DNA of 64,000 bases from Methanotorris igneus Kol 5 (lineage in GTDB: Archaea; AGJL01; Methanococci; Methanococcales; Methanococcaceae). Of this stretch, positions 1 to 64,000 are shown piece by piece (the first letter of the stretch is position 1; every line of letters begins with the position of its first letter). The stretch covers positions 1,713,130-1,777,129 of the forward strand of contig NC_015562.1 of NCBI RefSeq assembly GCF_000214415.1, given 5' to 3'. The position numbers were made by a program, and so were the translations under genes. Under the pieces are notes generated by a model. It did not search any database. It had not been told where the DNA came from and worked only from the letters and a program-made list of their open reading frames with translations.

Positions 1-909
1 GGTTATAGATAATCCGTCATTTTTACTATTTACTATTTCTGCTCCATCAAATCTCACTTGGAAGTCAGTTAAATCATAATTATTAGGATTTGATACTACA
101 ACTTTCCAAGTGTTTGAATTTATTCGTTCTACGGTTGTAATTGGTTCTTTATCTGCGTATTTTCTTACTCTGATCCAATCCAAGGTTGTGTCTGAGCAAC
201 TCCATGATGAAACAAAAACATGCTTTGCATTTGGAATGTCTTTTATATCATCATAACCATAGTCAAAGTGATATTCAACGTTTGGATCTTTTAATATGAA
301 GGAATTTGGTGTAATTGTAGCTGATACAATGCCCACTAACCCATTGGGTGGAACATCATAACCTTTTGCTATCCTGCCACCAGGATAATGAAATCCCCAC
401 CAATCAGGTCCTCCATCGTCATAACCATAACTCAGTCCAGTAGTTCCAAACCAATATCTAACGTAATCAGTGTGAGACACTACTTTAGTTTCAATCACTA
501 CTGGTTGTTGTATTTCATAAGTAGAGTACAATCCATTATGTACATCTAAACCATAAACTTGTCCACGTGTGGTATAATGTTCTGGATTTAGTATTATTTT
601 ACTATTGCTGATAGAATAAGACCCTATAGCTATCCATTTACTTGTATCCAAACTATTACCATCAAAATCATCAAAGAATTCAAATACTTTATCTCCATTA
701 GGAGTTTTTGAAGGATCTTTATGAACTATTAAAACGACTTTACCATTTGCAGGGATATGAGGTATTTTAGTCCAGACATAATATTTGCCGTCAGTATGTT
801 CAATCCAATAAGATAAAGTGTTAGTACTAACATCCTCTCCAAAAACCACTCCAATATTAATAAAGATTCCAATCAATACTAACCCAGTTATTAAACTTCT
901 AAGTTTCAC
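1..909 (-). CDS. secreted DUF2341-type surface protein, 3' end outside window
   Basis: The reading frame is open from a GTG at 909 (Shine-Dalgarno GGTGGTGAT just upstream) down to base 1, so at least 303 residues are visible and the C-terminus is missing. Residues 1-23 form a signal peptide: basic start KLR, a hydrophobic stretch, then a small-residue exit near VFGED. The mature part has the DUF2341 pattern (YYVWTKIPHIPANGKVVLIV, later DFQVRFDG), a beta-rich domain found in archaeal and bacterial cell-surface proteins. A middle section with many W, Y, G and D residues resembles a concanavalin-like lectin fold (inference). It lies downstream of the ESCRT-like cluster on the same strand but has its own AT-rich leader with a TATA-like ATCTATATATTT, so it is probably a separate unit. 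Substrate unknown. Confidence 0.75.
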   Translation of the reverse strand, partial: MKLRSLITGLVLIGIFINIGVVFGEDVSTNTLSYWIEHTDGKYYVWTKIPHIPANGKVVLIVHKDPSKTPNGDKVFEFFDDFDGNSLDTSKWIAIGSYSISNSKIILNPEHYTTRGQVYGLDVHNGLYSTYEIQQPVVIETKVVSHTDYVRYWFGTTGLSYGYDDGGPDWWGFHYPGGRIAKGYDVPPNGLVGIVSATITPNSFILKDPNVEYHFDYGYDDIKDIPNAKHVFVSSWSCSDTTLDWIRVRKYADKEPITTVERINSNTWKVVVSNPNNYDLTDFQVRFDGAEIVNSKNDGLSIT

Positions 910-986
910 AATATCACCACCTTATCTAATGAACATAAATATATAGATTTTTAAAAAATATAAAAAATATAAAATTTTTTATTAAC

Positions 987-2180
987 TCATCCCCCAAACT
1001 CCTCAGCCCATTTCTCATACTTCTCAATATCTTTTTTAGTCAAAGGACTTTTTATTTTCTTAAATGCCTCTTCAAAATCATCATTAGTTAGTGGTCTAAC
1101 ATTTAACTTTCTTTTTCTCAATTCGTTGTAGGGAAGTTTAGCCAATTCATGTAAGTCCTTATTCACATCCCTAATCATATTCCATATTGCCTCTTGACAG
1201 AGATTTTTCAAATCCCTACCAGAATAAAACCTTTCCACACACTTATCTGCAATTTCATCTAAATTAACATTCAACTTCACCCCTTTTGTGTTAATTTTAA
1301 TAATCTCCTTTGTTGCCTCCTTATCTGGTAATGGAATATAAATTCTCCTTGAAAACCTTGACAAAATTGCCTCATCTAAATCCCATGGTGTATTTGTTGC
1401 TGCTAATGTCAATATTAACCTATCCCTCCCTTTATCTTGAAAACCATCCAATTCAGTTAAAAGGGTAGATAGCATCCTCCTTGATGCCTCACTTGTTTCT
1501 TCACTTCTTTTTGTGGTTAAGGCATCTATTTCATCTATAAACACTATACTTGGAGCCATCTCTCTTGCAACATCATACAATGCACTGATTATCTTTGAGG
1601 ACTCTCCATAGTATTTGCTTAAAACAGATGATGCCTTCACATTAAAAAATGTTGCCTCTAAACTTCCAGCAGATGCAGATGCTAATAGTGTTTTACCTGT
1701 TCCTGGAGGACCAAATAACAAAATCCCTTTCCATGGCTGTATTGATGCTGGCTTTTGAAGTGCTGATATAACAATAGTTTCCATCATAAGTTGTTTAACT
1801 TCTTTCAACCCCCCTATGTCCTCCCATGTAATAGGAGATTTTTGTATTAGGTTGTTTTTCACAAAATTTTTAAACTTGTCAATTTCATCTTCTACCTCAG
1901 CTTTTGTAGTGTTTGATGATTCTGATTTTTTTGCAGGTTTGGATTTATTAACTTTTGATGGATTACTTATGCTATTTGCCACCATTTCCCATTTTTTAGC
2001 CTTCTCCAAATAACTTTTTTCATTGTATTCATCATACTTTGCCATCAACCTTAGCAACTTTGCACATTCTAATGCCTTTTTTTTAGCAATATCTAAGTTA
2101 TTCTTCTCTTTTGCCATCTCATACTCTTTCTTAGCTTTTTTAAATTGACTCATTAATGCACCAGAGAGATCTATCTCCAT
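987..2180 (-). CDS. Vps4-type AAA ATPase with N-terminal MIT-like domain
   Basis: 397 residues. Residues about 8-72 make three amphipathic helices, as in an MIT domain, the module by which Vps4 grips ESCRT-III tails. A linker follows, then one AAA domain: Walker A GPPGTGKT at 157-164, Walker B SIVFIDEID at 211-219, AATN sensor at 260-263, arginine fingers in SRFSRRI near 274-280. Two Vps4 hallmarks are visible: NTPWDLDEAILSRF followed by RIYIPLP, and a final helix KKDIEKYEKWAEEFGG like the C-terminal helix of Vps4. Family knowledge: Vps4 hexamers disassemble ESCRT-III polymers with ATP. It is last in a minus-strand run containing two Snf7-like proteins, the expected substrates. A single AAA domain separates it from Cdc48/VAT and PAN. 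The start at 2180 has GGTGGTG upstream. Confidence 0.9.
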   Translation of the reverse strand: MEIDLSGALMSQFKKAKKEYEMAKEKNNLDIAKKKALECAKLLRLMAKYDEYNEKSYLEKAKKWEMVANSISNPSKVNKSKPAKKSESSNTTKAEVEDEIDKFKNFVKNNLIQKSPITWEDIGGLKEVKQLMMETIVISALQKPASIQPWKGILLFGPPGTGKTLLASASAGSLEATFFNVKASSVLSKYYGESSKIISALYDVAREMAPSIVFIDEIDALTTKRSEETSEASRRMLSTLLTELDGFQDKGRDRLILTLAATNTPWDLDEAILSRFSRRIYIPLPDKEATKEIIKINTKGVKLNVNLDEIADKCVERFYSGRDLKNLCQEAIWNMIRDVNKDLHELAKLPYNELRKRKLNVRPLTNDDFEEAFKKIKSPLTKKDIEKYEKWAEEFGG

Positions 2181-2217
2181 AACACCACCACCAAAAATTA
2201 AATATTATATCTAAAAT

Positions 2218-2853
2218 TTACTCTTTCAACACTTTTCTCAATTCTCTTTCAAAATCATCTTCTTTTTCCTGTTTTTTTTCATCGGATACTATTTCCTTTG
2301 CATCGTCAATATCCAATTCCCCCTCTTTAACTGCATGTATTGTATTTAATATATCCGCAATATCTTCATCATGTTCTTCTGATGCCGAGCTCAGCATATC
2401 GTCGGTGATGCCGAGAGCGTTATTTAGTGTTCCAATGATATTTTCACTGTTTATTTTCATATTAATTAAATGATTTTCCAACTCTTGTGGTGACATGCTG
2501 TTTAGCGTGTTCCATAAAGGCGTGGATTTTAAAATTTCTTCATTTTCTTTTATTACCAACAGGTTATCTACGAATCTCATTTGTTTGTTTAATAGAGCAT
2601 GGGAGTTTTGTAATTGTTTTTTTCTTTGACTGAGAGTTTTTATTTTTGTAGCAATTGTTAATTCTTCACTTTTACTTTTAGAACTCTTTGCCTTTTCAAA
2701 TAACATTGCAATTTGGTTGTCTATTTTTGAAATTTCATCTTCTAATTTTTTAACTTGAATGTCTAATTTTATTTTTGACTCTTTTAGTTTATTTAGTGGA
2801 ATATTTAGTGGATTTTTATTTTTAGAGAATAGATTTTTTAATTTAGTTAGCAT
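2218..2853 (-). CDS. Snf7/ESCRT-III-like coiled-coil protein A
   Basis: 211 residues from ATG 2853, chosen because GGGGGTGG lies just upstream; a GTG nine bases earlier is less likely. The layout is that of ESCRT-III: a basic N-terminal half (about 1-100) of long helices with heptads and a basic amphipathic start (MLTKLKNLFSKNK), then an acidic C-terminal half with short helices. It aligns along its length with the 4108-4737 protein, sharing KL-K-F-KNP, an FV-NLL block and a single central Trp, so the two are paralogues. The last residues (DDFERELRKVLKE) resemble a MIM1 tail that binds MIT domains. The gene overlaps the upstream ATPase by 11 bp and is followed after 37 bp by the Vps4-like gene, suggesting translational coupling. 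Assignment rests on architecture and context, not on a database match. Confidence 0.75.
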   Translation of the reverse strand: MLTKLKNLFSKNKNPLNIPLNKLKESKIKLDIQVKKLEDEISKIDNQIAMLFEKAKSSKSKSEELTIATKIKTLSQRKKQLQNSHALLNKQMRFVDNLLVIKENEEILKSTPLWNTLNSMSPQELENHLINMKINSENIIGTLNNALGITDDMLSSASEEHDEDIADILNTIHAVKEGELDIDDAKEIVSDEKKQEKEDDFERELRKVLKE

Positions 2854-3859
2854 TTTTACCACCCCCTAATTTTATGGCTTCCCATTCAATTATTGAAGTT
2901 GGTTTTATTACACCATTAACAACATCATAAAACAAAATTTCATTTTTTATTAGGAATTTAACATCTTCAAAGATTTCATCTTCAAAATCATCAATATTTA
3001 CTTTAATTTTTTCCTTAAATTTACTTAAAACTTTTAATAGATTCTCTTTTCTTTCTTTATTTGATTTTAGTAGATAAACTAACCTATCTTTCTCAATATT
3101 TATCCACCTCCTTATTGTCTCTTCAACAGACAAACCAAGTTTTTTATTGTTTATTAGTTGGGAAACCTCATAAGGTAATGATAGATAATTTATAGCATAA
3201 TCTATCTCCTCTTCATTAAACCCTTCTTCTTCTAATATATCCTTAATACAATCTCTATTTAGCCAATCTATTAAGTAGTATTCAGAAGCATTTTTTAAAG
3301 TTGAGTTTTGATATATTTCCTCTATAAATAGAGTATCAGAAGTTAAGCAAATAACATGACATAGATGTTCCATTTTAGTTAATGAAACAAAGAGATTGAA
3401 TAATTCATTTAACAATGATTTCTCTCCATTAAAATAGATATTTTTTAATTTTTGCAACTCATCAATTATTAAAACTGGTTTTTTTCCTTCTTTGATAACA
3501 GCATTTATACTTTCGTTTATCTTAGCAAAAACATCATTTAAAGATAGATTTTTAAAATCCTGATTTTTCTCAATCCCAAACTTAAAAACACCTAAATTAA
3601 ACTCCAATTTATTTGGAAGATATTTTTTATCAGATTTTTCAAAGAAGATACTTAAAAACTCATCCTTTGTAGGTGTGGCATATTTTCTTAGGTTATAGTA
3701 GAAAAAAACTATATCTTCTGATAACTCTTTAATAACCCTCCTCATTACTGTTGATTTCCCTGATGATTTAGGTCCATAGACAAAGAGGATAGAGTTAGGC
3801 TCTAATTGGCAATAGGTTTTTAAATAATTTAGTTCTTTTTCTCTATTATAGAATTTCAT
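2843..3859 (-). CDS. archaeal P-loop ATPase (PF01637-like) within ESCRT-like cluster
   Basis: 338 residues beginning MKFYNREKELNYL, the usual opening of the archaeal ATPase family (STAND/AAA). Walker A is GPKSSGKST near residues 29-37 and Walker B is PVLIIDELQKL near 128-138; a winged-helix-like C-terminal part ends in KPTSIIEWEAIKLGGG. Family members act as NTP switches, sometimes with DNA-binding or nuclease domains; no nuclease motif is visible here. GGTGAAATT precedes the ATG at 3859. The stop region overlaps the start of Snf7-like protein A, so the two products are probably made together. A nested inverted repeat separates it from the upstream Snf7-like gene. Its role in the module is unknown; a regulatory or loading ATPase is a guess. 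Confidence 0.75.
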   Translation of the reverse strand: MKFYNREKELNYLKTYCQLEPNSILFVYGPKSSGKSTVMRRVIKELSEDIVFFYYNLRKYATPTKDEFLSIFFEKSDKKYLPNKLEFNLGVFKFGIEKNQDFKNLSLNDVFAKINESINAVIKEGKKPVLIIDELQKLKNIYFNGEKSLLNELFNLFVSLTKMEHLCHVICLTSDTLFIEEIYQNSTLKNASEYYLIDWLNRDCIKDILEEEGFNEEEIDYAINYLSLPYEVSQLINNKKLGLSVEETIRRWINIEKDRLVYLLKSNKERKENLLKVLSKFKEKIKVNIDDFEDEIFEDVKFLIKNEILFYDVVNGVIKPTSIIEWEAIKLGGGKNAN

Positions 3860-3885
3860 AATTTCACCATTTTAGCAAGAGTTTT

Positions 3886-4050
3886 ATTTATTAAAATAAA
3901 CGCTCATGTTCATTCAAGATTATCTAATGTATAGGGTGTGTTTATTTATAGTTGCAGGGTTGAGGTATATAAATGGGTCTATAAATAAACCCCTCCAAAC
4001 AAAAACCAAACATCAGATAATCATAATTGAGGATGAGCGTTTTAATAAAT
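3886..4050. repeat. 165-bp nested inverted repeat inside the ESCRT-like cluster
   Basis: Three successive arms pair across the gap between genes 4108-4737 and 2843-3859. Outer: ATTTATTAAAA..CGCTCAT (3886-3907, with a 4-base insertion) against ATGAGCGTTTTAATAAAT (4033-4050). Middle: GATTATCTAAT (3918-3928) against ATCAGATAATC (4012-4022). Inner: GGTGTGTTTATTTATA (3935-3950) against TATAAATAAACCCCTCC (3980-3996). This could be a miniature inverted-repeat element, a long RNA hairpin modulating read-through, or paired operator sites. No flanking target duplication is obvious. Confidence 0.7.
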
Positions 4051-4107
4051 TTGAAAACCATTATTTCTCCCCTTAAATTTTATTTTAAAAAAATAAAAAT
4101 TTAAAAA

Positions 4108-4737
4108 TTATTTCTCCTTCTCTAATCTCTTAAATAACTCTTCATCATCCTCTTCTTTAGTATCTAAATCTAAGTTCTCAACAATCTCATCCACCTCTAT
4201 ATCCCCACTTTCTGCCTGGTTCCAAGCCTCAAATAACTTCTTCTCTGCACTGTCAACCTCTTCATCAAATTCATCTATCCTCATCTCAAAGACCTTATTT
4301 AACCCCTCAACTACACTGTCAAATTCCTTACTATCTAATATTATTTCACTCAACTTTGCCTCCAACAACTCTGGTTGTATATTAGTAATTTTATTCCACA
4401 TTCCTATATTTTTCAATTCTTTTTCGTATTTTTTAACAATTAAAAGGTTATTTACAAAATTAAACTGCTTTTGGTAAGTTAAGAAAGTTTTATACTTCAA
4501 CCTCATTTCCATTTCAATACTTTTTATATCCTGTGCGAGCATCTTTTTTGTAAGGACATCAGCACCAATACCCTCTTTGAATAGTTGCTTTTTCTGTTTA
4601 TCCAGTGATTTTATTTCCTTCTTTACTCTATCTAACTTACTTTTTAACCTAATCTTCTCTCCCTCTAAATCTCTTATAGTTAATTTTTCTATTGGGTTTT
4701 TTTGGAATTTTCCTTTTATTTTGTTCCATAAACTCAT
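4108..4737 (-). CDS. Snf7/ESCRT-III-like coiled-coil protein B
   Basis: 209 residues from ATG 4737 with GAGGTGAG upstream. It starts MSLWNKIKGKFQKNP, a basic amphipathic helix like the membrane-binding ANCHR/helix 0 region of ESCRT-III. Long lysine-rich helices follow (about 20-115) and then an acidic C-terminal half. It is a clear paralogue of the 2218-2853 protein: same length, shared FVNNLL block, and a Trp in GMWNKI matching PLWNTL. The C-terminus DDEELFKRLEKEK matches the MIM1 pattern (D/E)xxLxxRL almost exactly, the motif through which ESCRT-III tails bind the Vps4 MIT domain. It lies 15 bp after the long coiled-coil gene in the same operon. Assignment is by architecture, the tail motif and the Vps4 neighbour. 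Confidence 0.75.
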   Translation of the reverse strand: MSLWNKIKGKFQKNPIEKLTIRDLEGEKIRLKSKLDRVKKEIKSLDKQKKQLFKEGIGADVLTKKMLAQDIKSIEMEMRLKYKTFLTYQKQFNFVNNLLIVKKYEKELKNIGMWNKITNIQPELLEAKLSEIILDSKEFDSVVEGLNKVFEMRIDEFDEEVDSAEKKLFEAWNQAESGDIEVDEIVENLDLDTKEEDDEELFKRLEKEK

Positions 4738-4752
4738 AATCTCACCTCAACT

Positions 4753-6477
4753 TTATTTTTTGATAAGAACAAAGCCCACTTCTTCAATATATTTGGTTTC
4801 CCCTTTTTCATATTCATAAAATACCTTTTTTGCCACCCTTTCATCTCCAATCTCATTAATTGCTTCTTCTAATGTGATGTAGCCTTTTAGGACTATATTT
4901 TCATCAATGTATCTTTTTAATCTTTCTATTTTCTCTGCATCAAATTCTAAACTCATCAATGGTGCGAATGCCTTTGCATACTCATCAACCTCATTATAGT
5001 ATAATTCTCCAGTTTCAACATCAAGAAGCGCGAGAGCAATCTTTTTAGATAAGTATCTCATTTTGAAATTATCAGAATTAACAAATTCAACAACTTCTTT
5101 TTCAAAACCTGTTGGTGAGGCAATTAACAACACAACTTTATCAAAGTTATACGCCTTTACATTTTCTATCACCTCAACTACTTTACCCAACGATATTGGA
5201 TAGACATCAAAACCCATCTTCTCATAATTTTCTCTATTTGTTAAAAACATCCCAACTAACATTATCTCCATCCTTTTACCAAATGGAATGAGTTTTTTCT
5301 CTTTCAATATTGCCTTTATTTGTTTATTTTTGGGAAGTTTTGAATTATTTGAGTCCCAAGATTCTTCAATGGATACTACATTAAATATCCTATTATCTAC
5401 CCTTATACCACTATCTTTCATTTCATCCAATTTCTTATCCAACCTTCCAACAAACCACTCCTCATAGGACAGAGCGTTTTCCAACTTAACAAACCTTGAC
5501 CCTACTTTCTTAGCCTCTCTTATTTTTCTTAAAATATTTTCCAATTCATCCTTCTTCTCTTTCAGTTCATTTTTTTCGGATTCTAATAGTTTTATTTTTT
5601 CATTCAGTTCCTCAATAAGTTCTTTATAACTTTTTTCAATATTTTCCACTTCCTTCTTTAATCTCTCCTGAAGTTCCTTATTTTTCTCCATTTCAATTTC
5701 CATCTTTATTTTCTCTTTTTCAATTTCGAACTTTCTTTTTAATTCTTCCTTCATTTCTTCAATTTTTGCCAATTCTACTTCTTTTTTATGCTTAAATTCC
5801 TCCTCTAACTTTCTTTTTTCCTCATACACTAAATTATGAAGTTTATTAATCCTATTTTCAAGTTCGTTGATTTTGCTATCCACACCAGTTATGAAGTCGC
5901 TAAACCAATCTATTTCCCTCATAGCCCTGAATATTGCCTCATCCATCTTACTCTTATATTCTTCCCATTTTGTCTTTGCATAGTCCCTTATTGGAAGTTT
6001 TATTGTGTGGTCTTTTACAAGTTCTTCAACTTTCTTTCCAATATTGTTGTAGTATTCTTTAAGGAGATTCAAAGTTTCATTTGTGCCATCTCTATTTGCC
6101 TTACTTATTTCCCTTAAAATGTCCTCCACAGTCCAAAGTTCAAATACATTATACTTTAAGATATACTCAACAAGTTGAAGTTCTTTAAAACTATATCTCT
6201 TAATTCCTGGGAATGATTCGTTGTTATGGTAAAAACTAAATGCAAGTGTTGCTAATGCCCATTCAAAGTCCCTTCTTACTACTCTATCAACATCTTTACA
6301 GAAGGTTCCACACTCTCCGTCTTTGTATTTTTCATAATCCTCCTTTATCCTATTCCACAAATCCACTCTTTTCTCATAAGGTTCATATATTATGTCATAC
6401 CCTTCTCTTAATACCCTATTTGCTTTCTTCTTTAGTTCTTCCAATTTTTTGTAATCCCCTTCTGAAAATAAACTCAT
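4753..6477 (-). CDS. long coiled-coil protein of the ESCRT-like cluster, function unknown
   Basis: 574 residues. Residues 1-195 form a helical domain with several Trp and an odd Cys pair (GECGTFC, about 54-60). Residues about 200-322 are a highly charged continuous coiled coil. The C-terminal 250 residues look alpha/beta: strands KVVLLIASPTGF and KIALALLDVETGELYYN with helices between, then an end (YITLEEAINEIG...) like a small winged helix. No catalytic motif is recognised. The ATG at 6477 overlaps the stop of the upstream gene by 4 bp (ATGA) and has GAGGGG upstream; Snf7-like protein B follows after 15 bp. The tight packing indicates a shared pathway. A scaffold or membrane adaptor for the Snf7-like proteins is only inference. 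Confidence 0.65.
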   Translation of the reverse strand: MSLFSEGDYKKLEELKKKANRVLREGYDIIYEPYEKRVDLWNRIKEDYEKYKDGECGTFCKDVDRVVRRDFEWALATLAFSFYHNNESFPGIKRYSFKELQLVEYILKYNVFELWTVEDILREISKANRDGTNETLNLLKEYYNNIGKKVEELVKDHTIKLPIRDYAKTKWEEYKSKMDEAIFRAMREIDWFSDFITGVDSKINELENRINKLHNLVYEEKRKLEEEFKHKKEVELAKIEEMKEELKRKFEIEKEKIKMEIEMEKNKELQERLKKEVENIEKSYKELIEELNEKIKLLESEKNELKEKKDELENILRKIREAKKVGSRFVKLENALSYEEWFVGRLDKKLDEMKDSGIRVDNRIFNVVSIEESWDSNNSKLPKNKQIKAILKEKKLIPFGKRMEIMLVGMFLTNRENYEKMGFDVYPISLGKVVEVIENVKAYNFDKVVLLIASPTGFEKEVVEFVNSDNFKMRYLSKKIALALLDVETGELYYNEVDEYAKAFAPLMSLEFDAEKIERLKRYIDENIVLKGYITLEEAINEIGDERVAKKVFYEYEKGETKYIEEVGFVLIKK

Positions 6478-6998
6478 AACAACCCCTCAATAAATAGTTT
6501 CATGTCATTGTCAATTTTATTTTTTATTAAATCCACACTTTCACCATAGCCCTCAATTTCAAAGTTTATTATTAATTTATTCCCTTTTTCTTTTAATTTA
6601 ATTGAAATGGAACAACTGCCCTTTTTTGTATATGCTTCATATTTTTTTGTATCATTTATAGAGCATTCATAACTTGCACCAATTTTTGCCATAAGATATT
6701 TTAAAAAACCCTCTACAACTTCTTTTTTATCGGCAACTTCATAGTTTAATGTGATTTTTTTTGAGGGTATTGTTTTTTTCACCTCCTTAATTTCATATAC
6801 CTTTACTTTCTCCTCAGGATTTCCTTCCAAACGGGACATAATGTCTTTTATAAAATCATCTATGTTATCTACATCTACAATTATTGCCATTTTCCTTATT
6901 TTCTCTATACTTCCCCTATTCGACCACCTCTCAATTAGGTAGTCAATTCTCTTTCTCTCAGAATCTTTCTCATAATCCACCACTACCAAATATGTCAT
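6474..6998 (-). CDS. small alpha/beta protein heading the ESCRT-like operon
   Basis: 174 residues and first gene of the run, 30 bp from a good TATA/BRE promoter. Residues 1-70 read as beta-alpha-beta-beta-alpha-beta (TYLVVVDYE, ERKRIDYLIERW, AIIVDVD, DDFIKDIMSRLEG, KVKVYEI), the order of a ferredoxin-like fold, reminiscent of Cas2/VapD-type proteins. Residues 75-174 form a second alpha/beta unit (KLIINFEIEGYG). The Cas2 resemblance is a fold-level impression only: no other cas gene is nearby and the extra domain is not Cas2-like. Start ATG 6998 has TTGTGATATT upstream. Function unknown; co-transcription with the coiled-coil gene (ATGA overlap) is clear. Confidence 0.6.
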   Translation of the reverse strand: MTYLVVVDYEKDSERKRIDYLIERWSNRGSIEKIRKMAIIVDVDNIDDFIKDIMSRLEGNPEEKVKVYEIKEVKKTIPSKKITLNYEVADKKEVVEGFLKYLMAKIGASYECSINDTKKYEAYTKKGSCSISIKLKEKGNKLIINFEIEGYGESVDLIKNKIDNDMKLFIEGLL

Positions 6999-7029
6999 AA
7001 TATCACAAGATATAATTTGGAATTTAATA

Positions 7030-7046
7030 CTATATAAAAGTTTCGG
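7030..7046 (-). promoter_or_regulatory. TATA/BRE promoter of the ESCRT-like operon
   Basis: On the minus strand CCGAAACTTTTATATAG (BRE CGAAA followed by TATA TTTATATA) lies about 32-48 bases upstream of ATG 6998. No other equally good promoter is seen before 3886, so 6998-4108 are probably one transcript. Confidence 0.65.
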
Positions 7047-7123
7047 TTTTTTGGTGTTGTGTTGTATTATCCATTTTGGAGAAATATAATTAAAAAAACT
7101 AAATATTTAAGTTAAGGAATCTA

Positions 7124-9529
7124 CTATTTTTGATATGGATTTTCTATTCTCTCTTTTAATTCCTTTGCTCTAATTGCATAGTTTTTATTGTATATGTTAC
7201 CAATCCTTTCTATTGCATCCAACAATTTAATCACATTTTCCAAGTATGTGTAAATATCCCCACTGTAAGTTTGGATTCTATAATCTTCATAGAGTATTTT
7301 TGAGATCTGTGATGGTGTTTTTTTATTCATCCTCAAATTTATGATGGTCTTTGATATTTTTGGAATAACTTCTTCCTCTTCCTCAAATTCCAAGATAATT
7401 GGTATTAGCATTTCCTTTAAATGTTTCTCTCTAACTCTCTCAAAGTTCTCTTTTATTATCTGCAGTGCATCAACGAATCTTGAAGGAATATTTATGTGAA
7501 ATATCCTTGATAGTTTATTTTTTAGTGATGGGGAAATGTAGATGTTGTCAAATGGCAAAATTTTCACAATTAACTCCATAATTTCCTCTTTATTTTTAAT
7601 TGCTTCCCTTATAATCTCTGCATCTTTTGGGTATAGGAAGGATATTGAAGTTGCATATCCATATTTTGTTGGATATACATTATTTCCAATCACTTCAACC
7701 ATACCATATCCTCCCAATTTATTGAGAACATAATCTAAATCCAAATTTCTACCAAGCAACGGAACTCTGTCCAATTCAAATTTATTTGTTATTCCAGCAG
7801 TTATTGTGGCGAGTATTTGTTCTAACTCTTCATCCTCATTGTATTCAACATTAACATCTTCTGGCTCAGAGTTTAGGAGTTTAAATGCCACTTCATCCTC
7901 GCTCATTTCCATCTTTGCATGATACTTCTTCCCTATTTCAACCAGCAAATAGACCTTTCCAATATCGTGCATTCCCTTTCTTCCTGCCCTTCCACACATC
8001 TGTTGGAATTCAGATGGATTTAACCAATCCCCTCCCATCGCCAAACTCTCGAGTATTACTGTAGATGCTGGAAAATCAACCCCCGCAGCAAGTGCAGCTG
8101 TTGTTACAACGCACATGATTTTTTGGTTTAAAAAATCATCCTCTACCCTTCTTCTCCTTGAATACTCCATACCTCCATGGTAGTAATCTGCCTTAATTCC
8201 TTTTGAATTTAAAAACCTCGCTATGTATTCTGCCCTTTTTCTTGAGTAGGTGAAAATTAAACTCTGCCCTCTATAGCCATATTTGGATATTGTGTTGAAC
8301 TCTCTTTTTACAATCTCCCTAATCAAATTTAACTTGTTATATTCATTCTTTGCAAATATTACGTGTCTCTCTAATGGGACTGGTCTCCCATTGTATATTA
8401 TTGCCCTTGCATTTAGTTTTTTTGCAAGTTCGTTTGGATTTCCAATTGTGGCAGAGAGATAAATCATTTGGGCATTAAACAACTCTCTCAATCTTCCAAT
8501 CAATCCATCTAACCTTGCTCCTCTATCTTCCATGTTGAGGGAATGAATCTCATCAATAACAACAGTCCCCACATCCTTTAATTTTTTAGTTCTTATTAAA
8601 TAATCAATTCCCTCATAAGTACCAACAATAATATCCGCATTTATGTCAGTGTTTATTTCTTCTTTTGGTTTGCTTAATCTTCCCATTCCTACCCTTAAAG
8701 ATACTTTTAGCCCCAATTTTTCATACCTCTCTTTAAATTCAAGATACTTTTGATTTGCTAATGCTACAAGTGGCACTAAAAACAGAAATTTTCCTTTACC
8801 TTCTAATAGATTTTTAATTCCTGCAAGTTCGCCAATGAGTGTTTTTCCAGAAGATGTGGCTGACATTATAAGGAGATCTTTATTCTCCAATAACCCACCT
8901 TTAACAGCAAGTGTTTGGACTGGAAGGAGTTCTTCTATTCCCCTTTCTTTTATAATTTCCTTTAATTCTTTGGGAATGCTTAATTCATCTATTTTATAGT
9001 TTTCTATTTTATCCTCTTCACTTCCTACTAATACATCGTATCTTGTCAATTCTGGGTTATCTAATGGTCTGTTTGTTTTGAATATTTCTATTACTCTTTC
9101 AACGTCCCTAAATCTCTTCAAAAGTTTTCTAATAAACTCTTCGTTAATATTGACTTCATTTTTAACTTCTTCGATGGCACAATCTAAGCATATACACCTA
9201 CCATAGTAACTGTATTTGTCATAAAGTTCTTTATATTTCCCTTTTGTTAAGCAAAATGGACACAACTCAATATATTCATATTTTAAATTGTTTGTTTTTA
9301 GAAAATCCTCTATTCTTAAGGTCTCTTCATCTTTGCTTAGGAGAATCTTGTTGTTCTTTAAAATATTCATGAACTTTGCTGGTTGGATTAATTTGTCTTC
9401 CTCTCTACATTTATATGGCCTTATCTTATTCCCTTCTTTTCTCAATAAGGCATAATATTTTTTCTCGTTGATTAAATCTACAACCTCAATTTCATCCTTC
9501 TTTTTCTTAGGTTTTCTAATTATAAGCAT
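7124..9529 (-). CDS. Ski2-like superfamily 2 helicase with N-terminal zinc finger
   Basis: 801 residues. A Cys4 zinc-binding site (C90, C93, C114, C117) precedes the helicase core. Motifs: Q205, Walker A ATSSGKT at 224-230, DEIH at 326-329, SAT at 359-361, motif VI QMCGRAGRKG at 510-519. The C-terminal 280 residues are helical as in Hel308/Ski2 enzymes. From memory it matches the uncharacterised M. jannaschii MJ1401 helicase, and its neighbours (a class III pilin and a UPF0200 kinase) match MJ1400 and MJ1399, so local order is conserved. DNA or RNA unwinding is expected; the substrate is not known. It is distinct from the true Hel308 at 34529-36628, which lacks the zinc finger. Confidence 0.85.
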   Translation of the reverse strand: MLIIRKPKKKKDEIEVVDLINEKKYYALLRKEGNKIRPYKCREEDKLIQPAKFMNILKNNKILLSKDEETLRIEDFLKTNNLKYEYIELCPFCLTKGKYKELYDKYSYYGRCICLDCAIEEVKNEVNINEEFIRKLLKRFRDVERVIEIFKTNRPLDNPELTRYDVLVGSEEDKIENYKIDELSIPKELKEIIKERGIEELLPVQTLAVKGGLLENKDLLIMSATSSGKTLIGELAGIKNLLEGKGKFLFLVPLVALANQKYLEFKERYEKLGLKVSLRVGMGRLSKPKEEINTDINADIIVGTYEGIDYLIRTKKLKDVGTVVIDEIHSLNMEDRGARLDGLIGRLRELFNAQMIYLSATIGNPNELAKKLNARAIIYNGRPVPLERHVIFAKNEYNKLNLIREIVKREFNTISKYGYRGQSLIFTYSRKRAEYIARFLNSKGIKADYYHGGMEYSRRRRVEDDFLNQKIMCVVTTAALAAGVDFPASTVILESLAMGGDWLNPSEFQQMCGRAGRKGMHDIGKVYLLVEIGKKYHAKMEMSEDEVAFKLLNSEPEDVNVEYNEDEELEQILATITAGITNKFELDRVPLLGRNLDLDYVLNKLGGYGMVEVIGNNVYPTKYGYATSISFLYPKDAEIIREAIKNKEEIMELIVKILPFDNIYISPSLKNKLSRIFHINIPSRFVDALQIIKENFERVREKHLKEMLIPIILEFEEEEEVIPKISKTIINLRMNKKTPSQISKILYEDYRIQTYSGDIYTYLENVIKLLDAIERIGNIYNKNYAIRAKELKERIENPYQK

Positions 9530-9576
9530 GATATCACCTAAATAAGTATAAGGAGCTTTACATCAATCGCCAATTT

Positions 9577-9598
9577 GGCAAAACCTTTAGGTTTTGCC
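9577..9598. repeat. stand-alone GGCAAAACC hairpin
   Basis: GGCAAAACC-TTTA-GGTTTTGCC, followed by GTA. It is one of about twenty copies of this hairpin in the window and one of the few outside a larger terminal-inverted-repeat element (others near 20523-20550 and 58190-58206). Between divergent genes; function unknown. Confidence 0.8.
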
Positions 9599-9784
9599 GT
9601 AGTACTTCTCTTTTTTCTTTTACTTTTCCCAACCCAATAATTCCGTTCATTTCGTATAGATATATATAGGATAATGAATTAGATATCTTTATTAAACACC
9701 TAACCATAATTCACAACCAACCTTCTCATAGAATTGTGCTTTTAGTGTTAATTATAATTTTTTGACTTAAACAGGTGAATTATC

Positions 9785-9988
9785 ATGTTAAAAAAAGTTA
9801 AAAAATTAATACACTCTACCAGGGGGCAAATATCCTTAGAGTTCTCAATTCTTATGGCTGCAATTGTGTCTGCTGCAGTTATTGCTGGATATTACATAAT
9901 TGCAAGTTCAAAAGATGTTGGACACAATAACATAGATGCAATAAATCATACCTACAATGTTACTATGAAAGCATTAAATAAAGTATAG
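9785..9988 (+). CDS. class III signal peptide (EppA-type) pilin-like protein
   Basis: 67 residues. The basic leader MLKKVKKLIHSTRG is followed by QISLEFSIL, the Q-x-S-x-E motif of class III (DUF361) signal peptides cut by prepilin peptidase EppA between G and Q. A hydrophobic helix follows (AAIVSAAVIAGYYIIA) and then a short polar tail. Methanogen type IV-like pili are built from such subunits; the short tail suggests a minor or structural pilin. ATG 9785 has CAGGTGA upstream, and a TATA-like ATATATATAGG lies near 9659-9670. The TAG stop overlaps the left terminal repeat of the element at 9984-10103. Confidence 0.85.
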   Translation: MLKKVKKLIHSTRGQISLEFSILMAAIVSAAVIAGYYIIASSKDVGHNNIDAINHTYNVTMKALNKV

Positions 9989-10103
9989 TTGTTCGCGTTA
10001 ATGGTTGGTTACAACTGCCAATAAATTTAAGGTGAATAAGTCAAATTTTGAAATTTAATATGGCAAAATAGGGTTTTACCGTATAATTTCGCGAACAACT
10101 ATA
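9984..10103. repeat. 120-bp terminal-inverted-repeat element (TIR family 1)
   Basis: Perfect 14-bp ends TATAGTTGTTCGCG (9984-9997) and CGCGAACAACTATA (10090-10103) enclose the family core (AATTTAATATGGCAAAA..). The left end overlaps the pilin stop codon, and the right end lies 7 bp before the Shine-Dalgarno of the next gene. Confidence 0.85.
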
Positions 10104-10122
10104 ACTTAACAGGAGGATGACT

Positions 10123-10686
10123 ATGGTTGAGGTGCTAATAGGGATTACAGGGATGCCGGGTTCTGGAAAGAGTGCTATAAAGGAAGTAGCAAAAAAGTTT
10201 AACATTCCAGTAGTTTCAATGGGGGATGTGGTTAGGGAAGAGACAAGAAAGAAGGGTCTGGAATTAACTCCCGAAAATGTTGGTAATATGGCAATAAAGT
10301 TGAGAGAAATGTATGGAAAAGAGGCTATTGCAGTGCCGTGCTTAAAATATATTGAAAAATATTTTGCAAATTATGATTTTGTTATAATTGAGGGTGTTAG
10401 AAGTTTATATGAAGTCAACTATTTTAAAAAATACTATCCGTTCTTAACCATTGCCATACATGCTTCTCCAAAAACACGATTTGAGAGATTAATGAAGAGG
10501 AAAAGAGAAGATGACACCATGGATTGGGAAGAGTTTGTTAAGAGGGATATGAGAGAGTTGGGCTTTTCCATTGGTGGAGTTATTGCACTTGCAGATTACA
10601 TGATTGTTAATGAAGGGGATTACAAGAGTTATTTGCAAGAATTGGAAAGAACTCTGAAAAAAATTATAGACTCATTCAAAAAATAA
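10123..10686 (+). CDS. UPF0200 nucleotide-kinase-like P-loop protein
   Basis: 187 residues from ATG 10123, chosen because AGGAGG (10111-10116) sits 6 bases before it; the ATG at 10117 abuts the Shine-Dalgarno. Opening [18 protein letters not shown] carries Walker [18 protein letters not shown] is the Walker B-like strand; an R-rich lid ([10 protein letters not shown]) follows. The fold is that of adenylate/dephospho-CoA kinases. It matches the uncharacterised UPF0200 family (MJ1399 type, from memory). Substrate unproven; dephospho-CoA and nucleoside monophosphates are candidates. Its neighbours match the M. jannaschii order. Confidence 0.85.
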
Positions 10687-10707
10687 TGTAAATAATGTAA
10701 TACAAAT

Positions 10708-10829
10708 TATGGTCATGTGCATTGTAATTTAAACTAAAACTACAATAAATTTTAAGATGTTATACTCCCATATCAAAATTTAACGGCAAAACCAAAGGTT
10801 TTGCCGTATGTCTTCTGCACATGACTATA
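10708..10829. repeat. TIR family 1 element
   Basis: Ends TATGGTCATGTGC (10708-10720) and GCACATGACTATA (10817-10829), one mismatch. It contains hairpin GGCAAAACC-AAA-GGTTTTGCC near 10783-10803. Lies between convergent genes. Confidence 0.8.
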
Positions 10830-10843
10830 ATTTATTATATATT

Positions 10844-11923
10844 TTAATACTTATCCCCCAAAGGAACGATGTTCTTTTCTTCCATCTCAATAAAACCTTC
10901 CCAATATTTTCTGCATTTACATTCAACATCTAAAACATCGATATCTTGCGTTAATGTGAATTTTTCTATTGCATTTTTTATTTTATAGTTGCATTCACAA
11001 CCATATAAATTATGTGCTCCTCTTTTTGTAGGAATACCTGAGGTATCACACATAACGATCTTGTCTGGATTTTTTGATTTGACTTCTTTTAATATTTCAA
11101 TTATACTCCATAAAAATGGAGGGCGGTATTGATTCTTTGACCAGAAATATTCCATCAATGTCCCTTTGTGGACTGTTGCTGGACAGAAAGAAACTCTACT
11201 ACATCCAACTTCAAATGCTTTATTTGCTGAGTTTATTGCATCCAATATAGCATCTTTTTCAGTTATAAAGAGGGGTTTTATTAGTAAATATGCCTTTATC
11301 CCAACATTATATTTTTTCGCAATGTTTATAGCATTTATTATGTCTTCTGTTGTAACACCTTTATGAATAGCAATGTTCCTAATCTCTTCGTTAAACGTCT
11401 CAACCCCTACACCAATCTCAACATTTATATCTTTAATATATTCCCTAATATTCTTTAAGTTCTCTTCTGTTATAAATTCTGGTCGTGATTCAATTGCTAT
11501 TTCTTTTAATTTCCCTTCTTCTTCCAACTTTCCCAATCTCTCAAAAATATATTCCTTTGCTTCTCTTGGCACTTCAAATTCATCCAAAAAACTCCCAGAT
11601 GTGAAGATTTTTACGCTGAACTCATCCAAATCTTTTACTTTTTCAATGGCATAATCAAACTGTTTCTTTAAGTTCTCTGCAGATATTGGAGTTGGGGACG
11701 AATCCATCAAATAACTACACATCGTGCATCCTCCACTTTCATACGCCCATCTGCATCCAACTGTTCTAAGTATAATGGTGAGGGATTTCCCAATACTTTT
11801 ATCCAAAAAAATATCATCTTGAACCCATGTGGCAATTGGTTTATTTGGATTTGATTCTTTTCTTTTCTTTAGATGTTTTTCTCTCATTTTTTTTAAAAAA
11901 AGTTCAGAATAGTTTTCAATCAT
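10844..11923 (-). CDS. raSEA: archaeosine biosynthesis radical SAM protein RaSEA
   Basis: 359 residues. The radical-SAM cysteines lie in an unusual motif, TVGCRWAYESGGCTMCSYL, where the second and third Cys are CxxC. Elp3-like barrel signatures follow (IFTSGSFLDEFEVP, ESRPEFITEENL, EIGVGVET), and a C-terminal CDTSGIPTKRGAHNL plus a Cys-rich end (YGCECN, VECKCRKYW). Family knowledge: RaSEA works with ArcS, converting preQ0-lysine on tRNA position 15 into archaeosine. ATG 11923 is preceded by GGTGTTATAATT. It is monocistronic, convergent with the UPF0200 gene across a TIR element. Confidence 0.8.
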   Translation of the reverse strand: MIENYSELFLKKMREKHLKKRKESNPNKPIATWVQDDIFLDKSIGKSLTIILRTVGCRWAYESGGCTMCSYLMDSSPTPISAENLKKQFDYAIEKVKDLDEFSVKIFTSGSFLDEFEVPREAKEYIFERLGKLEEEGKLKEIAIESRPEFITEENLKNIREYIKDINVEIGVGVETFNEEIRNIAIHKGVTTEDIINAINIAKKYNVGIKAYLLIKPLFITEKDAILDAINSANKAFEVGCSRVSFCPATVHKGTLMEYFWSKNQYRPPFLWSIIEILKEVKSKNPDKIVMCDTSGIPTKRGAHNLYGCECNYKIKNAIEKFTLTQDIDVLDVECKCRKYWEGFIEMEEKNIVPLGDKY

Positions 11924-12011
11924 AATTATAACACCTTAAAAAATTTTTAGCATATTTAGATGTTTTTGAAAAATTTATACCACAAAAATAGGTTTTAAAA
12001 TTTATAAAAAA

Positions 12012-12581
12012 TTATTCATCAAACTTAAATCCGCAAACTTTACAAAAGTTCTTCAAAATCTCTGAGCCATATTCAGTATGTGCTACCTCAGGATGGAATT
12101 GGACTCCATAAATTGGTTTTTTCTTATGCTTCATTGCCTCAACTTCACATATATCTGAGTATGCAAGAATCTCAAAATCTTCTGGAACTTTTTTAACCTC
12201 ATCCTTGTGTGATGCCCAAGCGTTGAACTCTTTTGGAACATTTTTAAATAAATCATTCTCCTCTATAACATACACCTTTGTGCTTGCATATTCCTCTGCT
12301 TCTGCCCTTCCAACTTCTCCGCCGTATGCTTTTGCTATGAGTTGATGCCCTAAGCAAATACCCAATATTGGAAGTTTTGCATTTAAAGCTATATTTATAC
12401 AGTTCTTTGCTTTTTCAATATCTGGCCCTCCACTTAATATAATGCCCTTTATTTCTTCGTTCTGCTCAATTTCTTCCAATGGTGTTGTATTTGGGATGAT
12501 TTTTGAAGGAACTCCCATATATTTCAAACTCCTATATATCCTATGGACATACTGCCCGCCGTTGTTTAAAATAACTATCAC
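12012..12581 (-). CDS. guaAA: GMP synthase glutaminase subunit A
   Basis: 189 residues, a complete class I glutamine amidotransferase without the ATP-pyrophosphatase domain, as usual for the split archaeal GMP synthase. Catalytic Cys76 is in GICLGHQ, and the His-Glu pair is in [10 protein letters not shown] (H163, E165). It supplies ammonia to GuaAB, which converts XMP to GMP; guaAB is not in this window. ATG 12581 has GGGGTTGAGATTGTG upstream. Monocistronic, followed downstream by raSEA on the same strand after a 90-bp gap. Confidence 0.9.
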
Positions 12582-12609
12582 AATCTCAACCCCTTAAAAT
12601 TGTTAAATA

Positions 12610-12734
12610 TATAGTCGTTTGCGGGATTTCTTGGCATAATGGAATTGAAAGAGGTCAAAATTATTTAAATAAGGCATAATTCATCTTTTTAATTTTGATT
12701 AAGTTTTCAACCTTTATAACGCAAACAACCAATA
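12610..12734. repeat. TIR family 1 element, slightly degenerate
   Basis: Left end TATAGTCGTTTGCG (12610-12623); right end CGCAAACAACCAATA (12720-12734). The core AAATAAGGCATAATTCA is shared with other copies. Located between map and guaAA. Confidence 0.7.
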
Positions 12735-12779
12735 GTTTTTGTAGTAAAATAAAAATATTATTCATTTGAAAGTGCAGGT

Positions 12780-13667
12780 TTATTTAGTTACAACCTCAAC
12801 ACCATTTTCAGTAATCAATACTGTATGTTCTGCCTGTGTAACCATTCCATTGTTTCTCTCAACTAAGGTAGGGTAACTATAAACGCACCCTGCCATAATC
12901 AAACTCTTTAATGCTGTTTTGAATTTTGGATTTTCTTTGACAACCCATCTTTCGGCAAATGGTAAATAAGGATATTCTTTCTCTATCTTCTTTAATAATG
13001 TTCTTGCAGTAGGTAATCGCATAGGTTTTGAGGTTATAAATTTATATATATGCCCAACACTCCCATCCTTAACCATTCCAAACCCATCAGTTGCGAATGG
13101 CTCAATTGCAACCAAATCTCCAACATCAACAACATCATTAGTTCGCTCTTTAACATTTGGAATGCTTATACCTGAATGCAGAACATACCTATACATAACA
13201 TGCCCAGAGAGGTTTGAAATTGGCTTATATCCATAACTATTAATAACTTCTTCAATAATCCTCCCCATTTCACCAACATTCATTGGGGGGTTTATTTCTT
13301 TAATTACCGTTTCTAATGCATCCTCTGCTGCCTTTTTTAAATCATTATAGGAATTTGATAAATCAACAGTAATGGCAGTATCTGCAATATACCCATCAAC
13401 ATGAGCTCCTAAATCTAATTTTACAACATCATTCTCTCCAAATATTTTATCATCATTATGACATGGAGTGTAATGGGCAGCAATATTGTTTATTGAAATA
13501 TTGCACGGGAATGCTGGTTCTCCACCCAATTCCTTAATTCTATTCTCAACGAACTCTGCCACATCATACAACTTAACTCCTGGCTTTATCATCTTTATTG
13601 CCTCTTCTCTTACCTTAGATACTATTTTACCCGCTTCTATTATTTTATTGTATGTTTCCTCATTCAT
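12780..13667 (-). CDS. map: methionine aminopeptidase, type II archaeal
   Basis: 295 residues from ATG 13667, where MNEETYNKIIEAGKI lines up with the usual archaeal start; a GTG nine bases earlier is possible. Metal and catalytic residues are visible: His in AAHYTPCH, Asp in KLDLGAH and GYIADTA, His in LSGHVMYRYVLHSG, Glu in AIEPFATDG and VTQAEHTV. The enzyme removes initiator Met from nascent proteins in the cytosol. It starts 21 bp after the Drg GTPase stop on the same strand, so the two are probably co-transcribed. Confidence 0.92.
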   Translation of the reverse strand: MNEETYNKIIEAGKIVSKVREEAIKMIKPGVKLYDVAEFVENRIKELGGEPAFPCNISINNIAAHYTPCHNDDKIFGENDVVKLDLGAHVDGYIADTAITVDLSNSYNDLKKAAEDALETVIKEINPPMNVGEMGRIIEEVINSYGYKPISNLSGHVMYRYVLHSGISIPNVKERTNDVVDVGDLVAIEPFATDGFGMVKDGSVGHIYKFITSKPMRLPTARTLLKKIEKEYPYLPFAERWVVKENPKFKTALKSLIMAGCVYSYPTLVERNNGMVTQAEHTVLITENGVEVVTK

Positions 13668-13688
13668 TACAACCACATTGCCAAATTT

Positions 13689-14792
13689 TTACTTGCTTCT
13701 CTTTATAACAATCGTTAAAATGTCTTCATCTTCCAAAACGTGGTCTAATCCAACCCTCTGCCCAGGGTGTTTTGCTGATTTACCCCAAACTTGGGCATAT
13801 CTGAAGTTCTCAACGAAATCTCTGTGCAATTTGTTACACACATCTCTAACAGTTGAACCCCTCAACATAATGAGAGGTTCATCAAAATCAGGTTTCTTTC
13901 CTTGAGGTTTTAAATATATCTTTATAAATCCAAGTGTGTTATATATAGCTTCCTTTAATTTATCAAGGTTAATTTCTTTATGCCCCGATACAAGAACATG
14001 AGGTCTATCCTTTAATTTCTCTTCAATCTCCTTCAATTGCTCCTCAGTTGCCAAATCAATCTTATTTACAACAACTAATGATGGGATGTAAACCCTATTG
14101 CCCATGATAACATCAATAAGTTGGTCTGCGGTTATGTCTTCCCTTATAACGACATCTGCGTTGTGTATTTTGTATTCATTCAAAATTGCCACTATGGTCT
14201 CCTCATCTAAATGAGTTAATGGGACTGTTGTGTTTACTGTTATTCCTCCTCTCTCTTTTCTAACAATTTTCACATCTGGTGGCTGTTGATCCAATCTAAT
14301 ACCAACATTAAACAACTCTTTTTCAATAACTGGTAAATGCTCTAATGAAAAAACATCAACTACAAGCAATATCAAATCTGCACTTCTCACCGCTGCTAAA
14401 ACTTCAGTTCCTCTACCTTTACCAGAAGAAGCTCCTGTAATAATACCCGGAGCATCCAAAACTTGGATCTTTGCCCCTTTATATTCCATAATTCCGGGGA
14501 CTATTTTTAATGTGGTAAATGCGTAAGCCCCAACTTCTGAATGAGCATTTGTTAATTTATTTAGTAGGGTTGATTTCCCAACTGATGGGAATCCAACAAA
14601 TGCTACTGTTGCATCTCCTGATTTTTTTACGGCATAACCATGACCGCCTCCACCACCCCTCTGTCTGTTCTGTTCTTCTCTCAATTTTGCAAGTTTTGCC
14701 TTCAATCTTCCAATGTGTTTTTGAGTAGCTTTGTTGTATGGGGTGTTTTTTAATTCCTCTTCAATCCTCCTAATTTCTTCTTCAATGCCCAT
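13689..14792 (-). CDS. Drg/OBG-family GTPase with TGS domain
   Basis: 367 residues from ATG 14792, preceded by GGTGAG. A longer frame to 14861 would add residues encoded by upstream repeat-like DNA and is rejected. A helical N-terminus (1-45) and Gly-rich linker precede the G domain: G1 GFPSVGKST at 67-75, G3 DAPG, G4 NKID. A C-terminal TGS domain (about 290-366) ends [19 protein letters not shown]. Drg proteins are ribosome-associated translation GTPases conserved from archaea to man. Likely operon with map downstream. Confidence 0.9.
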
Positions 14793-14827
14793 GTTCTCAC
14801 CGAAAATATAAGTGTTCCTAAAAAATA

Positions 14828-15186
14828 TATAGTCGTGTGCGTTGGAAAGGTTTTTTGGCAAAATCCAAGGGATTTTGCCGTATATCTTTTGGCAAAACTA
14901 AAAGTTTTGCCGTATAATTTGGAATATGCTATTAGTAAATTTTTAAGGTTAATGCGTTATTTCAAATTTTAATGAATGCATAACGATTATAGTTGTGTGC
15001 GAATTTTTTTAAACTTATTATAAAAACTTATAAAATTTTAAGTGGTCATTTTTCCTCCTTTAAATTTTGAAATTGAGTGTTTAATACTCCATAAATTTTA
15101 TTAAAGTTATGTTCATCGAAGCGAAGCTTCGAGCAGCGAAAACTCCGCAGGAGTTTTCGCCTAAATTTCTAACGCACACAACTATA
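14828..15186. repeat. composite of TIR family 1 elements with internal hairpins
   Basis: A first left end, TATAGTCGTGTGCG, is at 14828-14841. A second element has perfect ends TATAGTTGTGTGCG (14988-15001) and CGCACACAACTATA (15173-15186). The first part holds two GGCAAAA hairpins near 14859-14913. The second holds TCGAAGCGAAGCTTCGA (near 15116-15132) and a GCGAAAACTCC/GGAGTTTTCGC hairpin (near 15137-15160). It fills most of the gene-free stretch between drg and the insertion sequence. Confidence 0.8.
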
Positions 15187-15207
15187 TTTGAAATTTATTG
15201 ATTATAA

Positions 15208-16229
15208 GAGGTTGTCGAAAAATTATTTCATCAATGAATTTAAATATTACTCTCTAATACTAATAACTCTCATTAGTGTTAAAATATTATGAACGATTGC
15301 TACTGCTAAAGTAGCTCTACATCTACTTTCAGGTAGTTTTTCATTTAGAGTTAATCTAAATTTAGTTTTTAGCCCTCCAAATATCGCTTCTATTACCCCT
15401 CTAATTTTATACAGTTTCTTATCAAACAATTTTTTAACTTTCTTTCTGATTTTAGAAATACCGTAATCCCATTTAAACTCTTTTGTTTTAACTATTGGAA
15501 TGAGGTCTATGGATAACAACTCTCTAAGTAAATCTTCATCATCGTAACCACCATCCAACAATATTATCGCACCTTTCACAAAATCTAAAGATTTTATCAT
15601 TTTTAGTAAGTTTTTACTGTCTGAACTATATCCATTATCCCATTTTACCATAACAATCGAAATTAATCCATAATCTTTATAATAGCAAGCTAATACGTGC
15701 ATTTTGTCAAAAACCCGATACTTTACCTTTTTTATTTCATTATTCACAACTCTGATTCTTTCACAATACACTCTTAATAAATGGACTCCAGTGGAATCAG
15801 CTATGTAAATTATAACCGATGATTTTAACGAATTAGCAATAATTAAGTGTAATCCAACGATTATTTTAGTTAAATCGCTTATTTTAATCCTCTGAAAAGC
15901 TTTTCCGTATGTGGAGCTATCTATATGCTTTTTATGTAAATAATCGGAAAGAGTTTCTAAATCTCTTAAACTAATTCTAAAAATGTGTTTTATTATTAGA
16001 GTAGCTATATATTCATTGTAACTTATAGCTAAAGGCCTTCCTACTTTGCGTTTTTCTTTATATGGAAGTAAAATATTTATAATAAATGAAACAAAATCAT
16101 AAGTGTACTTAATATTGAATATCTTAAACCTCTTATCGTAGGCTTTCCAGTATCCTTTTCTTTTGGTTTTTCTGCCGCTCATAATTATTATTACTATTAT
16201 TTATAGTATTCGTATTTTTCGACAACCTC
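15208..16229 (-). mobile_element. insertion sequence copy 1, 1,022 bp, IS5-like
   Basis: Terminal inverted repeats GAGGTTGTCGAAAAAT (left) and its complement (right) bound one transposase gene. Length matches the copy at 33266-34287. Flanks TGATTATAA and AAGAAAAAA are not direct repeats, so this copy lacks a target-site duplication, unlike copy 2. Confidence 0.9.
15247..16182 (-). CDS. DDE transposase of IS5-like element, copy 1
   Basis: 311 residues, identical to the product of 33305-34240. A basic N-terminus (SGRKTKRKGYWKAYDKRFK) is followed by a helical region and a DDE core: first Asp in IYIADSTGVHL, second in AIILLDGGYDDEDLL, Glu in GVIEAIFGGLKTKFR. The Y-x2-R-x3-E-type signature around VIEAIFGG supports the IS4/IS5 superfamily. 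The frame is intact, so the element may be active. It lies upstream of and opposite to secD. Confidence 0.9.
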   Translation of the reverse strand: MSGRKTKRKGYWKAYDKRFKIFNIKYTYDFVSFIINILLPYKEKRKVGRPLAISYNEYIATLIIKHIFRISLRDLETLSDYLHKKHIDSSTYGKAFQRIKISDLTKIIVGLHLIIANSLKSSVIIYIADSTGVHLLRVYCERIRVVNNEIKKVKYRVFDKMHVLACYYKDYGLISIVMVKWDNGYSSDSKNLLKMIKSLDFVKGAIILLDGGYDDEDLLRELLSIDLIPIVKTKEFKWDYGISKIRKKVKKLFDKKLYKIRGVIEAIFGGLKTKFRLTLNEKLPESRCRATLAVAIVHNILTLMRVISIRE

Positions 16230-16448
16230 AAGAAAAAATTTAAATATAAGTTAAAAATGTCCTAATAACTATGTTTTATAAATTTCTAATACCTTATTGT
16301 GTTTGTGCATTTATGGTAGTTTTACGAATGAGTGTCACAATATTATTATCTTAAAACTCAATTAATGCTATGTTTCATGAACATTTAATTACATTCATAT
16401 TTTTGCAAAATGGCATAAAACTTTCAATAAAATCCTTGAGGAGATAGT

Positions 16449-17618
16449 ATGAAACTTTTAAAAGATAGCAAAATATTAATACTCTTAATTTCTCTCGTGG
16501 CTTCTATATTGCTAATAGCATTTAAAGGCGTTTCTCTTGGTATTGATTTAAGTGGGGGTTCTATAATTGTATTAAAATCTGAAAGACCAATGACTGATGA
16601 GGAAATAACATTGACTGTTGATATTCTTGGAAAAAGGTTGAATGCAAATGGGTTAAGTGACGTTAGAATTTATCCAAGGGGAAATGACGAAATCATTGTT
16701 GAAATTCCAAAAAGTGCTGATTTGGAAAGAATAGAGAAAATTTTGAGTAAACAGGGAGTTTTTGTTGCAAAAATTGATAACATAACTGCTTATACAGGAA
16801 AAGACGTCAAAAGTGTAGAAATTCCTCAAAAAATACCACAAGGAAATTCTTGGGCTTATGGTGTGCCGTTTGAATTAACATTAGAAGGGGCTAAGAAATT
16901 TGCAGAAGTGGCAAAAGGAAAAGCGTATCACAGAGTTGAGCTCTACATGGATGGAAAGTTGATAAGTGCTCCAGTGCTAGCAGAAGAACTTACCGATGGT
17001 AAACCACATCCAAGACAGGTTATTACTGTTGGGCCTTATCCACCAACAAAAGAAGAAGAAGACGAAGCGATGGCAATTTATACAGCATTGAAATCAGGTT
17101 CTTTACCGGTTAAAGTTGAGATTGAATATGTAAGCTCCATATCCCCAACACTTGGAAAGGAATTTGTTAAAGGAGCATTGATTGCTGGTTTGTTGGCATT
17201 TATTGCTGTTGGACTTGTGGTTGGAGTAAGATATAAGCAACCAAAAATTGTACTACCAATCTTATTCACATGTGCATCAGAGATTTTGTTGATATTAGGC
17301 TTTGCTTCCTTAATTGATTGGAAGATTGATTTAGCATCAATTGCAGGTATTATTGCGGCTGTAGGGACGGGTGTAGATGACCAAATAGTCATAACTGATG
17401 AAGTACTGAAAGGGACAAAGAAACTCAAAAAAAGTATAAAAAGAGCGTTCTTCATTATATTTGCAGCAGCAGGAACAACAATTGCAGCAATGACACCTTT
17501 ATTTGTCATGGGGGTTGGAATGCTTAAAGGGTTTGCAATAACAACAATAGCAGGGGTTTTAATTGGTGTATTTATCACAAGGCCAGCATTCGCAAGAATT
17601 ATTAAATACATTGTCTAA
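16449..17618 (+). CDS. secD: protein-export membrane protein SecD
   Basis: 389 residues. TM1 (about 9-27) is followed by the D1 signature LGIDLSGGS, a periplasmic-side P1 domain (about 40-225), and a cluster of five C-terminal membrane segments containing GTGVDDQIVITDE and an ending GFAITTIAGVLIGVFITRPAFA. SecD with SecF forms the RND-like SecDF complex that uses the ion gradient to pull secreted proteins through SecYEG. Start ATG 16449 has GAGGAGAT upstream. secF, usually adjacent in methanococci, is not next to it; the upstream neighbour is the insertion sequence. Confidence 0.93.
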   Translation: MKLLKDSKILILLISLVASILLIAFKGVSLGIDLSGGSIIVLKSERPMTDEEITLTVDILGKRLNANGLSDVRIYPRGNDEIIVEIPKSADLERIEKILSKQGVFVAKIDNITAYTGKDVKSVEIPQKIPQGNSWAYGVPFELTLEGAKKFAEVAKGKAYHRVELYMDGKLISAPVLAEELTDGKPHPRQVITVGPYPPTKEEEDEAMAIYTALKSGSLPVKVEIEYVSSISPTLGKEFVKGALIAGLLAFIAVGLVVGVRYKQPKIVLPILFTCASEILLILGFASLIDWKIDLASIAGIIAAVGTGVDDQIVITDEVLKGTKKLKKSIKRAFFIIFAAAGTTIAAMTPLFVMGVGMLKGFAITTIAGVLIGVFITRPAFARIIKYIV

Positions 17619-17620
17619 AT

Positions 17621-17901
17621 TATAGTCGTGTGCGTTAGAGATATTTGGCAAAATCTAAATGATTTTGCCGTATAATTTGGGATATGGCATTAGTAAATTT
17701 TTAAGATTAATGTGTTATTTCAATTTTTTGGCAAAACCTAAAAAGGTTTTGCCGTATATTTTAATGAAGGATAACAATTATTTAAAAATTCATTAACGCA
17801 TAAATAAGTCTAAAAATTAATAGCAAAACCCAAAGGGCTTTGCCGTATGGATTAATGGCAAAACCGAAGGTTTTGCCGTATATATTTCGCACACGACTAT
17901 A
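17621..17901. repeat. 281-bp TIR family 1 element with four internal hairpins
   Basis: Perfect ends TATAGTCGTGTGCG (17621-17634) and CGCACACGACTATA (17888-17901). Inside are four GGCAAAA/TTTTGCCGTATA hairpins (near 17648, 17729, 17822 and 17855) and the core TTTTTAAGATTAATGTG. The flanks both read TCTAAA (17614 onwards and 17902 onwards), a possible short target duplication. Occupies most of the secD to 17991 gap. Confidence 0.88.
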
Positions 17902-17990
17902 TCTAAAATTTTGAAACTCTTATTTTTATTTCTTCTTTAATTTTTAATTAAATTTAAAATTTTTAAGATAAAAGTTATATTGGGGTTAAC

Positions 17991-19028
17991 ATGGCAAATA
18001 AATCTAAAACAAAAATTTTGAGGAACCTTCTATTTTTTATATTAGGAATTTTAATAATATTTGCCATAATTTTTTACATAGGGATTTATGAAATCATAGA
18101 AGTATTGATGAAAACGAATCCTGTATGTTTTACATTAGCGTTCTTTATATACCTATTCACGTTGGTTGCTCTTGTTATAAGATGGAAGTATCTAATAAGG
18201 ATAATTGGATTTAATGCAAAGTTTAAAAACCTCTTCCTCCTAATTCTCATGGGACAATTTATAAATAACATAACCCCATCAATGAAAGGGGGTAGTGAGC
18301 CATTTAGGGCATATTATTTATCAAAGTTGGAAAACATCCCATATCACATAACGTTCTCCACAGTAGTCGTTGAGAGACTTTTAGATAGTGCCGTTTTTTT
18401 GCTGTTAACTTCAATAGTCATTTTATATTTCTTAATTAATGGCATAATGTATGCTAAAATATTCATCTTGGTATGGTTTCTTATTCTATGTTTGACAATC
18501 TTAAGCATCTATATCCTAATGCATAAAAGATTGGCATTTAGAATTGTTTTAAAAATTACAAAGTTGATTAGCAAATTTTCATCAAAGACATTTGATGAGG
18601 AGAAGATAAATAAATCCATAGAAGAATTCCAAAATAGTTTGTTGTTCTTTAAGGGTAGGAAAAAAGAACTTATTGTGTGTGGGATATTATCGCTATTGTG
18701 GTGGATACTCGATATTTTTAGAGTTTATATAATATTTGTGTCCATTTCATATTTTGCTCCATTTTTTGTTATAGCAGCAACATACTTGATTTCTCTTCTT
18801 GTGGGGATATTGCCAACACTCCCGGGGGGATTGGGGACATCAGATACAGTTATGATTGCAACATATTCAGTTTTAAATGTCCCATCCTCAATTGCTGCGG
18901 TTGGGACTTTGTTGGATAGGTTTATATCATATTGGTTAGCAACGTTAATGGGTGCTATAGCATTAAAAGTTATTAGGATAAGAATAAACATGCAAAACGA
19001 ACATGAAAACTTTAAACAAAAAAATTAA
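17991..19028 (+). CDS. UPF0104 / LPG-synthase-like flippase membrane protein
   Basis: 345 residues with about eight membrane helices, first at about 12-32. The family signature is seen in GQFINNITPSMKGGSEPFRAYYL, and the last part GILPTLPGGLGTSDTVM is the conserved re-entrant PGGLG loop of the lysylphosphatidylglycerol-synthase transmembrane superfamily (UPF0104). The aminoacyl-transferase domain is absent, so a lipid transporter or flippase role is more likely than lipid modification. The gene has its own start at 17991 (GGGGTTAAC upstream) and is convergent with trpF. Confidence 0.85.
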   Translation: MANKSKTKILRNLLFFILGILIIFAIIFYIGIYEIIEVLMKTNPVCFTLAFFIYLFTLVALVIRWKYLIRIIGFNAKFKNLFLLILMGQFINNITPSMKGGSEPFRAYYLSKLENIPYHITFSTVVVERLLDSAVFLLLTSIVILYFLINGIMYAKIFILVWFLILCLTILSIYILMHKRLAFRIVLKITKLISKFSSKTFDEEKINKSIEEFQNSLLFFKGRKKELIVCGILSLLWWILDIFRVYIIFVSISYFAPFFVIAATYLISLLVGILPTLPGGLGTSDTVMIATYSVLNVPSSIAAVGTLLDRFISYWLATLMGAIALKVIRIRINMQNEHENFKQKN

Positions 19029-19042
19029 AAGAATTTTTATTA

Positions 19043-19708
19043 TTATAATGCTTTCACAACATCTAAAAACTCATCAACTTTTTTAAAATCTTTTTTACCT
19101 TTCTCACTTTCAAGAGAGGAAGAAACATCAATGGCAAACGGCTTAACAATTTCAATGGCTTTTTTGACATTGTCTTTATTTAAACCGCCTGCTAAGATTA
19201 ATGGTTTTTCTATACTTTCTCTTATAGTTTTAGAGATTTCCCAATCGTGGGTCTTTCCTTCAATTTTTATCCTTTCTATTTTTGTATCAACCAATAAAGC
19301 ATCACAATACTTTTCATATTCCTTTGCAGTTTTTATTAAGTTATCTAAGTTAGGGTTTTCTTTTGGGACGTGTAGAACTTTTATTATTTTTGAATTTATT
19401 TCTCCATTTTCTCTCAAATTTTTTAATTTCTTCAAAAATTTAACACTCTCATGACCATGTAGTTGTATAGCATTTGGTTTTAGGGCATTCTCAACCCTCA
19501 AAACTTCTTCAATACTCTCTGGCATCATAACAGCAACAATTGACGTGAATGGGCATACATACTTCTTTAATTCTACCGCTTTGCTCAATGATATTTTTCT
19601 TGGCGTTTCTACAGGCACATCGATAATCATTCCAACAGCATGCACTTTTTGGGAAATGTAAGCCATGTCCTCCTTATTTGTTATCCCACAAATTTTTACC
19701 TTAACCAT
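19043..19708 (-). CDS. trpF: phosphoribosylanthranilate isomerase
   Basis: 221 residues. N-terminus VKVKICGITNKED contains catalytic Cys (KICGIT); the barrel has AVMMPES, IQLHGHE and a general-acid Asp in ALLVDTK; the phosphate-binding end is LAGGLNKDNVKKAIE and FAIDVSSSLE. Converts N-(5-phosphoribosyl)anthranilate to CdRP in tryptophan synthesis. No other trp gene is in the window, so the pathway is dispersed. Start ATG 19708; convergent with the UPF0104 gene. Confidence 0.93.
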   Translation of the reverse strand: MVKVKICGITNKEDMAYISQKVHAVGMIIDVPVETPRKISLSKAVELKKYVCPFTSIVAVMMPESIEEVLRVENALKPNAIQLHGHESVKFLKKLKNLRENGEINSKIIKVLHVPKENPNLDNLIKTAKEYEKYCDALLVDTKIERIKIEGKTHDWEISKTIRESIEKPLILAGGLNKDNVKKAIEIVKPFAIDVSSSLESEKGKKDFKKVDEFLDVVKAL

Positions 19709-19839
19709 TTACAACACCAGCAATATCTAACTTTTTAATAAAGTTTTCATCAACTAAGGCAGGAAATAGTATAAATTTTTGGTGATACCAATACATTTAT
19801 ATAGTCAATTATTTATATAATTGGATAGTTACAAAAACT

Positions 19840-20346
19840 TTATATGCTATCATATTCCCAATACAAAGCATCCAACAAAACCGCCACAGGATACCCCATT
19901 TTAATGGAAAATTCTGATGCATATGGTATAATTTTATATGCCTCTTCTGGAGTCTTTGGACAGTAGTAAGGAATTCCAACAACGTCTAAAAGTTTCTTTG
20001 TCCACTGCCCCATGGGAATTTGTGCAGGAATTTTCTCTTTTAAATCTCCTCTATGGCTGATTATTAAAAGTAGAGGGATACCATAAACTTTACACAAAGA
20101 ACCAATAGCGTTGATAGAATTCCCTAACCCAGAGTTTTGCATTAACAATGCTGTTTTTCTTCCAGCCAAATGTGCCCCTGCACAAACACCAAAACCTTCT
20201 TCTTCTCTTGTGACTGGAACATGGAGAATTTCTTTATCGTTATAAATATAATTTAGCAAATTTTTTAAATTTGCACATGGGACACTTGCTATAAAATCAA
20301 TTCCTGATTTTTTAATTGCTTTATAAACACTCTCACTCGCTTTCAT
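19840..20346 (-). CDS. comD: sulfopyruvate decarboxylase alpha subunit (coenzyme M synthesis)
   Basis: 168 residues from ATG 20346, with GGTGAGAAT upstream. A longer frame to 20472 would add 42 residues that are translated repeats and is rejected. This is the PYR half of a split thiamin-diphosphate enzyme: conserved Glu in PVTREEEGFGVCAGAHLAG, then LLMQNSGLGNSINAIGSL. With ComE (the PP half) it decarboxylates sulfopyruvate to sulfoacetaldehyde on the way to coenzyme M. comE is not adjacent: the next gene downstream is trpF. Confidence 0.88.
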   Translation of the reverse strand: MKASESVYKAIKKSGIDFIASVPCANLKNLLNYIYNDKEILHVPVTREEEGFGVCAGAHLAGRKTALLMQNSGLGNSINAIGSLCKVYGIPLLLIISHRGDLKEKIPAQIPMGQWTKKLLDVVGIPYYCPKTPEEAYKIIPYASEFSIKMGYPVAVLLDALYWEYDSI

Positions 20347-20372
20347 ATTCTCACCGAAACTTTTAAAATTGA

Positions 20373-20550
20373 GCGAAATCCTTACGGATTTTGCAGCTCT
20401 TCGCTCCTTCGGAGCTCCGATTAAACAAATTCCTTCGGGATTTTGCAATTCGGGCCTTATGGTTGGTTTCATCCAAATGATATATACCTTGCTTCACTTG
20501 GTATTTCTCTCGGAGATTAAAAAAATACGGCAAAACCTTTAGGTTTTGCC
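20373..20550. repeat. cluster of palindromic repeats upstream of comD
   Basis: Successive hairpins: GCGAAATCC-TTAC-GGATTTTGC (near 20374-20393), GAGCTCCGAAGGAGC-like (near 20404-20418), an ATTCCTTCGGGATTTTGCAATTCGG stretch, and GGCAAAACC-TTTA-GGTTTTGCC (near 20528-20550). It forms most of the gap between comD and the divergent gene; the comD promoter must lie within or beside it. Confidence 0.7.
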
Positions 20551-20703
20551 ATTAATTTTTAAACTCATTTATATAATCAATAATTTCAAATAATCATTTA
20601 TTTAAAGTCAAATTTTTATTGTGATAAATAAAACTTCTTAGAAATTTAATGATGGTTAATGTTCTAAATATTTTTGTCATTATAAATAAACTTGGTGGTG
20701 GAT

Positions 20704-21945
20704 ATGAAAGTTTATGTTGAAGGATACGGATGCACATTAAACACGGCAGACACAAACATCATAGAGAATTCATTGAGGGATTATGGTTTTGAGATAACAA
20801 GTAATATTGAGGATGCGGATTTAGTAATTATAAACACTTGCGTTGTTAGGTTGGAAACTGAGAACAGAATGTTTGCACGAATAAATTACTTCAAATCATT
20901 AAATAAAAAGGTTGTTGTGGCTGGCTGTTTAGCAAAGGCACTTAAAAAGAAGGTTGAAAATTTGGCAGATCTTTTAATTATGCCAAGAGAAGCACATTTA
21001 TCCGGAAAGATTCTTTATAAACACTTTATTGAAAAAAGCTCCATTGAAAAAGATATAAACTTAGAGGAGAAACTTAAATATTTATCCCCTTCATTGATAA
21101 CTCCACTTCCAATAAGTGAGGGATGCATAGGAAACTGCTCATACTGTATTGTAAAAATAGCAAGAGGAAGATTGGTTTCATACAGTAGAGAGAAACTCGT
21201 AGAGAAGGCAAAAGAACTAATAAACTCTGGAACAAAATGTTTATTGATAACTGCGCAAGATACTGCATGCTATGGATTTGATAGGAACGATAACCTCCCA
21301 AACTTAATAAATGACTTATGTAGTATTGAAGGAGAATTCATAATGAGAATAGGTATGATGCACGCTAAGAATGTAGAGAATATTTTAGATGATTTAATTG
21401 AAGCATATAAGGATGAGAAGGTTGCTAAACTCTTACATTTACCATTGCAGAGTGGGGATGATGATGTTTTAAAGGCAATGAAGAGGGAATATACAGTTGA
21501 TGAGTTCATCTCAATTGTAAATGAATTTAGAAAAAAGATAAAGGACTTAACTTTTGTAACGGACATTATTGTTGGTTTTCCAACAGAAACAGAAGAAGCC
21601 TTTGAGAACACACTCGAAGTTTTAAGAAAGTTAAAACCAGATTACATTCATGGGGCCAAATATACATCGAGAAAATACACAGAAGCGGCAAGGATGAAAC
21701 AAATTGATACAAAAATAAGAAAAAGAAGGTCTGAGATTCTTGATAAGTTGAGAAGAGAGTTAAGTTATATGAATAATAAAAAATACATTGGAAAGAAGAT
21801 GAGAGTTTTAGTAACTGAGGAAGGTAAAGGAATTACGCACAATTTCAAAGTTGTTAGATTTAATAAGAATGCAGAAATTGGAACATTTAAAGAGATAAAG
21901 ATAACCGACGCTAAGACATTTGGCTTATTTGGAGAATTGTGCTAA
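20704..21945 (+). CDS. CDKAL1/MtaB-type tRNA methylthiotransferase
   Basis: 413 residues from ATG 20704 with GGTGGTG at 20694-20700. The UPF0004 domain has Cys10 (GYGCTLNTAD), Cys46 (NTCVV) and Cys75 (AGCLAKA), which hold one 4Fe-4S cluster. The radical SAM triad is C141, C145, C148 (CIGNCSYC). A C-terminal TRAM domain ends the protein. Family knowledge: converts t6A37 to ms2t6A37 in tRNAs that read ANN codons. Divergent from comD; monocistronic. Confidence 0.9.
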   Translation: MKVYVEGYGCTLNTADTNIIENSLRDYGFEITSNIEDADLVIINTCVVRLETENRMFARINYFKSLNKKVVVAGCLAKALKKKVENLADLLIMPREAHLSGKILYKHFIEKSSIEKDINLEEKLKYLSPSLITPLPISEGCIGNCSYCIVKIARGRLVSYSREKLVEKAKELINSGTKCLLITAQDTACYGFDRNDNLPNLINDLCSIEGEFIMRIGMMHAKNVENILDDLIEAYKDEKVAKLLHLPLQSGDDDVLKAMKREYTVDEFISIVNEFRKKIKDLTFVTDIIVGFPTETEEAFENTLEVLRKLKPDYIHGAKYTSRKYTEAARMKQIDTKIRKRRSEILDKLRRELSYMNNKKYIGKKMRVLVTEEGKGITHNFKVVRFNKNAEIGTFKEIKITDAKTFGLFGELC

Positions 21946-22069
21946 ATTTTCTAAAAACATTTTTATATTAACCATTCTTTTACTTATGGTTATGTGCAAA
22001 TTTTAATCCTAATAGGCGGATTTGCAAATATTTTTGATATAATATTTTACCATATTAGTGAGGGATAGA

Positions 22070-22915
22070 ATGGAATATTTTGAGGATTATACAAAGTTTA
22101 TATGTGCAAGTGATGACTTTGAAAATGCAGATGCAGTTATTTTTGGAATCCCGTACGATGGAACTACAAGTTTTAAAGCAGGGACAAGATTCGGTCCTAA
22201 GGCAATAAGAGAGGCGTCATGGGGATTGGAAACATACAGCCCAATTTTAAGGAAGGATTTGGTTGATTGCAATTTTTGCGATATGCAGGACATTTTTATT
22301 TATGGAAGTCAGGAAGAAACATTTGAGAGGATATATCAAGCCTCAAAAGACATAATGAAGAGCGAAAAAATTCCAATAATGCTTGGAGGAGAACACTCAG
22401 TAACCTACCCTGTTGTTAAGGCAGCGAAGGATATCTATGGAGATTTGGTGGTCTTGCACTTTGATGCCCATTGTGATTTGAGGGATGAGTATTTGGGGAA
22501 CAAGTTGTCCCATGCATGTGTTATTAGGAGATGCTATGAATTAACAAAAGACATCTACCAATTTGGGATTAGGAGTGGGGATAGAGAGGAGTGGGAATTT
22601 GCAAAAAATACAAAATTATCCATGGAGTTAATGAGTAAGGAAGATGTAAAAGAAATTAAGGATTTAGATAAACCAATATATTTAACTGTTGATATTGACG
22701 TTTTAGACCCTGCATTTGCCCCTGGAACAGGAACACCAGAACCTTGTGGATTTTCAACAAGAGAGTTATTGAATTCCCTATATAATTTAAAAGAAGTTAA
22801 CGATAGGATTATTGGTTTTGATGTTGTTGAGGTATCTCCGCATTATGATATTGGAGGGATTACTGCTATTGCAGCGGCAAAGATTGTTAGGGAATTAATT
22901 TTGATGATATTGTAA
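22070..22915 (+). CDS. speB: agmatinase / ureohydrolase
   Basis: 281 residues from ATG 22070, with GTGAGGG at 22058-22064. Binuclear Mn site residues are all present: GGEHS (106-110), HFDAHCD (130-136) and [18 protein letters not shown] (208-225). The protein converts agmatine to putrescine and urea, the archaeal route to polyamines. Length is normal for archaeal agmatinases. Monocistronic, followed by a repeat element of family 2. Confidence 0.9.
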
Positions 22916-22918
22916 ACC

Positions 22919-23066
22919 ATAGTTCCCATCAAATATATAAATATATAACTACATCAATATACTTTGAATATATTTCCAATAGCTTATTAAAAAAGAATAC
23001 TGTTAGAAAGATGGGAGAAATTAATTAACATATATAAATATTTAAATATATGATGAGAATTAAGGC
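22919..23066. repeat. TIR family 2 element, copy 1 (about 148 bp)
   Basis: Imperfect inverted ends: ATAGTTCCCATCAAATATATA on the left and a right end whose complement reads CCTTAATTCTCATCATATAT. The internal block AAAAAAGAATACTGTTAGAA and the right half are nearly identical to 29545-29770, which carries extra sequence in the middle. Fills the gap between speB and the Mmp7 operon end. Confidence 0.75.
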
Positions 23067-23138
23067 ACACTAATGAATTTCAAATAAATGATTAATAAAA
23101 GGTATTAAAATGATACAAGATAAAATTAAGAAAAAGAG

Positions 23139-23555
23139 CTAAATGTAAACCTTAACCTCTTTATCAAGAACCTTTATAACTTCACATTCTCCTTCTGGCT
23201 CTTCTTCAACAATTTCAATCTTATCTTTGTTTGCTATATCATTTGCAATAATCTCTAAAATATATCTATATTCATCATCATTGGTATATAGTTTCACTTT
23301 TGTTTTGAATTTTCTTGCCAATCTTGCTATTTCCCTCAATGCTAATTTTGTTTCTGTAACCAACTCCAAGTATTCCTTTGCTATTTTTAAATCCTCCAAT
23401 GTTCCACATAAAACAGGATACTTTACATCATGAATTTCATCTTTTCTAAGGTCAAACTTAACATTACACATTTCCAACAATCTGGCAATAATGGATTGTG
23501 GTAACCCAGGGGGTATTGGCATCTCTATTATTTGGTTGTCGTTGCTATTTTCCAT
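23139..23555 (-). CDS. conserved methanogen protein in Mmp7 operon, function unknown
   Basis: 138 residues. Not recognised with certainty. An acidic start is followed by EMPIPPGLPQSIIARLLEMC and two alpha/beta repeats; two Cys (residues about 30 and 50) could be functional. It starts 13 bp after the stop of the Mmp7 gene, so it is co-translated and may assist Mmp7 in methyl-CoM reductase assembly. A methanogenesis-marker family is likely, but I cannot say which number. Confidence 0.6.
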   Translation of the reverse strand: MENSNDNQIIEMPIPPGLPQSIIARLLEMCNVKFDLRKDEIHDVKYPVLCGTLEDLKIAKEYLELVTETKLALREIARLARKFKTKVKLYTNDDEYRYILEIIANDIANKDKIEIVEEEPEGECEVIKVLDKEVKVYI

Positions 23556-23568
23556 AATCTCCCTCCAA

Positions 23569-24480
23569 CTATTTGCCTAACTCAAATTCAACTTCCGATT
23601 TTGGTTTTATCTTTACAAGAATGTAGTTTTTCATCATAGACCTTGTTATATATGCAATATCTTTTAAAACATAATTTCCTACTTTAACATTTGCAATTTT
23701 ATCTTTGTATTTGTCATAATCCATTTTAATCCTTAAACCATCAAGTTGTGTAACAATGGGCATTGGGGAGAGTATGTTAAATACTTCCTCCACTCTTTTC
23801 TCAATCTCGTCCTTAACGACAACTGGTGGCACAATTGGGGGATCGTAAGAGAGTTCTTTTCTCCTCTCATTTATCAACTCTGTAACAACGTCTATCATTT
23901 TTCTCAATGCCCTAATTTCCTCCCCATGTCTCAACCTATGTGCTCTCCTACCTAAGTTTCCAACATATGGATAAGGGATATCTAACTCCTCCGGCCCTCC
24001 AGTTACAACTACTGGAATATCCACATCAAATAAGTGTGTTTTGTCTTTTATACAATTTGCAAAATTACCCATTACATATATTGCAATATCATGCTCTTCG
24101 ATGAGTTTCTTCTCCCTCTCGCTAATTCTACTTATACTTTTCCCTGCCCCATGTGCAAGACCTATCATATTTGGCTTTGCTCCAAATCTCCTAACATATT
24201 CAGATATATCACATGCAGTGTGTGGCAAGTGATGCCTTGACAAACTTGGGGCAACAACTGCTATCTCAATCCCTGCCAATGGTGTCTCAACTACTTTCCC
24301 TTTATATTTCTTTGCTTCTTCTTTAAATGCCTCAATCTCACTTTGGGGCAAAGCAACGGTCATATAAACATCTAACTGCATGACATGCTCTTGAATAACA
24401 AAGCCACCGATATCTTCAATCCATTCCTTTAAAATATTATTCTTGTATACTCCTCCTTCATATCTAACAATTTCATACAT
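23569..24480 (-). CDS. mmp7: methanogenesis marker protein 7 (McrC-related)
   Basis: 303 residues. The start MYEIVRYEGGVYKNN, the block AVVAPSLSRHHLPHTACDISEYVRRFGAK and MIGLAHGAGK are characteristic of the marker 7 family, found only in organisms with methyl-CoM reductase. Family knowledge: Mmp7 occurs in the A3a-type complex that activates methyl-CoM reductase; direct chemistry is unknown. GGTGAAAAA precedes ATG 24480. Downstream is the 138-residue partner; upstream are DUF2209 and a CBS protein on the same strand. Confidence 0.85.
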   Translation of the reverse strand: MYEIVRYEGGVYKNNILKEWIEDIGGFVIQEHVMQLDVYMTVALPQSEIEAFKEEAKKYKGKVVETPLAGIEIAVVAPSLSRHHLPHTACDISEYVRRFGAKPNMIGLAHGAGKSISRISEREKKLIEEHDIAIYVMGNFANCIKDKTHLFDVDIPVVVTGGPEELDIPYPYVGNLGRRAHRLRHGEEIRALRKMIDVVTELINERRKELSYDPPIVPPVVVKDEIEKRVEEVFNILSPMPIVTQLDGLRIKMDYDKYKDKIANVKVGNYVLKDIAYITRSMMKNYILVKIKPKSEVEFELGK

Positions 24481-24607
24481 TTTTTCACCAAAATAACTTG
24501 ATAAAGATGGGGATTTTCACAAACAATTCATGAACAATAAGTTGAAAATTACTATAAAATAATTATTAATGAATTTTACAATAAATTATTCAGATTGTTC
24601 CACAATT

Positions 24608-25006
24608 TCATTCTGATTCTCCATTGTTCAAATCTAATTCCTTCAACAATAATTTTCTACATGAGTATGATACATGGTGAGCAATATTTATTAGCTCTAA
24701 CTCCCCCAATGTTTTTGGATGAATTACCTCTTTCCCCAACAAACTGGAAACATGTTCTTTTGGGATTCTAAAAAATTCCCCCTTTTCACAAACAATATAG
24801 TCATAATTTCCTTTTATTTTACTCATTAATTCTTTAACCTCTTTTATTATATCCTTTGGTGTCTGTGTTGTACTCTCTGAGTAATGCACCTCAATCTTTT
24901 CGACATGTATTACTCTATCTGCTGATATCTCAGCCAAAATCCCTGCGTAGAGCCTTAAGAATTTCCCATATACTTCATGTCTTCCAGATATATCTATCCC
25001 AAGCAC
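24608..25006 (-). CDS. DUF2209-like archaeal protein
   Basis: 132 residues from a GTG at 25006, with GAGGTGAT upstream. The opening MLGIDISGRHEVYGKF fits the DUF2209 family, whose first strand with two Asp/Gly looks like an RNase H/actin-type nucleotide or metal-binding strand (inference). Two Cys occur (YIVCEKGE, SYSCRKL). The start is 33 bp after the CBS gene stop, so it is likely in the same operon as Mmp7. Function unknown. Confidence 0.6.
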   Translation of the reverse strand: MLGIDISGRHEVYGKFLRLYAGILAEISADRVIHVEKIEVHYSESTTQTPKDIIKEVKELMSKIKGNYDYIVCEKGEFFRIPKEHVSSLLGKEVIHPKTLGELELINIAHHVSYSCRKLLLKELDLNNGESE

Positions 25007-25039
25007 CTTTATCTTATCACCTCATCATGTTGTTATTTC

Positions 25040-26005
25040 TTAGAAGTCTATTCTAATGGTTACAGTTCCAAAGGTCTTTTTGCTTTCTCTAAATGATGTT
25101 ATATCAGTTATTATCCTCATAATGCAAGACCTCTCATTAATTAATGTTATGTGGTCGGTTATTATAATCTCTTCAAATGAATATTTTTCAATGAGGTCTA
25201 TGATTTCTTTAACAATTTTTTCGTCAAGTATGTTTAATGTTTTTGTTGTTATTGAGATATGATCTACTCTATTCTTGCTCTTCATTATTTTTGCAAGTGG
25301 TTCCCAATCTCTTGTTTGTATTTCAATATACCCTTCTTTTTCTGATACAGCATATCCCCTCGCACCAAGCAATACAACCATATCATCAGCAAGTTTATTT
25401 ACCTTTGACATATCACTATCGTAAAAATAGAAGTTTGTTATGTGTTTGCATTCTGTTATTTTTGGCATTTCATTTAGTAGAATCACTGATGCCCTCAACA
25501 AGTCACTTTTAGTTACAATTCCCAGTAAATTGTTATCCTCATCAACAACCAATACCCTCCCAATATCATTCTTCCACATGATTTTTTGGACATCTGCTGC
25601 ACTTGTTTTTGGAGATACGGTTATTAACTTGTCCTCAGGAGTCATTACATCTTTAACTTTAAATTTTTTAAATAATTCCCTTCCAATCTTTTTTAAATCA
25701 TTGAAGGTGACAATACCAAGAATGTTGTCATCTTTATCAACAACAGGATAACCCAAATGCTTATGTTCTCTAATATGTTTTTCAAATTTTTCCAAGTCCA
25801 TATCTTCTGGAACGGTCAAAACATTTTTTGTCATTATGTCCTCTACTGTTATCTCATTTAGGACACTCGATGCATATGTTTTTATTATATCTTCTTCAAA
25901 CTCTATTAGAAACTTGGTTATTTTTTCAAAGATTTCACTCAAATGGTTCAGTTCCAATCCAATGTTATATATCCTTTCAATTGTTGATAGTTTTTTAAAA
26001 AACAT
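25040..26005 (-). CDS. CBS-pair protein with novel N- and C-terminal regions
   Basis: 321 residues. A helical N-terminus (1-50) precedes two CBS motifs: VEDIMTKNVLTVPEDMDL with GYPVVDKDDNILGIVTFNDL, and VKDVMTPEDKLITVSPKTSA with RVLVVDEDNNLLGIVTKSDLL (about 53-180). The C-terminal 140 residues are alpha/beta with an HPF/YfiA-like pattern (VDHISITTKTLN, FGTVTIRIDF). CBS pairs bind adenosyl ligands such as AMP or SAM. Heading an operon with DUF2209 and Mmp7 suggests energy or SAM sensing linked to methyl-CoM reductase maturation, which is inference. Confidence 0.75.
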   Translation of the reverse strand: MFFKKLSTIERIYNIGLELNHLSEIFEKITKFLIEFEEDIIKTYASSVLNEITVEDIMTKNVLTVPEDMDLEKFEKHIREHKHLGYPVVDKDDNILGIVTFNDLKKIGRELFKKFKVKDVMTPEDKLITVSPKTSAADVQKIMWKNDIGRVLVVDEDNNLLGIVTKSDLLRASVILLNEMPKITECKHITNFYFYDSDMSKVNKLADDMVVLLGARGYAVSEKEGYIEIQTRDWEPLAKIMKSKNRVDHISITTKTLNILDEKIVKEIIDLIEKYSFEEIIITDHITLINERSCIMRIITDITSFRESKKTFGTVTIRIDF

Positions 26006-26824
<819 letters not shown>

Positions 26825-26852
26825 AATCTTAAAAAATTTTGGAGGGTTTAAA

Positions 26853-27152
26853 ATGAAAGGGCATTTTGCACCAAAAATGTGTATTGAAAAGGAAGTTGAT
26901 CCCGAAGAAATTCTAGAGTATATGCACAAGAATATTGAAGAAGGGGATTACATTGAAGTGTATTTTGGTAGGGTCCATGTTGAAGGGACTGTAGTGGTTG
27001 CAAGTGATGGATTCTTTAGAGTTGATACAGACAACGACCTCTTGGGGACTTTGGAGTTTGATGTTTCATCAATTATTGATGATTTAATAGAATTAGTGCA
27101 TATAAAAGAGGATAACGCAGAGGAGAAAATTATTTTAAGAGTAAAAGGGTAA
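26853..27152 (+). CDS. DUF2097 family protein
   Basis: 99 residues from ATG 26853, with GGAGGG at 26841-26846; the frame upstream overlaps nadM and is rejected. The sequence (VYFGRVHVEGTVVVASDGFFRVDTDNDLLG in part) reads as a small beta-barrel-like domain with an acidic C-terminus. The family is archaeal and uncharacterised. Its position after nadM suggests co-transcription. Confidence 0.7.
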   Translation: MKGHFAPKMCIEKEVDPEEILEYMHKNIEEGDYIEVYFGRVHVEGTVVVASDGFFRVDTDNDLLGTLEFDVSSIIDDLIELVHIKEDNAEEKIILRVKG

Positions 27153-27153
27153 A

Positions 27154-27390
27154 TATAGCCATAATTTATTTATATGCCTATGAATTTCAAATAGTGGTTA
27201 TCTTCCCTTAAAATTTGAAATAATGCTAAATAATCTTAAAAAAATTTATTGTAGCCATATTTCAAATTCTAACGCATGGCTATAATATATCTAAGAGGCA
27301 CTGCCGAGCGTAGCGAGGCAGTGCATCCGATTTTGATGAAATCGAAGCGAAGCTTCGAGCTGCAAAACCCTTCTAACGCACACGACTATG
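27154..27390. repeat. composite repeat: TIR element plus GAGGCA palindrome
   Basis: A TIR-like unit with ends TATAGCCAT (27154 onwards) and ATGGCTATA (ending 27284) is followed by GAGGCACTGCC-GAGCGTAGCGA-GGCAGTGC (near 27296-27325), TCGAAGCGAAGCTTCGA (near 27342-27358) and a family 1 right end CGCACACGACTAT (27378 onwards). An open frame runs through it into cbiC but is not genuine coding sequence. Confidence 0.75.
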
Positions 27391-27404
27391 GGTTGGAGGT
27401 CGTT

Positions 27405-28058
27405 ATGTTGAAATTTCATGAGTTTATGGGAGCAATAACAAAAGAGGGAATAAGCATTGCCGAAAAATCCAGAGAAATCGTAAAGAATAAAATAAGGAAT
27501 GTTTTAGGGGATAAAATAAATAGTTACTCAAAAGAAGAATTAAGCATTATTGAGAGGGTAGTCCACGCAACTGCTGATGAGGAATACGCAAAGTTGATAT
27601 ATTTTAAAGATAATGCAGTAGAGGAAGGAGTCAAAGCAATAAAAGAAAACAAGCCCATAGTAGTAGATATAAACATGATAAAAGCGGGAATAAGATACAA
27701 TAATACATATTGTTTTATAAATGATAGAAAAACTTATGAACTTGCACAGAAAGAACAAATCACAAGGGCAGTGGCCTCAATAAGGATTGCAAAAGATTTG
27801 ATAGATGACGGGATTGTTGTTATTGGAAATGCCCCAACTGCATTGTTGGAAGTTATAAGGATGATCAATGAAGAGAATATAAAGCCAAGAGTTGTTATTG
27901 GAGTTCCCGTAGGTTTTGTTCAGGCGAGTGAATCGAAAGAACTGCTGAGGAAAACTGATGTTCCTTCAATAACAACCATAGGACCAAAGGGAGGAACACC
28001 AGTGGCAGTTTCAATAATCAATGGAATTATAGCAATGAGTAGGGATGAGAGAGTTTAG
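27405..28058 (+). CDS. cbiC: cobalt-precorrin-8 methylmutase
   Basis: 217 residues from ATG 27405, with TTGGAGGTC upstream. The in-frame extension from 27276 is translated repeat DNA and is rejected. Catalytic His54 is in ERVVHATAD; other family blocks are VVDINMIKAGI and GAPTALL-like NAPTALLEV. It moves the C11 methyl of cobalt-precorrin-8 to C12, giving cobyrinate, in cobalamin and corrinoid synthesis. In M. jannaschii (memory) thiI follows directly; here 2 kb of extra DNA intervenes. Confidence 0.92.
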   Translation: MLKFHEFMGAITKEGISIAEKSREIVKNKIRNVLGDKINSYSKEELSIIERVVHATADEEYAKLIYFKDNAVEEGVKAIKENKPIVVDINMIKAGIRYNNTYCFINDRKTYELAQKEQITRAVASIRIAKDLIDDGIVVIGNAPTALLEVIRMINEENIKPRVVIGVPVGFVQASESKELLRKTDVPSITTIGPKGGTPVAVSIINGIIAMSRDERV

Positions 28059-28489
28059 GAATCAAATTTATTAAAAAATTTAAGAAAGCATCTATTCTGT
28101 TTGGATGCAACTAATGTAATTTTACTACAAACCATCAAAATTTTTTAATTTAGGAGTTTTGTAAATATATTTAAATATTTGGATTAATTATGAAAAAGAC
28201 CTTAAATATAAAAGGACTATGAAATTTTCCACAACTCTATGGTTTAATTTTTTATGGGCTCCTATGAAACCCCTATTATCAAAGAGGCAATTTTAATCCT
28301 AAAATTCTTTGAAACCCATAAATAGATATTCATTATATAGAATATCACCTTTCCGTTTTTGGAAAGGTAGGGGTGAAATATATTCATTCTGAAAATACAT
28401 AACGTTTCTTTTTTAGCATAAACAAATTTTTTGTTATTCAAAATAACAGTATGAGATTACAATAGATATACTTAATGTAGTGATTATAA
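28059..28489. other. gene-free region with candidate small RNA hairpin
   Basis: Contains the left copy of a 35-bp direct repeat (28117-28151). A TATA-like ATTATATAGAA (28332-28342) precedes the hairpin CCTTTCC-GTTTTT-GGAAAGG (28348-28367) and a GGGGTG run. No open frame of note. It could encode a small RNA, but no family is recognised. Confidence 0.4.
28117..28151. repeat. 35-bp direct repeat, left copy
   Basis: Identical over 35 bp to 29919-29953; the central part reads ACTACAAACCATCAAAA. The pair bounds the 1.77-kb insert that separates cbiC from thiI, like att sites or a large target duplication. Confidence 0.8.
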
Positions 28490-28699
28490 TTAAATATTCA
28501 AATATACTTGCGAAAGTTCTATAATTAATTCAGTTAAACCTTCAAAAAAGAAATATCCAACAGCACAGTAAATAGATAGTTTTTTATTTTCTTTTAGGGC
28601 TTTGTTTATCTTTTCTTTGAATAACTCTAATACTGTTTTCTCATAAGGTAGAATATTGGGCTTATTATTGTAGATTGGGATTGTTTGAATGAACCCCAT
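28490..28699 (-). pseudogene. fragment of a PLD-like/SNF2 helicase N-terminus
   Basis: 69 residues from ATG 28699 (GGGGTTAAA upstream). KENKKLSIYCAVGYFFFEGLTELI resembles the first strand-helix of the PLD-like nuclease domain at the start of large SNF2-type helicases (DIAVGYFxxSGF pattern). Such proteins are several hundred residues long; here a stop comes 14 residues later, so this is most likely a remnant. It is next to a toxin-antitoxin-like pair in an inserted segment. Confidence 0.45.
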
Positions 28700-28724
28700 T
28701 TTAACCCCTATTTTTGTTAATTGA

Positions 28725-29315
28725 TTAAATTATCTTATACATCTGGACATACTCTATTATAATTTCATTATTTGTTTCTTTATCAATTTTTTTGTCTTTT
28801 CTTTTTTGTAAAATTTTAAAGCCATTGTTTTCATAAAATTTAATTAACTTTTCATTATTTAGAGTTTCTACCAAGATTATCCTTCCCCCAACAAGCTCAT
28901 TTGCATTACATAGTGTATCTATTGCTTCTTGTAGTATTATATCCCCCTTAATTTCATCCCAAAATTTATCGTTTTTTCCCAGTTGTCCAATAAGATAGAT
29001 AGAAAATTCTTTCTTTTCTTTAGAGATGCCATCTAACTTTTTTAACGTCTTTTTTGATATTTCTTCATCAACAATTTTTAAAATAGATAGTGCTAAGGTA
29101 AAGTATGCTAAAATATCCTTAGTATCTTTTTTGAAAATTAGATAGGTTCTACTTTTATTTAATTTTTCAAACAATATTGCAGTATTTTTTAAAAATAATT
29201 CAACATCAGGATTTTTAGAACAACTAAAATTATTTAGTAAATTTTTTACTTTTTCTTCATCATATTTTTCTAATAATCTTTTTAGTGGAACTATAATTCC
29301 ATCTTCTCTAACCAT
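28725..29315 (-). CDS. GNAT-family acetyltransferase, possible toxin
   Basis: 196 residues from ATG 29315 with GAGGG upstream. Strand SIYLIGQLGKN matches the acetyl-CoA binding start of TacT-like GNATs, the helix ILQEAIDTLCNANELVGGRIILVET follows, and KFYENNGFKIL is the classic C-terminal GNAT motif. TacT-type toxins acetylate aminoacyl-tRNA; whether this one does is inference. It overlaps a 58-residue helical protein gene by 25 bp, the usual antitoxin position and size. It lies within the insert between cbiC and thiI, consistent with an accessory origin. Confidence 0.65.
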   Translation of the reverse strand: MVREDGIIVPLKRLLEKYDEEKVKNLLNNFSCSKNPDVELFLKNTAILFEKLNKSRTYLIFKKDTKDILAYFTLALSILKIVDEEISKKTLKKLDGISKEKKEFSIYLIGQLGKNDKFWDEIKGDIILQEAIDTLCNANELVGGRIILVETLNNEKLIKFYENNGFKILQKRKDKKIDKETNNEIIIEYVQMYKII

Positions 29316-29467
29316 CTTTCGCCCTCTTCCAGTTTTTTCCTAAATCTTTCTGCTCTCTTTTTAATTTCTCTCCAATCAGTGTGTTTTGATTTTAAATCAT
29401 TTAATAGTTTTTCAGCCACTTCTTTATCCTTAATAATGCAAATACCTTCTTCTAACAATGTAGCCAT
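29291..29467 (-). CDS. small helical protein, putative antitoxin of the GNAT gene
   Basis: 58 residues from ATG 29467 with GGTGAT upstream; an earlier TTG at 29479 is less likely. It is almost wholly helical and charged (ATLLEEGICIIKDKEVAEKL, then a Lys/Arg/Glu-rich end). It precedes and overlaps the GNAT gene, as toxin-antitoxin pairs often do. No DNA-binding fold is evident. Antitoxin role is inferred from context only. Confidence 0.5.
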   Translation of the reverse strand: MATLLEEGICIIKDKEVAEKLLNDLKSKHTDWREIKKRAERFRKKLEEGERWLEKMEL

Positions 29468-29544
29468 TTTTATCACCAAAACTTTTTAATAAATTTTATA
29501 TCAATTTAGATATAAATTTTTTAACTTTTTATTTTCCCTTAATC

Positions 29545-29770
29545 ATAGTCCCCATCAAACATATAAATATATAACTAAATCAATATACTTTAAATATTAA
29601 AGACACCACAACGTTATAATGCCAAGATTTTTGGGTATGACATGAATACAAAAGTATTACTAATTAATATTATTTATAGTAGTTTTATTATTAAAAAAGC
29701 AATACTGTTAAAAAGATGGAAAAAATTAATTAACATCTATAAATATTTAAATACATGATGGGAATTAAGG
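29545..29770. repeat. TIR family 2 element, copy 2 (about 226 bp)
   Basis: Begins ATAGTCCCCATCAAACATAT and ends with a run whose complement starts CCTTAATTCCCATCATGTAT. Compared with 22919-23066 it has about 80 bp more in the middle, so one is a deletion derivative of the other. Promoter side of the putative antitoxin gene. Confidence 0.7.
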
Positions 29771-29775
29771 CATTA

Positions 29776-29920
29776 AATGGCAATAATCCTTCCTTAAAAT
29801 TTGAAATAAGGCATAAATCTTTATGACTTTATATACGGCAAAACTTTCAGTTTTGCCAAAAGATATTCGGCAAAATCCCTTGGATTTTGCCAAAAAACCC
29901 TTCTAACGCATACGACTATA
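29776..29920. repeat. TIR family 1 element, left end missing
   Basis: Family core TTAAAATTTGAAATAAGGCA, two hairpins (GGCAAAAC..GTTTTGCC near 29834-29855; GGCAAAATCC..GGATTTTGCC near 29870-29891) and right end CGCATACGACTATA (29907-29920). The left end is replaced by the family 2 element. Confidence 0.7.
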
Positions 29921-29953
29921 ATTTTACTACAAACCATCAAAATTTTTTAATTT
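29919..29953. repeat. 35-bp direct repeat, right copy
   Basis: Identical to 28117-28151. It lies about 70 bp before the thiI start. See the left copy. Confidence 0.8.
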
Positions 29954-30021
29954 TTTAATTAATTTTTTAATTAAAAGTTGCATAGGATAAATAAAAATGA
30001 AAGAGTTTAACAGGTGGTATT

Positions 30022-31149
30022 TTGGAAAAGATTATTGTTAGATACGGTGAAATTGGGACAAAGTCAAAACAAACAAGGAAGAGATTTGAGGAACTCCTTG
30101 CAAAGAGTATAAGAAAACTCCTTCAAAAATATGATATACACCCAGATGTTAGTATATTGCACACAAGGTTATTAGTAGAGGTTAATAAGGAAGATTTTGA
30201 AAAAACTCTTGAATTACTAAGAAAAGTTCCTGGAATAAGTTCATTTAGCCCATGTGTCGAGTGTAAGTTGGATATTGACAACATTGTAAAAACTGCAAAG
30301 AGAGTTGTTAAGGATAAACTAAAATCCATTGATAAAGATGAGATAACTTTTGCAGTAAAAACACAGAGAGTTCAGAAATACTTCCCATTAACATCCCCTG
30401 AAATAAATAGTATTGTTGGAGAGAAAATCATAGAGGAGTTTGGATTAAAAGTTGATTTAAAAAATCCTGACATACTCGTTGAAATAGAAGTTTTAAAGGA
30501 TAGAGCATTTATTTTCACAGAAAGAATTAGAGGTATTGGTGGATTACCAGTAGGAACTCAAGGGAATGTATTGGTTTTAATGTCTGATGGTATTGACAGC
30601 CCTGTTGCTGCATATCTAATGATAAGAAGAGGGTGCAACGCTACGTTGTTACATTTAAAGTTATCAGAAGAAGGGCTTAAAAAGACAAGAAAACTTGCAG
30701 GTATTTTAAGTGATTATGATTGTGATTTGAGGTTTGTAGTGAAAGACTTTAGAGATGAGTTGAAAAGTATAAAAGAGAATCTTAAAAAGCTCGACAAGGA
30801 AGAGTACACCTGTATATTCTGCAAGAGAACTATGTTAAAAATAGCGGAGAAATATGCAAAAGATTTGGGCTGTGATGCTATCGTTACAGGAGATAATTTG
30901 GGACAAGTGGCATCTCAAACCTTAAAGAATTTAAGGGCTATAAGTGAAGGAATTGAATTGCCCATATTGAGACCTTTGATTGGAATGGACAAAAATGAAA
31001 TAATAGAGATTGCAAAAGAAATAGGAACTTTTGAGATTTCAACAAGTAAAGAGATTAAATGTTTTGCAGTTCCAAAATATCCTGTAACAAAAGCAAATAT
31101 TGAAAAGATTAAGGAAATTGAAAAAGAATTAAAAATAAGAGGACATTGA
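30022..31149 (+). CDS. thiI: tRNA 4-thiouridine sulfurtransferase
   Basis: 375 residues from a TTG with ACAGGTGGT upstream. NFLD-like region and THUMP domain (about 1-165), then the PP-loop SDGIDSP at 188-194. No rhodanese domain. C264 and C267 (CIFC) plus C347 (IKCFAV) match the three-Cys pattern reported for methanogen ThiI proteins, which carry an Fe-S cluster. It thiolates U8 of tRNA. The last codons (RGH) and the stop lie inside an inserted palindromic element; an alternative native-looking ending is repeated at 31200-31250. Confidence 0.92.
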   Translation: MEKIIVRYGEIGTKSKQTRKRFEELLAKSIRKLLQKYDIHPDVSILHTRLLVEVNKEDFEKTLELLRKVPGISSFSPCVECKLDIDNIVKTAKRVVKDKLKSIDKDEITFAVKTQRVQKYFPLTSPEINSIVGEKIIEEFGLKVDLKNPDILVEIEVLKDRAFIFTERIRGIGGLPVGTQGNVLVLMSDGIDSPVAAYLMIRRGCNATLLHLKLSEEGLKKTRKLAGILSDYDCDLRFVVKDFRDELKSIKENLKKLDKEEYTCIFCKRTMLKIAEKYAKDLGCDAIVTGDNLGQVASQTLKNLRAISEGIELPILRPLIGMDKNEIIEIAKEIGTFEISTSKEIKCFAVPKYPVTKANIEKIKEIEKELKIRGH

Positions 31150-31250
31150 GCGAAAATACCTTATTCTTTTTTTTTTTGATGAAACTTTTTAAAAGTTTCA
31201 TTGAGAAAATTAGGGAGATTGAAAAAGAATTAAAAAATATTAGCAAATAA
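31099..31250. repeat. duplicated thiI 3' end flanking a palindromic element
   Basis: 31099-31149 encodes IEKIKEIEKELKIRGH-stop. 31200-31250 encodes IEKIREIEKELKNISK-stop. Between them an element starting near AGAGGACATTGAGCGAA has a T12 run (near 31168-31179) and hairpin GAAACTTTTTAAAAGTTTC (31181-31199), also seen at 56902-56920. The T-run probably serves as thiI terminator. Confidence 0.75.
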
Positions 31251-31325
31251 TTCCAATTTCTTTTTAAAGTTTAAAACGTCCAAGAGTTAAAAATAATATT
31301 TTAAAAATTTTTGAAATTCTATTAA

Positions 31326-32093
31326 TTAAAATAAAAAGACACCCAAAGCTAAAACTATGATAGTTATTAGTATCATTGCAAGATCCTCAACCCCAATTTT
31401 CTTTTTATGTAAAAATAAATCTGATTCATTTGAATAGCATCTTGATAACATTGCAAGGTATGTTTTTTCTCCCTGCTCATAAGCTCTTAAAAACAAATTT
31501 CCTACAGTATAACCGAATATATGGAGTATTTTTTTGTAGGATAAGTTTTTTCTATTAAATCCCCTTGATTTTTGTGCTTTTATTGTGTTTTCAAGGACAT
31601 CATACATCACAAACAAATATCTCACCATCAACCCCAAGAGCATAGCCATAATCTTTGGAAGCCCCAACTTTCTCGCTGCATTTATAACCTCATACATAGG
31701 TGTTGTTGAAGATAGCAAAACAATACCTGTGACACTAACTAAGACCTTTAGAAATAATATTATTCCAAACGTTAATCCTTCTTGATATATTGGCATGCCA
31801 AATAAGCAATAGATTACAGTATCCCCCTTAATAAATGGTTGAAATAGTGCAATGGTTCCCCCAAACGGCAATATAAGAGCTATTCTTTTAAACATATAGA
31901 GTAAAGATAATCTTGACAATATTATTAGAAATATTAAATAACCCTCAACCAACAACATTGCAAATACGTTGTTGTAAACGGTTATATAAAAAATAATGAG
32001 GAGCGTCAAAACTAATTTAACTCTCGCATCCAATTTGTGGATTATACTATCTTTAAAATTTTCCCTTTCAAGTGATGATAATGAAATATGCAT
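31326..32093 (-). CDS. cbiQ: cobalt ECF transporter membrane component CbiQ
   Basis: 255 residues with five or six membrane helices. The T-component signature is present: a first Ala-Arg-Gly-type coupling segment AARKLGLPKIMAML and a second AQKSRGF. Start ATG 32093 (MHISLSSLERENFKDSIIHKLDARVKL); the DARVKL block is typical of CbiQ. Works with CbiM, CbiN and the ATPase CbiO in Co2+ uptake, needed for corrinoids. cbiO, expected next, is absent: the next gene is the convergent thiI. Confidence 0.9.
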   Translation of the reverse strand: MHISLSSLERENFKDSIIHKLDARVKLVLTLLIIFYITVYNNVFAMLLVEGYLIFLIILSRLSLLYMFKRIALILPFGGTIALFQPFIKGDTVIYCLFGMPIYQEGLTFGIILFLKVLVSVTGIVLLSSTTPMYEVINAARKLGLPKIMAMLLGLMVRYLFVMYDVLENTIKAQKSRGFNRKNLSYKKILHIFGYTVGNLFLRAYEQGEKTYLAMLSRCYSNESDLFLHKKKIGVEDLAMILITIIVLALGVFLF

Positions 32094-32188
32094 AAAACCA
32101 CCAAATTGTAAATTGTTATTGAAATTATAGTTTTATTTTATTTAAAATAGACACTTTAGATTAAAAATAAATGAAGAATATAAAAAGC

Positions 32189-32503
32189 TTAGTTTTTCTT
32201 TGCAATAGCAACAGTTATCCCATAAGCAACAGCCAATATTATTATAATCCCGACAATCATTGCTATAACCTCTCCAACTTTACCCATACCTTCAATTGAG
32301 TAATCTGGCATTGGAGATGGGACAACGGTTCCCTCTTCCTCTAAACCAATTTGTTGAAGGTTGTGATGCAATGTCTTTTCATTTATAATCTTCTCAGCCG
32401 TACTCTCTAACCCATCTGGGTTTGGACATGCTAAGAACGGTGCCAAAACACCAATTATTAAAGATATTACCAATCCATACAACAAAATTTTTTTGTTGTC
32501 CAT
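32189..32503 (-). CDS. cbiN: CbiN-like PDGLE protein of cobalt transporter
   Basis: 104 residues with two membrane helices (about 7-24 and 78-100) and an external loop. ACPNPDGLESTAEKI contains the PDGLE motif of this CbiN-equivalent. It is a small auxiliary subunit that helps CbiM load Co2+. Located 32 bp downstream of cbiM and about 95 bp before cbiQ on the same strand. Confidence 0.85.
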   Translation of the reverse strand: MDNKKILLYGLVISLIIGVLAPFLACPNPDGLESTAEKIINEKTLHHNLQQIGLEEEGTVVPSPMPDYSIEGMGKVGEVIAMIVGIIIILAVAYGITVAIAKKN

Positions 32504-32535
32504 TTAATATCACCTTTATTTAATATGATGATTTT

Positions 32536-33168
32536 TTATTCATTGACAGTTGATTTTGCCCCAATTAAATCAGGTTTTACATTTGAGAGGTATGCTATGA
32601 CTATTGCTGTTATTGCCCCTTCAATTATTCCAATACATGCGTGGTAGAGACCCATGTAGTAGAGACCTTTGTCCAATGGGAATGTTCCAGCGATTGCCAT
32701 CTCTATTGCACATACTATTGCAGATAAGAACAAGCTTGCCCATCCTGCAACAAATGCAGCGATTGGAGTTCCAATGTTTTTCAATGCTTTAAATACGTAG
32801 TAACCTACAAAACTACCAATAATTCCCATGTTAAAGATGTTTGCACCCATAACCAACAATCCACCATCTGCGAAGAAAACACCTTGAACAATTAAAACCA
32901 ATGTCAACATTAAAACTCCAGCCCATGGACTGTCAAATATTATTGCAGTTAAAGCCCCACCAACCATATGTCCACTTGTACCCCATGGAATTGGCATGTT
33001 CATTGCTTGAATAGCAAAGATACCTGCTGCTAAAGCAGCGAACAATGGAACTTTTTTCTCATCAAGCTCTTTTGATGCCCACTTTAAGGACATCGCAATA
33101 AATGCCAAAGATATCAACCAAAAAACACCGCATTCCCATAGTGGCATAAATCCATCTGGTATGTGCAT
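32536..33168 (-). CDS. cbiM: cobalt ECF transporter substrate-binding component CbiM
   Basis: 210 residues starting MHIPDGFMP; the N-terminal Met-His motif coordinates the metal, which fixes the start at 33168. About seven membrane helices, with [14 protein letters not shown] as a second His-containing metal-binding segment. Gives Co2+ specificity to the CbiMNQO complex. First gene of the operon, under a promoter with a palindromic operator; the insertion sequence ends 98 bp upstream. Confidence 0.93.
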
Positions 33169-33210
33169 AGTTTCACCTTTTTTTACTATTTCACACTTGT
33201 AAAAGATTTA

Positions 33211-33252
33211 GTAATACAGTATTACATAATGACGATATTTCATATATATAGT
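33211..33252 (-). promoter_or_regulatory. cbiM promoter with perfect 15-bp palindrome
   Basis: On the minus strand a TATA box (CTATATATATG, 33241-33251) is followed about 16 bp later by GTAATAC-T-GTATTAC (33211-33225), at about the expected start site. A perfect dyad there fits a repressor operator, for example a NikR-like metalloregulator (inference). Confidence 0.6.
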
Positions 33253-33265
33253 TTTCTATAAAATT

Positions 33266-34287
33266 GAGGTTGTCGAAAAATTATTTCATCAATGAATTTA
33301 AATATTACTCTCTAATACTAATAACTCTCATTAGTGTTAAAATATTATGAACGATTGCTACTGCTAAAGTAGCTCTACATCTACTTTCAGGTAGTTTTTC
33401 ATTTAGAGTTAATCTAAATTTAGTTTTTAGCCCTCCAAATATCGCTTCTATTACCCCTCTAATTTTATACAGTTTCTTATCAAACAATTTTTTAACTTTC
33501 TTTCTGATTTTAGAAATACCGTAATCCCATTTAAACTCTTTTGTTTTAACTATTGGAATGAGGTCTATGGATAACAACTCTCTAAGTAAATCTTCATCAT
33601 CGTAACCACCATCCAACAATATTATCGCACCTTTCACAAAATCTAAAGATTTTATCATTTTTAGTAAGTTTTTACTGTCTGAACTATATCCATTATCCCA
33701 TTTTACCATAACAATCGAAATTAATCCATAATCTTTATAATAGCAAGCTAATACGTGCATTTTGTCAAAAACCCGATACTTTACCTTTTTTATTTCATTA
33801 TTCACAACTCTGATTCTTTCACAATACACTCTTAATAAATGGACTCCAGTGGAATCAGCTATGTAAATTATAACCGATGATTTTAACGAATTAGCAATAA
33901 TTAAGTGTAATCCAACGATTATTTTAGTTAAATCGCTTATTTTAATCCTCTGAAAAGCTTTTCCGTATGTGGAGCTATCTATATGCTTTTTATGTAAATA
34001 ATCGGAAAGAGTTTCTAAATCTCTTAAACTAATTCTAAAAATGTGTTTTATTATTAGAGTAGCTATATATTCATTGTAACTTATAGCTAAAGGCCTTCCT
34101 ACTTTGCGTTTTTCTTTATATGGAAGTAAAATATTTATAATAAATGAAACAAAATCATAAGTGTACTTAATATTGAATATCTTAAACCTCTTATCGTAGG
34201 CTTTCCAGTATCCTTTTCTTTTGGTTTTTCTGCCGCTCATAATTATTATTACTATTATTTATAGTATTCGTATTTTTCGACAACCTC
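33266..34287 (-). mobile_element. insertion sequence copy 2, with 9-bp target duplication
   Basis: Same 1,022 bp length and ends as copy 1 (GAGGTTGTCGAAAAAT). The flanks are direct repeats TATAAAATT at 33257-33265 and 34288-34296, so this copy moved here by transposition. It sits just upstream of the cbiM TATA box. Confidence 0.95.
33305..34240 (-). CDS. DDE transposase of IS5-like element, copy 2
   Basis: 311 residues, identical in sequence to the 15247-16182 product, with the same DDE residues (ADSTG, LDGGYDD, GVIEAIFGG). Intact frame plus an intact target duplication suggest a recent insertion and possibly current activity. Its read-through direction is towards cbiM, so it could influence cobalt-transporter expression. 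Confidence 0.9.
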   Translation of the reverse strand: MSGRKTKRKGYWKAYDKRFKIFNIKYTYDFVSFIINILLPYKEKRKVGRPLAISYNEYIATLIIKHIFRISLRDLETLSDYLHKKHIDSSTYGKAFQRIKISDLTKIIVGLHLIIANSLKSSVIIYIADSTGVHLLRVYCERIRVVNNEIKKVKYRVFDKMHVLACYYKDYGLISIVMVKWDNGYSSDSKNLLKMIKSLDFVKGAIILLDGGYDDEDLLRELLSIDLIPIVKTKEFKWDYGISKIRKKVKKLFDKKLYKIRGVIEAIFGGLKTKFRLTLNEKLPESRCRATLAVAIVHNILTLMRVISIRE

Positions 34288-34528
34288 TATAAAATTTCTT
34301 GTAATAATTTGGAATATTACTTGACTAAGAGTATTACTACAATAACACCAAATTTCTCAAAAAATGTAAAAAAGTATTTAAAATCCAAAAAATATCTTAA
34401 ACCATATAAAATTAATTTGAGATTTAAAGTAAGAAGATTTTAATACATTAAGGCTATAAAATAAGCAAATATCTGCAAAATTCGGAAATTTTCTCATTAA
34501 ATTTTATTAATGTTAATATGGTGAAAGG

Positions 34529-36628
34529 ATGCAAAAATATAGCCATGTTTTTGAAGTATTAAAGGAAAATGGCATAAAAGAGCTCCGTCCTCCACAAAAG
34601 AAGGTTATTGAAAAAGGGTTATTAAATAAAGAAAAAAATTTTTTAATCTGCATTCCAACGGCGAGTGGAAAAACCCTAATCGGAGAAATGGCATTAATAA
34701 ATCATCTTTTAGATGAAAACAAAACCCCCACAAACAAAAAAGGTTTATTTATAGTTCCTTTAAAGGCATTAGCAAGCGAAAAATATGAGGAATTTAAGAG
34801 GAAATATGAAAAATATGGCTTAAAAGTGGCGTTATCTATTGGGGATTATGATGAGAAGGAGGATTTATCATCCTACAATATCATCATAACCACTGCAGAA
34901 AAATTGGATTCTCTTATGAGACATGAGATTGACTGGCTTAACTATGTTTCTGTTGCTATTGTTGATGAAATCCACATGATAAATGATGAAAAGAGAGGAG
35001 GGACGTTAGAGGTTTTATTAACAAAATTAAAAAATTTAGATGTGCAGATAATTGGCTTATCAGCAACAATTGGAAATCCTGAGGAATTAGCGGAGTGGCT
35101 TAATGCTGAACTCATTATAGATAATTGGAGACCTGTGAAGTTAAGGAAAGGTATCTTTTTCCAAAATAAGATTATGTATTTAAATGGGGCATGCAAAGAA
35201 CTGCCAAACTTCTCAAATAACCCAATGTTGAATTTAGTTTTAGATTGTGTTAAAGAGGGGGGTTGTTGTTTAGTATTCTGCAATTCTAAGAATGGGGCTG
35301 TTAGTGAAGCAAAAAAATTAAATTTAAAGAAATATTTGTCAAATAGTGAAAAATATGAACTGCAAAAATTAAAAGAGGAGATTTTATCAATCTTAGATCC
35401 ACCAACAGAAACATGCAAAACATTGGCAGAATGTTTAGAGAAGGGTGTTGCCTTCCACCATGCTGGTCTAACTTATGAGCATAGAAAAATTGTTGAAGAA
35501 GGGTTCAGGAATAAATTAATAAAAGTTATTTGTTGCACACCTACGCTAAGTGCAGGTATAAATATCCCATGTAGGAGGGCAATAGTAAGGGATTTAATGA
35601 GGTTCTCCAATGGAAGGATGAAACCCATCCCAATTATGGAAATCCATCAATGCATTGGAAGGGCTGGAAGACCGGGTTTAGACCCTTATGGGGAGGGTAT
35701 TATATTTGTTAAAAATGAAAGAGATTTGGAAAGAGCAGAGCAGTATTTGGAAGGAAAACCAGAGTATATATACTCAAAACTATCCAATCAAGCAGTTTTA
35801 AGAACTCAATTACTGGGAATGATTGCCACAAGGGAAATTGAAAATGAGTTTGATTTAATATCCTTTATAAAAAACACCTTCTACGCCCACCAGTATGGAA
35901 ATTTAGGGGGAGTTCTAAGAAATATAAAAGAAGTTATTAATTTTTTAGAGGAGAACGATTTTATAGCTGATTATTTCCCAACAAAATTGGGGAAGAGAGT
36001 TTCTGAACTGTATATAGATCCACTAAGTGCAAAGATAATAATTGATGGGTTAAAAGAGATGGGAAATGTGGATAATGAGGAACTATATTATTTATATTTA
36101 ATTTCAAAAACCCTTGAAATGATGCCATTGTTGAGGGTTAATAGTTTCGAGGAATTGGATTTAATCTTAGAGATGGAGGAGGCAGGAATTTATGATAGAA
36201 CCTATGATGACTTAGCAGCATTTAAAAATGCAAAGATGCTTTATGATTGGATTAATGAAGTTCCAGAAGATGAGATATTGAAAAAATATAAAATTGAGCC
36301 GGGAATTTTGAGGTATAAGGTTGAACAGGCAAAGTGGATGATTTATTCAACAAAAGAAATTGCAAAATTATTGAATAGAAATATAGATACATTATCAAAA
36401 TTAGAAATCAGATTGGAGTATGGAGCAAAAGAGGATATTATTGAACTGCTAAAAATCAAATATGTTGGTAGGGCTAGAGCAAGGAAGTTGTATGATGCAG
36501 GAATTAGGAGTGTTGAGGATATAATAAACAATCCAAAAAAAGTTGCATCATTGTTGGGAGAAAAGATAGCAAAGAAAATTTTAGGAGAGTTGGGAATGAA
36601 GTTTGGGCAACAGACGTTGCAAATTTGA
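34529..36628 (+). CDS. hel308: ATP-dependent DNA helicase Hel308
   Basis: 699 residues. Q23 motif (PPQKKVI), Walker A PTASGKT at 43-49, DEIH at 146-149, SATIGN, and motif VI HQCIGRAGRPG near 373-383. C-terminal domains include a winged helix, a ratchet domain and a helix-hairpin-helix end (IKYVGRARARKLYDAGIRS). The very last residues GQQTLQI are a short PIP-like or Hel308 tail. Acts at stalled replication forks, unwinding lagging strands 3' to 5'. GGTGAAAGG precedes ATG 34529. Confidence 0.93.
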   Translation: MQKYSHVFEVLKENGIKELRPPQKKVIEKGLLNKEKNFLICIPTASGKTLIGEMALINHLLDENKTPTNKKGLFIVPLKALASEKYEEFKRKYEKYGLKVALSIGDYDEKEDLSSYNIIITTAEKLDSLMRHEIDWLNYVSVAIVDEIHMINDEKRGGTLEVLLTKLKNLDVQIIGLSATIGNPEELAEWLNAELIIDNWRPVKLRKGIFFQNKIMYLNGACKELPNFSNNPMLNLVLDCVKEGGCCLVFCNSKNGAVSEAKKLNLKKYLSNSEKYELQKLKEEILSILDPPTETCKTLAECLEKGVAFHHAGLTYEHRKIVEEGFRNKLIKVICCTPTLSAGINIPCRRAIVRDLMRFSNGRMKPIPIMEIHQCIGRAGRPGLDPYGEGIIFVKNERDLERAEQYLEGKPEYIYSKLSNQAVLRTQLLGMIATREIENEFDLISFIKNTFYAHQYGNLGGVLRNIKEVINFLEENDFIADYFPTKLGKRVSELYIDPLSAKIIIDGLKEMGNVDNEELYYLYLISKTLEMMPLLRVNSFEELDLILEMEEAGIYDRTYDDLAAFKNAKMLYDWINEVPEDEILKKYKIEPGILRYKVEQAKWMIYSTKEIAKLLNRNIDTLSKLEIRLEYGAKEDIIELLKIKYVGRARARKLYDAGIRSVEDIINNPKKVASLLGEKIAKKILGELGMKFGQQTLQI

Positions 36629-36651
36629 AAGATTTAAAATTAAATTAAGTT

Positions 36652-36912
36652 TTATTGACTTTTCATAACCTCACATAATTTTTTCAAAAATTGAAGTTTT
36701 GGAGCTTTTGCATCTACTTCTATACAACCACAAATTCTCCAATGCTCCCTTGGATAACACTTATCTCTATAAACTTTCACATTATATCCCATTTTTTTCA
36801 AAGCAGCCTCTATCTCTTTTAATTTTGGATTTTCTATGGCTATATCTTTTGGAACCTTTCTACCTTCCTTTCTGCTTTTATTTTTGTCTATGTAATTTGG
36901 CCAAATAATCAT
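36652..36912 (-). CDS. srp19: signal recognition particle 19 kDa protein
   Basis: 86 residues. IIWPNYIDKNKSRKEGRKVP is the SRP19 opening, and PKLKEIEAALKKMGYN is the RNA-binding helix. It binds helices 6 and 8 of 7S RNA and promotes loading of SRP54. ATG 36912 has AAGGTGGTGAAAT upstream. Convergent with hel308, downstream of corA. Confidence 0.93.
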   Translation of the reverse strand: MIIWPNYIDKNKSRKEGRKVPKDIAIENPKLKEIEAALKKMGYNVKVYRDKCYPREHWRICGCIEVDAKAPKLQFLKKLCEVMKSQ

Positions 36913-36966
36913 ATTTCACCACCTTAAAGAAGATTTGCAGTAGTAAAAAATAATAAATTAACAAGT

Positions 36967-37920
36967 TTACCACAACTTGAACCATTTTTCTCTGCCAAAT
37001 ACATACGCAAGGGCAAACAGAACAAGCAATGATATCCCCATCACAACCCAAAATCCATTGGGGCTATCAACCAACGGCATATACTTAAAGTTCATCCCAA
37101 AAATTCCAGTAATCCACATTGGAACTGCAAAGAGTGTTGTAACCATTGTTAAAATTTTCATAACTTGGTTCATTCTTATATTTTCTAACGATAAACACAT
37201 ATCCATCATAGAAACGAGTAATTCTCTATATGTTGTCTCCATATCAATCAACTGTAAGGTATCGTAGTATAAATCCTCGAAGTTTGCTCTATCTTCTTGT
37301 GTGGTAATTGGCAAATACTTCCTTTTTAAGACTGATAGCACTTCCTTATTTGATATCAGTGCTTTGTGGAAGTAAACGAGCATTTTCCTCAATTGCAAAA
37401 TTTCTTCAGTTATTTGCTTGTTATATTCTACTAATAACCTATCTTCCAATACATCCAACTCATCTTCTAAGTTTAAAAGAATCCTTGAATAACTCCTCGT
37501 AATTTGGTTAAGTAAATTATACAAAAAAAATCCTATTCCCCTCTCAAATAGTATTTTTGGACTTTTTGTTTTTAATAGGTTATATAATCTCCCAATTGCC
37601 TTTATTTTATCTGAGTGTATCGTTAATAATATGTTGTCTTTTATAAAAATACCAAAAGACGTTGTTGTAATATCTTCTTCAAAAAGTGGGGCTTTGTAAA
37701 TTATTAGATAGTAGTCGTCCTCTTCCTCAACCCTTGGAACTTCTTGCTCGTCAAGCCCTATGCTTAATTCATTCACATCTATCTCTATTTTTTTAGAAAG
37801 TTTTGCCAATTCTTCATTAGATGGGTCATAACAGTCAATCCATATTAAAGTGTAGTTTTCATTTATATCATCTAATGTAATTTCTTTAACAACTCCATCA
37901 TAGCCAATAACTCTTAACAT
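36967..37920 (-). CDS. corA: CorA-family magnesium/cobalt channel
   Basis: 317 residues. A large cytosolic N-terminal domain with a long stalk helix is followed by two C-terminal membrane helices. The signature GIFGMNF (GMN selectivity motif) follows TM1, and the end is a basic KWFKLW. Pentameric Mg2+ (or Co2+/Ni2+) channel of the plasma membrane. Start ATG 37920 with GTGATATT upstream; srp19 lies 54 bp downstream on the same strand. Confidence 0.92.
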   Translation of the reverse strand: MLRVIGYDGVVKEITLDDINENYTLIWIDCYDPSNEELAKLSKKIEIDVNELSIGLDEQEVPRVEEEDDYYLIIYKAPLFEEDITTTSFGIFIKDNILLTIHSDKIKAIGRLYNLLKTKSPKILFERGIGFFLYNLLNQITRSYSRILLNLEDELDVLEDRLLVEYNKQITEEILQLRKMLVYFHKALISNKEVLSVLKRKYLPITTQEDRANFEDLYYDTLQLIDMETTYRELLVSMMDMCLSLENIRMNQVMKILTMVTTLFAVPMWITGIFGMNFKYMPLVDSPNGFWVVMGISLLVLFALAYVFGREKWFKLW

Positions 37921-37950
37921 AATATCACTATTTTATTTTTCAAGCTAAGT

Positions 37951-38210
37951 TATAGTTGTTTGCGGAATTTTTTGCATTTATAGTCCCAGATAAAAATATT
38001 TGGGATATTAACATTATTAAATTTTCTAAGAGTTTTTTTACAGCCGTGTGTGGAATATATACGGCAAAACCTTTGGGTTTTGCCATTAATTTTTTGAAAC
38101 AATGTTAATAATCTTACAAAATTTACCGTAGCCATACCCATCGAACCGAAGGTTCGAGCAGTGAAAACTCCGCAGGGGTTTTCACCTAAAATTTAACGCA
38201 CACGACTATA
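37951..38210. repeat. TIR family 1 composite element
   Basis: Ends TATAGTTGTTTGCG (37951-37964) and CGCACACGACTATA (38197-38210). Inside are an inner CAGCCGTGTGTGG end, a GGCAAAACC hairpin (near 38063-38084), CGAACCGAAGGTTCG (near 38141-38155) and a GTGAAAACTCC/GGGGTTTTCAC hairpin (near 38160-38185). Fills most of the 37921-38376 gap; the remaining 160 bp is AT-rich without visible features. Confidence 0.8.
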
Positions 38211-38376
38211 ATTTTCCAAAATGATAATTATCCATTTATTAACGTCCGAGACTATATTTTAGCACAATATTTTTTTTAAAATGACTAAAATTATTATTAA
38301 ATTTTCAAATAAAGAACAATTTTTCCTTAATTTTAATTATGCCTCTTAATTTTTATATTTTTTTATTGTAATCCAT

Positions 38377-39456
38377 TTACATTGTATCTGTTTGCATGTT
38401 TGACTTTGCAAATAGTATTGTTGATAGGATTATTATAATTGACGTATAAACTACCGCATGAACCATTAACATTGTAAAGCTTTCACTTCCTTTTAAAAAT
38501 TCGGAGGATATTATTAAGAATTCTCTTGCCATGAATAGGCATATTGTGTAGAAAAAGTACCTTTTTAATATATTTAATATGGATTCTTTTGAATGAATGA
38601 TTTTGTCAATGAAATGTCCTAAGATAAATACAAATAAGGATAGTGTTAAAGGATTTGAAATATTATATAAAAAGTTTGCTGCAAATATTACTGGATTGTC
38701 ACTTTTTGATACTCCATAGGCATATAATGCACCAACAGTCAATATGAGCAAAGCAACAACTGTTCCCATTGGAGAGATTTTTCCTAATTCTATACCTTCT
38801 TGGCCTTTTTTTATTTTTTCTATAAATAATTTCCTTACCCCAACACCCTCAGATAGTACATATAGTCCAATTAAACCAACTATTATCCTCCAACCTAATT
38901 CAGAAAATATTGCATACAAAATCATTGCAAATCCTGCCGAAGTGAATATTAAAGGGATGTAATCAGACATCGTCTTTTTTATGAATTCCTGTATTAGATA
39001 ATATATAGATTCAAGAGATTCATTTTGCTTAATAACAATCCTCTTTTTCCAAACAAAAATGTCCTTTGAATCCAAATATTTTAATACCATTTCGTCCTCT
39101 GCGCCATCAGACACCAGATATATAAAATTAGGCTCATACAAATACATCAAGAAATCTAACTGCTCTTTTATTTTCAAAGCACATTTTTCAGATTCAACAT
39201 CCTTATCTCCTGAAATTGTTGCAATTTCAACATCCTTTCCCTTATTTTTCAATTCATCATATAACTTAACTCCCCCCAAAATTGCATTTACGTCACTATC
39301 TCCAGGGTCACTAAGTCCTAACTTTATAGCTGCTTTTATGTTATCTTCCCTACCTAAAATTGGAGTAGTGATATTTGCCTTTCTCCCAACGTCATCATCC
39401 ATATCAACAACAAGAACAAGATACTTCTTTACTTCAGGCAATTTCCTAATTTCCAT
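38377..39456 (-). CDS. DUF373 family membrane protein
   Basis: 359 residues. A cytosolic N-terminal half opens with VKKYLVLVVDMDDDVGRKANITTP and has a Rossmann-like pattern (ISGDKDV, YLVSDGAEDEMVLKYL); its Asp-rich strand could bind metal. About six membrane helices follow (about 170-345). This DUF373 layout is conserved in archaea and uncharacterised. ATG 39456 has GAGGAGGACGTC upstream. Monocistronic, flanked by repeat-rich gaps. Confidence 0.85.
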   Translation of the reverse strand: MEIRKLPEVKKYLVLVVDMDDDVGRKANITTPILGREDNIKAAIKLGLSDPGDSDVNAILGGVKLYDELKNKGKDVEIATISGDKDVESEKCALKIKEQLDFLMYLYEPNFIYLVSDGAEDEMVLKYLDSKDIFVWKKRIVIKQNESLESIYYLIQEFIKKTMSDYIPLIFTSAGFAMILYAIFSELGWRIIVGLIGLYVLSEGVGVRKLFIEKIKKGQEGIELGKISPMGTVVALLILTVGALYAYGVSKSDNPVIFAANFLYNISNPLTLSLFVFILGHFIDKIIHSKESILNILKRYFFYTICLFMAREFLIISSEFLKGSESFTMLMVHAVVYTSIIIILSTILFAKSNMQTDTM

Positions 39457-39599
39457 TTTGACGTCCTCCTCAAGTGTAATATTTAATCATTAAATGTTTA
39501 ATCATTTAATTTCAACGATATCTAAAATTCTAAATTATGTTTTGTTTGCTTTACTTAGATTCTACGGGTTTAAGAAATAATATTTCTCACTTCTTTAAC

Positions 39600-39985
39600 T
39601 GTCCTGAAACATTAAACGAAACTTTTAAAAAGTGAATGAAAACCTTTCAGTTTTCATAGCCAAACCTTACAGTTTGGTTAGGCGAAATCAAAGATTTAGT
39701 TGAATAACTACGTTATAGTCGTGTGCGTTAGAGTTTGGAATATACTATTGGTAAATTTTTAAAGATTTATATCTTATTTCAAATTTTAAGGAGGAATAAG
39801 GACTATTTAAAAATTCATTAATGCATAATTAATGGCAAAACCAAAGGTTTTGCCGTATATCAATTCCGCACACGACTATATTCAACTTCCCTGCAACCGA
39901 AGGTTGCAGTGGACGCTGCTCGAACCTTCGGTTCGATTTCATCAAAGGGATGTATAACTTCGCTTCTCTCGGTGATGCCTCGTAG
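39600..39985. repeat. repeat-rich intergenic region with TIR element 39714-39880
   Basis: The 39457-40029 gap holds GAAAACCTTTCAGTTTTC and CAAACCTTACAGTTTG hairpins (near 39638-39680). A 167-bp family 1 element has perfect ends TATAGTCGTGTGCG (39714-39727) and CGCACACGACTATA (39867-39880) with one GGCAAAACC hairpin. A palindromic block follows (GCAACCGAAGGTTGC near 39894-39908; CGAACCTTCGGTTCG near 39919-39933). No gene seen. Confidence 0.82.
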
Positions 39986-40029
39986 ATTTTTACTGATTTA
40001 AGCATATTTTTATTTTTTATTCTTTATTT

Positions 40030-41133
40030 TTATTTCCTTAACCGACTTGAAACATAAAACAATGCTAAAAGAACAATTAAAAATCCATAATTAATGCCTA
40101 TCTCACACATTGCCAACAACACACCTGCATAGATACTATAGATTTTATCATCCCCTTTCTCATATATTAATTTGCTCATCATTCCTAATATAAAAGCAAA
40201 CACCACTCCAAAGACACCAAAATCAAAATATAGTGGGCCGAACATCGTTGAGGTTATATTGTGGGAGTAGTTAAACAGTAACTTCCCAATTAGTCTCTCC
40301 CCATTTGGAACAAAGGTTATTTTTCCAAGCAGTATTTCTGGATAGTTCACAATTTTCTCCAAAACCATAATATCAAAATACGCCCTATAAAGAATCAACT
40401 CCATAAAATTCAATTTCCATGCTTGATTTGATGATGCTAAAATAACCTTTCCCATAAAACCAATAAATAAAATTAGCAGAATTCCAAAAATTACCATTTG
40501 CCTTACGTTTAAAGATTTTTTCCTATACTTGTATATTAAGTAGGATACACACAAAATAAGGACATGCACCTTATAACCCAAAAGAACCAAAATTACAAAC
40601 GCTATTAAAAAATATTTACCAATCCCTGCATAAGTTAAAGCTCCAGAGGATATTAACCTCAATGGGTCCGAAACGATGCTCATTCTTATATTATAATTAA
40701 ACAAAGGAATCCCTTTTTTAATGGAAACCAATAGTAAAAATGATGCTATTCCAATAAACAAGAATAAATTATTAAAATTAATTTTATCTCTGTATCTTAG
40801 ATACCCCTCTAAAATACCAAGAACAAAAATTGCATATAGAAAAGAAAGGAATATGTTATCAGTTATTGCATAAGAGCCGTAAGTTATTAAAATGGACAGA
40901 ATAAACAATGCTAACATCAGGATCTTTTTTATTTTTAAATTATATCTTGTCCCCAAATAAAACGCAATTAAATAACCTAAAACAACCAATATAACTTTTA
41001 TAAAGTTTTGGATATCGTAAGGTGGTTTGAACATTATCATATAAAGAAAAGCAAACAAAAACAGAATCAAATGTCCGATAAATACAATAAAAAATGGATG
41101 ATCTATTTTTATATTTGTAATTTCTAATCTCAT
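40030..41133 (-). CDS. oligosaccharide repeat-unit polymerase-like membrane protein
   Basis: 367 residues from ATG 41133, preceded by TTGTGATAAC; the ATG at 41160 lacks a Shine-Dalgarno. About ten membrane helices with one larger loop (about 225-290) containing RAYFDIMVLEKIVN and PNGERLIGKLL, followed by FGPLYFDFGVFG, as in Wzy/O-antigen polymerases. Likely polymerises surface polysaccharide repeat units. The matching flippase-type gene is 16 kb away (56952-58160), so these are not in one cluster. Confidence 0.65.
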   Translation of the reverse strand: MRLEITNIKIDHPFFIVFIGHLILFLFAFLYMIMFKPPYDIQNFIKVILVVLGYLIAFYLGTRYNLKIKKILMLALFILSILITYGSYAITDNIFLSFLYAIFVLGILEGYLRYRDKINFNNLFLFIGIASFLLLVSIKKGIPLFNYNIRMSIVSDPLRLISSGALTYAGIGKYFLIAFVILVLLGYKVHVLILCVSYLIYKYRKKSLNVRQMVIFGILLILFIGFMGKVILASSNQAWKLNFMELILYRAYFDIMVLEKIVNYPEILLGKITFVPNGERLIGKLLFNYSHNITSTMFGPLYFDFGVFGVVFAFILGMMSKLIYEKGDDKIYSIYAGVLLAMCEIGINYGFLIVLLALFYVSSRLRK

Positions 41134-41312
41134 GTTATCACAATATTTATTTTTATTCATTTTGTAAGGATAATGATTTGATATGGGAATTTATATGCAT
41201 ATTTGAATATATAAATTTATAATCTACAAAGATAACTTCATTCAATAAAATAATCATCTAAAAATTCCCCGAGCATAATGAACAAAATTAAATTCAAATA
41301 AAAAAAGTATAA

Positions 41313-41397
41313 CGCGGAGGCCGGGATTTGAACCCGGGCTGGGCAGAGCCCAACGGGATTAGCAGTCCCGCGCCGTACCAGGCTGGGCCACCTCCGC
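41313..41397 (-). tRNA. tRNA-Ser, anticodon GCU
   Basis: 85 nt on the minus strand. Acceptor GCGGAGG pairs with CCTCCGC, discriminator G, CCA not encoded. Anticodon stem CGGGA/TCCCG encloses loop CTGCTAA (anticodon GCT). The long variable arm TGGGC-TCT-GCCCA is diagnostic of tRNA-Ser. T arm CCGGG-TTCAAAT-CCCGG. A T-rich run follows the 3' end. GC-rich against AT-rich surroundings, as in thermophiles. Confidence 0.97.
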
Positions 41398-41422
41398 ACA
41401 TTCACTTAATAAATGAGGTACT

Positions 41423-41439
41423 CCTATATATACTTTTCG
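41423..41439 (-). promoter_or_regulatory. tRNA-Ser promoter (TATA/BRE)
   Basis: Minus strand CGAAAAGTATATATAGG: BRE CGAAAA plus TATA TATATATA, about 30 bases upstream of the tRNA 5' end. Strong match to methanococcal stable-RNA promoters. Confidence 0.8.
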
Positions 41440-41459
41440 ATGAGTTTGAGGTTGTTGTT

Positions 41460-41615
41460 ATATCCTGAAATTAGTATAATTTGGTAAATTTTTAAGGTTA
41501 ATATTTATTTCAAATTTTAATGAAGAATGAGGATTATTCAGAAATTTAATGGCAAAACCCATAGGTTTTGCCGTATGGATTAATGGTAAAACCCATGATT
41601 TTGCCGTATATATTT
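41460..41615. repeat. degenerate TIR family 1 core with two hairpins
   Basis: Core GGTAAATTTTTAAGGTTAAT and TTCAAATTTTAATGAAGAAT as in other copies, hairpins GGCAAAACCC..GGTTTTGCCGTA (near 41551-41575) and GGTAAAACCC..GATTTTGCCGTA (near 41585-41608). Terminal repeats are not recognisable. Confidence 0.65.
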
Positions 41616-41681
41616 TATACATAAAAGATTAAAAACCAATCAATCTAAAAGATTATTTAAAGGCATTAAAACGGTGAGAAA

Positions 41682-42695
41682 TTGATTTTATGTGCAAAAG
41701 TTCATATCAAAGAAGGAGAAAAAACAAGAAGGTTATTATTAGAAAACAAATTACTAAACAAAAATTACAAAATAGTGAAGGAAGGGAATTTTTTATATAT
41801 TCCATTAAATGAAGAGAATTTAAAGAATGTAAATTTGAAAGATTTAAATCCAAACATTGAAATCGTTGAAAAAGACCTGAAATCAAAGGAAATTAAAAGA
41901 AAACCAAGTTTTAGGGAAGTTATATCAAAAAGATTTAGAAAAGAGATTGATGAAGGTTTAATTGCTCTATCCTATGATGTTGTTGGGGATTTGGTAATTT
42001 TGCAGATTTCTGATGAAATTGATGAAAAAACAAGGAAGGAGATTGGAGAAATAGCATATAAATTAATCCCATGCAAAGGGGTTTTTAGGAGAAAGAGTGA
42101 AGTTAAAGGAGAGTTTAGAGTTAGAGAATTGGAGCATTTGGCAGGGGAGAATAGAACTTTAACAATGCATAAAGAAAATGGTTATCGTTTGTGGGTTGAT
42201 ATTGCAAAGGTCTACTTTTCCCCAAGATTGGGAGGAGAGAGATTAAGAATAGGTAAAAAGGTTGGTATTGATGATGTGGTTGTTGATATGTTTGCTGGAG
42301 TTGGGCCGTTCTCAATTGCGTGCAGAAATGCAAGGAAGATTTATTCAATTGACATAAATCCCCATGCCATAGAACTTTTAAAAAAGAACATCAAGTTAAA
42401 TAAGTTGGAGCATAAAATTATTCCTATATTGAGTGATGTTAGGGAAGTGGATGTTAAAGGAAATCGGGTCATAATGAACCTTCCAAAATACGCTCACGAA
42501 TTTGTTGATAAAGCGTTGGAAATTGTTGAGAAAGGAGGGGTTGTGCATTATTACACAATTGGAGAGGATTTTGATGATGCCATAAAGTTATTTGAATCAA
42601 AATGTGAATGTGAAGTTTTGGAAAAAAAGATTGTTAAATCCTACGCACCAAAAGAGTACGTTTTGGCAATTGATTTTAAAATCCTTGAAAAATAG
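41682..42695 (+). CDS. trm5: tRNA (guanine37-N1)-methyltransferase Trm5
   Basis: 337 residues from a TTG with GGTGAG upstream. D1 domain (about 1-65), RNA-binding D2 domain, then a class I methyltransferase: VVDMFAGVGPFSIACRNA is the SAM site, IYSIDINPHAIELLKKN follows, and NLPKYAHEF is the NPPx-type motif. Methylates G37 next to the anticodon to prevent frameshifting, and in archaea is the first step to wyosine in tRNA-Phe. rfcL follows after 66 bp. Confidence 0.92.
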   Translation: MILCAKVHIKEGEKTRRLLLENKLLNKNYKIVKEGNFLYIPLNEENLKNVNLKDLNPNIEIVEKDLKSKEIKRKPSFREVISKRFRKEIDEGLIALSYDVVGDLVILQISDEIDEKTRKEIGEIAYKLIPCKGVFRRKSEVKGEFRVRELEHLAGENRTLTMHKENGYRLWVDIAKVYFSPRLGGERLRIGKKVGIDDVVVDMFAGVGPFSIACRNARKIYSIDINPHAIELLKKNIKLNKLEHKIIPILSDVREVDVKGNRVIMNLPKYAHEFVDKALEIVEKGGVVHYYTIGEDFDDAIKLFESKCECEVLEKKIVKSYAPKEYVLAIDFKILEK

Positions 42696-42761
42696 GTATT
42701 ATTATGCAGCATTAATAGCTCTACATTAATAACTACAAAAATATTCTAAAAGGTGTCTTAT

Positions 42762-44270
42762 ATGTTAGAATGGGTTGAAAAATACAGGCCAAAAACACTA
42801 AAAGAAGTTGCAGGACATAACGAAATCAAAGAAAAACTAAAAAAGTGGATTGAGGATCATATAAAAGGAAAAAACCCAAAACCAATTATATTAGTTGGAA
42901 ATCCAGGATGTGGAAAGACAACATTAGCCCATGCTTTGGCAAACGATTATGGTTTTGATGTTATTGAGTTGAATGCAAGTGATAAAAGGAATAGGGCTGC
43001 GATTAGACATATAGTTGGAACTGCTGCTTCTTCAAAATCATTAACAGGGAAAAATATCTTAATAATATTAGATGAGGTTGATGGAATCTCTGGAACTGAG
43101 GACTCTGGGGGAGTTAGTGAGATACTTAAAGTAATAAAAGAAGCAAAGAACCCAATAATCTTAACTGCAAATGACATATACAAACCTACACTAAAACCTT
43201 TAAGAGATGTTTGTGAAGTTATAAATGTCCCAAATGTCCATACAAACACAATATTAGCAGTTTTGAAAAGAATAGCGGAAAAAGAAGGTCTTGATGTTGA
43301 TGAAAAAACTCTAAAAATCATAGCAAAGCACAGTGGTGGTGATTTAAGGGCGGCAATAAATGATTTAGAGGCATTGGCATTAGGAGGGGAGATTAGCCCA
43401 GAAATCGCTTCAAAATTACCAGATAGAGACACTGAAAGGACAATTTTTGATGCAATGAGGATTATCTTTAAAACTACACACTATGATATTGCAACACTGG
43501 CACTGATGAATTGTAATGAGGATTTGCAGACAGTTGAGGAATGGTTGGCAGAGAATATTCCAAACGAATACAAAAAACTTGAGGACATAGAGAGAGCTTA
43601 CGATTATCTATCAAAGGCAGATATATTTTTGGGAAGGGTTTATAAAAGGCAGTATTTTGGACTTTGGAAATTTGCTTCAGCATTGATGACTGCTGGTGTT
43701 GCATTGGCAAAGGATGAGAAGTATAGAGGCTTTACAAAGTATAGTTACCCATCAGTTTTAAACCTATTAACAAAAACAAAGGCAAAAAGGGAAGTTCTGA
43801 AAAAAATCCTCAAAAAAATTGGAGAGAAAACTCATGCATCATCAAAAAGAGCAAGAGAAGATTTGGAGTTATTAAAGGCAATAATTGAAAATAACATAGA
43901 GATGGGGGCTGATTTAGTTAGATATTTCGGAATAACGAAAGAAGAACTTGAAAATATTGTAGATAAAAAATTAGTATCAGAAATTTTCAAAATTATAGAG
44001 AAGAAGAAAAAAGAAGAGCAGAAAGAGAAAAAAGAAAAAAAGATTAAAGAAAAAATAGTGGAAGAAAAAGAGAAAAAAGAGAAAATAGAAGAAAAAGTAG
44101 AGGAAAAAATAATACAAAAGGAAAAGGAAGAAACAAAAGAAATTAAAGTTGAGGAAACTAAAGAACAAAAAGAAGAAGTTAAAGAAGAAAAGAAAAGCAA
44201 AAAGACCAAAAAATCAGAAAAGAAAGAAGAGAAAGCAAAACAATTAACGTTAGATGCATTCTTTAAATAA
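42762..44270 (+). CDS. rfcL: replication factor C large subunit
   Basis: 502 residues from ATG 42762, with AAGGTG at 42750-42755. [16 protein letters not shown] start, Walker [10 protein letters not shown], Walker B ILDEVDG. RFC large subunits load PCNA with four small subunits. A Lys/Glu-rich tail (about 420-490) ends with [10 protein letters not shown], a PCNA-binding PIP box (Q-x2-L-x2-FF). No intein, unlike rfcS in this window. The minus strand opposite the tail is open only because of codon bias. Confidence 0.95.
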
Positions 44271-44310
44271 TGCTGAGGATTAAACTTGAATAAAAAATGA
44301 AGGGGACACC

Positions 44311-44649
44311 ATGCATAAAAACAAAAAATTTAATGTATTTGCATACGGGGAGTTGATGAAAGAAGAAAGATTAAAGGAGTTAATAAATAGAGTGCCAAAA
44401 ATGAAAAAAGGAAAAATTTTTGGATTTGAAAAGTTTTTTGATGAGGGTATTGGATATTATGGGATTAAAAAGAAGGAAGGTTCAGTTGTTGAAGGAGTTA
44501 TTTTAATGGACATAACTGAAGAAGAATTAAGGATATTTGACGATTATGAGGATGAAGGAATTTACTATTTCAGAGAGAAAACAAAGGCATACGATGAGGA
44601 AGGGAATGAATATGATGTATATGTTTATTTAAGAGTAAAGGAAAAGTAA
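44311..44649 (+). CDS. gamma-glutamylcyclotransferase-fold (AIG2-like) protein
   Basis: 112 residues. NVFAYGELMKEERL is the YGxLM substrate loop; EGVILMDITEEELRIFDDYED carries the family's catalytic-type Glu/Asp region. GGCT-fold proteins cyclise gamma-glutamyl amines or peptides; substrate unknown here. The last 48 bp of the gene are repeated at 44718-44765, directly before dadD, with a palindromic element between, so the present C-terminus (RVKEK) may be a copy of the original (RVKEE). Confidence 0.8.
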   Translation: MHKNKKFNVFAYGELMKEERLKELINRVPKMKKGKIFGFEKFFDEGIGYYGIKKKEGSVVEGVILMDITEEELRIFDDYEDEGIYYFREKTKAYDEEGNEYDVYVYLRVKEK

Positions 44650-44765
44650 AATGGTTCATATACCTCCGAGCAAAGCGAGGAGGTATCTCCGCGGGATGCA
44701 ACGACGCGGCGTTGCATGGGGATGAATATGATGTATATGTTTATTTAAGGGTGAAGGAGGAGTGA
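44602..44765. repeat. 48-bp duplicated gene end flanking a two-hairpin element
   Basis: 44602-44649 and 44718-44765 match at 42 of 48 positions, all six differences being A/G, and both end in a stop in the same frame. The 68 bp between has two perfect hairpins: ATACCTCC-GAGCAAAGCGA-GGAGGTAT and ATGCAACG-ACGCGG-CGTTGCAT. The second copy supplies the dadD Shine-Dalgarno AAGGAGG. Confidence 0.9.
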
Positions 44766-44767
44766 AG

Positions 44768-46054
44768 ATGATTTTAATAAAGAATCTCTCCTATTTAATT
44801 GATAAAGATTTGAAGGTTTATGAAAACTGCGATGTATTGATTAAGAAGGAAGAAGATGGAATAAAGAAAATTGTAGGAAAAAATTTAATAGAAAAAGAAA
44901 ATTTAAACAAAAGCGATTTAAAAATTATCGATGGAAAAAACAAAGCAGGTATGCCGGGGTTGGTAAATACTCACACTCACATTCCGATGACGCTTTTGAG
45001 GGGAATAGCAGACGATATGAGGTTAGAGGAATGGCTGAGAGAGAAAATTTGGCCAAATGAAGCAAAACTAACAAAAGAAGATGTTTATTATGGCTCTTTA
45101 TTAGGATGCTTAGAGATGCTGAGGTTTGGAGTTACAATTTTCAATGACATGTATTTTTTTGCCGAGAAAGTAGCAGAAGCTACAAAGGAAATTGGATTGA
45201 GGGGAGTTATCTCCTTCCCAATAATTGACGTTGGAACTCCAGAATGTGAAAATAGGGATAAATTAATAAGGATGGCAGAGAACTTCATCAAAAAATATAA
45301 AGAAGATAAACTAATAAAGCCTGCAATTGCCCCACATGCTCCATATACGTGTTCAGAGGAGACATATAAAGAATGTAAAGAGATAGCAGACAATTATGGA
45401 ACTTTATTACATACACACCTATCAGAAACAAGGTATGAAGTTGTTGAAATGGAAAATAAAATCGGTTTAAGGCCAATAGAATACTTAGAAAAAATAGGTG
45501 TTTTAGACAACAACGTAATTGCCGCACACTGCGTGTGGGTTACAAAGGAAGAAGTTAGAAAGTTGGCAAAACACAAAGTGAAGGTTTCCCACTGCCCAAT
45601 AAGTAATATGAAGTTAGCAAGTGGGGGCGTTATGCCTTTAATTGAGATGCTAAATGATGGTGTTGAGATAACTATTGGAACTGATGGAGTTGCAAGCAAT
45701 AACAACTTAGATATGTTGGAAGAGATTAAGGTTTGCTCCATACTGCATAAAGCCCATAGATGGGATGCAACAGTTGGAGATATAGATACAGTTTTGAAGA
45801 TGGCATTTAATAGTGATGCTTTGGGAATTGAGAATAATGATATTGTTTTGATTGATTTAACTGCCCCTCATTTAAGACCTATCCACAACATAAAATCAAA
45901 TATTGTCTATTCCGCAAATGGAAATGATGTTGACACCGTTATAGCAAATGGAGAAGTTTTAATGGAAAATAAAAGATTTAAATGTATTGATGAGAAATTT
46001 TTAGACAAGTTGTATGAGAAGGTAGATAAAATCAAAGAAAAATTTTCATGCTGA
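44768..46054 (+). CDS. dadD: 5'-deoxyadenosine deaminase (MtaD/DadD family)
   Basis: 428 residues from ATG 44768; AAGGAGG at 44754-44760 gives good spacing, whereas GTG 44762 is too close. Amidohydrolase metal ligands: VNTHTHIPM, LLHTHLSE, IAAHCVWV, TIGTDGVASNN. Deaminates 5'-deoxyadenosine, and also SAH or MTA, in methanogens that recycle radical-SAM by-products. Its ribosome site lies within the duplicated end of the upstream GGCT-fold gene, implying an older overlapping arrangement. Confidence 0.88.
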   Translation: MILIKNLSYLIDKDLKVYENCDVLIKKEEDGIKKIVGKNLIEKENLNKSDLKIIDGKNKAGMPGLVNTHTHIPMTLLRGIADDMRLEEWLREKIWPNEAKLTKEDVYYGSLLGCLEMLRFGVTIFNDMYFFAEKVAEATKEIGLRGVISFPIIDVGTPECENRDKLIRMAENFIKKYKEDKLIKPAIAPHAPYTCSEETYKECKEIADNYGTLLHTHLSETRYEVVEMENKIGLRPIEYLEKIGVLDNNVIAAHCVWVTKEEVRKLAKHKVKVSHCPISNMKLASGGVMPLIEMLNDGVEITIGTDGVASNNNLDMLEEIKVCSILHKAHRWDATVGDIDTVLKMAFNSDALGIENNDIVLIDLTAPHLRPIHNIKSNIVYSANGNDVDTVIANGEVLMENKRFKCIDEKFLDKLYEKVDKIKEKFSC

Positions 46055-46086
46055 ATATTAAAATCAAAATTTTATTAATTGTGATC

Positions 46087-46941
46087 TTAAATCAAAGGAT
46101 CTGGCTGCCTTCCTTTTAAGCACGGCAAATCTTCAACATTTATTAAAATAGGCTTTTCAACGTCTTTTGCCCTCTCAAGCAAGAGTTCTTTCCCAATTTG
46201 GCTCAAAGCAAATATTGGAACTGAGACACCAATTTGTGCTTTTATTTTCCCCTTTAACCCTTCTCTTACCATTTTTGATGCACATGCAGTTATCAAATCA
46301 AAATATTTTGTTAATTCTTCTGGATTTTCATCAATTCCTGTGGTATGAACTCCGAAAGTAATAATTTTTATTTCTTCATTCTCCAAACTTTTGCATTTTA
46401 TAGCATCCTCTAAATTCGTTAATGAAACCCCTATCCTCTTATACCCCAACTCTATGGCTTTTTCAACACCTTTTATTTGATTAATTTCTGCAGTCTTTGG
46501 ATCTAAAACATACCCTCCTGCTTTTTCTATCCTCTCTATAACTTTTGGAATTGGAGATGTCTTTACAATTCCCGATATCCTCCCACAGAGTCCCTGAACA
46601 AGTTTTGGATTATTCGTTATGACCGTTCCCGCACAATCTGCAACAATAACAACAGCGTCCAACAAACCCCTTCTTAAAGCAGTCATAAAAATCTCTGAGG
46701 TCCCAAAACCAACAATACAATCCTCAACTTCCACAATCCTATTTTCCGTAAAAAGTCCAAAATCTTTTATCCTAAACTCTATATTTTTTCTTATACTTTC
46801 TTTATCGATCTCTTTAATGCCCCTATGCTTATCAAAAAGAGGGCAGTATTTTATCTTTGGCTCCCCAACATCAACGACCTTTCCATTTTTCACAACGACC
46901 TTTGCCTTTCCCAAAGCCTCCATTATGTGTATATCCTCCAT
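46087..46941 (-). CDS. mmp8: methanogenesis marker protein 8 (DUF2099)
   Basis: 284 residues. IKYCPLFDKHRGIKEI, VEDCIVGFGTSEIFMTALRRGLLDAVVIVADCAGTVI and LCGRISGIVKTSPIPKVI are the DUF2099/marker 8 blocks; several conserved Cys (in YCPLF, DCAGT, LCGR, ACAS) suggest metal or cluster binding. Restricted to methanogens; exact role unknown. Convergent with dadD, monocistronic, ATG 46941. Confidence 0.85.
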   Translation of the reverse strand: MEDIHIMEALGKAKVVVKNGKVVDVGEPKIKYCPLFDKHRGIKEIDKESIRKNIEFRIKDFGLFTENRIVEVEDCIVGFGTSEIFMTALRRGLLDAVVIVADCAGTVITNNPKLVQGLCGRISGIVKTSPIPKVIERIEKAGGYVLDPKTAEINQIKGVEKAIELGYKRIGVSLTNLEDAIKCKSLENEEIKIITFGVHTTGIDENPEELTKYFDLITACASKMVREGLKGKIKAQIGVSVPIFALSQIGKELLLERAKDVEKPILINVEDLPCLKGRQPDPLI

Positions 46942-47021
46942 GCTATCATCCAGAATAATATTTTAAACCTACAAAAACAAAATAAATTCATTTTATTATC
47001 GTTACTTTGCTGTTTTTTCTC

Positions 47022-47447
47022 CTATTTGTCTTTGTTATCATTATTTTCCTTTTTTTCATCTTTCTTTTCTTTTTCTTCTTTGATTATTTTCTCAATAACA
47101 ATATTTTTTGGAACAATGAGAAGTTTTGTTTCACACAACCTTACCATTTTGCCTCCAATTTTTGCAACTTCATTCTTTAATTTTGATAAAATTGCAGCGT
47201 AGTCCTCATCTATGTCCCTTTCTAAGTGAGGAGTATTTGCAATAACTAAATATCCTGCCTCAATCATGACTATAATATTTACAGCATCCTTCTCATCATT
47301 TAAATCGCAAACTTTTATTCTTATTGGCTTTTCTTCTTCTACTGAAGCTATTGGAAGTTCAACATACTCCTCAATAGAAAGTGGTGCAGGTTGTTTTATA
47401 TTTGGTTTTCCTACACCTAATATTTCCTTCAATTTTTCAAGAACCAT
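47022..47447 (-). CDS. sepF: SepF-like cell-division protein (DUF552)
   Basis: 141 residues. N-terminal amphipathic helix (VLEKLKEILGVG) for membrane binding, linker, then the SepF core (about 40-120: RIKVCDLNDEKDAVNIIVMIEAGYLVI and KLLIVPKNIVI). A charged Lys/Glu/Asn tail ends it. Family knowledge: archaeal SepF anchors FtsZ to the membrane. Start codon follows the upstream GTPase stop without a gap (stop at 47448), a strong sign of one operon. No ftsZ in the window. Confidence 0.85.
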   Translation of the reverse strand: MVLEKLKEILGVGKPNIKQPAPLSIEEYVELPIASVEEEKPIRIKVCDLNDEKDAVNIIVMIEAGYLVIANTPHLERDIDEDYAAILSKLKNEVAKIGGKMVRLCETKLLIVPKNIVIEKIIKEEKEKKDEKKENNDNKDK

Positions 47448-48008
47448 TTAACCACCTTCTTTTATATATTTTAATATGGCTTCCATTAAATCATCTATAC
47501 CCTCACGAGTAAGTGCTGAAACCAATAATGCCCTATTATTCAACCTATATTCAACATAATTCTTCAACTGCCTTCTTTCATCACCATTTATTAAGTCACA
47601 TTTATTAATAACTACTATAATAGGTTTTCGATATCGAAATTTTAGTAAATGATGTAAACGTTCAAAACTTTTTGACAACCCTTCCTTCCCATCAATCACA
47701 TGAATAATCATATCTGCATCATCAATCTCTTTATATGTTTGTTCTAAAACACTTCCTACCATGATTGGAGATTGCTTTTCACGAACATAGAGTCCCCCTA
47801 AATCTACAAATACAACATCTACGAACTTTGGCTGTTTCTTTTCCCTACCTACTTTTAATTTTCCCCAGTATCTCTTTACTGGCATCTTTGTTGTTCCCCC
47901 AACTTCAGAAACAAGGGAAACATACTTACCAAATAGAGCATTCATTATGGATGATTTTCCTGCATTTTCTGGACCCAATATTGCAATTTTAAAGATTTTA
48001 TTTTCCAT
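47448..48008 (-). CDS. Era/Rab-like small GTPase in operon with sepF
   Basis: 186 residues. G1 LGPENAGKSS, G3 DLGGLY, G4 NKCDL, G5 SALTREG. The G2/switch region (EVGGTTKMPVKRYWG) has the Thr typical of translation-factor-like or Era-like GTPases, and Asp-Leu-Gly-Gly replaces the usual DxPG. Not assigned to a named family. Direct junction with sepF suggests a role in division or septum membrane events (inference). Confidence 0.8.
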   Translation of the reverse strand: MENKIFKIAILGPENAGKSSIMNALFGKYVSLVSEVGGTTKMPVKRYWGKLKVGREKKQPKFVDVVFVDLGGLYVREKQSPIMVGSVLEQTYKEIDDADMIIHVIDGKEGLSKSFERLHHLLKFRYRKPIIVVINKCDLINGDERRQLKNYVEYRLNNRALLVSALTREGIDDLMEAILKYIKEGG

Positions 48009-48039
48009 AGTATCACGTTTTTTATCATGTTGTTATAAA

Positions 48040-48267
48040 TCCTATACGGCAAAACCTTGTTTTACCATTAAAAAGACATCCTTTAACCTTTAATTTGATT
48101 ATGCATAATAGTCATTTATAACGCAAATACTATACATAGAAATAAATATGTGGCAAACTATAAATTATATGGCAAAACTTTGTTTTGCCATTTATTTTTA
48201 AATTTAATTTATTCATACTTAAATTTACTTAAATGGATATAACCAATTATTAACGCGAACAACTATA
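48040..48267. repeat. TIR family 1 fragments between GTPase and HAD gene
   Basis: GGCAAAACCTTGTTTTACC (near 48048) and GGCAAAACTTTGTTTTGCC (near 48171-48190) hairpins, an inner right end AACGCAAATACTATA (near 48120-48134) and a final right end CGCGAACAACTATA (48254-48267). Left ends are lost. Confidence 0.65.
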
Positions 48268-48286
48268 CACAATTAGGGGATTTTTT

Positions 48287-49093
48287 ATGAAATTGGCTGT
48301 TGTGTTTGATAGTGCTGGAACATTAGTGAAGGTTAAGAGAATAGTAAAAGAAATAAAAACACAAAAATTTTTGTGCGATAGATTAACTGTTGATATTGTT
48401 GATGAAAAAGTCGGAAGGGCACTGGTAATTATTAAGGATGACCCTTTGGAGGTTATAGATAAAGAAGACCCTGAAAAACTTATAACAGAACTCTTAAAAG
48501 AAGTTAATTGGGGAATATCTTATTGCAACAAACCAATAGATAAGGAGGGAATTTTTAAAGACAAAAAAACCAAAGTTAAGGAGTTGCAGGATACATTAAA
48601 TATTATGAAGAGATTTAAAATCCAAACTGGATACGGTTCTGCAATAATAGTTGATACATTAAGTGGGGTTATTGAATATACTATAACAACTGGAGGTTGT
48701 GTATTTCCAGAAGTGCCAGAAACTATTAGAAAGTTAAAGGAGTTGGGAGTTAAGGTATTCATTGCTTCTGGAGATAGGAAGGAGTTTATAAAAAGATTGG
48801 CTGAACTTACAGGTGTGGATGAGAAATATATAATGCCTGAAGCACATCAGGAGCAAAAGAGGGATTTAGTATTGAACTTAAAGAAAGAGGGGTATTACGT
48901 TATAATGGTTGGAGATGCAGCAAATGATGTTCCAGCAATGTTGGAGAGTGATTTATCAGTTGTTACACTTCAAAATGGAACTGTCTCAAAAAAAGCATTA
49001 GAAACAGCAAAGATAAGAATATACAACATAAAAGAAATCGTTGACATCTGCGAGGACTTAATAAAAATAAAAAAAGCAAAGAAAAATAAATAA
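48287..49093 (+). CDS. HAD-superfamily hydrolase-like protein
   Basis: 268 residues. Motif I is AVVFDSAGTLV: the second catalytic position is Ala instead of Asp, as in P-type-ATPase-like or phosphonatase-like variants. Motif II is FIASGDRKEF; motif IV is MVGDAANDVPAM (GDxxND). An inserted alpha/beta cap lies between (about 25-140). Phosphatase acid/base chemistry may therefore be weakened. moeA follows 20 bp downstream, suggesting an operon, although no link to molybdopterin is proven. Confidence 0.75.
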   Translation: MKLAVVFDSAGTLVKVKRIVKEIKTQKFLCDRLTVDIVDEKVGRALVIIKDDPLEVIDKEDPEKLITELLKEVNWGISYCNKPIDKEGIFKDKKTKVKELQDTLNIMKRFKIQTGYGSAIIVDTLSGVIEYTITTGGCVFPEVPETIRKLKELGVKVFIASGDRKEFIKRLAELTGVDEKYIMPEAHQEQKRDLVLNLKKEGYYVIMVGDAANDVPAMLESDLSVVTLQNGTVSKKALETAKIRIYNIKEIVDICEDLIKIKKAKKNK

Positions 49094-49113
49094 AAAATTA
49101 AAAAGGTGATTTT

Positions 49114-50967
49114 TTGAGATACTTAGAGCTTTGTAGTATTGAGGAAGCAAAAGAGGCAATAAGCAAATATTTAAGCAAATACAAAGATGTTGAAGAAGTG
49201 GATTTATTTAATGCAGTTGGTAGGGTTTTAGCTGAAGATATAATAAGCGATATTGATGTCCCCCCTTTTGATAGGTCTCAAATGGATGGATACGCAGTTA
49301 AAGCAGAAGATACATATACAGCAGATGAGGACAACCCAATAACCCTAAAAGTTGTTGGGAGTGTAAAGGCAGGGGATGTTAAAGATATTGAGATTAATCA
49401 TGGGGAATGCATAGAAATTGCCACCGGAGCAGGAATCCCAAAAGGAGCAAATGCTGTTGTTATGGTGGAATATACTGAAAAATTAGGGGATTATGTTAAA
49501 ATTTACAAGGCTGTTGCCCCACACGAGAACATTCAATATTGTGGAACTGACATAATGAGTGGAGAGCTAATTTTAAGGAAAGGAACAAAATTAACACCGA
49601 GGGACATTGGAGCTATTGCCGCAATTGGAAAAAATAAAGTGAAAGTATATAAAAAATTAAACATTGGCATTATATCAACAGGAAATGAGATTATAAGCCC
49701 TGGGGAAAAGTTAGAGCCATATAAAATTTACGATATAAATGCTTACACATTAGCATCCTCTATTTTGGAAAAAGGATGGAATTTCAAATTTTATGGAATA
49801 GTTAGAGATGATAAAGAAGAATTAAAAAAAGCAATTGAGAATGCATTAAAGGAGAACGATATTGTTCTTTTGAGTGGGGGAACATCCGCTGGTGTTGGAG
49901 ACTTAACGGAAAGTGCAATAAAAGAACTTGGGGGAGAAGTTTTAATACATGGCATAAAGATAAAGCCAGGAAAGCCGACAATAGTTGGGGTTGTTAATGA
50001 TAAGTTGGTTGTTGGTCTTCCAGGATATCCAACATCATGTTTAATTGTGTTTGATGTCTTGTTTAATGATGAGAAAAAAACTTTAAAGGCATTTTTCCCA
50101 ATGAGACACATCTCTGCAAAAGGTAGAACTGAATATCTGCCCGTTTCATTGGTAAAATCAAAAAATGGTTATTCAGCATATTCAATAACAAAAGGTAGTG
50201 GGGCTATAACATCCCTATCAAATGCGGATGGGTATGTTGTAATTGAAGAGAACAGAGAAATTTTAGAAAATGAGGACGTTGAAGTTCATTTACTTGGGGA
50301 TATAAAGGTTGGTTTAAACATCATAGGAAGTCATTGCATTGGTGTTGATGTTATTTTGAAGGAAGGGAATATATTCGCAAAAACTATCAATGTTGGTTCT
50401 CTTGGAGGAATTATGGCAATAAAAAGAGGGGAGGCAGATATAGCAGGAATTCATCTCTTAGATAATAGTGGAGAATACAACATCCCGTTCATAAAAAAAT
50501 ATAAGGTTAGAGATGCGGTTTTAGTGAGGGGATATATTAGAGAGCAAGGATTTATGTTTAAGAGGGATAATATTGATGGCATAGAAGATATTATTAAAAA
50601 CATCAAAAAATATAAGTTTATAAATAGAAACAAAGGTTCTGGAACAAGGATTTTGTTTGATAAGTTTTTGAAAGAACATGGTATTAATAAGGATGAGATA
50701 GATGGTTATGGTATTGAGGCAAAAACACACTCAGCAGTGGCAGTTTCTATTGTAATGGGAAAGGCAGATATCGGCATGGGGATAAGGACTGTCGCAGAGC
50801 AATATGGACTTAGGTTTATTCCAATTGCAGAAGAGCATTATGACTTCCTCATTAGAAAGGAAAAATTAGACGATGAAGATGTTAAAAAATTCATAGAAAC
50901 GCTTAAAAAAGTCAAATTACCATTTAAAAAACCAGAAAATTGTGGAGAAATTATATTTGAGTGTTGA
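49114..50967 (+). CDS. moeA: MoeA molybdopterin molybdotransferase fused to PBP-like domain
   Basis: 617 residues from a TTG with AAGGTGATT upstream. Residues 1-400 are Moe[18 protein letters not shown], [22 protein letters not shown], ISTGNE and [13 protein letters not shown] with GLPGYPTS. Residues about 400-617 form a periplasmic-binding-protein-like (PBP/ModE-like) domain with [23 protein letters not shown] and [13 protein letters not shown]. The fusion is common in methanogens. Inserts Mo or W into molybdopterin, relevant to the AOR-family enzyme at 59311-61164. Confidence 0.92.
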
Positions 50968-50969
50968 AC

Positions 50970-51020
50970 TATAGTTGTTTGCCTTTAAAAATAAATGGCA
51001 AAACAAAGTTTTGCCGTATA
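50970..51020. repeat. TIR family 1 left end plus hairpin
   Basis: TATAGTTGTTTGC directly after moeA, then GGCAAAAC-AAA-GTTTTGCCGTATA (50997-51020). No right end. Confidence 0.6.
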
Positions 51021-51121
51021 AAATCCATGCAAGAAATTGGTAGGGTGAAAACAAATATTATTTAATTTAAATCTTTCAATGTATAAAAATATTAAATATA
51101 GATCCTTAGAGCATTGAAAAA

Positions 51122-51784
51122 TTAAATGTCAATGTCCACAGTTTTTTGGGACTTGAATTTGTTAACTCTCTCTATAATTTTGTGTTTTATTTCATCCAAT
51201 CCTTTCTTTTCCTTTAAAATAGCGGGAACTACAAATTCCCACTGGCTCCATGGTGGTTTATAGCCAAGAGTTTCAACGATTTTGTTTAAATGTTCATCCC
51301 ACTGAGTTTTCTTTATCTTATCCATCTTATTCACAACTAAGATTGGATTCAGCTCTAATTCATTTAAAAAATCAAACATCTCTATGTCTATTGGTATTTC
51401 TCCCCTCTGATCCCACCTCTCAACGATTTCCAAAAATGATTTTGCATCTATTATTTGGATTGCTGTTGCAATCTCATCCCTTTTTCCTTCTATGTAATGG
51501 ACTATCTCATCCTTAATCTTTTCCTGCACTTTTTTATCAATACCATGCATGAATCCAAAACCTGGCATATCCACCAAGATATAATTTCCCATATCATATT
51601 CATTTATTTTCAAGGTTACTCCAGGTCTTTTTCCAACTCTGACATTTTTTCCCGTAATGTGTCTAACGAATGTAGATTTTCCAACATTTGATCTTCCTGC
51701 AACAACAACTTTTGGTTTTTCCAGTTTTTTGCTTTTAATTTTGACACTTTTAATTTTTTTATACCTCTCGAAAAAATCCGTCAT
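51122..51784 (-). CDS. engB: EngB-family GTPase
   Basis: 220 residues. G1 [12 protein letters not shown]3 [13 protein letters not shown]4 [12 protein letters not shown]. The insert [18 protein letters not shown] and the ending [21 protein letters not shown] fit the YihA/EngB group, which aids large-subunit ribosome assembly. ATG 51784 has GGTGATAT upstream. Monocistronic, between moeA (convergent) and DUF211. Confidence 0.9.
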
Positions 51785-51889
51785 GATATCACCACTAAAT
51801 TTTTAAATTGAGGTTAATAGTAAAAAAGTAATGCTCTAAAAAATAAAAATACAAAAAAATTATGTTATTGTTATTTTTGTTTTATAAGT

Positions 51890-52189
51890 TTAGTATCTAT
51901 CTTGAGGTGTTTTTACATCCTCAATAATTCTTCTTCCTGCAGCAACTTCATCAATACTGTGTATTACACCACTCATTGATTCTATGACTTCTTTTATGAC
52001 ATCATATTGCAAATTTGTTCCTTCTATAGTAATTTTAACATTTTCTGTGGCTTTATCTATCTCATAAACGGTAATATTTACTCCATCCACTTCTTTTAAA
52101 GAACACAGCTTAAGTGCTAAATCCGTTATTTTTGGTTCATGTGGTTTTAAAATATCCAGAACTATTCTCCTTATACCGCTCAACGACAT
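51890..52189 (-). CDS. DUF211 protein
   Basis: 99 residues. GIRRIVLDILKPHEPKITDLALKLC is the DUF211 signature, followed by ferredoxin-like alternating beta/alpha (VNITVYEID, VKITIEG) and HSIDEVAAGRRIIE. Oligomeric archaeal proteins of this family have known structures but no assigned role. ATG 52189 with GGAGGAATGTC upstream. Divergent from cfbD. Confidence 0.88.
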   Translation of the reverse strand: MSLSGIRRIVLDILKPHEPKITDLALKLCSLKEVDGVNITVYEIDKATENVKITIEGTNLQYDVIKEVIESMSGVIHSIDEVAAGRRIIEDVKTPQDRY

Positions 52190-52320
52190 TCCTCCCCAAT
52201 TTTGTGTATATTATATTGTCCATAATATTATAAAACTTTATTGTTTTTTGGGCAAATTTCATCAAATATTTATATCTTGTCGCACAATATTCTTAGAATA
52301 TAAAATTAGGAGTGATACTG

Positions 52321-53388
52321 ATGATACTTCATCCAAGGCCTTCACCAATAGCAGCGGCAATGTATCAACTTAGGGATGTTGGAGTTGATGCTATCATTCT
52401 GCACGGGCCGGCAGGATGCTGTTTTAGAACTGCAAGGTTATTGGAATTAGATGGTGTTAGGGTTTTCACAAGTGCAATGGATGAGAATGACTTTATTTTT
52501 GGGGCAATGGATAAATTAAGAAGAACTATTGAGGAGGTCATAGAATATTTAAAGGAACATAAAAATGACGGTAATTATATGATTGGTATAGTTGGGACAT
52601 GTGCAAGTATGATTATTGGAGAGGATATATGGAGTGTTGTTGATGAATATGATGCAACCCTAATTCCAGTTGAAGTTCATAGTGGATTAAACGACAACAC
52701 CATTGGGGCAATAAATGCTATGGAAAGTTGTTTAAAATTAGGTTTGATTGATGAAAAGGAGTTTGAAAGGCAAAAATATATGCTTAAAAAAGCAACAGAA
52801 ATAGAAAAAAAGAGAGGTATGGCAAAGAGCAAATATATAAAACCAACTTATGAGGATGATTTAAAGGATGTCATTGAATTATTTAAAAACAACATGAATA
52901 AAAACCCAAAAGTTGCATGTGTATTAAATGCAAAAAAAGAAACCGCCTATTTATTCGCACATCCGCTAATTAAGATAAATGAAATATTTAATAACTGCAT
53001 AAATATAGGAAATTTAGACGAAAACATTGGGTTAAAAAAGATTAGAGAAGATGCAAAAAATATTTTAAGGGAATTTAAAGTTGATTATATAACGGGAGGT
53101 TTGGATGAGTATCCAGTAACTGGGGAAAAAGCAGTTGAGATATTAAAGGAGATAAAGCCAGATATTGTTGTAGTTTCTGGAGTTCCCCATGCATTGCCTA
53201 TTGAGGAGTTAAAAGAAGAAGTCGATTGTATAACTATTGGCGTTAGTGATGGGCCAAGATTGTATTATCCAATTAAGGAATATTATGATTATGCTGTTAT
53301 TGAGTTAGATGCACATGCGAAGGTTTTAGGAAAGAGAGAGGTTGTTAAATCAAGATTTGGAGAAATTCTGGAATATGCACTAAAATAA
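52321..53388 (+). CDS. cfbD: Ni-sirohydrochlorin a,c-diamide reductive cyclase, NifD-like subunit
   Basis: 355 residues from ATG 52321, with AGGAGTGAT at 52308-52316. Nitrogenase-like: ILHPRPSPIAAAMYQL, HGPAGCCFRTARLLELDG (cluster Cys), IVGTCASMIIGEDIW. With the NifH-like CfbC it reduces and cyclises the macrocycle in coenzyme F430 synthesis, needed for methyl-CoM reductase. cfbC is not in the window. Promoter TATA TTTATATC near 52269. The gene's last 33 bp appear to be repeated, in decayed form, about 105 bp downstream. Confidence 0.92.
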   Translation: MILHPRPSPIAAAMYQLRDVGVDAIILHGPAGCCFRTARLLELDGVRVFTSAMDENDFIFGAMDKLRRTIEEVIEYLKEHKNDGNYMIGIVGTCASMIIGEDIWSVVDEYDATLIPVEVHSGLNDNTIGAINAMESCLKLGLIDEKEFERQKYMLKKATEIEKKRGMAKSKYIKPTYEDDLKDVIELFKNNMNKNPKVACVLNAKKETAYLFAHPLIKINEIFNNCINIGNLDENIGLKKIREDAKNILREFKVDYITGGLDEYPVTGEKAVEILKEIKPDIVVVSGVPHALPIEELKEEVDCITIGVSDGPRLYYPIKEYYDYAVIELDAHAKVLGKREVVKSRFGEILEYALK

Positions 53389-53496
53389 ATTAAGAGGCCA
53401 TTGCCAAGCGTTAGCAAGGCAATACATCCCGGATATATCAATAGGGCGGTAGCCCCATGTTTCTGAGAAATTTTGAGATATGCATTTGGAAAATAA
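53356..53496. repeat. decayed duplicated cfbD end around a GAGGCCATTGCC palindrome
   Basis: 53356-53388 (TTTGGAGAAATTCTGG...) is followed by GAGGCCATTGCC-AAGCGTTAGC-AAGGCAATAC (near 53394-53425) and then 53460-53496, whose TTTCTGAGAAATTTTGAGAT run resembles the cfbD end with about 80% identity but has lost frame. Confidence 0.55.
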
Positions 53497-53525
53497 ATAA
53501 TAAAAAATAATAAGTGGTGAGATTT

Positions 53526-55796
53526 ATGGAAAAACCATGGGTTGAAAAATACAGGCCAAAAACCTTGGATGAGATCGTTGGGCATGAAGAAATTGTAAAG
53601 AGACTTAAAAAATACGTAGAAAAAAAATCCATGCCACATTTGTTATTCAGTGGACCTCCTGGTGTTGGGAAGACAACAGCAGCACTTTGTTTGGCAAGAG
53701 ACCTATTTGGAGAAAACTGGAGGGATAATTTCTTAGAGTTGAATGCATCAGTGGCAAAGGATACACCAATATTGGTTAAAATTGATGGGGTTATAAAAAG
53801 AACAACATTTGAAGAACTGGATAAACTATACTTCAATAATGGAAATATTGAAAAACTGTTTGATGGAGAATATGTAGAAACCAAGAACTTAGAAGTTTTA
53901 ACAGTGGAAAATAATAAAGTTGTTTGGAAACCAGTTAAATACTTAATAAGGCATAAAGTGGATAAAATCTTAGAGGTTAGATTTGAAGGAGGAAAAATAA
54001 AACTAACTGGAAACCATTCTGTGATGGTGTTTAACGAGAATGGGGAATTAACAACAAAGCATGCAAAAGACCTTAAGGTTGGAGATTATATTATATCATT
54101 TGTAAGTACATTGGAAGGTAAAAGAAATGAATTAGAATTAAACTCTAAGATAGTAAATACAAAAAGAACTGTAAAGATTGAAAAATTAGAAATGGATGAA
54201 CTAACTTCATATGTATTGGGACTATATACTGCTGAAGGAGCATTAGGATTTAAAAATAACACATCCGGGCAAATAATATTTACATTTGGATATCCAAAAG
54301 AAAAATACTTATTAAATACTGTAAAATCCTGGGCTAAAAATGTTAATATGCCATATTACATAAATCTCACATCTTCAGGATTTAATAGAAATAGATACTC
54401 AGCAATACAAATAAGGTTATTAACAACAAAACTTGCAAGAGAGTTTTCAAGGTATTTCTATAAAAATGGAAGAAAAATAGCAAGAAATAAGAGAATTCCA
54501 GAATTTATTTATGAATCACAAATTACTTCAAGATTAGCATACTTAAAAGGTTTAGCAGATGGAGATGGTTGTGGAAGTTGGGGGGAAGTTGTTAGAATCT
54601 CATCAGTTTCTGAGGATTTATTAGTGGATATAGTCTGGCTATCAAGAATATCAGGAATAGAAAGTTCAATATTTAAAGATGAAGTTAGATTAATATGGAA
54701 TGGTTCAATGAAATATAAAAAGTCTGACTTATTACCAGCCAAGATGTTTATTAAATTCTTTGAGAAAATAAGTGATAGAATAAAAATAAATTGGAGATAC
54801 ATATTAAGGCATCAACTCTATGAAAATAAAAATAGAGTATCAAAAAATAAAGTTATGACTATTCTAAATAACATAGAAGTTGATAAACTAACAGAAGATG
54901 AAAGAAAAATTTATGAAAACCTAAGAAATATTGCATCATCAGATTTACATGTTGTTAGGATAAAAGAAATAAAATTATTGGACTACAATGACTACGTCTA
55001 TGACATTTCAGTTCCAAACAATGAAATGTTCTTTGCTGGAGAAACACCAATACTACTACACAACTCTGATGAACGAGGGATAGATGTTATTAGGACAAAA
55101 GTTAAGGATTTCGCAAGGACAAAGCCAATTGGAGATGCACCATTTAAGATTATATTCTTAGATGAGAGTGATGCTCTAACAAGTGATGCACAAAACGCAT
55201 TGAGAAGGACGATGGAGAAGTATTCTGATGTTTGTAGATTCATATTGTCCTGTAACTACCCAAGCAAAATTATTCCTCCAATTCAATCAAGATGTGCAAT
55301 ATTTAGGTTTTCTCCATTGAAAAAAGAAGATGTCGTTAAGAAGTTGAAAGAAATTGCCGAAAAAGAAGGTTTGACATTAACTCCTGAAGGAATTGAGGCG
55401 ATTATTTACGTCTCTGAAGGAGATATGAGAAAGGCAATAAATGTTCTTCAAACAGCGGCAAGTGTCTCAAAGGAAATTAATGATGAAGTTGTTTATAAAG
55501 TCTCTTCAAGGGCAAGACCAGAGGAGATTAAGAAAATGATTGAATTGGCGTTAGAAGGTAAATTTATTGAGGCGAGAGAGTTGCTCTATAAGTTAATGAT
55601 TGATTGGGGAATGAGTGGGGAGGATGTGATATTACAGATATTTAGGGAAATCCCAAGTTTAAACATAGATGAGAGGAAAAAGGTTGAGTTAGTTGAGGCA
55701 TTGGGAGAGTGTGATTACAGAATCGTGGAGGGGGCAAACGAAAGGATTCAGTTATGTGCGTTGTTGGCAAAGATGTGCAATATGAGTAAAGAGTGA
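53526..55796 (+). CDS. rfcS: replication factor C small subunit with intein
   Basis: 756-residue precursor from ATG 53526 with GTGGTGA at 53514-53520. Extein: [16 protein letters not shown], Walker A SGPPGVGKTT, then the intein, then SDERGIDVIRTKVKDFA, DESDALT, and the SRC motif QSRCAIFRF. After splicing about 317 residues remain, the usual RFC small size. Loads PCNA with RfcL (42762-44270). The intein interrupts NA/SDERGID, a known RFC insertion position in methanococci. The CRISPR array follows about 380 bp downstream. Confidence 0.95.
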   Translation: MEKPWVEKYRPKTLDEIVGHEEIVKRLKKYVEKKSMPHLLFSGPPGVGKTTAALCLARDLFGENWRDNFLELNASVAKDTPILVKIDGVIKRTTFEELDKLYFNNGNIEKLFDGEYVETKNLEVLTVENNKVVWKPVKYLIRHKVDKILEVRFEGGKIKLTGNHSVMVFNENGELTTKHAKDLKVGDYIISFVSTLEGKRNELELNSKIVNTKRTVKIEKLEMDELTSYVLGLYTAEGALGFKNNTSGQIIFTFGYPKEKYLLNTVKSWAKNVNMPYYINLTSSGFNRNRYSAIQIRLLTTKLAREFSRYFYKNGRKIARNKRIPEFIYESQITSRLAYLKGLADGDGCGSWGEVVRISSVSEDLLVDIVWLSRISGIESSIFKDEVRLIWNGSMKYKKSDLLPAKMFIKFFEKISDRIKINWRYILRHQLYENKNRVSKNKVMTILNNIEVDKLTEDERKIYENLRNIASSDLHVVRIKEIKLLDYNDYVYDISVPNNEMFFAGETPILLHNSDERGIDVIRTKVKDFARTKPIGDAPFKIIFLDESDALTSDAQNALRRTMEKYSDVCRFILSCNYPSKIIPPIQSRCAIFRFSPLKKEDVVKKLKEIAEKEGLTLTPEGIEAIIYVSEGDMRKAINVLQTAASVSKEINDEVVYKVSSRARPEEIKKMIELALEGKFIEARELLYKLMIDWGMSGEDVILQIFREIPSLNIDERKKVELVEALGECDYRIVEGANERIQLCALLAKMCNMSKE
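53748..55064 (+). other. 439-residue intein with LAGLIDADG homing endonuclease
   Basis: Starts with Ser1 (SVAKDTPILVK; most inteins have Cys) and ends PILLHN before extein Ser. Block B is GNHSVMVFNENG, and block F is YDISVPNNEMFFAGETPILLHN (in part). Two LAGLIDADG-type motifs, VLGLYTAEGA and LKGLADGDG, keep their acidic residues, so the nuclease may be active. It self-splices and can home into intein-less rfcS alleles. Confidence 0.93.
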
Positions 55797-56176
55797 AGAT
55801 GTCTTTTATACCCTTCCCTCGCTGAAAATTTTTATTTTTTAATTTAATTGATTTTTAGGGATTATTTTTTAATTTTAAGGATTTTTATCAAATTTCGGAG
55901 GGTGCTTTATTTTGAAGAATTTAAATCTTTAATTTTATGGATTTATTGAGATTTTTTGATTTAAAAACCTAATAGATCATATTTCAAATTTTCCCCGATT
56001 GATAGAGTTTATTTAACGATTTAAATCGATTTTAAAAAATTATTTCGAATTTAAACGATTTTTAGGGAAGTGCAGAGGTATATAAATGAACACTGTTAAT
56101 ACCCCTTCGAAAACTAATGCTTTAAAAAGAAGCAAATAGAAAACTTTATATAGGAAAAAGAGCAAAATATTGCCCT
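55797..56176 (+). promoter_or_regulatory. CRISPR leader region
   Basis: 380 bp gene-free AT-rich DNA with recurring TTTTTAGGGA and ATTTTAAGGATTTTTAT runs. A TATA-like CTTTATATAGG (near 56141-56151) lies about 25-35 bp before the first repeat, where archaeal crRNA transcription usually starts. Degenerate repeats lie at the other end, which confirms this side as leader. Confidence 0.7.
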
Positions 56177-56836
56177 GTTAAAATCAGACCCTTAGGGGGA
56201 TGGAAACATTACAATTTTACCCACATTATGTTCAATACACCAATTAAGTTAAAATCAGACCCTTAGGGGGATGGAAACTCTAAATCATCGATGTTGTTTA
56301 TGTGATATGTTTTTAGTTAAAATCAGACCCTTAGGGGGATGGAAACTCTCTACTCAAACCTGCTATTATATATACTTTTGAAAAGTTAAAATCAGACCCT
56401 TAGGGGGATGGAAACATCTCTAATGCTCTCATCACATCACCTCACATCTTAGTGTTAAAATCAGACCCTTAGGGGGATGGAAACAAGGATCTTATCAAAT
56501 AATATATATCTTTTTAATTTCACTCCGTTAAAATCAGACCCTTAGGGGGATGGAAACTAGATTGTATGAGCTTTACGTAAGTGCTAAAATGAAAAACTCT
56601 AGTTAAAATCAGACCCTTAGGGGGATGGAAACGCGGGCAAATTGACTCCCCATGCCTCAATTTGTTAATCAAGTTAAAATCAGACCCTTAGGGGGATGGA
56701 AATTCAGTTACAATTAAATTACTTCTTTTATATATTTCTGGTTAAAATCAGACCCTTAGGGGAATAGAAATCCTTTTTCAATTTCTATAAGTTTTTTTTA
56801 ATCCATCTGGTAGAATCAGCCCTTAGGGATGGAAAT
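56177..56836 (+). CRISPR. CRISPR array, 10 repeats of 31 bp, 9 spacers
   Basis: Repeats start GTTAAAATCAGACCC and end GGGGATGGAAAC. Starts: 56177, 56248, 56316, 56385, 56454, 56527, 56602, 56673, 56741, 56809. Spacers are 37-44 bp. The first seven repeats are identical; the eighth ends GGAAAT, the ninth reads GGAATAGAAAT, and the tenth has internal deletions (28 bp). The 5'-GAAAC-type end is common in type I and III systems of methanococci. No cas gene in the window. Confidence 0.97.
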
Positions 56837-56850
56837 TTTATTTTTTAATA

Positions 56851-56940
56851 GAGGCATTGCTGAGCGAAGCGAAGCAATGCATCCCTTTTGATGAAACTTT
56901 TTAAAAGTTTCTTTTAAAGGTTTCTTTTAGAGGTTTCATG
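56851..56940. repeat. GAGGCATTGC palindromic element after the CRISPR array
   Basis: GAGGCATTGC-TGAGCGAAGCGAA-GCAATGCATCC followed by TTTTGATGAAACTTTTTAAAAGTTTC, the latter shared with the element after thiI (31176-31199). It separates the CRISPR array from the convergent flippase gene. Confidence 0.75.
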
Positions 56941-56951
56941 ACTAAATTTGC

Positions 56952-58160
56952 TCATCTCTTTACCGAAAGAATTGCTTTTATAGTTATTGCTAAAATAACA
57001 AAGGATGTTATTAGCGTTGAGATTGCCCCCCCAACAACACCAATCTCCCCAACTAAGATGTAATTGAGCAAAAGGTTCAAAACTATCCCAAATAAGATAA
57101 TATACAAAGATATCTTAGCATATCCCAACCCTTGCAATGCTGAGGATGAGATTGTGTAGATGCTCATAAATACTGCAGAAACTGAGAGGATTTTTAAACA
57201 TATTGATGCCTCTGGATTCTTAACATGGAAAAAGAGATGCAAAAGTTCATTTGGAAATGCAAAGCACAAAGCAACAAAAGGTAAAGAAAATATTAAGTTG
57301 AGTAAAATTGCCTTTTTTATGTAGTTTATATTCCTTGTCTTGGCAATTCGAGGAAGTAAAGGAATTGCTATAGAAGATGCAAATAAAAAGACGCCTCTTG
57401 ACAGCAAAGCGGCATAGCCATAAATACCATTGGAATATGCTCCTAACAATGACATAATTACAATACTATCAATATCCCCCATTAACCTATACGATGCTGT
57501 GCTTAATGCTATTGGCACTGCGTATGAGATGATTTTTAATTGAAAATTTTTATCAAAGGTACCTTTAAACGCTAATCTTTCAACTGACTTGTTTATAAAA
57601 TACATTCCAGCAATTCCACCAATGAAATAAGCAGTAGATATAGACAATATAGCCCCAAAAACACCAAATATTATAGCAAAAACTACTGAAAATATTATCT
57701 TTGATGTATGTTCAAAAACCCATGTTAATGACAGCTCTTTTATGTGCATGGTACCCTGCAAAATTCCTCTCGACCATGAGATAAACGCAGTAAAAGGTAA
57801 TGTCAGTGATAACGCATAATACACATGAGTGGGAATATTTGCATAACCTCCCCCCAAAATATACCTCAAAAACAAAATAAAAACTCCCCCAAATAAAGAA
57901 AACAACAGCATAATTTTTAGTGTTGGGATGTACTTGGAGAGTGAGAAATAACTATCTTCCGCAATAAATTTTGCCATTGCAGGAGGAATGCCAGAACAAA
58001 AAAATATTGTTAATGTGTCCATTATTGGTAATATTCCTCTCAAAACTCCAAAATCTTCTGTTCCCAACAAATACGCCATTAAAAAGAAAAACACATAAGC
58101 ACAACCTTTTGAATAAATATTGGCCAACAGCATATAAAAACTGTCCTTTTTTAACCCCAT
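56952..58160 (-). CDS. MATE-like polysaccharide/lipid flippase (Wzx type)
   Basis: 402 residues from ATG 58160, with GGTGGGACG upstream; a frame from 58211 would start in a repeat. About 12-14 membrane helices; starts LKKDSFYMLLANIYSKGCAYVFFFLMA and has LGTEDFGVLRGILP, the typical opening of the oligosaccharide flippase family. It probably flips lipid-linked surface glycans. No glycosyltransferase genes adjoin it. Confidence 0.85.
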   Translation of the reverse strand: MGLKKDSFYMLLANIYSKGCAYVFFFLMAYLLGTEDFGVLRGILPIMDTLTIFFCSGIPPAMAKFIAEDSYFSLSKYIPTLKIMLLFSLFGGVFILFLRYILGGGYANIPTHVYYALSLTLPFTAFISWSRGILQGTMHIKELSLTWVFEHTSKIIFSVVFAIIFGVFGAILSISTAYFIGGIAGMYFINKSVERLAFKGTFDKNFQLKIISYAVPIALSTASYRLMGDIDSIVIMSLLGAYSNGIYGYAALLSRGVFLFASSIAIPLLPRIAKTRNINYIKKAILLNLIFSLPFVALCFAFPNELLHLFFHVKNPEASICLKILSVSAVFMSIYTISSSALQGLGYAKISLYIILFGIVLNLLLNYILVGEIGVVGGAISTLITSFVILAITIKAILSVKR

Positions 58161-58210
58161 CGTCCCACCAAATAATAAAATAATAGCAAAACCCAATAGG
58201 TTTTGCCGCA

Positions 58211-58481
58211 TATAGTTTTTTGCGAATTTGCTATTAGTTAATAAATCTAAGAGATTTTCGATTTGAAGTTTTAATAATGGACATTTAGCATATAAAATTT
58301 TTTAATGTTAATGCTTAATTGTAAACAACTATTTGCGTTAAAATTATAAATACTATAAATTAAAGAGAATTACACCTTATTTAGAATATTTAGAATTTTA
58401 TTTAGAATTTTAACTAAAATTGTGGCCTCTTCCAAAATTTGTTGTGGTTGGATGAGTGACAAAATTCTGCAAACGACTATA
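58211..58481. repeat. TIR family 1 element upstream of rlmE
   Basis: Ends TATAGTTTTTTGCG (58211-58224) and GCAAACGACTATA (58469-58481); a hairpin GGCAAAACCCAATAGGTTTTGCC (58190-58206 side) lies just outside. The interior has AT-rich TTTAGAATTTT repeats. Occupies most of the gap before rlmE. Confidence 0.75.
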
Positions 58482-58546
58482 ATGTTAACCAAAGGTTTTT
58501 AAACTTCTTTATTCAATTTATATATAAAAAATTGTTTGTGATAATT

Positions 58547-59284
58547 ATGGGAAGAAAGGATAAAAGATGGATTTTACAAAGAAAAAAGGACTTTTATTAC
58601 AATTTAGCAAAAAAGCAAAAATATCGTTCAAGAGCAACATTTAAGTTGTTTCAATTAAATGAGAAATTTAGATTTATGAAAGAAGGAGACATTGTTGTGG
58701 ACTTAGGATGCGCCCCTGGAGGTTGGTTACAGGCAGCAAGGGAGATTGTTGGGGATAGAGGTTTTGTAGTTGGTGTTGATTTGCAGAGTGTTAAACCTCT
58801 TCCGTATGATAATGTAAAAACAATAAAAGGGGACATGACAAAAGAAGAAACAATACAAAAAATAAGAGAAATCCTCTATCCAGCAAAGCCAACTGTTGTT
58901 ATAAGTGACGCATCCCCAAACATAAGTGGAGTTTGGGATGTTGACCATGCAAGGTCTATTGAATTAACAACAATAGCATTAAAAATAGCAACCCAACTGC
59001 TAAAAGAGAGAGGCAACTTTGTTGTTAAAGTGTTCCAAGGAGACATGTTTATGGATTACGTGTCCCTTGTGGAGAAGTATTTTGAAAAGGTATATCCAAC
59101 TAAGCCAAGAGCCTCAAGAAAGGAGAGCTCAGAAGTTTATGTTGTAGCAAAGAGATACACTGGGAAACCTTGGGAAGAGGAGGAACCAATTAAAAAAGAA
59201 GAAAAAATTGAAGAGCAGATAGGAACAGAAGAACTATTGGCAAAGAAAATAAAAGAAATGAGAAAATTAAAGGCGAATAAATAA
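58547..59284 (+). CDS. rlmE: 23S rRNA 2'-O-ribose methyltransferase, FtsJ/RrmJ family
   Basis: 245 residues from ATG 58547 with GTGATAATT upstream. K-D-K-E tetrad visible: Lys in YRSRATFKL, Asp in VVISDASPN, Lys in NFVVKVFQG, Glu in [12 protein letters not shown] motif [16 protein letters not shown] Lys/Glu-rich tail extends beyond the bacterial length. Methylates a uridine in 23S rRNA. Monocistronic; convergent with the AOR operon. Confidence 0.92.
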
Positions 59285-59310
59285 TTTAATAGTTTTGCAA
59301 AATAAACCAG

Positions 59311-61164
59311 TTAACTTTTTATTCTCCAATCTATTCCAAGAAGTTCGCTATATTTGTCTAATACTCTTTTTATATACTCGTTAAGTTTTCCCTCCCTATC
59401 TTTTTCGAATTCTTTTGCCCATTTTTCATTTTCAAACTCATGGGCTCCAATAACTATTAGGTCTTTGACTCTCTCATTTTCCACAAGTGTAGGATAACCC
59501 AATTTTTTGTCATATTCACAAATATCTTTAATTAATTCATCAATTGCAGATTTCAAATCAATGTTACTGACCTCTTTTAAAAGTTTTTCAAGAATTGGAG
59601 CTACCCATCTTCTTTGGAATCTGCAAATCCCAAGGTTTTCCAGGGCAATTTCCTCAAAAATCCTCTCAACACTACGCTCAGCAAGCTCTTCTGGTTCTAA
59701 GAATATTCCTGACTCGTAATAAGTTAGATACTTGCCCTGTATAAGATATGGCATAAAGTTTCCAATTGCCCAGTACATGGTTGGGGATATTTCCCCATTT
59801 TCTCCAAATGGGACATAAACAGCATAATCGTTGAATTTTTTGTCCTTTATCCTATCCTTAAATTTCTCATTAAATATTTTAGATGCCTTTCTTTTTCCAA
59901 GAGATAAAATTTTTCCAATCTCGTTTTTATTATATGCTACGATATTAGCTAATTTTACAGCCTGCTCTGCATTATGATTTGAGTTTTTTAATATTTCCTC
60001 ATCATCTTTAAACTTATTTATATCAAAAATTGGCTTTTCTATACCAACCTCCTCTGGTTTTAACAAACCAACATCTAAAAGTTCAAAGGCCCATGAGCAA
60101 AGATTTCCAAACTCTATGGCGTCAAATCCTAAGGAGTCCACTGTATGAACAACCTTATCTGCAGCATAGATGTCAAATACTCCAATCAAAGGCCCATTAG
60201 ACTCATAAGGTTCATAATCCGCCTTTAAACCCCTTCTATACTTTTTGCATAGGACTGGACATGGTTCTCCACAATTAGTCCATTTCCTTGGTTCTATCGA
60301 TTCTTTGTTGAATCTATTTACGATGAATTCCAGTATTTTTCTAAGGAACATAACCCTATCTTCTCTGCTTATATATGGTGTTCTCCAATTGAATATCGGC
60401 ACTAAGTCCCTTATTATATAGTAGTTGTTTCCAAGTGTTCCCCCTGTTTTTGTTTCTTCATGATATCTGTATTTTTTTGTATTTTCAAGTATAACTTTTG
60501 AATATGGTTTTTTGTAGTGTTCCTCAACAATGTGCTTTAAACATTTCTCTTTTTTTGTTTTTCCATAGAATACAACACCCAATATATTATGTGCCCTATA
60601 AAGAACGGAACCTCCCCCTCCTCTCGCTGCCCAATCCTCTGAACCCTCTACGAATTTACCATTTCTTACAGTTTGGGAGAATATTGCCCCCATATTTGTT
60701 TTAATGGCTGCAGGGCCTACAACAAATGCCCTAAAATTCTTTTCATTGAATAACTCCAATACGTACCCACTTAATTCATATACTCTATTGAAATTTTCCT
60801 TAACTTCTAAAAAATCTACTTTTAAGGAATCTTCTTCTCCATCCAATATCAACAAACTTGGATTTTCACATCTTCCTATTATAGCAACGTTCTTTAAGCC
60901 GGTATTCTTAAAAACGTATCCTGCTCCTCCCATGGCAGAGAAGTGGAACCCATCCCAAAGTGGGGATCTAAATGAAAATATTAACCTATACCCCCCAACA
61001 ATTGGCAACACTCCTCTACCAAAGCAGAATACATTTCTCTCATCATATACATCATATTTCCATGTCTCAAACTTTTTATGCCAATATATTCCCCAATTTA
61101 ATGGTAGGAACTCTTTTTCAATAATCTTGTATTTTTTGTTGGATGCATCTATTAAAACGTTCAT
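59311..61164 (-). CDS. tungsten AOR-family oxidoreductase, probably GAPOR-like
   Basis: 617 residues. N-terminal AOR domain: GRGVLPIVGGYRLIFSFRSPLWDG and FSAMGGAGY, contacts for the tungsten-pterin. Cluster Cys are C298, C302, C306 (NCGEPCPVLC), with a later Cys in LGICRFQ; spacing is CX3CX3C, not the CX2CX3C of Pyrococcus AOR. GAPOR, which oxidises glyceraldehyde-3-phosphate to 3-phosphoglycerate, is the likeliest member, fitting the upstream starch/glycogen enzymes; other aldehydes are possible. Starts 16 bp after the GH57 stop with GGAGGGGG, so part of that operon. Confidence 0.75.
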   Translation of the reverse strand: MNVLIDASNKKYKIIEKEFLPLNWGIYWHKKFETWKYDVYDERNVFCFGRGVLPIVGGYRLIFSFRSPLWDGFHFSAMGGAGYVFKNTGLKNVAIIGRCENPSLLILDGEEDSLKVDFLEVKENFNRVYELSGYVLELFNEKNFRAFVVGPAAIKTNMGAIFSQTVRNGKFVEGSEDWAARGGGGSVLYRAHNILGVVFYGKTKKEKCLKHIVEEHYKKPYSKVILENTKKYRYHEETKTGGTLGNNYYIIRDLVPIFNWRTPYISREDRVMFLRKILEFIVNRFNKESIEPRKWTNCGEPCPVLCKKYRRGLKADYEPYESNGPLIGVFDIYAADKVVHTVDSLGFDAIEFGNLCSWAFELLDVGLLKPEEVGIEKPIFDINKFKDDEEILKNSNHNAEQAVKLANIVAYNKNEIGKILSLGKRKASKIFNEKFKDRIKDKKFNDYAVYVPFGENGEISPTMYWAIGNFMPYLIQGKYLTYYESGIFLEPEELAERSVERIFEEIALENLGICRFQRRWVAPILEKLLKEVSNIDLKSAIDELIKDICEYDKKLGYPTLVENERVKDLIVIGAHEFENEKWAKEFEKDREGKLNEYIKRVLDKYSELLGIDWRIKS

Positions 61165-61180
61165 AATGCCCCCTCCCGCA

Positions 61181-62401
61181 TTAAGGAAGAAAAGTATAGC
61201 CGTTCAATTTTTGATTTGTAACGATATAACTTTCAAAATCATATAGGATATTTAGATAGGATGCATATGCATCAAATGGGGTCTCAAAGTGGCTAAAGTA
61301 GGAATGCACATCCATATCACTGAGACCTTTTGTGCACATGTAGTAGAAATTGTCACTGGTTTGTAGAATTTTGTATATTTTGTATACATCTTCGTAGTTT
61401 TTTATGGATTCTTTATGTTCTTTTATGTATTTTCCAATTTCTTTTAATTTTTCAAATGAAATCTTCTGCATTCTATTTCCAAGCCATGCACTTACATTCC
61501 TTTCAGTATCTGCCCAAGAAATTGTTGAAAACTCAAAAACATCAATTTTTCCCCTTGTCTTACATTTTTTTAGTATTTCTGATGGCGTTGCAAACTGCAA
61601 ATGCTCATACTTCTCAATTTCTTGGGGAAGATGTTTTAGAAATTCAAATATACCTGTTTCTCTCCATTGGTGTTCTCCAAAGGTCTCATAGTCCATGTAA
61701 ATGTTTATACAATCTCCTGGAGTTTTTGAAAGCCATAACGCATATTTATCTGCTGTTAGTGGATATTCTTCCCAATTTTGACAAGAAAATCTAAATCCAA
61801 TATCGTCACTTAACCTATAATTTCTTAGTAGGACTTTTAGCCCACAAAGGGCCTCATAAACATAATTTGGCGACCTCCACTCAAGAACTTTCTCAGTACC
61901 TTCTGTGAATATACCTTCAAAACCCAATTTTTTGATGGTTTCTGCTATTTTGTTATGATAGATTAGCTCTGTGTTCCTAAATACCTTTGGCTTGTATCCA
62001 AAAACTTCTTTAATGATTTTTTGGTGTAGTTTTATCTCTTCTACAAATTCTTCATGGTTTTCAAAAAGACTTGAGAGAGAGTGGTAATACGTCTCACATA
62101 TCAGTTCTACATTTCCCGTTTTTACCAAATCTTTGAAAAGGTCTAAAACATCATCATTAAATGCCATAGCCTGCTCTAAAAACACACCAGTTATGCTGTA
62201 TGATATCTTGAAGTCATAATTGTCTATCAAATCCAATATTATTCTATTTGCTGGTATGTAGCATTTATTAGCAACTCTATTGAAGATCTCTCTGTTTAAT
62301 TCATCATCAACATATCTCTCCCACAAATTTTCGCTATCTTTTTTTATATATTTTCTTAACCTGCGAGGTTGATGGACTTCAAAGTTAAAAGAAATTAGCA
62401 T
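61181..62401 (-). CDS. GH57 alpha-amylase-like glucan hydrolase
   Basis: 406 residues. Opening LISFNFEVHQPRRL is the GH57 first motif. Nucleophile Glu145 is in FRNTELIYHN, and acid/base Asp237 is in IYMDYETFGEHQ. Intracellular, with no signal peptide. Cleaves alpha-1,4 glucan (glycogen). It lies 20 bp after the GH15 gene and 16 bp before the AOR gene: together they break down stored glycogen and feed triose oxidation. A 4-alpha-glucanotransferase cannot be excluded. Confidence 0.85.
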   Translation of the reverse strand: MLISFNFEVHQPRRLRKYIKKDSENLWERYVDDELNREIFNRVANKCYIPANRIILDLIDNYDFKISYSITGVFLEQAMAFNDDVLDLFKDLVKTGNVELICETYYHSLSSLFENHEEFVEEIKLHQKIIKEVFGYKPKVFRNTELIYHNKIAETIKKLGFEGIFTEGTEKVLEWRSPNYVYEALCGLKVLLRNYRLSDDIGFRFSCQNWEEYPLTADKYALWLSKTPGDCINIYMDYETFGEHQWRETGIFEFLKHLPQEIEKYEHLQFATPSEILKKCKTRGKIDVFEFSTISWADTERNVSAWLGNRMQKISFEKLKEIGKYIKEHKESIKNYEDVYKIYKILQTSDNFYYMCTKGLSDMDVHSYFSHFETPFDAYASYLNILYDFESYIVTNQKLNGYTFLP

Positions 62402-62421
62402 GGTATCACTTTTTGTTTAAT

Positions 62422-64000
62422 TTAGGGTATTAGGATGTCGTAATCACCATGAATAGCGATTATAACCATGGCATGTGACCAGCCAAGGGGAATTGCAGAT
62501 ATTGGAATTCCCAAATCTTTATGGACTTGTTCTGGAAACATACCATTGAATTGATGTTTTAGAATCCATTTAAGCAAGTTGTAACATTTTTTATTGTAAT
62601 TATCAATTATGGACTCTTGGAATTTTCCTTTTTTTGATAATGTATCAACTAACTTTTTATAATACATATAGAGCCATAGGGTTGTTATTATCCAAGGATT
62701 TCCTCCAAAGTATATGTCCTCTGGATATCTACCAACACCACCAACTTTGTAGTTGAAGGCTTTTTCAATCTGATTTGCAGTTGATATTATTCTTGGGTCA
62801 TCGACTGACACAAGTCCATAGGGGAAACTTAACCCTAAAATACTCGTATCTATGGTTTTATCTAATGGTTTTAATGATTTTGCAAACCTCTTCTCATTTT
62901 TTAAGTAGAGTCTATTTACCACTTCATTTTTAAGGAAGTTCATGCTTTTTTTCCAATGCTGTATTTCTTCTTCTTTGTCAAGTTCTTTTCCAATTAAATA
63001 ACCTGATTTCAACCCCCCATATATTGCTCCGAGGGTATATGCAAAGACCCCAAACTTTTCTTCCCATAAGTCATAGCAGGGTATTAATTGGTCAGCAGCT
63101 CTGCTCAAATAGTCCCCTGCTTTTTTGACCATTTCCCAATTTCTTTTTAAAAAATGTTTGTCTCCAGTTATTCTATAGTGCACAAGAAGTGCCCAAATGG
63201 TAGTACCCACCTGATCTATTTGGATGGCTGTGAATCTTGGATACCCCTCCACATAGTAATTTTGAACCCAAGAACCGTCACTGTTTTGTGTTGTCTTGCA
63301 CCACTCAAAGTATTTCTCACTCATTTCATGCTGCCCACACAAATCCAACGCAACTGCCATATACCCTGCATCCCTACACCAGACATACCTATAATCTGGA
63401 TGTAAAGAAGGAGAAGCAATTATTCCCCCCTTATAATCGCAGAGAAGTAATAGGGTTAGTAGAGATCTTTTGCATATATCTATGCATTCTTTATATTCTT
63501 CCAACTTTAAGATTCCCCACTTATTTACCATGCTATCTACTCTACTTTTCCAGAAATTTCTTGTGAGGTTATATAGGTCTTTGAGGTTGTCTTTTACCAT
63601 GTGTAGAGTATCCATTAAGTTTAGGGTTTTATTATAATCACCATCATACTTTTCAGGAAGTATGAGTATTGAAAGAGTGTATTTTTGGTTAGGTTTGATT
63701 TTGAATTCCCAGCAAAGGGCACTGTCTGTGATTAATCCTGTGGCGGAACTCTGCTCTTTCAGTACTCCATTTTCAATGTCCCTTAAAGCACTACTCTCAG
63801 AGTATTTAATCCCACATTGGTAAGAGGATACTTTTTTATTACTGCCAATACAGAAAATATAATTTTTGTCATGTTTAATTAGGCAGTTTTTTTCTTTAAC
63901 AAATTTTACAGTGCTTTTACTCGGCGTTTCACCTATTCTCAAATTTTCATAAAAAAATAATTTTATGTCCTTTTCTGAATTGGTCTTGTTTATTATAGAA
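62422..64000 (-). CDS. GH15 glucoamylase, 5' end outside window
   Basis: The frame stays open to base 64000 without a stop, and the visible start is inside a beta-sandwich domain (residues reading LFFYENLRIGETPSKS), so the true start is upstream. At least 526 residues are visible. GH15 marks: SPSLHPDYRYVWCRDAGYMAVA, QIDQVGTTIWALLVHY, general acid in YDLWEEKFGVFAY, general base in MFPEQVHKD and ending IPLGWSHAMVIIA. Releases glucose from glycogen ends. First visible gene of the GH15-GH57-AOR operon. Confidence 0.88.
   Translation of the reverse strand, partial: SIINKTNSEKDIKLFFYENLRIGETPSKSTVKFVKEKNCLIKHDKNYIFCIGSNKKVSSYQCGIKYSESSALRDIENGVLKEQSSATGLITDSALCWEFKIKPNQKYTLSILILPEKYDGDYNKTLNLMDTLHMVKDNLKDLYNLTRNFWKSRVDSMVNKWGILKLEEYKECIDICKRSLLTLLLLCDYKGGIIASPSLHPDYRYVWCRDAGYMAVALDLCGQHEMSEKYFEWCKTTQNSDGSWVQNYYVEGYPRFTAIQIDQVGTTIWALLVHYRITGDKHFLKRNWEMVKKAGDYLSRAADQLIPCYDLWEEKFGVFAYTLGAIYGGLKSGYLIGKELDKEEEIQHWKKSMNFLKNEVVNRLYLKNEKRFAKSLKPLDKTIDTSILGLSFPYGLVSVDDPRIISTANQIEKAFNYKVGGVGRYPEDIYFGGNPWIITTLWLYMYYKKLVDTLSKKGKFQESIIDNYNKKCYNLLKWILKHQFNGMFPEQVHKDLGIPISAIPLGWSHAMVIIAIHGDYDILIP

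Follow-up and report, generated by a model that had tools for sequence, protein, structure and literature searches.

Probable insertion of a small palindromic element, with a long target-site duplication, at a gene end in Methanotorris igneus

The insertion sequences IS1549 and IS1634 produce long and variable target duplications of 8-514 bp, for which no mechanistic model exists (PMC2266710). With this likeness, the IS1634 family is the nearest precedent for the locus described here. However, its members are 1.5-2 kb long and carry their own transposase and terminal inverted repeats, whereas the element studied here is 30-70 bp long, has a target motif and is precise at one end, and shows no evident inverted repeats at its termini. 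Target-primed reverse transcription of SINEs and LINEs offers a second comparison, since it also combines a fixed 3' end, a variable or truncated 5' end and a variable duplication that starts from the first-nick motif. Those systems are eukaryotic; the present one is archaeal, with no RVT_1 domain match in the host genome, no A tail and duplications longer than is usual for LINEs.

Small palindromes are also familiar in prokaryotes. To our knowledge, no long target duplications have been reported for the Rickettsia palindromic elements, which can sit in frame inside genes, as one copy does here (G000:616857-616918). Those elements are about 150 bp long (PMC10969869). The REP/BIME sequences moved by RAYT resemble our element as 20-40 bp palindromes that form mosaic clusters close to gene ends, but here the GTAG/CGTC tag is not found, the host has no Y1 transposase match and target duplications are present. 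Archaeal MITEs are likewise non-autonomous and multicopy. A MITE of a DDE insertion sequence should share terminal inverted repeats with a parent element and leave a short fixed target duplication of 2-14 bp, whereas the duplications here are ten times longer (aligned lengths 24-101 nt, median 54) and terminal inverted repeats are not evident. Casposons, also archaeal, can integrate at the ends of tRNA genes and duplicate their target there; they are about 10 kb long, with 31-nt inverted repeats and a 14-nt duplication (PMC10359463). We found no published description of the present family in the literature searched, which excluded most subscription papers, and it appears to be undescribed there.

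A duplicated gene end and its insert

The window, the whole 64-kb stretch of DNA analysed here, covers positions 1713130-1777129 of the 1,854,197-bp single-contig host genome (G000). CRISPR aside, its strongest local repeat lies at the end of a GGCT-fold gene upstream of a dadD-like gene, where positions 44602-44650 and 44718-44766 are 88% identical across 49 nt. An earlier note had described this as a 48-bp repeat of the gene end, with only A/G differences, on either side of a 68-bp insert with two hairpins. The repeat is real, the differences within those 48 bp are all A/G and both hairpins are present, but the boundaries were about 10 bp off. Since the anchored alignment extends the repeat to 44600-44656 and 44716-44773 (about 57 bp), the insert measures 59 bp rather than 68. 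The alignment reaches beyond the stop codon to the dadD start (ATGGTT vs ATGATT) with one 1-nt gap. Both copies end in an in-frame stop codon, and the dadD Shine-Dalgarno sequence does come from the second copy, as had been proposed. The palindrome of hairpin 2 is GCAACG...CGTTGC, at 44698-44715.

Table 1. Features assigned at the GGCT-fold gene locus and at two further sites in the window
Feature	Position	Strand	Basis
thiI gene end, copy 1, ~38 nt	31099..31136	+	thiI by TIGR00342
Inserted element in thiI, with hairpin 2 at 31178-31199 and a decayed hairpin 1	31137..31199	+	G001 site empty
thiI gene end, copy 2	31200..31237	+	Repeat search, anchored alignment
GGCT-fold gene (AIG2-like gamma-glutamyl cyclotransferase), insertion target	44311..44649	+	Pfam PF06094, E 9.4e-14
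Target-site duplication copy 1, 57 nt, with final codons and stop of GGCT gene	44600..44656	+	Anchored alignment
Inserted element, 59 bp, two hairpins	44657..44715	+	Missing in G001; relatives at other G000 sites
Hairpin 1: ATACCTCC-GAGCAAAGCGA-GGAGGTAT, 8-bp stem, 11-nt loop GAGCAAAGCGA with inner 2-bp stem	44660..44686	+	Stems covary across copies
Hairpin 2, precise right end of element: GATGCAACGACGCGGCGTTGC	44695..44715	+	Right-end hairpin searches, flank repeats
Target-site duplication copy 2, 58 nt, retains ancestral GGCT/dadD junction	44716..44773	+	G001 comparison, anchored alignment
Shine-Dalgarno GGAGG of dadD, within copy 2	44756..44760	+	Sequence
dadD-like amidohydrolase (5'-deoxyadenosine deaminase type), ATG 44768	44768..46054	+	Pfam PF01979; PRK07228 match below model's cut-off
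cfbD gene end, weaker case: 53360-53390, degenerate element, copy 2 53465-53498, 79%	53360..53498	+	cfbD by TIGR03282

The same locus was compared in relatives. The sister genome (G001) has a single copy of the gene end (...GTAAAGGAGGAGTGAAGATG), with the GGCT gene abutting dadD directly, and the distal copy in G000 forms the same junction. The Methanothermococcus locus L023 has neither repeat nor insert. Thus, both relatives carry one gene end and not two ancestral tandem genes, and the empty site in G001 bears out the proposal that an element entered the gene end so that the C-terminus survives to one side of it and the translational link to dadD to the other. The sequence comparison indicates that a small mobile element inserted into the last codons of the gene and produced the repeat as a target-site duplication of about 57 bp. 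We consider it very probable that this is a mobile-element insertion with a long target duplication, and that the insert belongs to a non-autonomous palindromic element of Methanococcaceae.

Two other gene ends in the window, thiI and cfbD, had been named as parallel cases. The thiI case is clear, and the present stop codon of thiI comes from the element itself; the cfbD case is weaker, with a degenerate element and 79% identity. A composite decayed element was also seen on the minus strand at 20356-20517, upstream of a comD-like gene, with nested palindromes in the loop of hairpin 2 and the terminus GTTTC|GGTGAGA. A further copy (GGCATTGCT-GAGCGAAGCGA-AGCAATGC followed by hairpin 2) lies at 56850-56911, at the end of a CRISPR array.

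We located and read the flanks of 14 further G000 insertions in G001. The element is absent there at thiI, 942990, 53895, 584892 and 109253; it is also missing at 1658885 and 46561, where short repeat traces occur, and G001 has different DNA at 532211. At 576374, 724420, 922760, 706013 and 1081754 the element occupies the same place in both genomes, so part of the insertions are older than the G000/G001 split. Over 38 nt, the copies at 724420 show 0 or 2 differences within a genome and 4 between the two genomes. This pattern points to gene conversion of one copy by the other; that each genome acquired its own insertion at this site is less likely. At 532211 in G000, two successive elements have left three copies of one gene end.

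A family of elements with one precise end

A genome search with the insert sequence found close relatives in G000. The hairpin 1 loop pattern GAGC(N)2-3AGCGA followed by GATGNAAC gave 36 matches in G000, and the reversed control pattern gave none. Two forms of the right-end hairpin were found there, GATGCAAC...GTTGC (14 matches) and GATGAAAC...GTTTC (56 matches), with no control matches; these roughly 70 rows are not independent, because a few overlap and many lie within CRISPR arrays or leader-like segments. Right-end hairpins are also present in G001, G011, G017 and G021. Copies were read in stretches around the matches, and weak or unusual copies may be missed. Searches with the element against viral contigs and plasmids, and of Rfam at the element, gave no match.

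The element consists of a precise 3' hairpin (GATGNAAC...GTTNC) and a covarying 5' hairpin that is missing in some copies. It spans 30-70 bp, with composites of up to about 300 bp. In hairpin 1, 99.5% of cells pair and changes on both sides occur at all 10 pairs; the set was selected on the outer eight pairs, so that the independent test is the inner two pairs only, and these also covary. Hairpin 1 is weak or absent at 10 of 46 aligned duplications, which at some sites could reflect decay rather than 5' truncation. One of these sites, L199, has a 61-bp duplication that is 100% identical, and its insertion is therefore likely to be recent. When the ends ([AG]AGAGG or TATACC... against ...GTTNC) were compared by inspection, no terminal inverted repeats were evident, and we found no parent element.

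Several arrangements depart from this layout. At L212 (G021:883599-885101) four right-end hairpins stand in tandem, with a 93-bp unit made of the duplicated target and a short element. The copy at G000:885512, on the minus strand, keeps the hairpin 1 stem unchanged while its apical loop is inverted (TCGCTACGCTC). At L033 and L034 (G000:805955 and 1674916) the 11-nt loop GAGCGAAGCGA sits on a short stem immediately downstream of a TnpB-like zinc-finger ORF, where it may be in the guide RNA region of that ORF.

Repeats between the flanks of the element begin at the first base past GTTNC. In 44 of the 87 usable copies outside CRISPR contexts, a repeat scoring at least 40 begins no more than 2 nt from the right end; among mismatched flank pairs, 16 of 3000 gave such a repeat. 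No duplication is detectable at roughly half of the copies, perhaps because it has decayed. Anchored alignment retained 46 independent duplications in five genomes (G000, G001, G011, G017 and G021), which upholds the earlier claim that the copying of gene ends recurs; many further cases exist. The 57-58 nt duplication at the GGCT gene is typical of the family: aligned lengths run from 24 to 101 nt with a median of 54 (n = 46), although some alignments end early or overrun into the element, and true lengths read by eye range from about 21 (706013) to 103 (1658885).

Read by eye, duplications in protein genes contain a stop or a start codon, so that one gene edge stays intact. Insertions at 3' ends include the GGCT, cfbD, pheT-like, SMC-like and leuB-like genes (names without a profile search being readings of translations), and insertions at 5' ends were found at 724420, 942990 and 1081754. 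Most copies lie at gene edges; the copy at G000:616857-616918 is in frame within a 483-codon ORF. Insertions within the last or first tens of bases of a gene survive because the duplication is long enough for an intact gene edge to remain to either side. Some of this pattern must come from survivorship bias, with gene-breaking insertions lost and non-coding repeats decaying.

In G001, G011, G017 and G021, at least nine insertions begin precisely where the GTTC of a tRNA T-loop begins, and the tRNA gene at such sites is still recognised as intact by ARAGORN. Direct repeats around tRNA 3' ends are the classic picture of integrase att recombination, and the duplicated gene end had indeed been likened to an att-site duplication. 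Under that reading, or under ancestral tandem gene duplication, the insert would be what remains between the copies. Integrase att sites, in contrast, carry one fixed copy of their target on the element; the analogy fails because every insertion here duplicates its own, different host target. The 59 bp hold neither an integrase nor cargo, and tandem gene duplication is ruled out by the empty sites, G001 and L023 each having one gene end. We regard this pair of explanations as extremely improbable.

The start of copy 1 follows a target motif, RTNBARA, with A at position 7 in 41 of 46 duplications and at position 4 in none of the 46. The motif fits both the tRNA T-loop GTTCRAA and the segment AATCAGA. 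This segment is part of the CRISPR repeat, and similar element copies were seen within or beside other G000 CRISPR arrays.

We also found a patch of changes at the junction. At positions 3-6 the two copies disagree in 55 of 184 cells, whereas at positions 9-30 they do so in 86 of 991 (Fisher p = 3e-13). Of the 48 substitutions in the patch, 41 replace A or C in copy 1 with G or T in copy 2, versus 98 of 246 further on (p = 3e-9). The distal copy carries A>G and C>T changes in this patch, and in the GGCT case these correspond to the A/G differences close to the start of copy 2. Comparison with the empty sites indicates that the change mostly lies in copy 2, with exceptions. Changes of this type would fit wobble-tolerant pairing or error-prone initiation at the junction. 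Palindrome correction was rejected as their source since it would produce A and not G, and a tail carried by the element was rejected since near-identical elements in G011 and G017 have different patches. A box C/D-like kink-turn at hairpin 2 was likewise discarded, as the bases past GTTNC do not fit.

Candidate movers and routes of insertion

We searched the genomes for domains of possible movers. RVT_1 had no match in G000, G001, G011 or G017 and one in G021. Y1_Tnp had none in G000, G011 or G021 and is present in G001 and G017. DDE_Tnp_1 transposases occur in G000 (19), G001 and G011, with no match in G017 (90% complete) or G021 (complete), both of which have elements. Since each domain is missing from some carriers, none of the three would be a common mover, unless mobility was lost or is supplied externally.

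A DDE-type transposase acting in trans could make such duplications in the manner of IS1549 and IS1634. Long variable duplications are documented for these two elements of the IS1634 family, which is frequent in Euryarchaeota (PMC2266710), and DDE_Tnp_1 is found in three of the carriers. Yet elements with duplications occur in the complete genome G021, which has no DDE_Tnp_1 match; the abundant G000 transposase is nearest to IS5 models, with all matches below the cut-off; and the elements have a single precise end and no terminal inverted repeats. We therefore consider this route unlikely. G000 also has a 339-aa transposase type.

Other repeats were recorded in the same DNA. An IS5-like insertion sequence (transposase ORF of 311 aa, ends near GGTTGTCGAAAAAT) occurs in sixteen near-identical copies, two of them in the window at 15247-16182 and 33305-34240. 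A different repeat with the ends TATAGTCGTGTGCG ... CGCACACGACTATA is found at 14828, 17621-17901, 38197 and 39714-39880, and at G000:46561 and 53895 this unit is nested in hairpin elements or their duplications. Many GGCAAAACC...GGTTTTGCC palindromes (17640-17890, 41555-41614, 48155-48205 and others) form a separate intergenic repeat family.

The hairpin ends and mosaic arrangement recall bacterial REP/BIME, and the foot preceding hairpin 2 (TTTTGAT) is partly complementary to the target motif, as might be expected if a HUH (Y1/RAYT) enzyme transposed a REP-like element. We know of no Y1 element that produces a target duplication, however, and the absence of Y1_Tnp matches from G000, G011 and G021 also speaks against this route, which seems very unlikely. 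Template switching in replication or repair would do without a transposase or any dedicated mover: a hairpin would be copied from elsewhere, and synthesis would resume about 50 bp upstream. It would account for duplications that are long and variable, for hairpins that are nested or composite and for tandem arrays, among them the repeated 93-bp unit at L212. However, it predicts neither the exact GTTNC right junction seen in dozens of cases nor the target motif, and we judge it improbable, somewhat more so than a DDE-type transposase.

Insertion of the mobile element might proceed as follows. A mover would cut one target strand at an RTNBARA-like site, and the 3' hairpin end of the element would be joined at that cut. 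The other strand would then be cut 20-100 nt away, and fill-in would duplicate the stretch between the cuts. The likeness to target priming lies in the precise 3' end, the second end missing in some copies, the motif where the duplication begins, and the variable duplication length. A target-primed-like step, taken alone, is a possibility that we put forward tentatively. Still more tentative is the fuller proposal of a SINE-like target-primed route in archaea that have no recognisable reverse transcriptase, in which the 3' hairpin would be joined at RTNBARA by wobble-tolerant pairing or error-prone initiation, giving rise to the patch. If true, such a route would place these insertions in a new class of their own among mobile elements.

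The long duplications of IS1549 and IS1634 have stood without a mechanism, and the dozens of clean junctions, the target motif and the junction mutation signature described here make the question testable. The element would also account for the odd repeats at 3' ends and the altered C-termini of these genomes, as with the thiI stop codon that it supplies, and such repeats should not be taken for att sites or gene duplications. If our reading is true, tiny archaeal mobile elements insert into gene ends and tRNA genes yet leave them unbroken, by copying 20-100 bp of the target.
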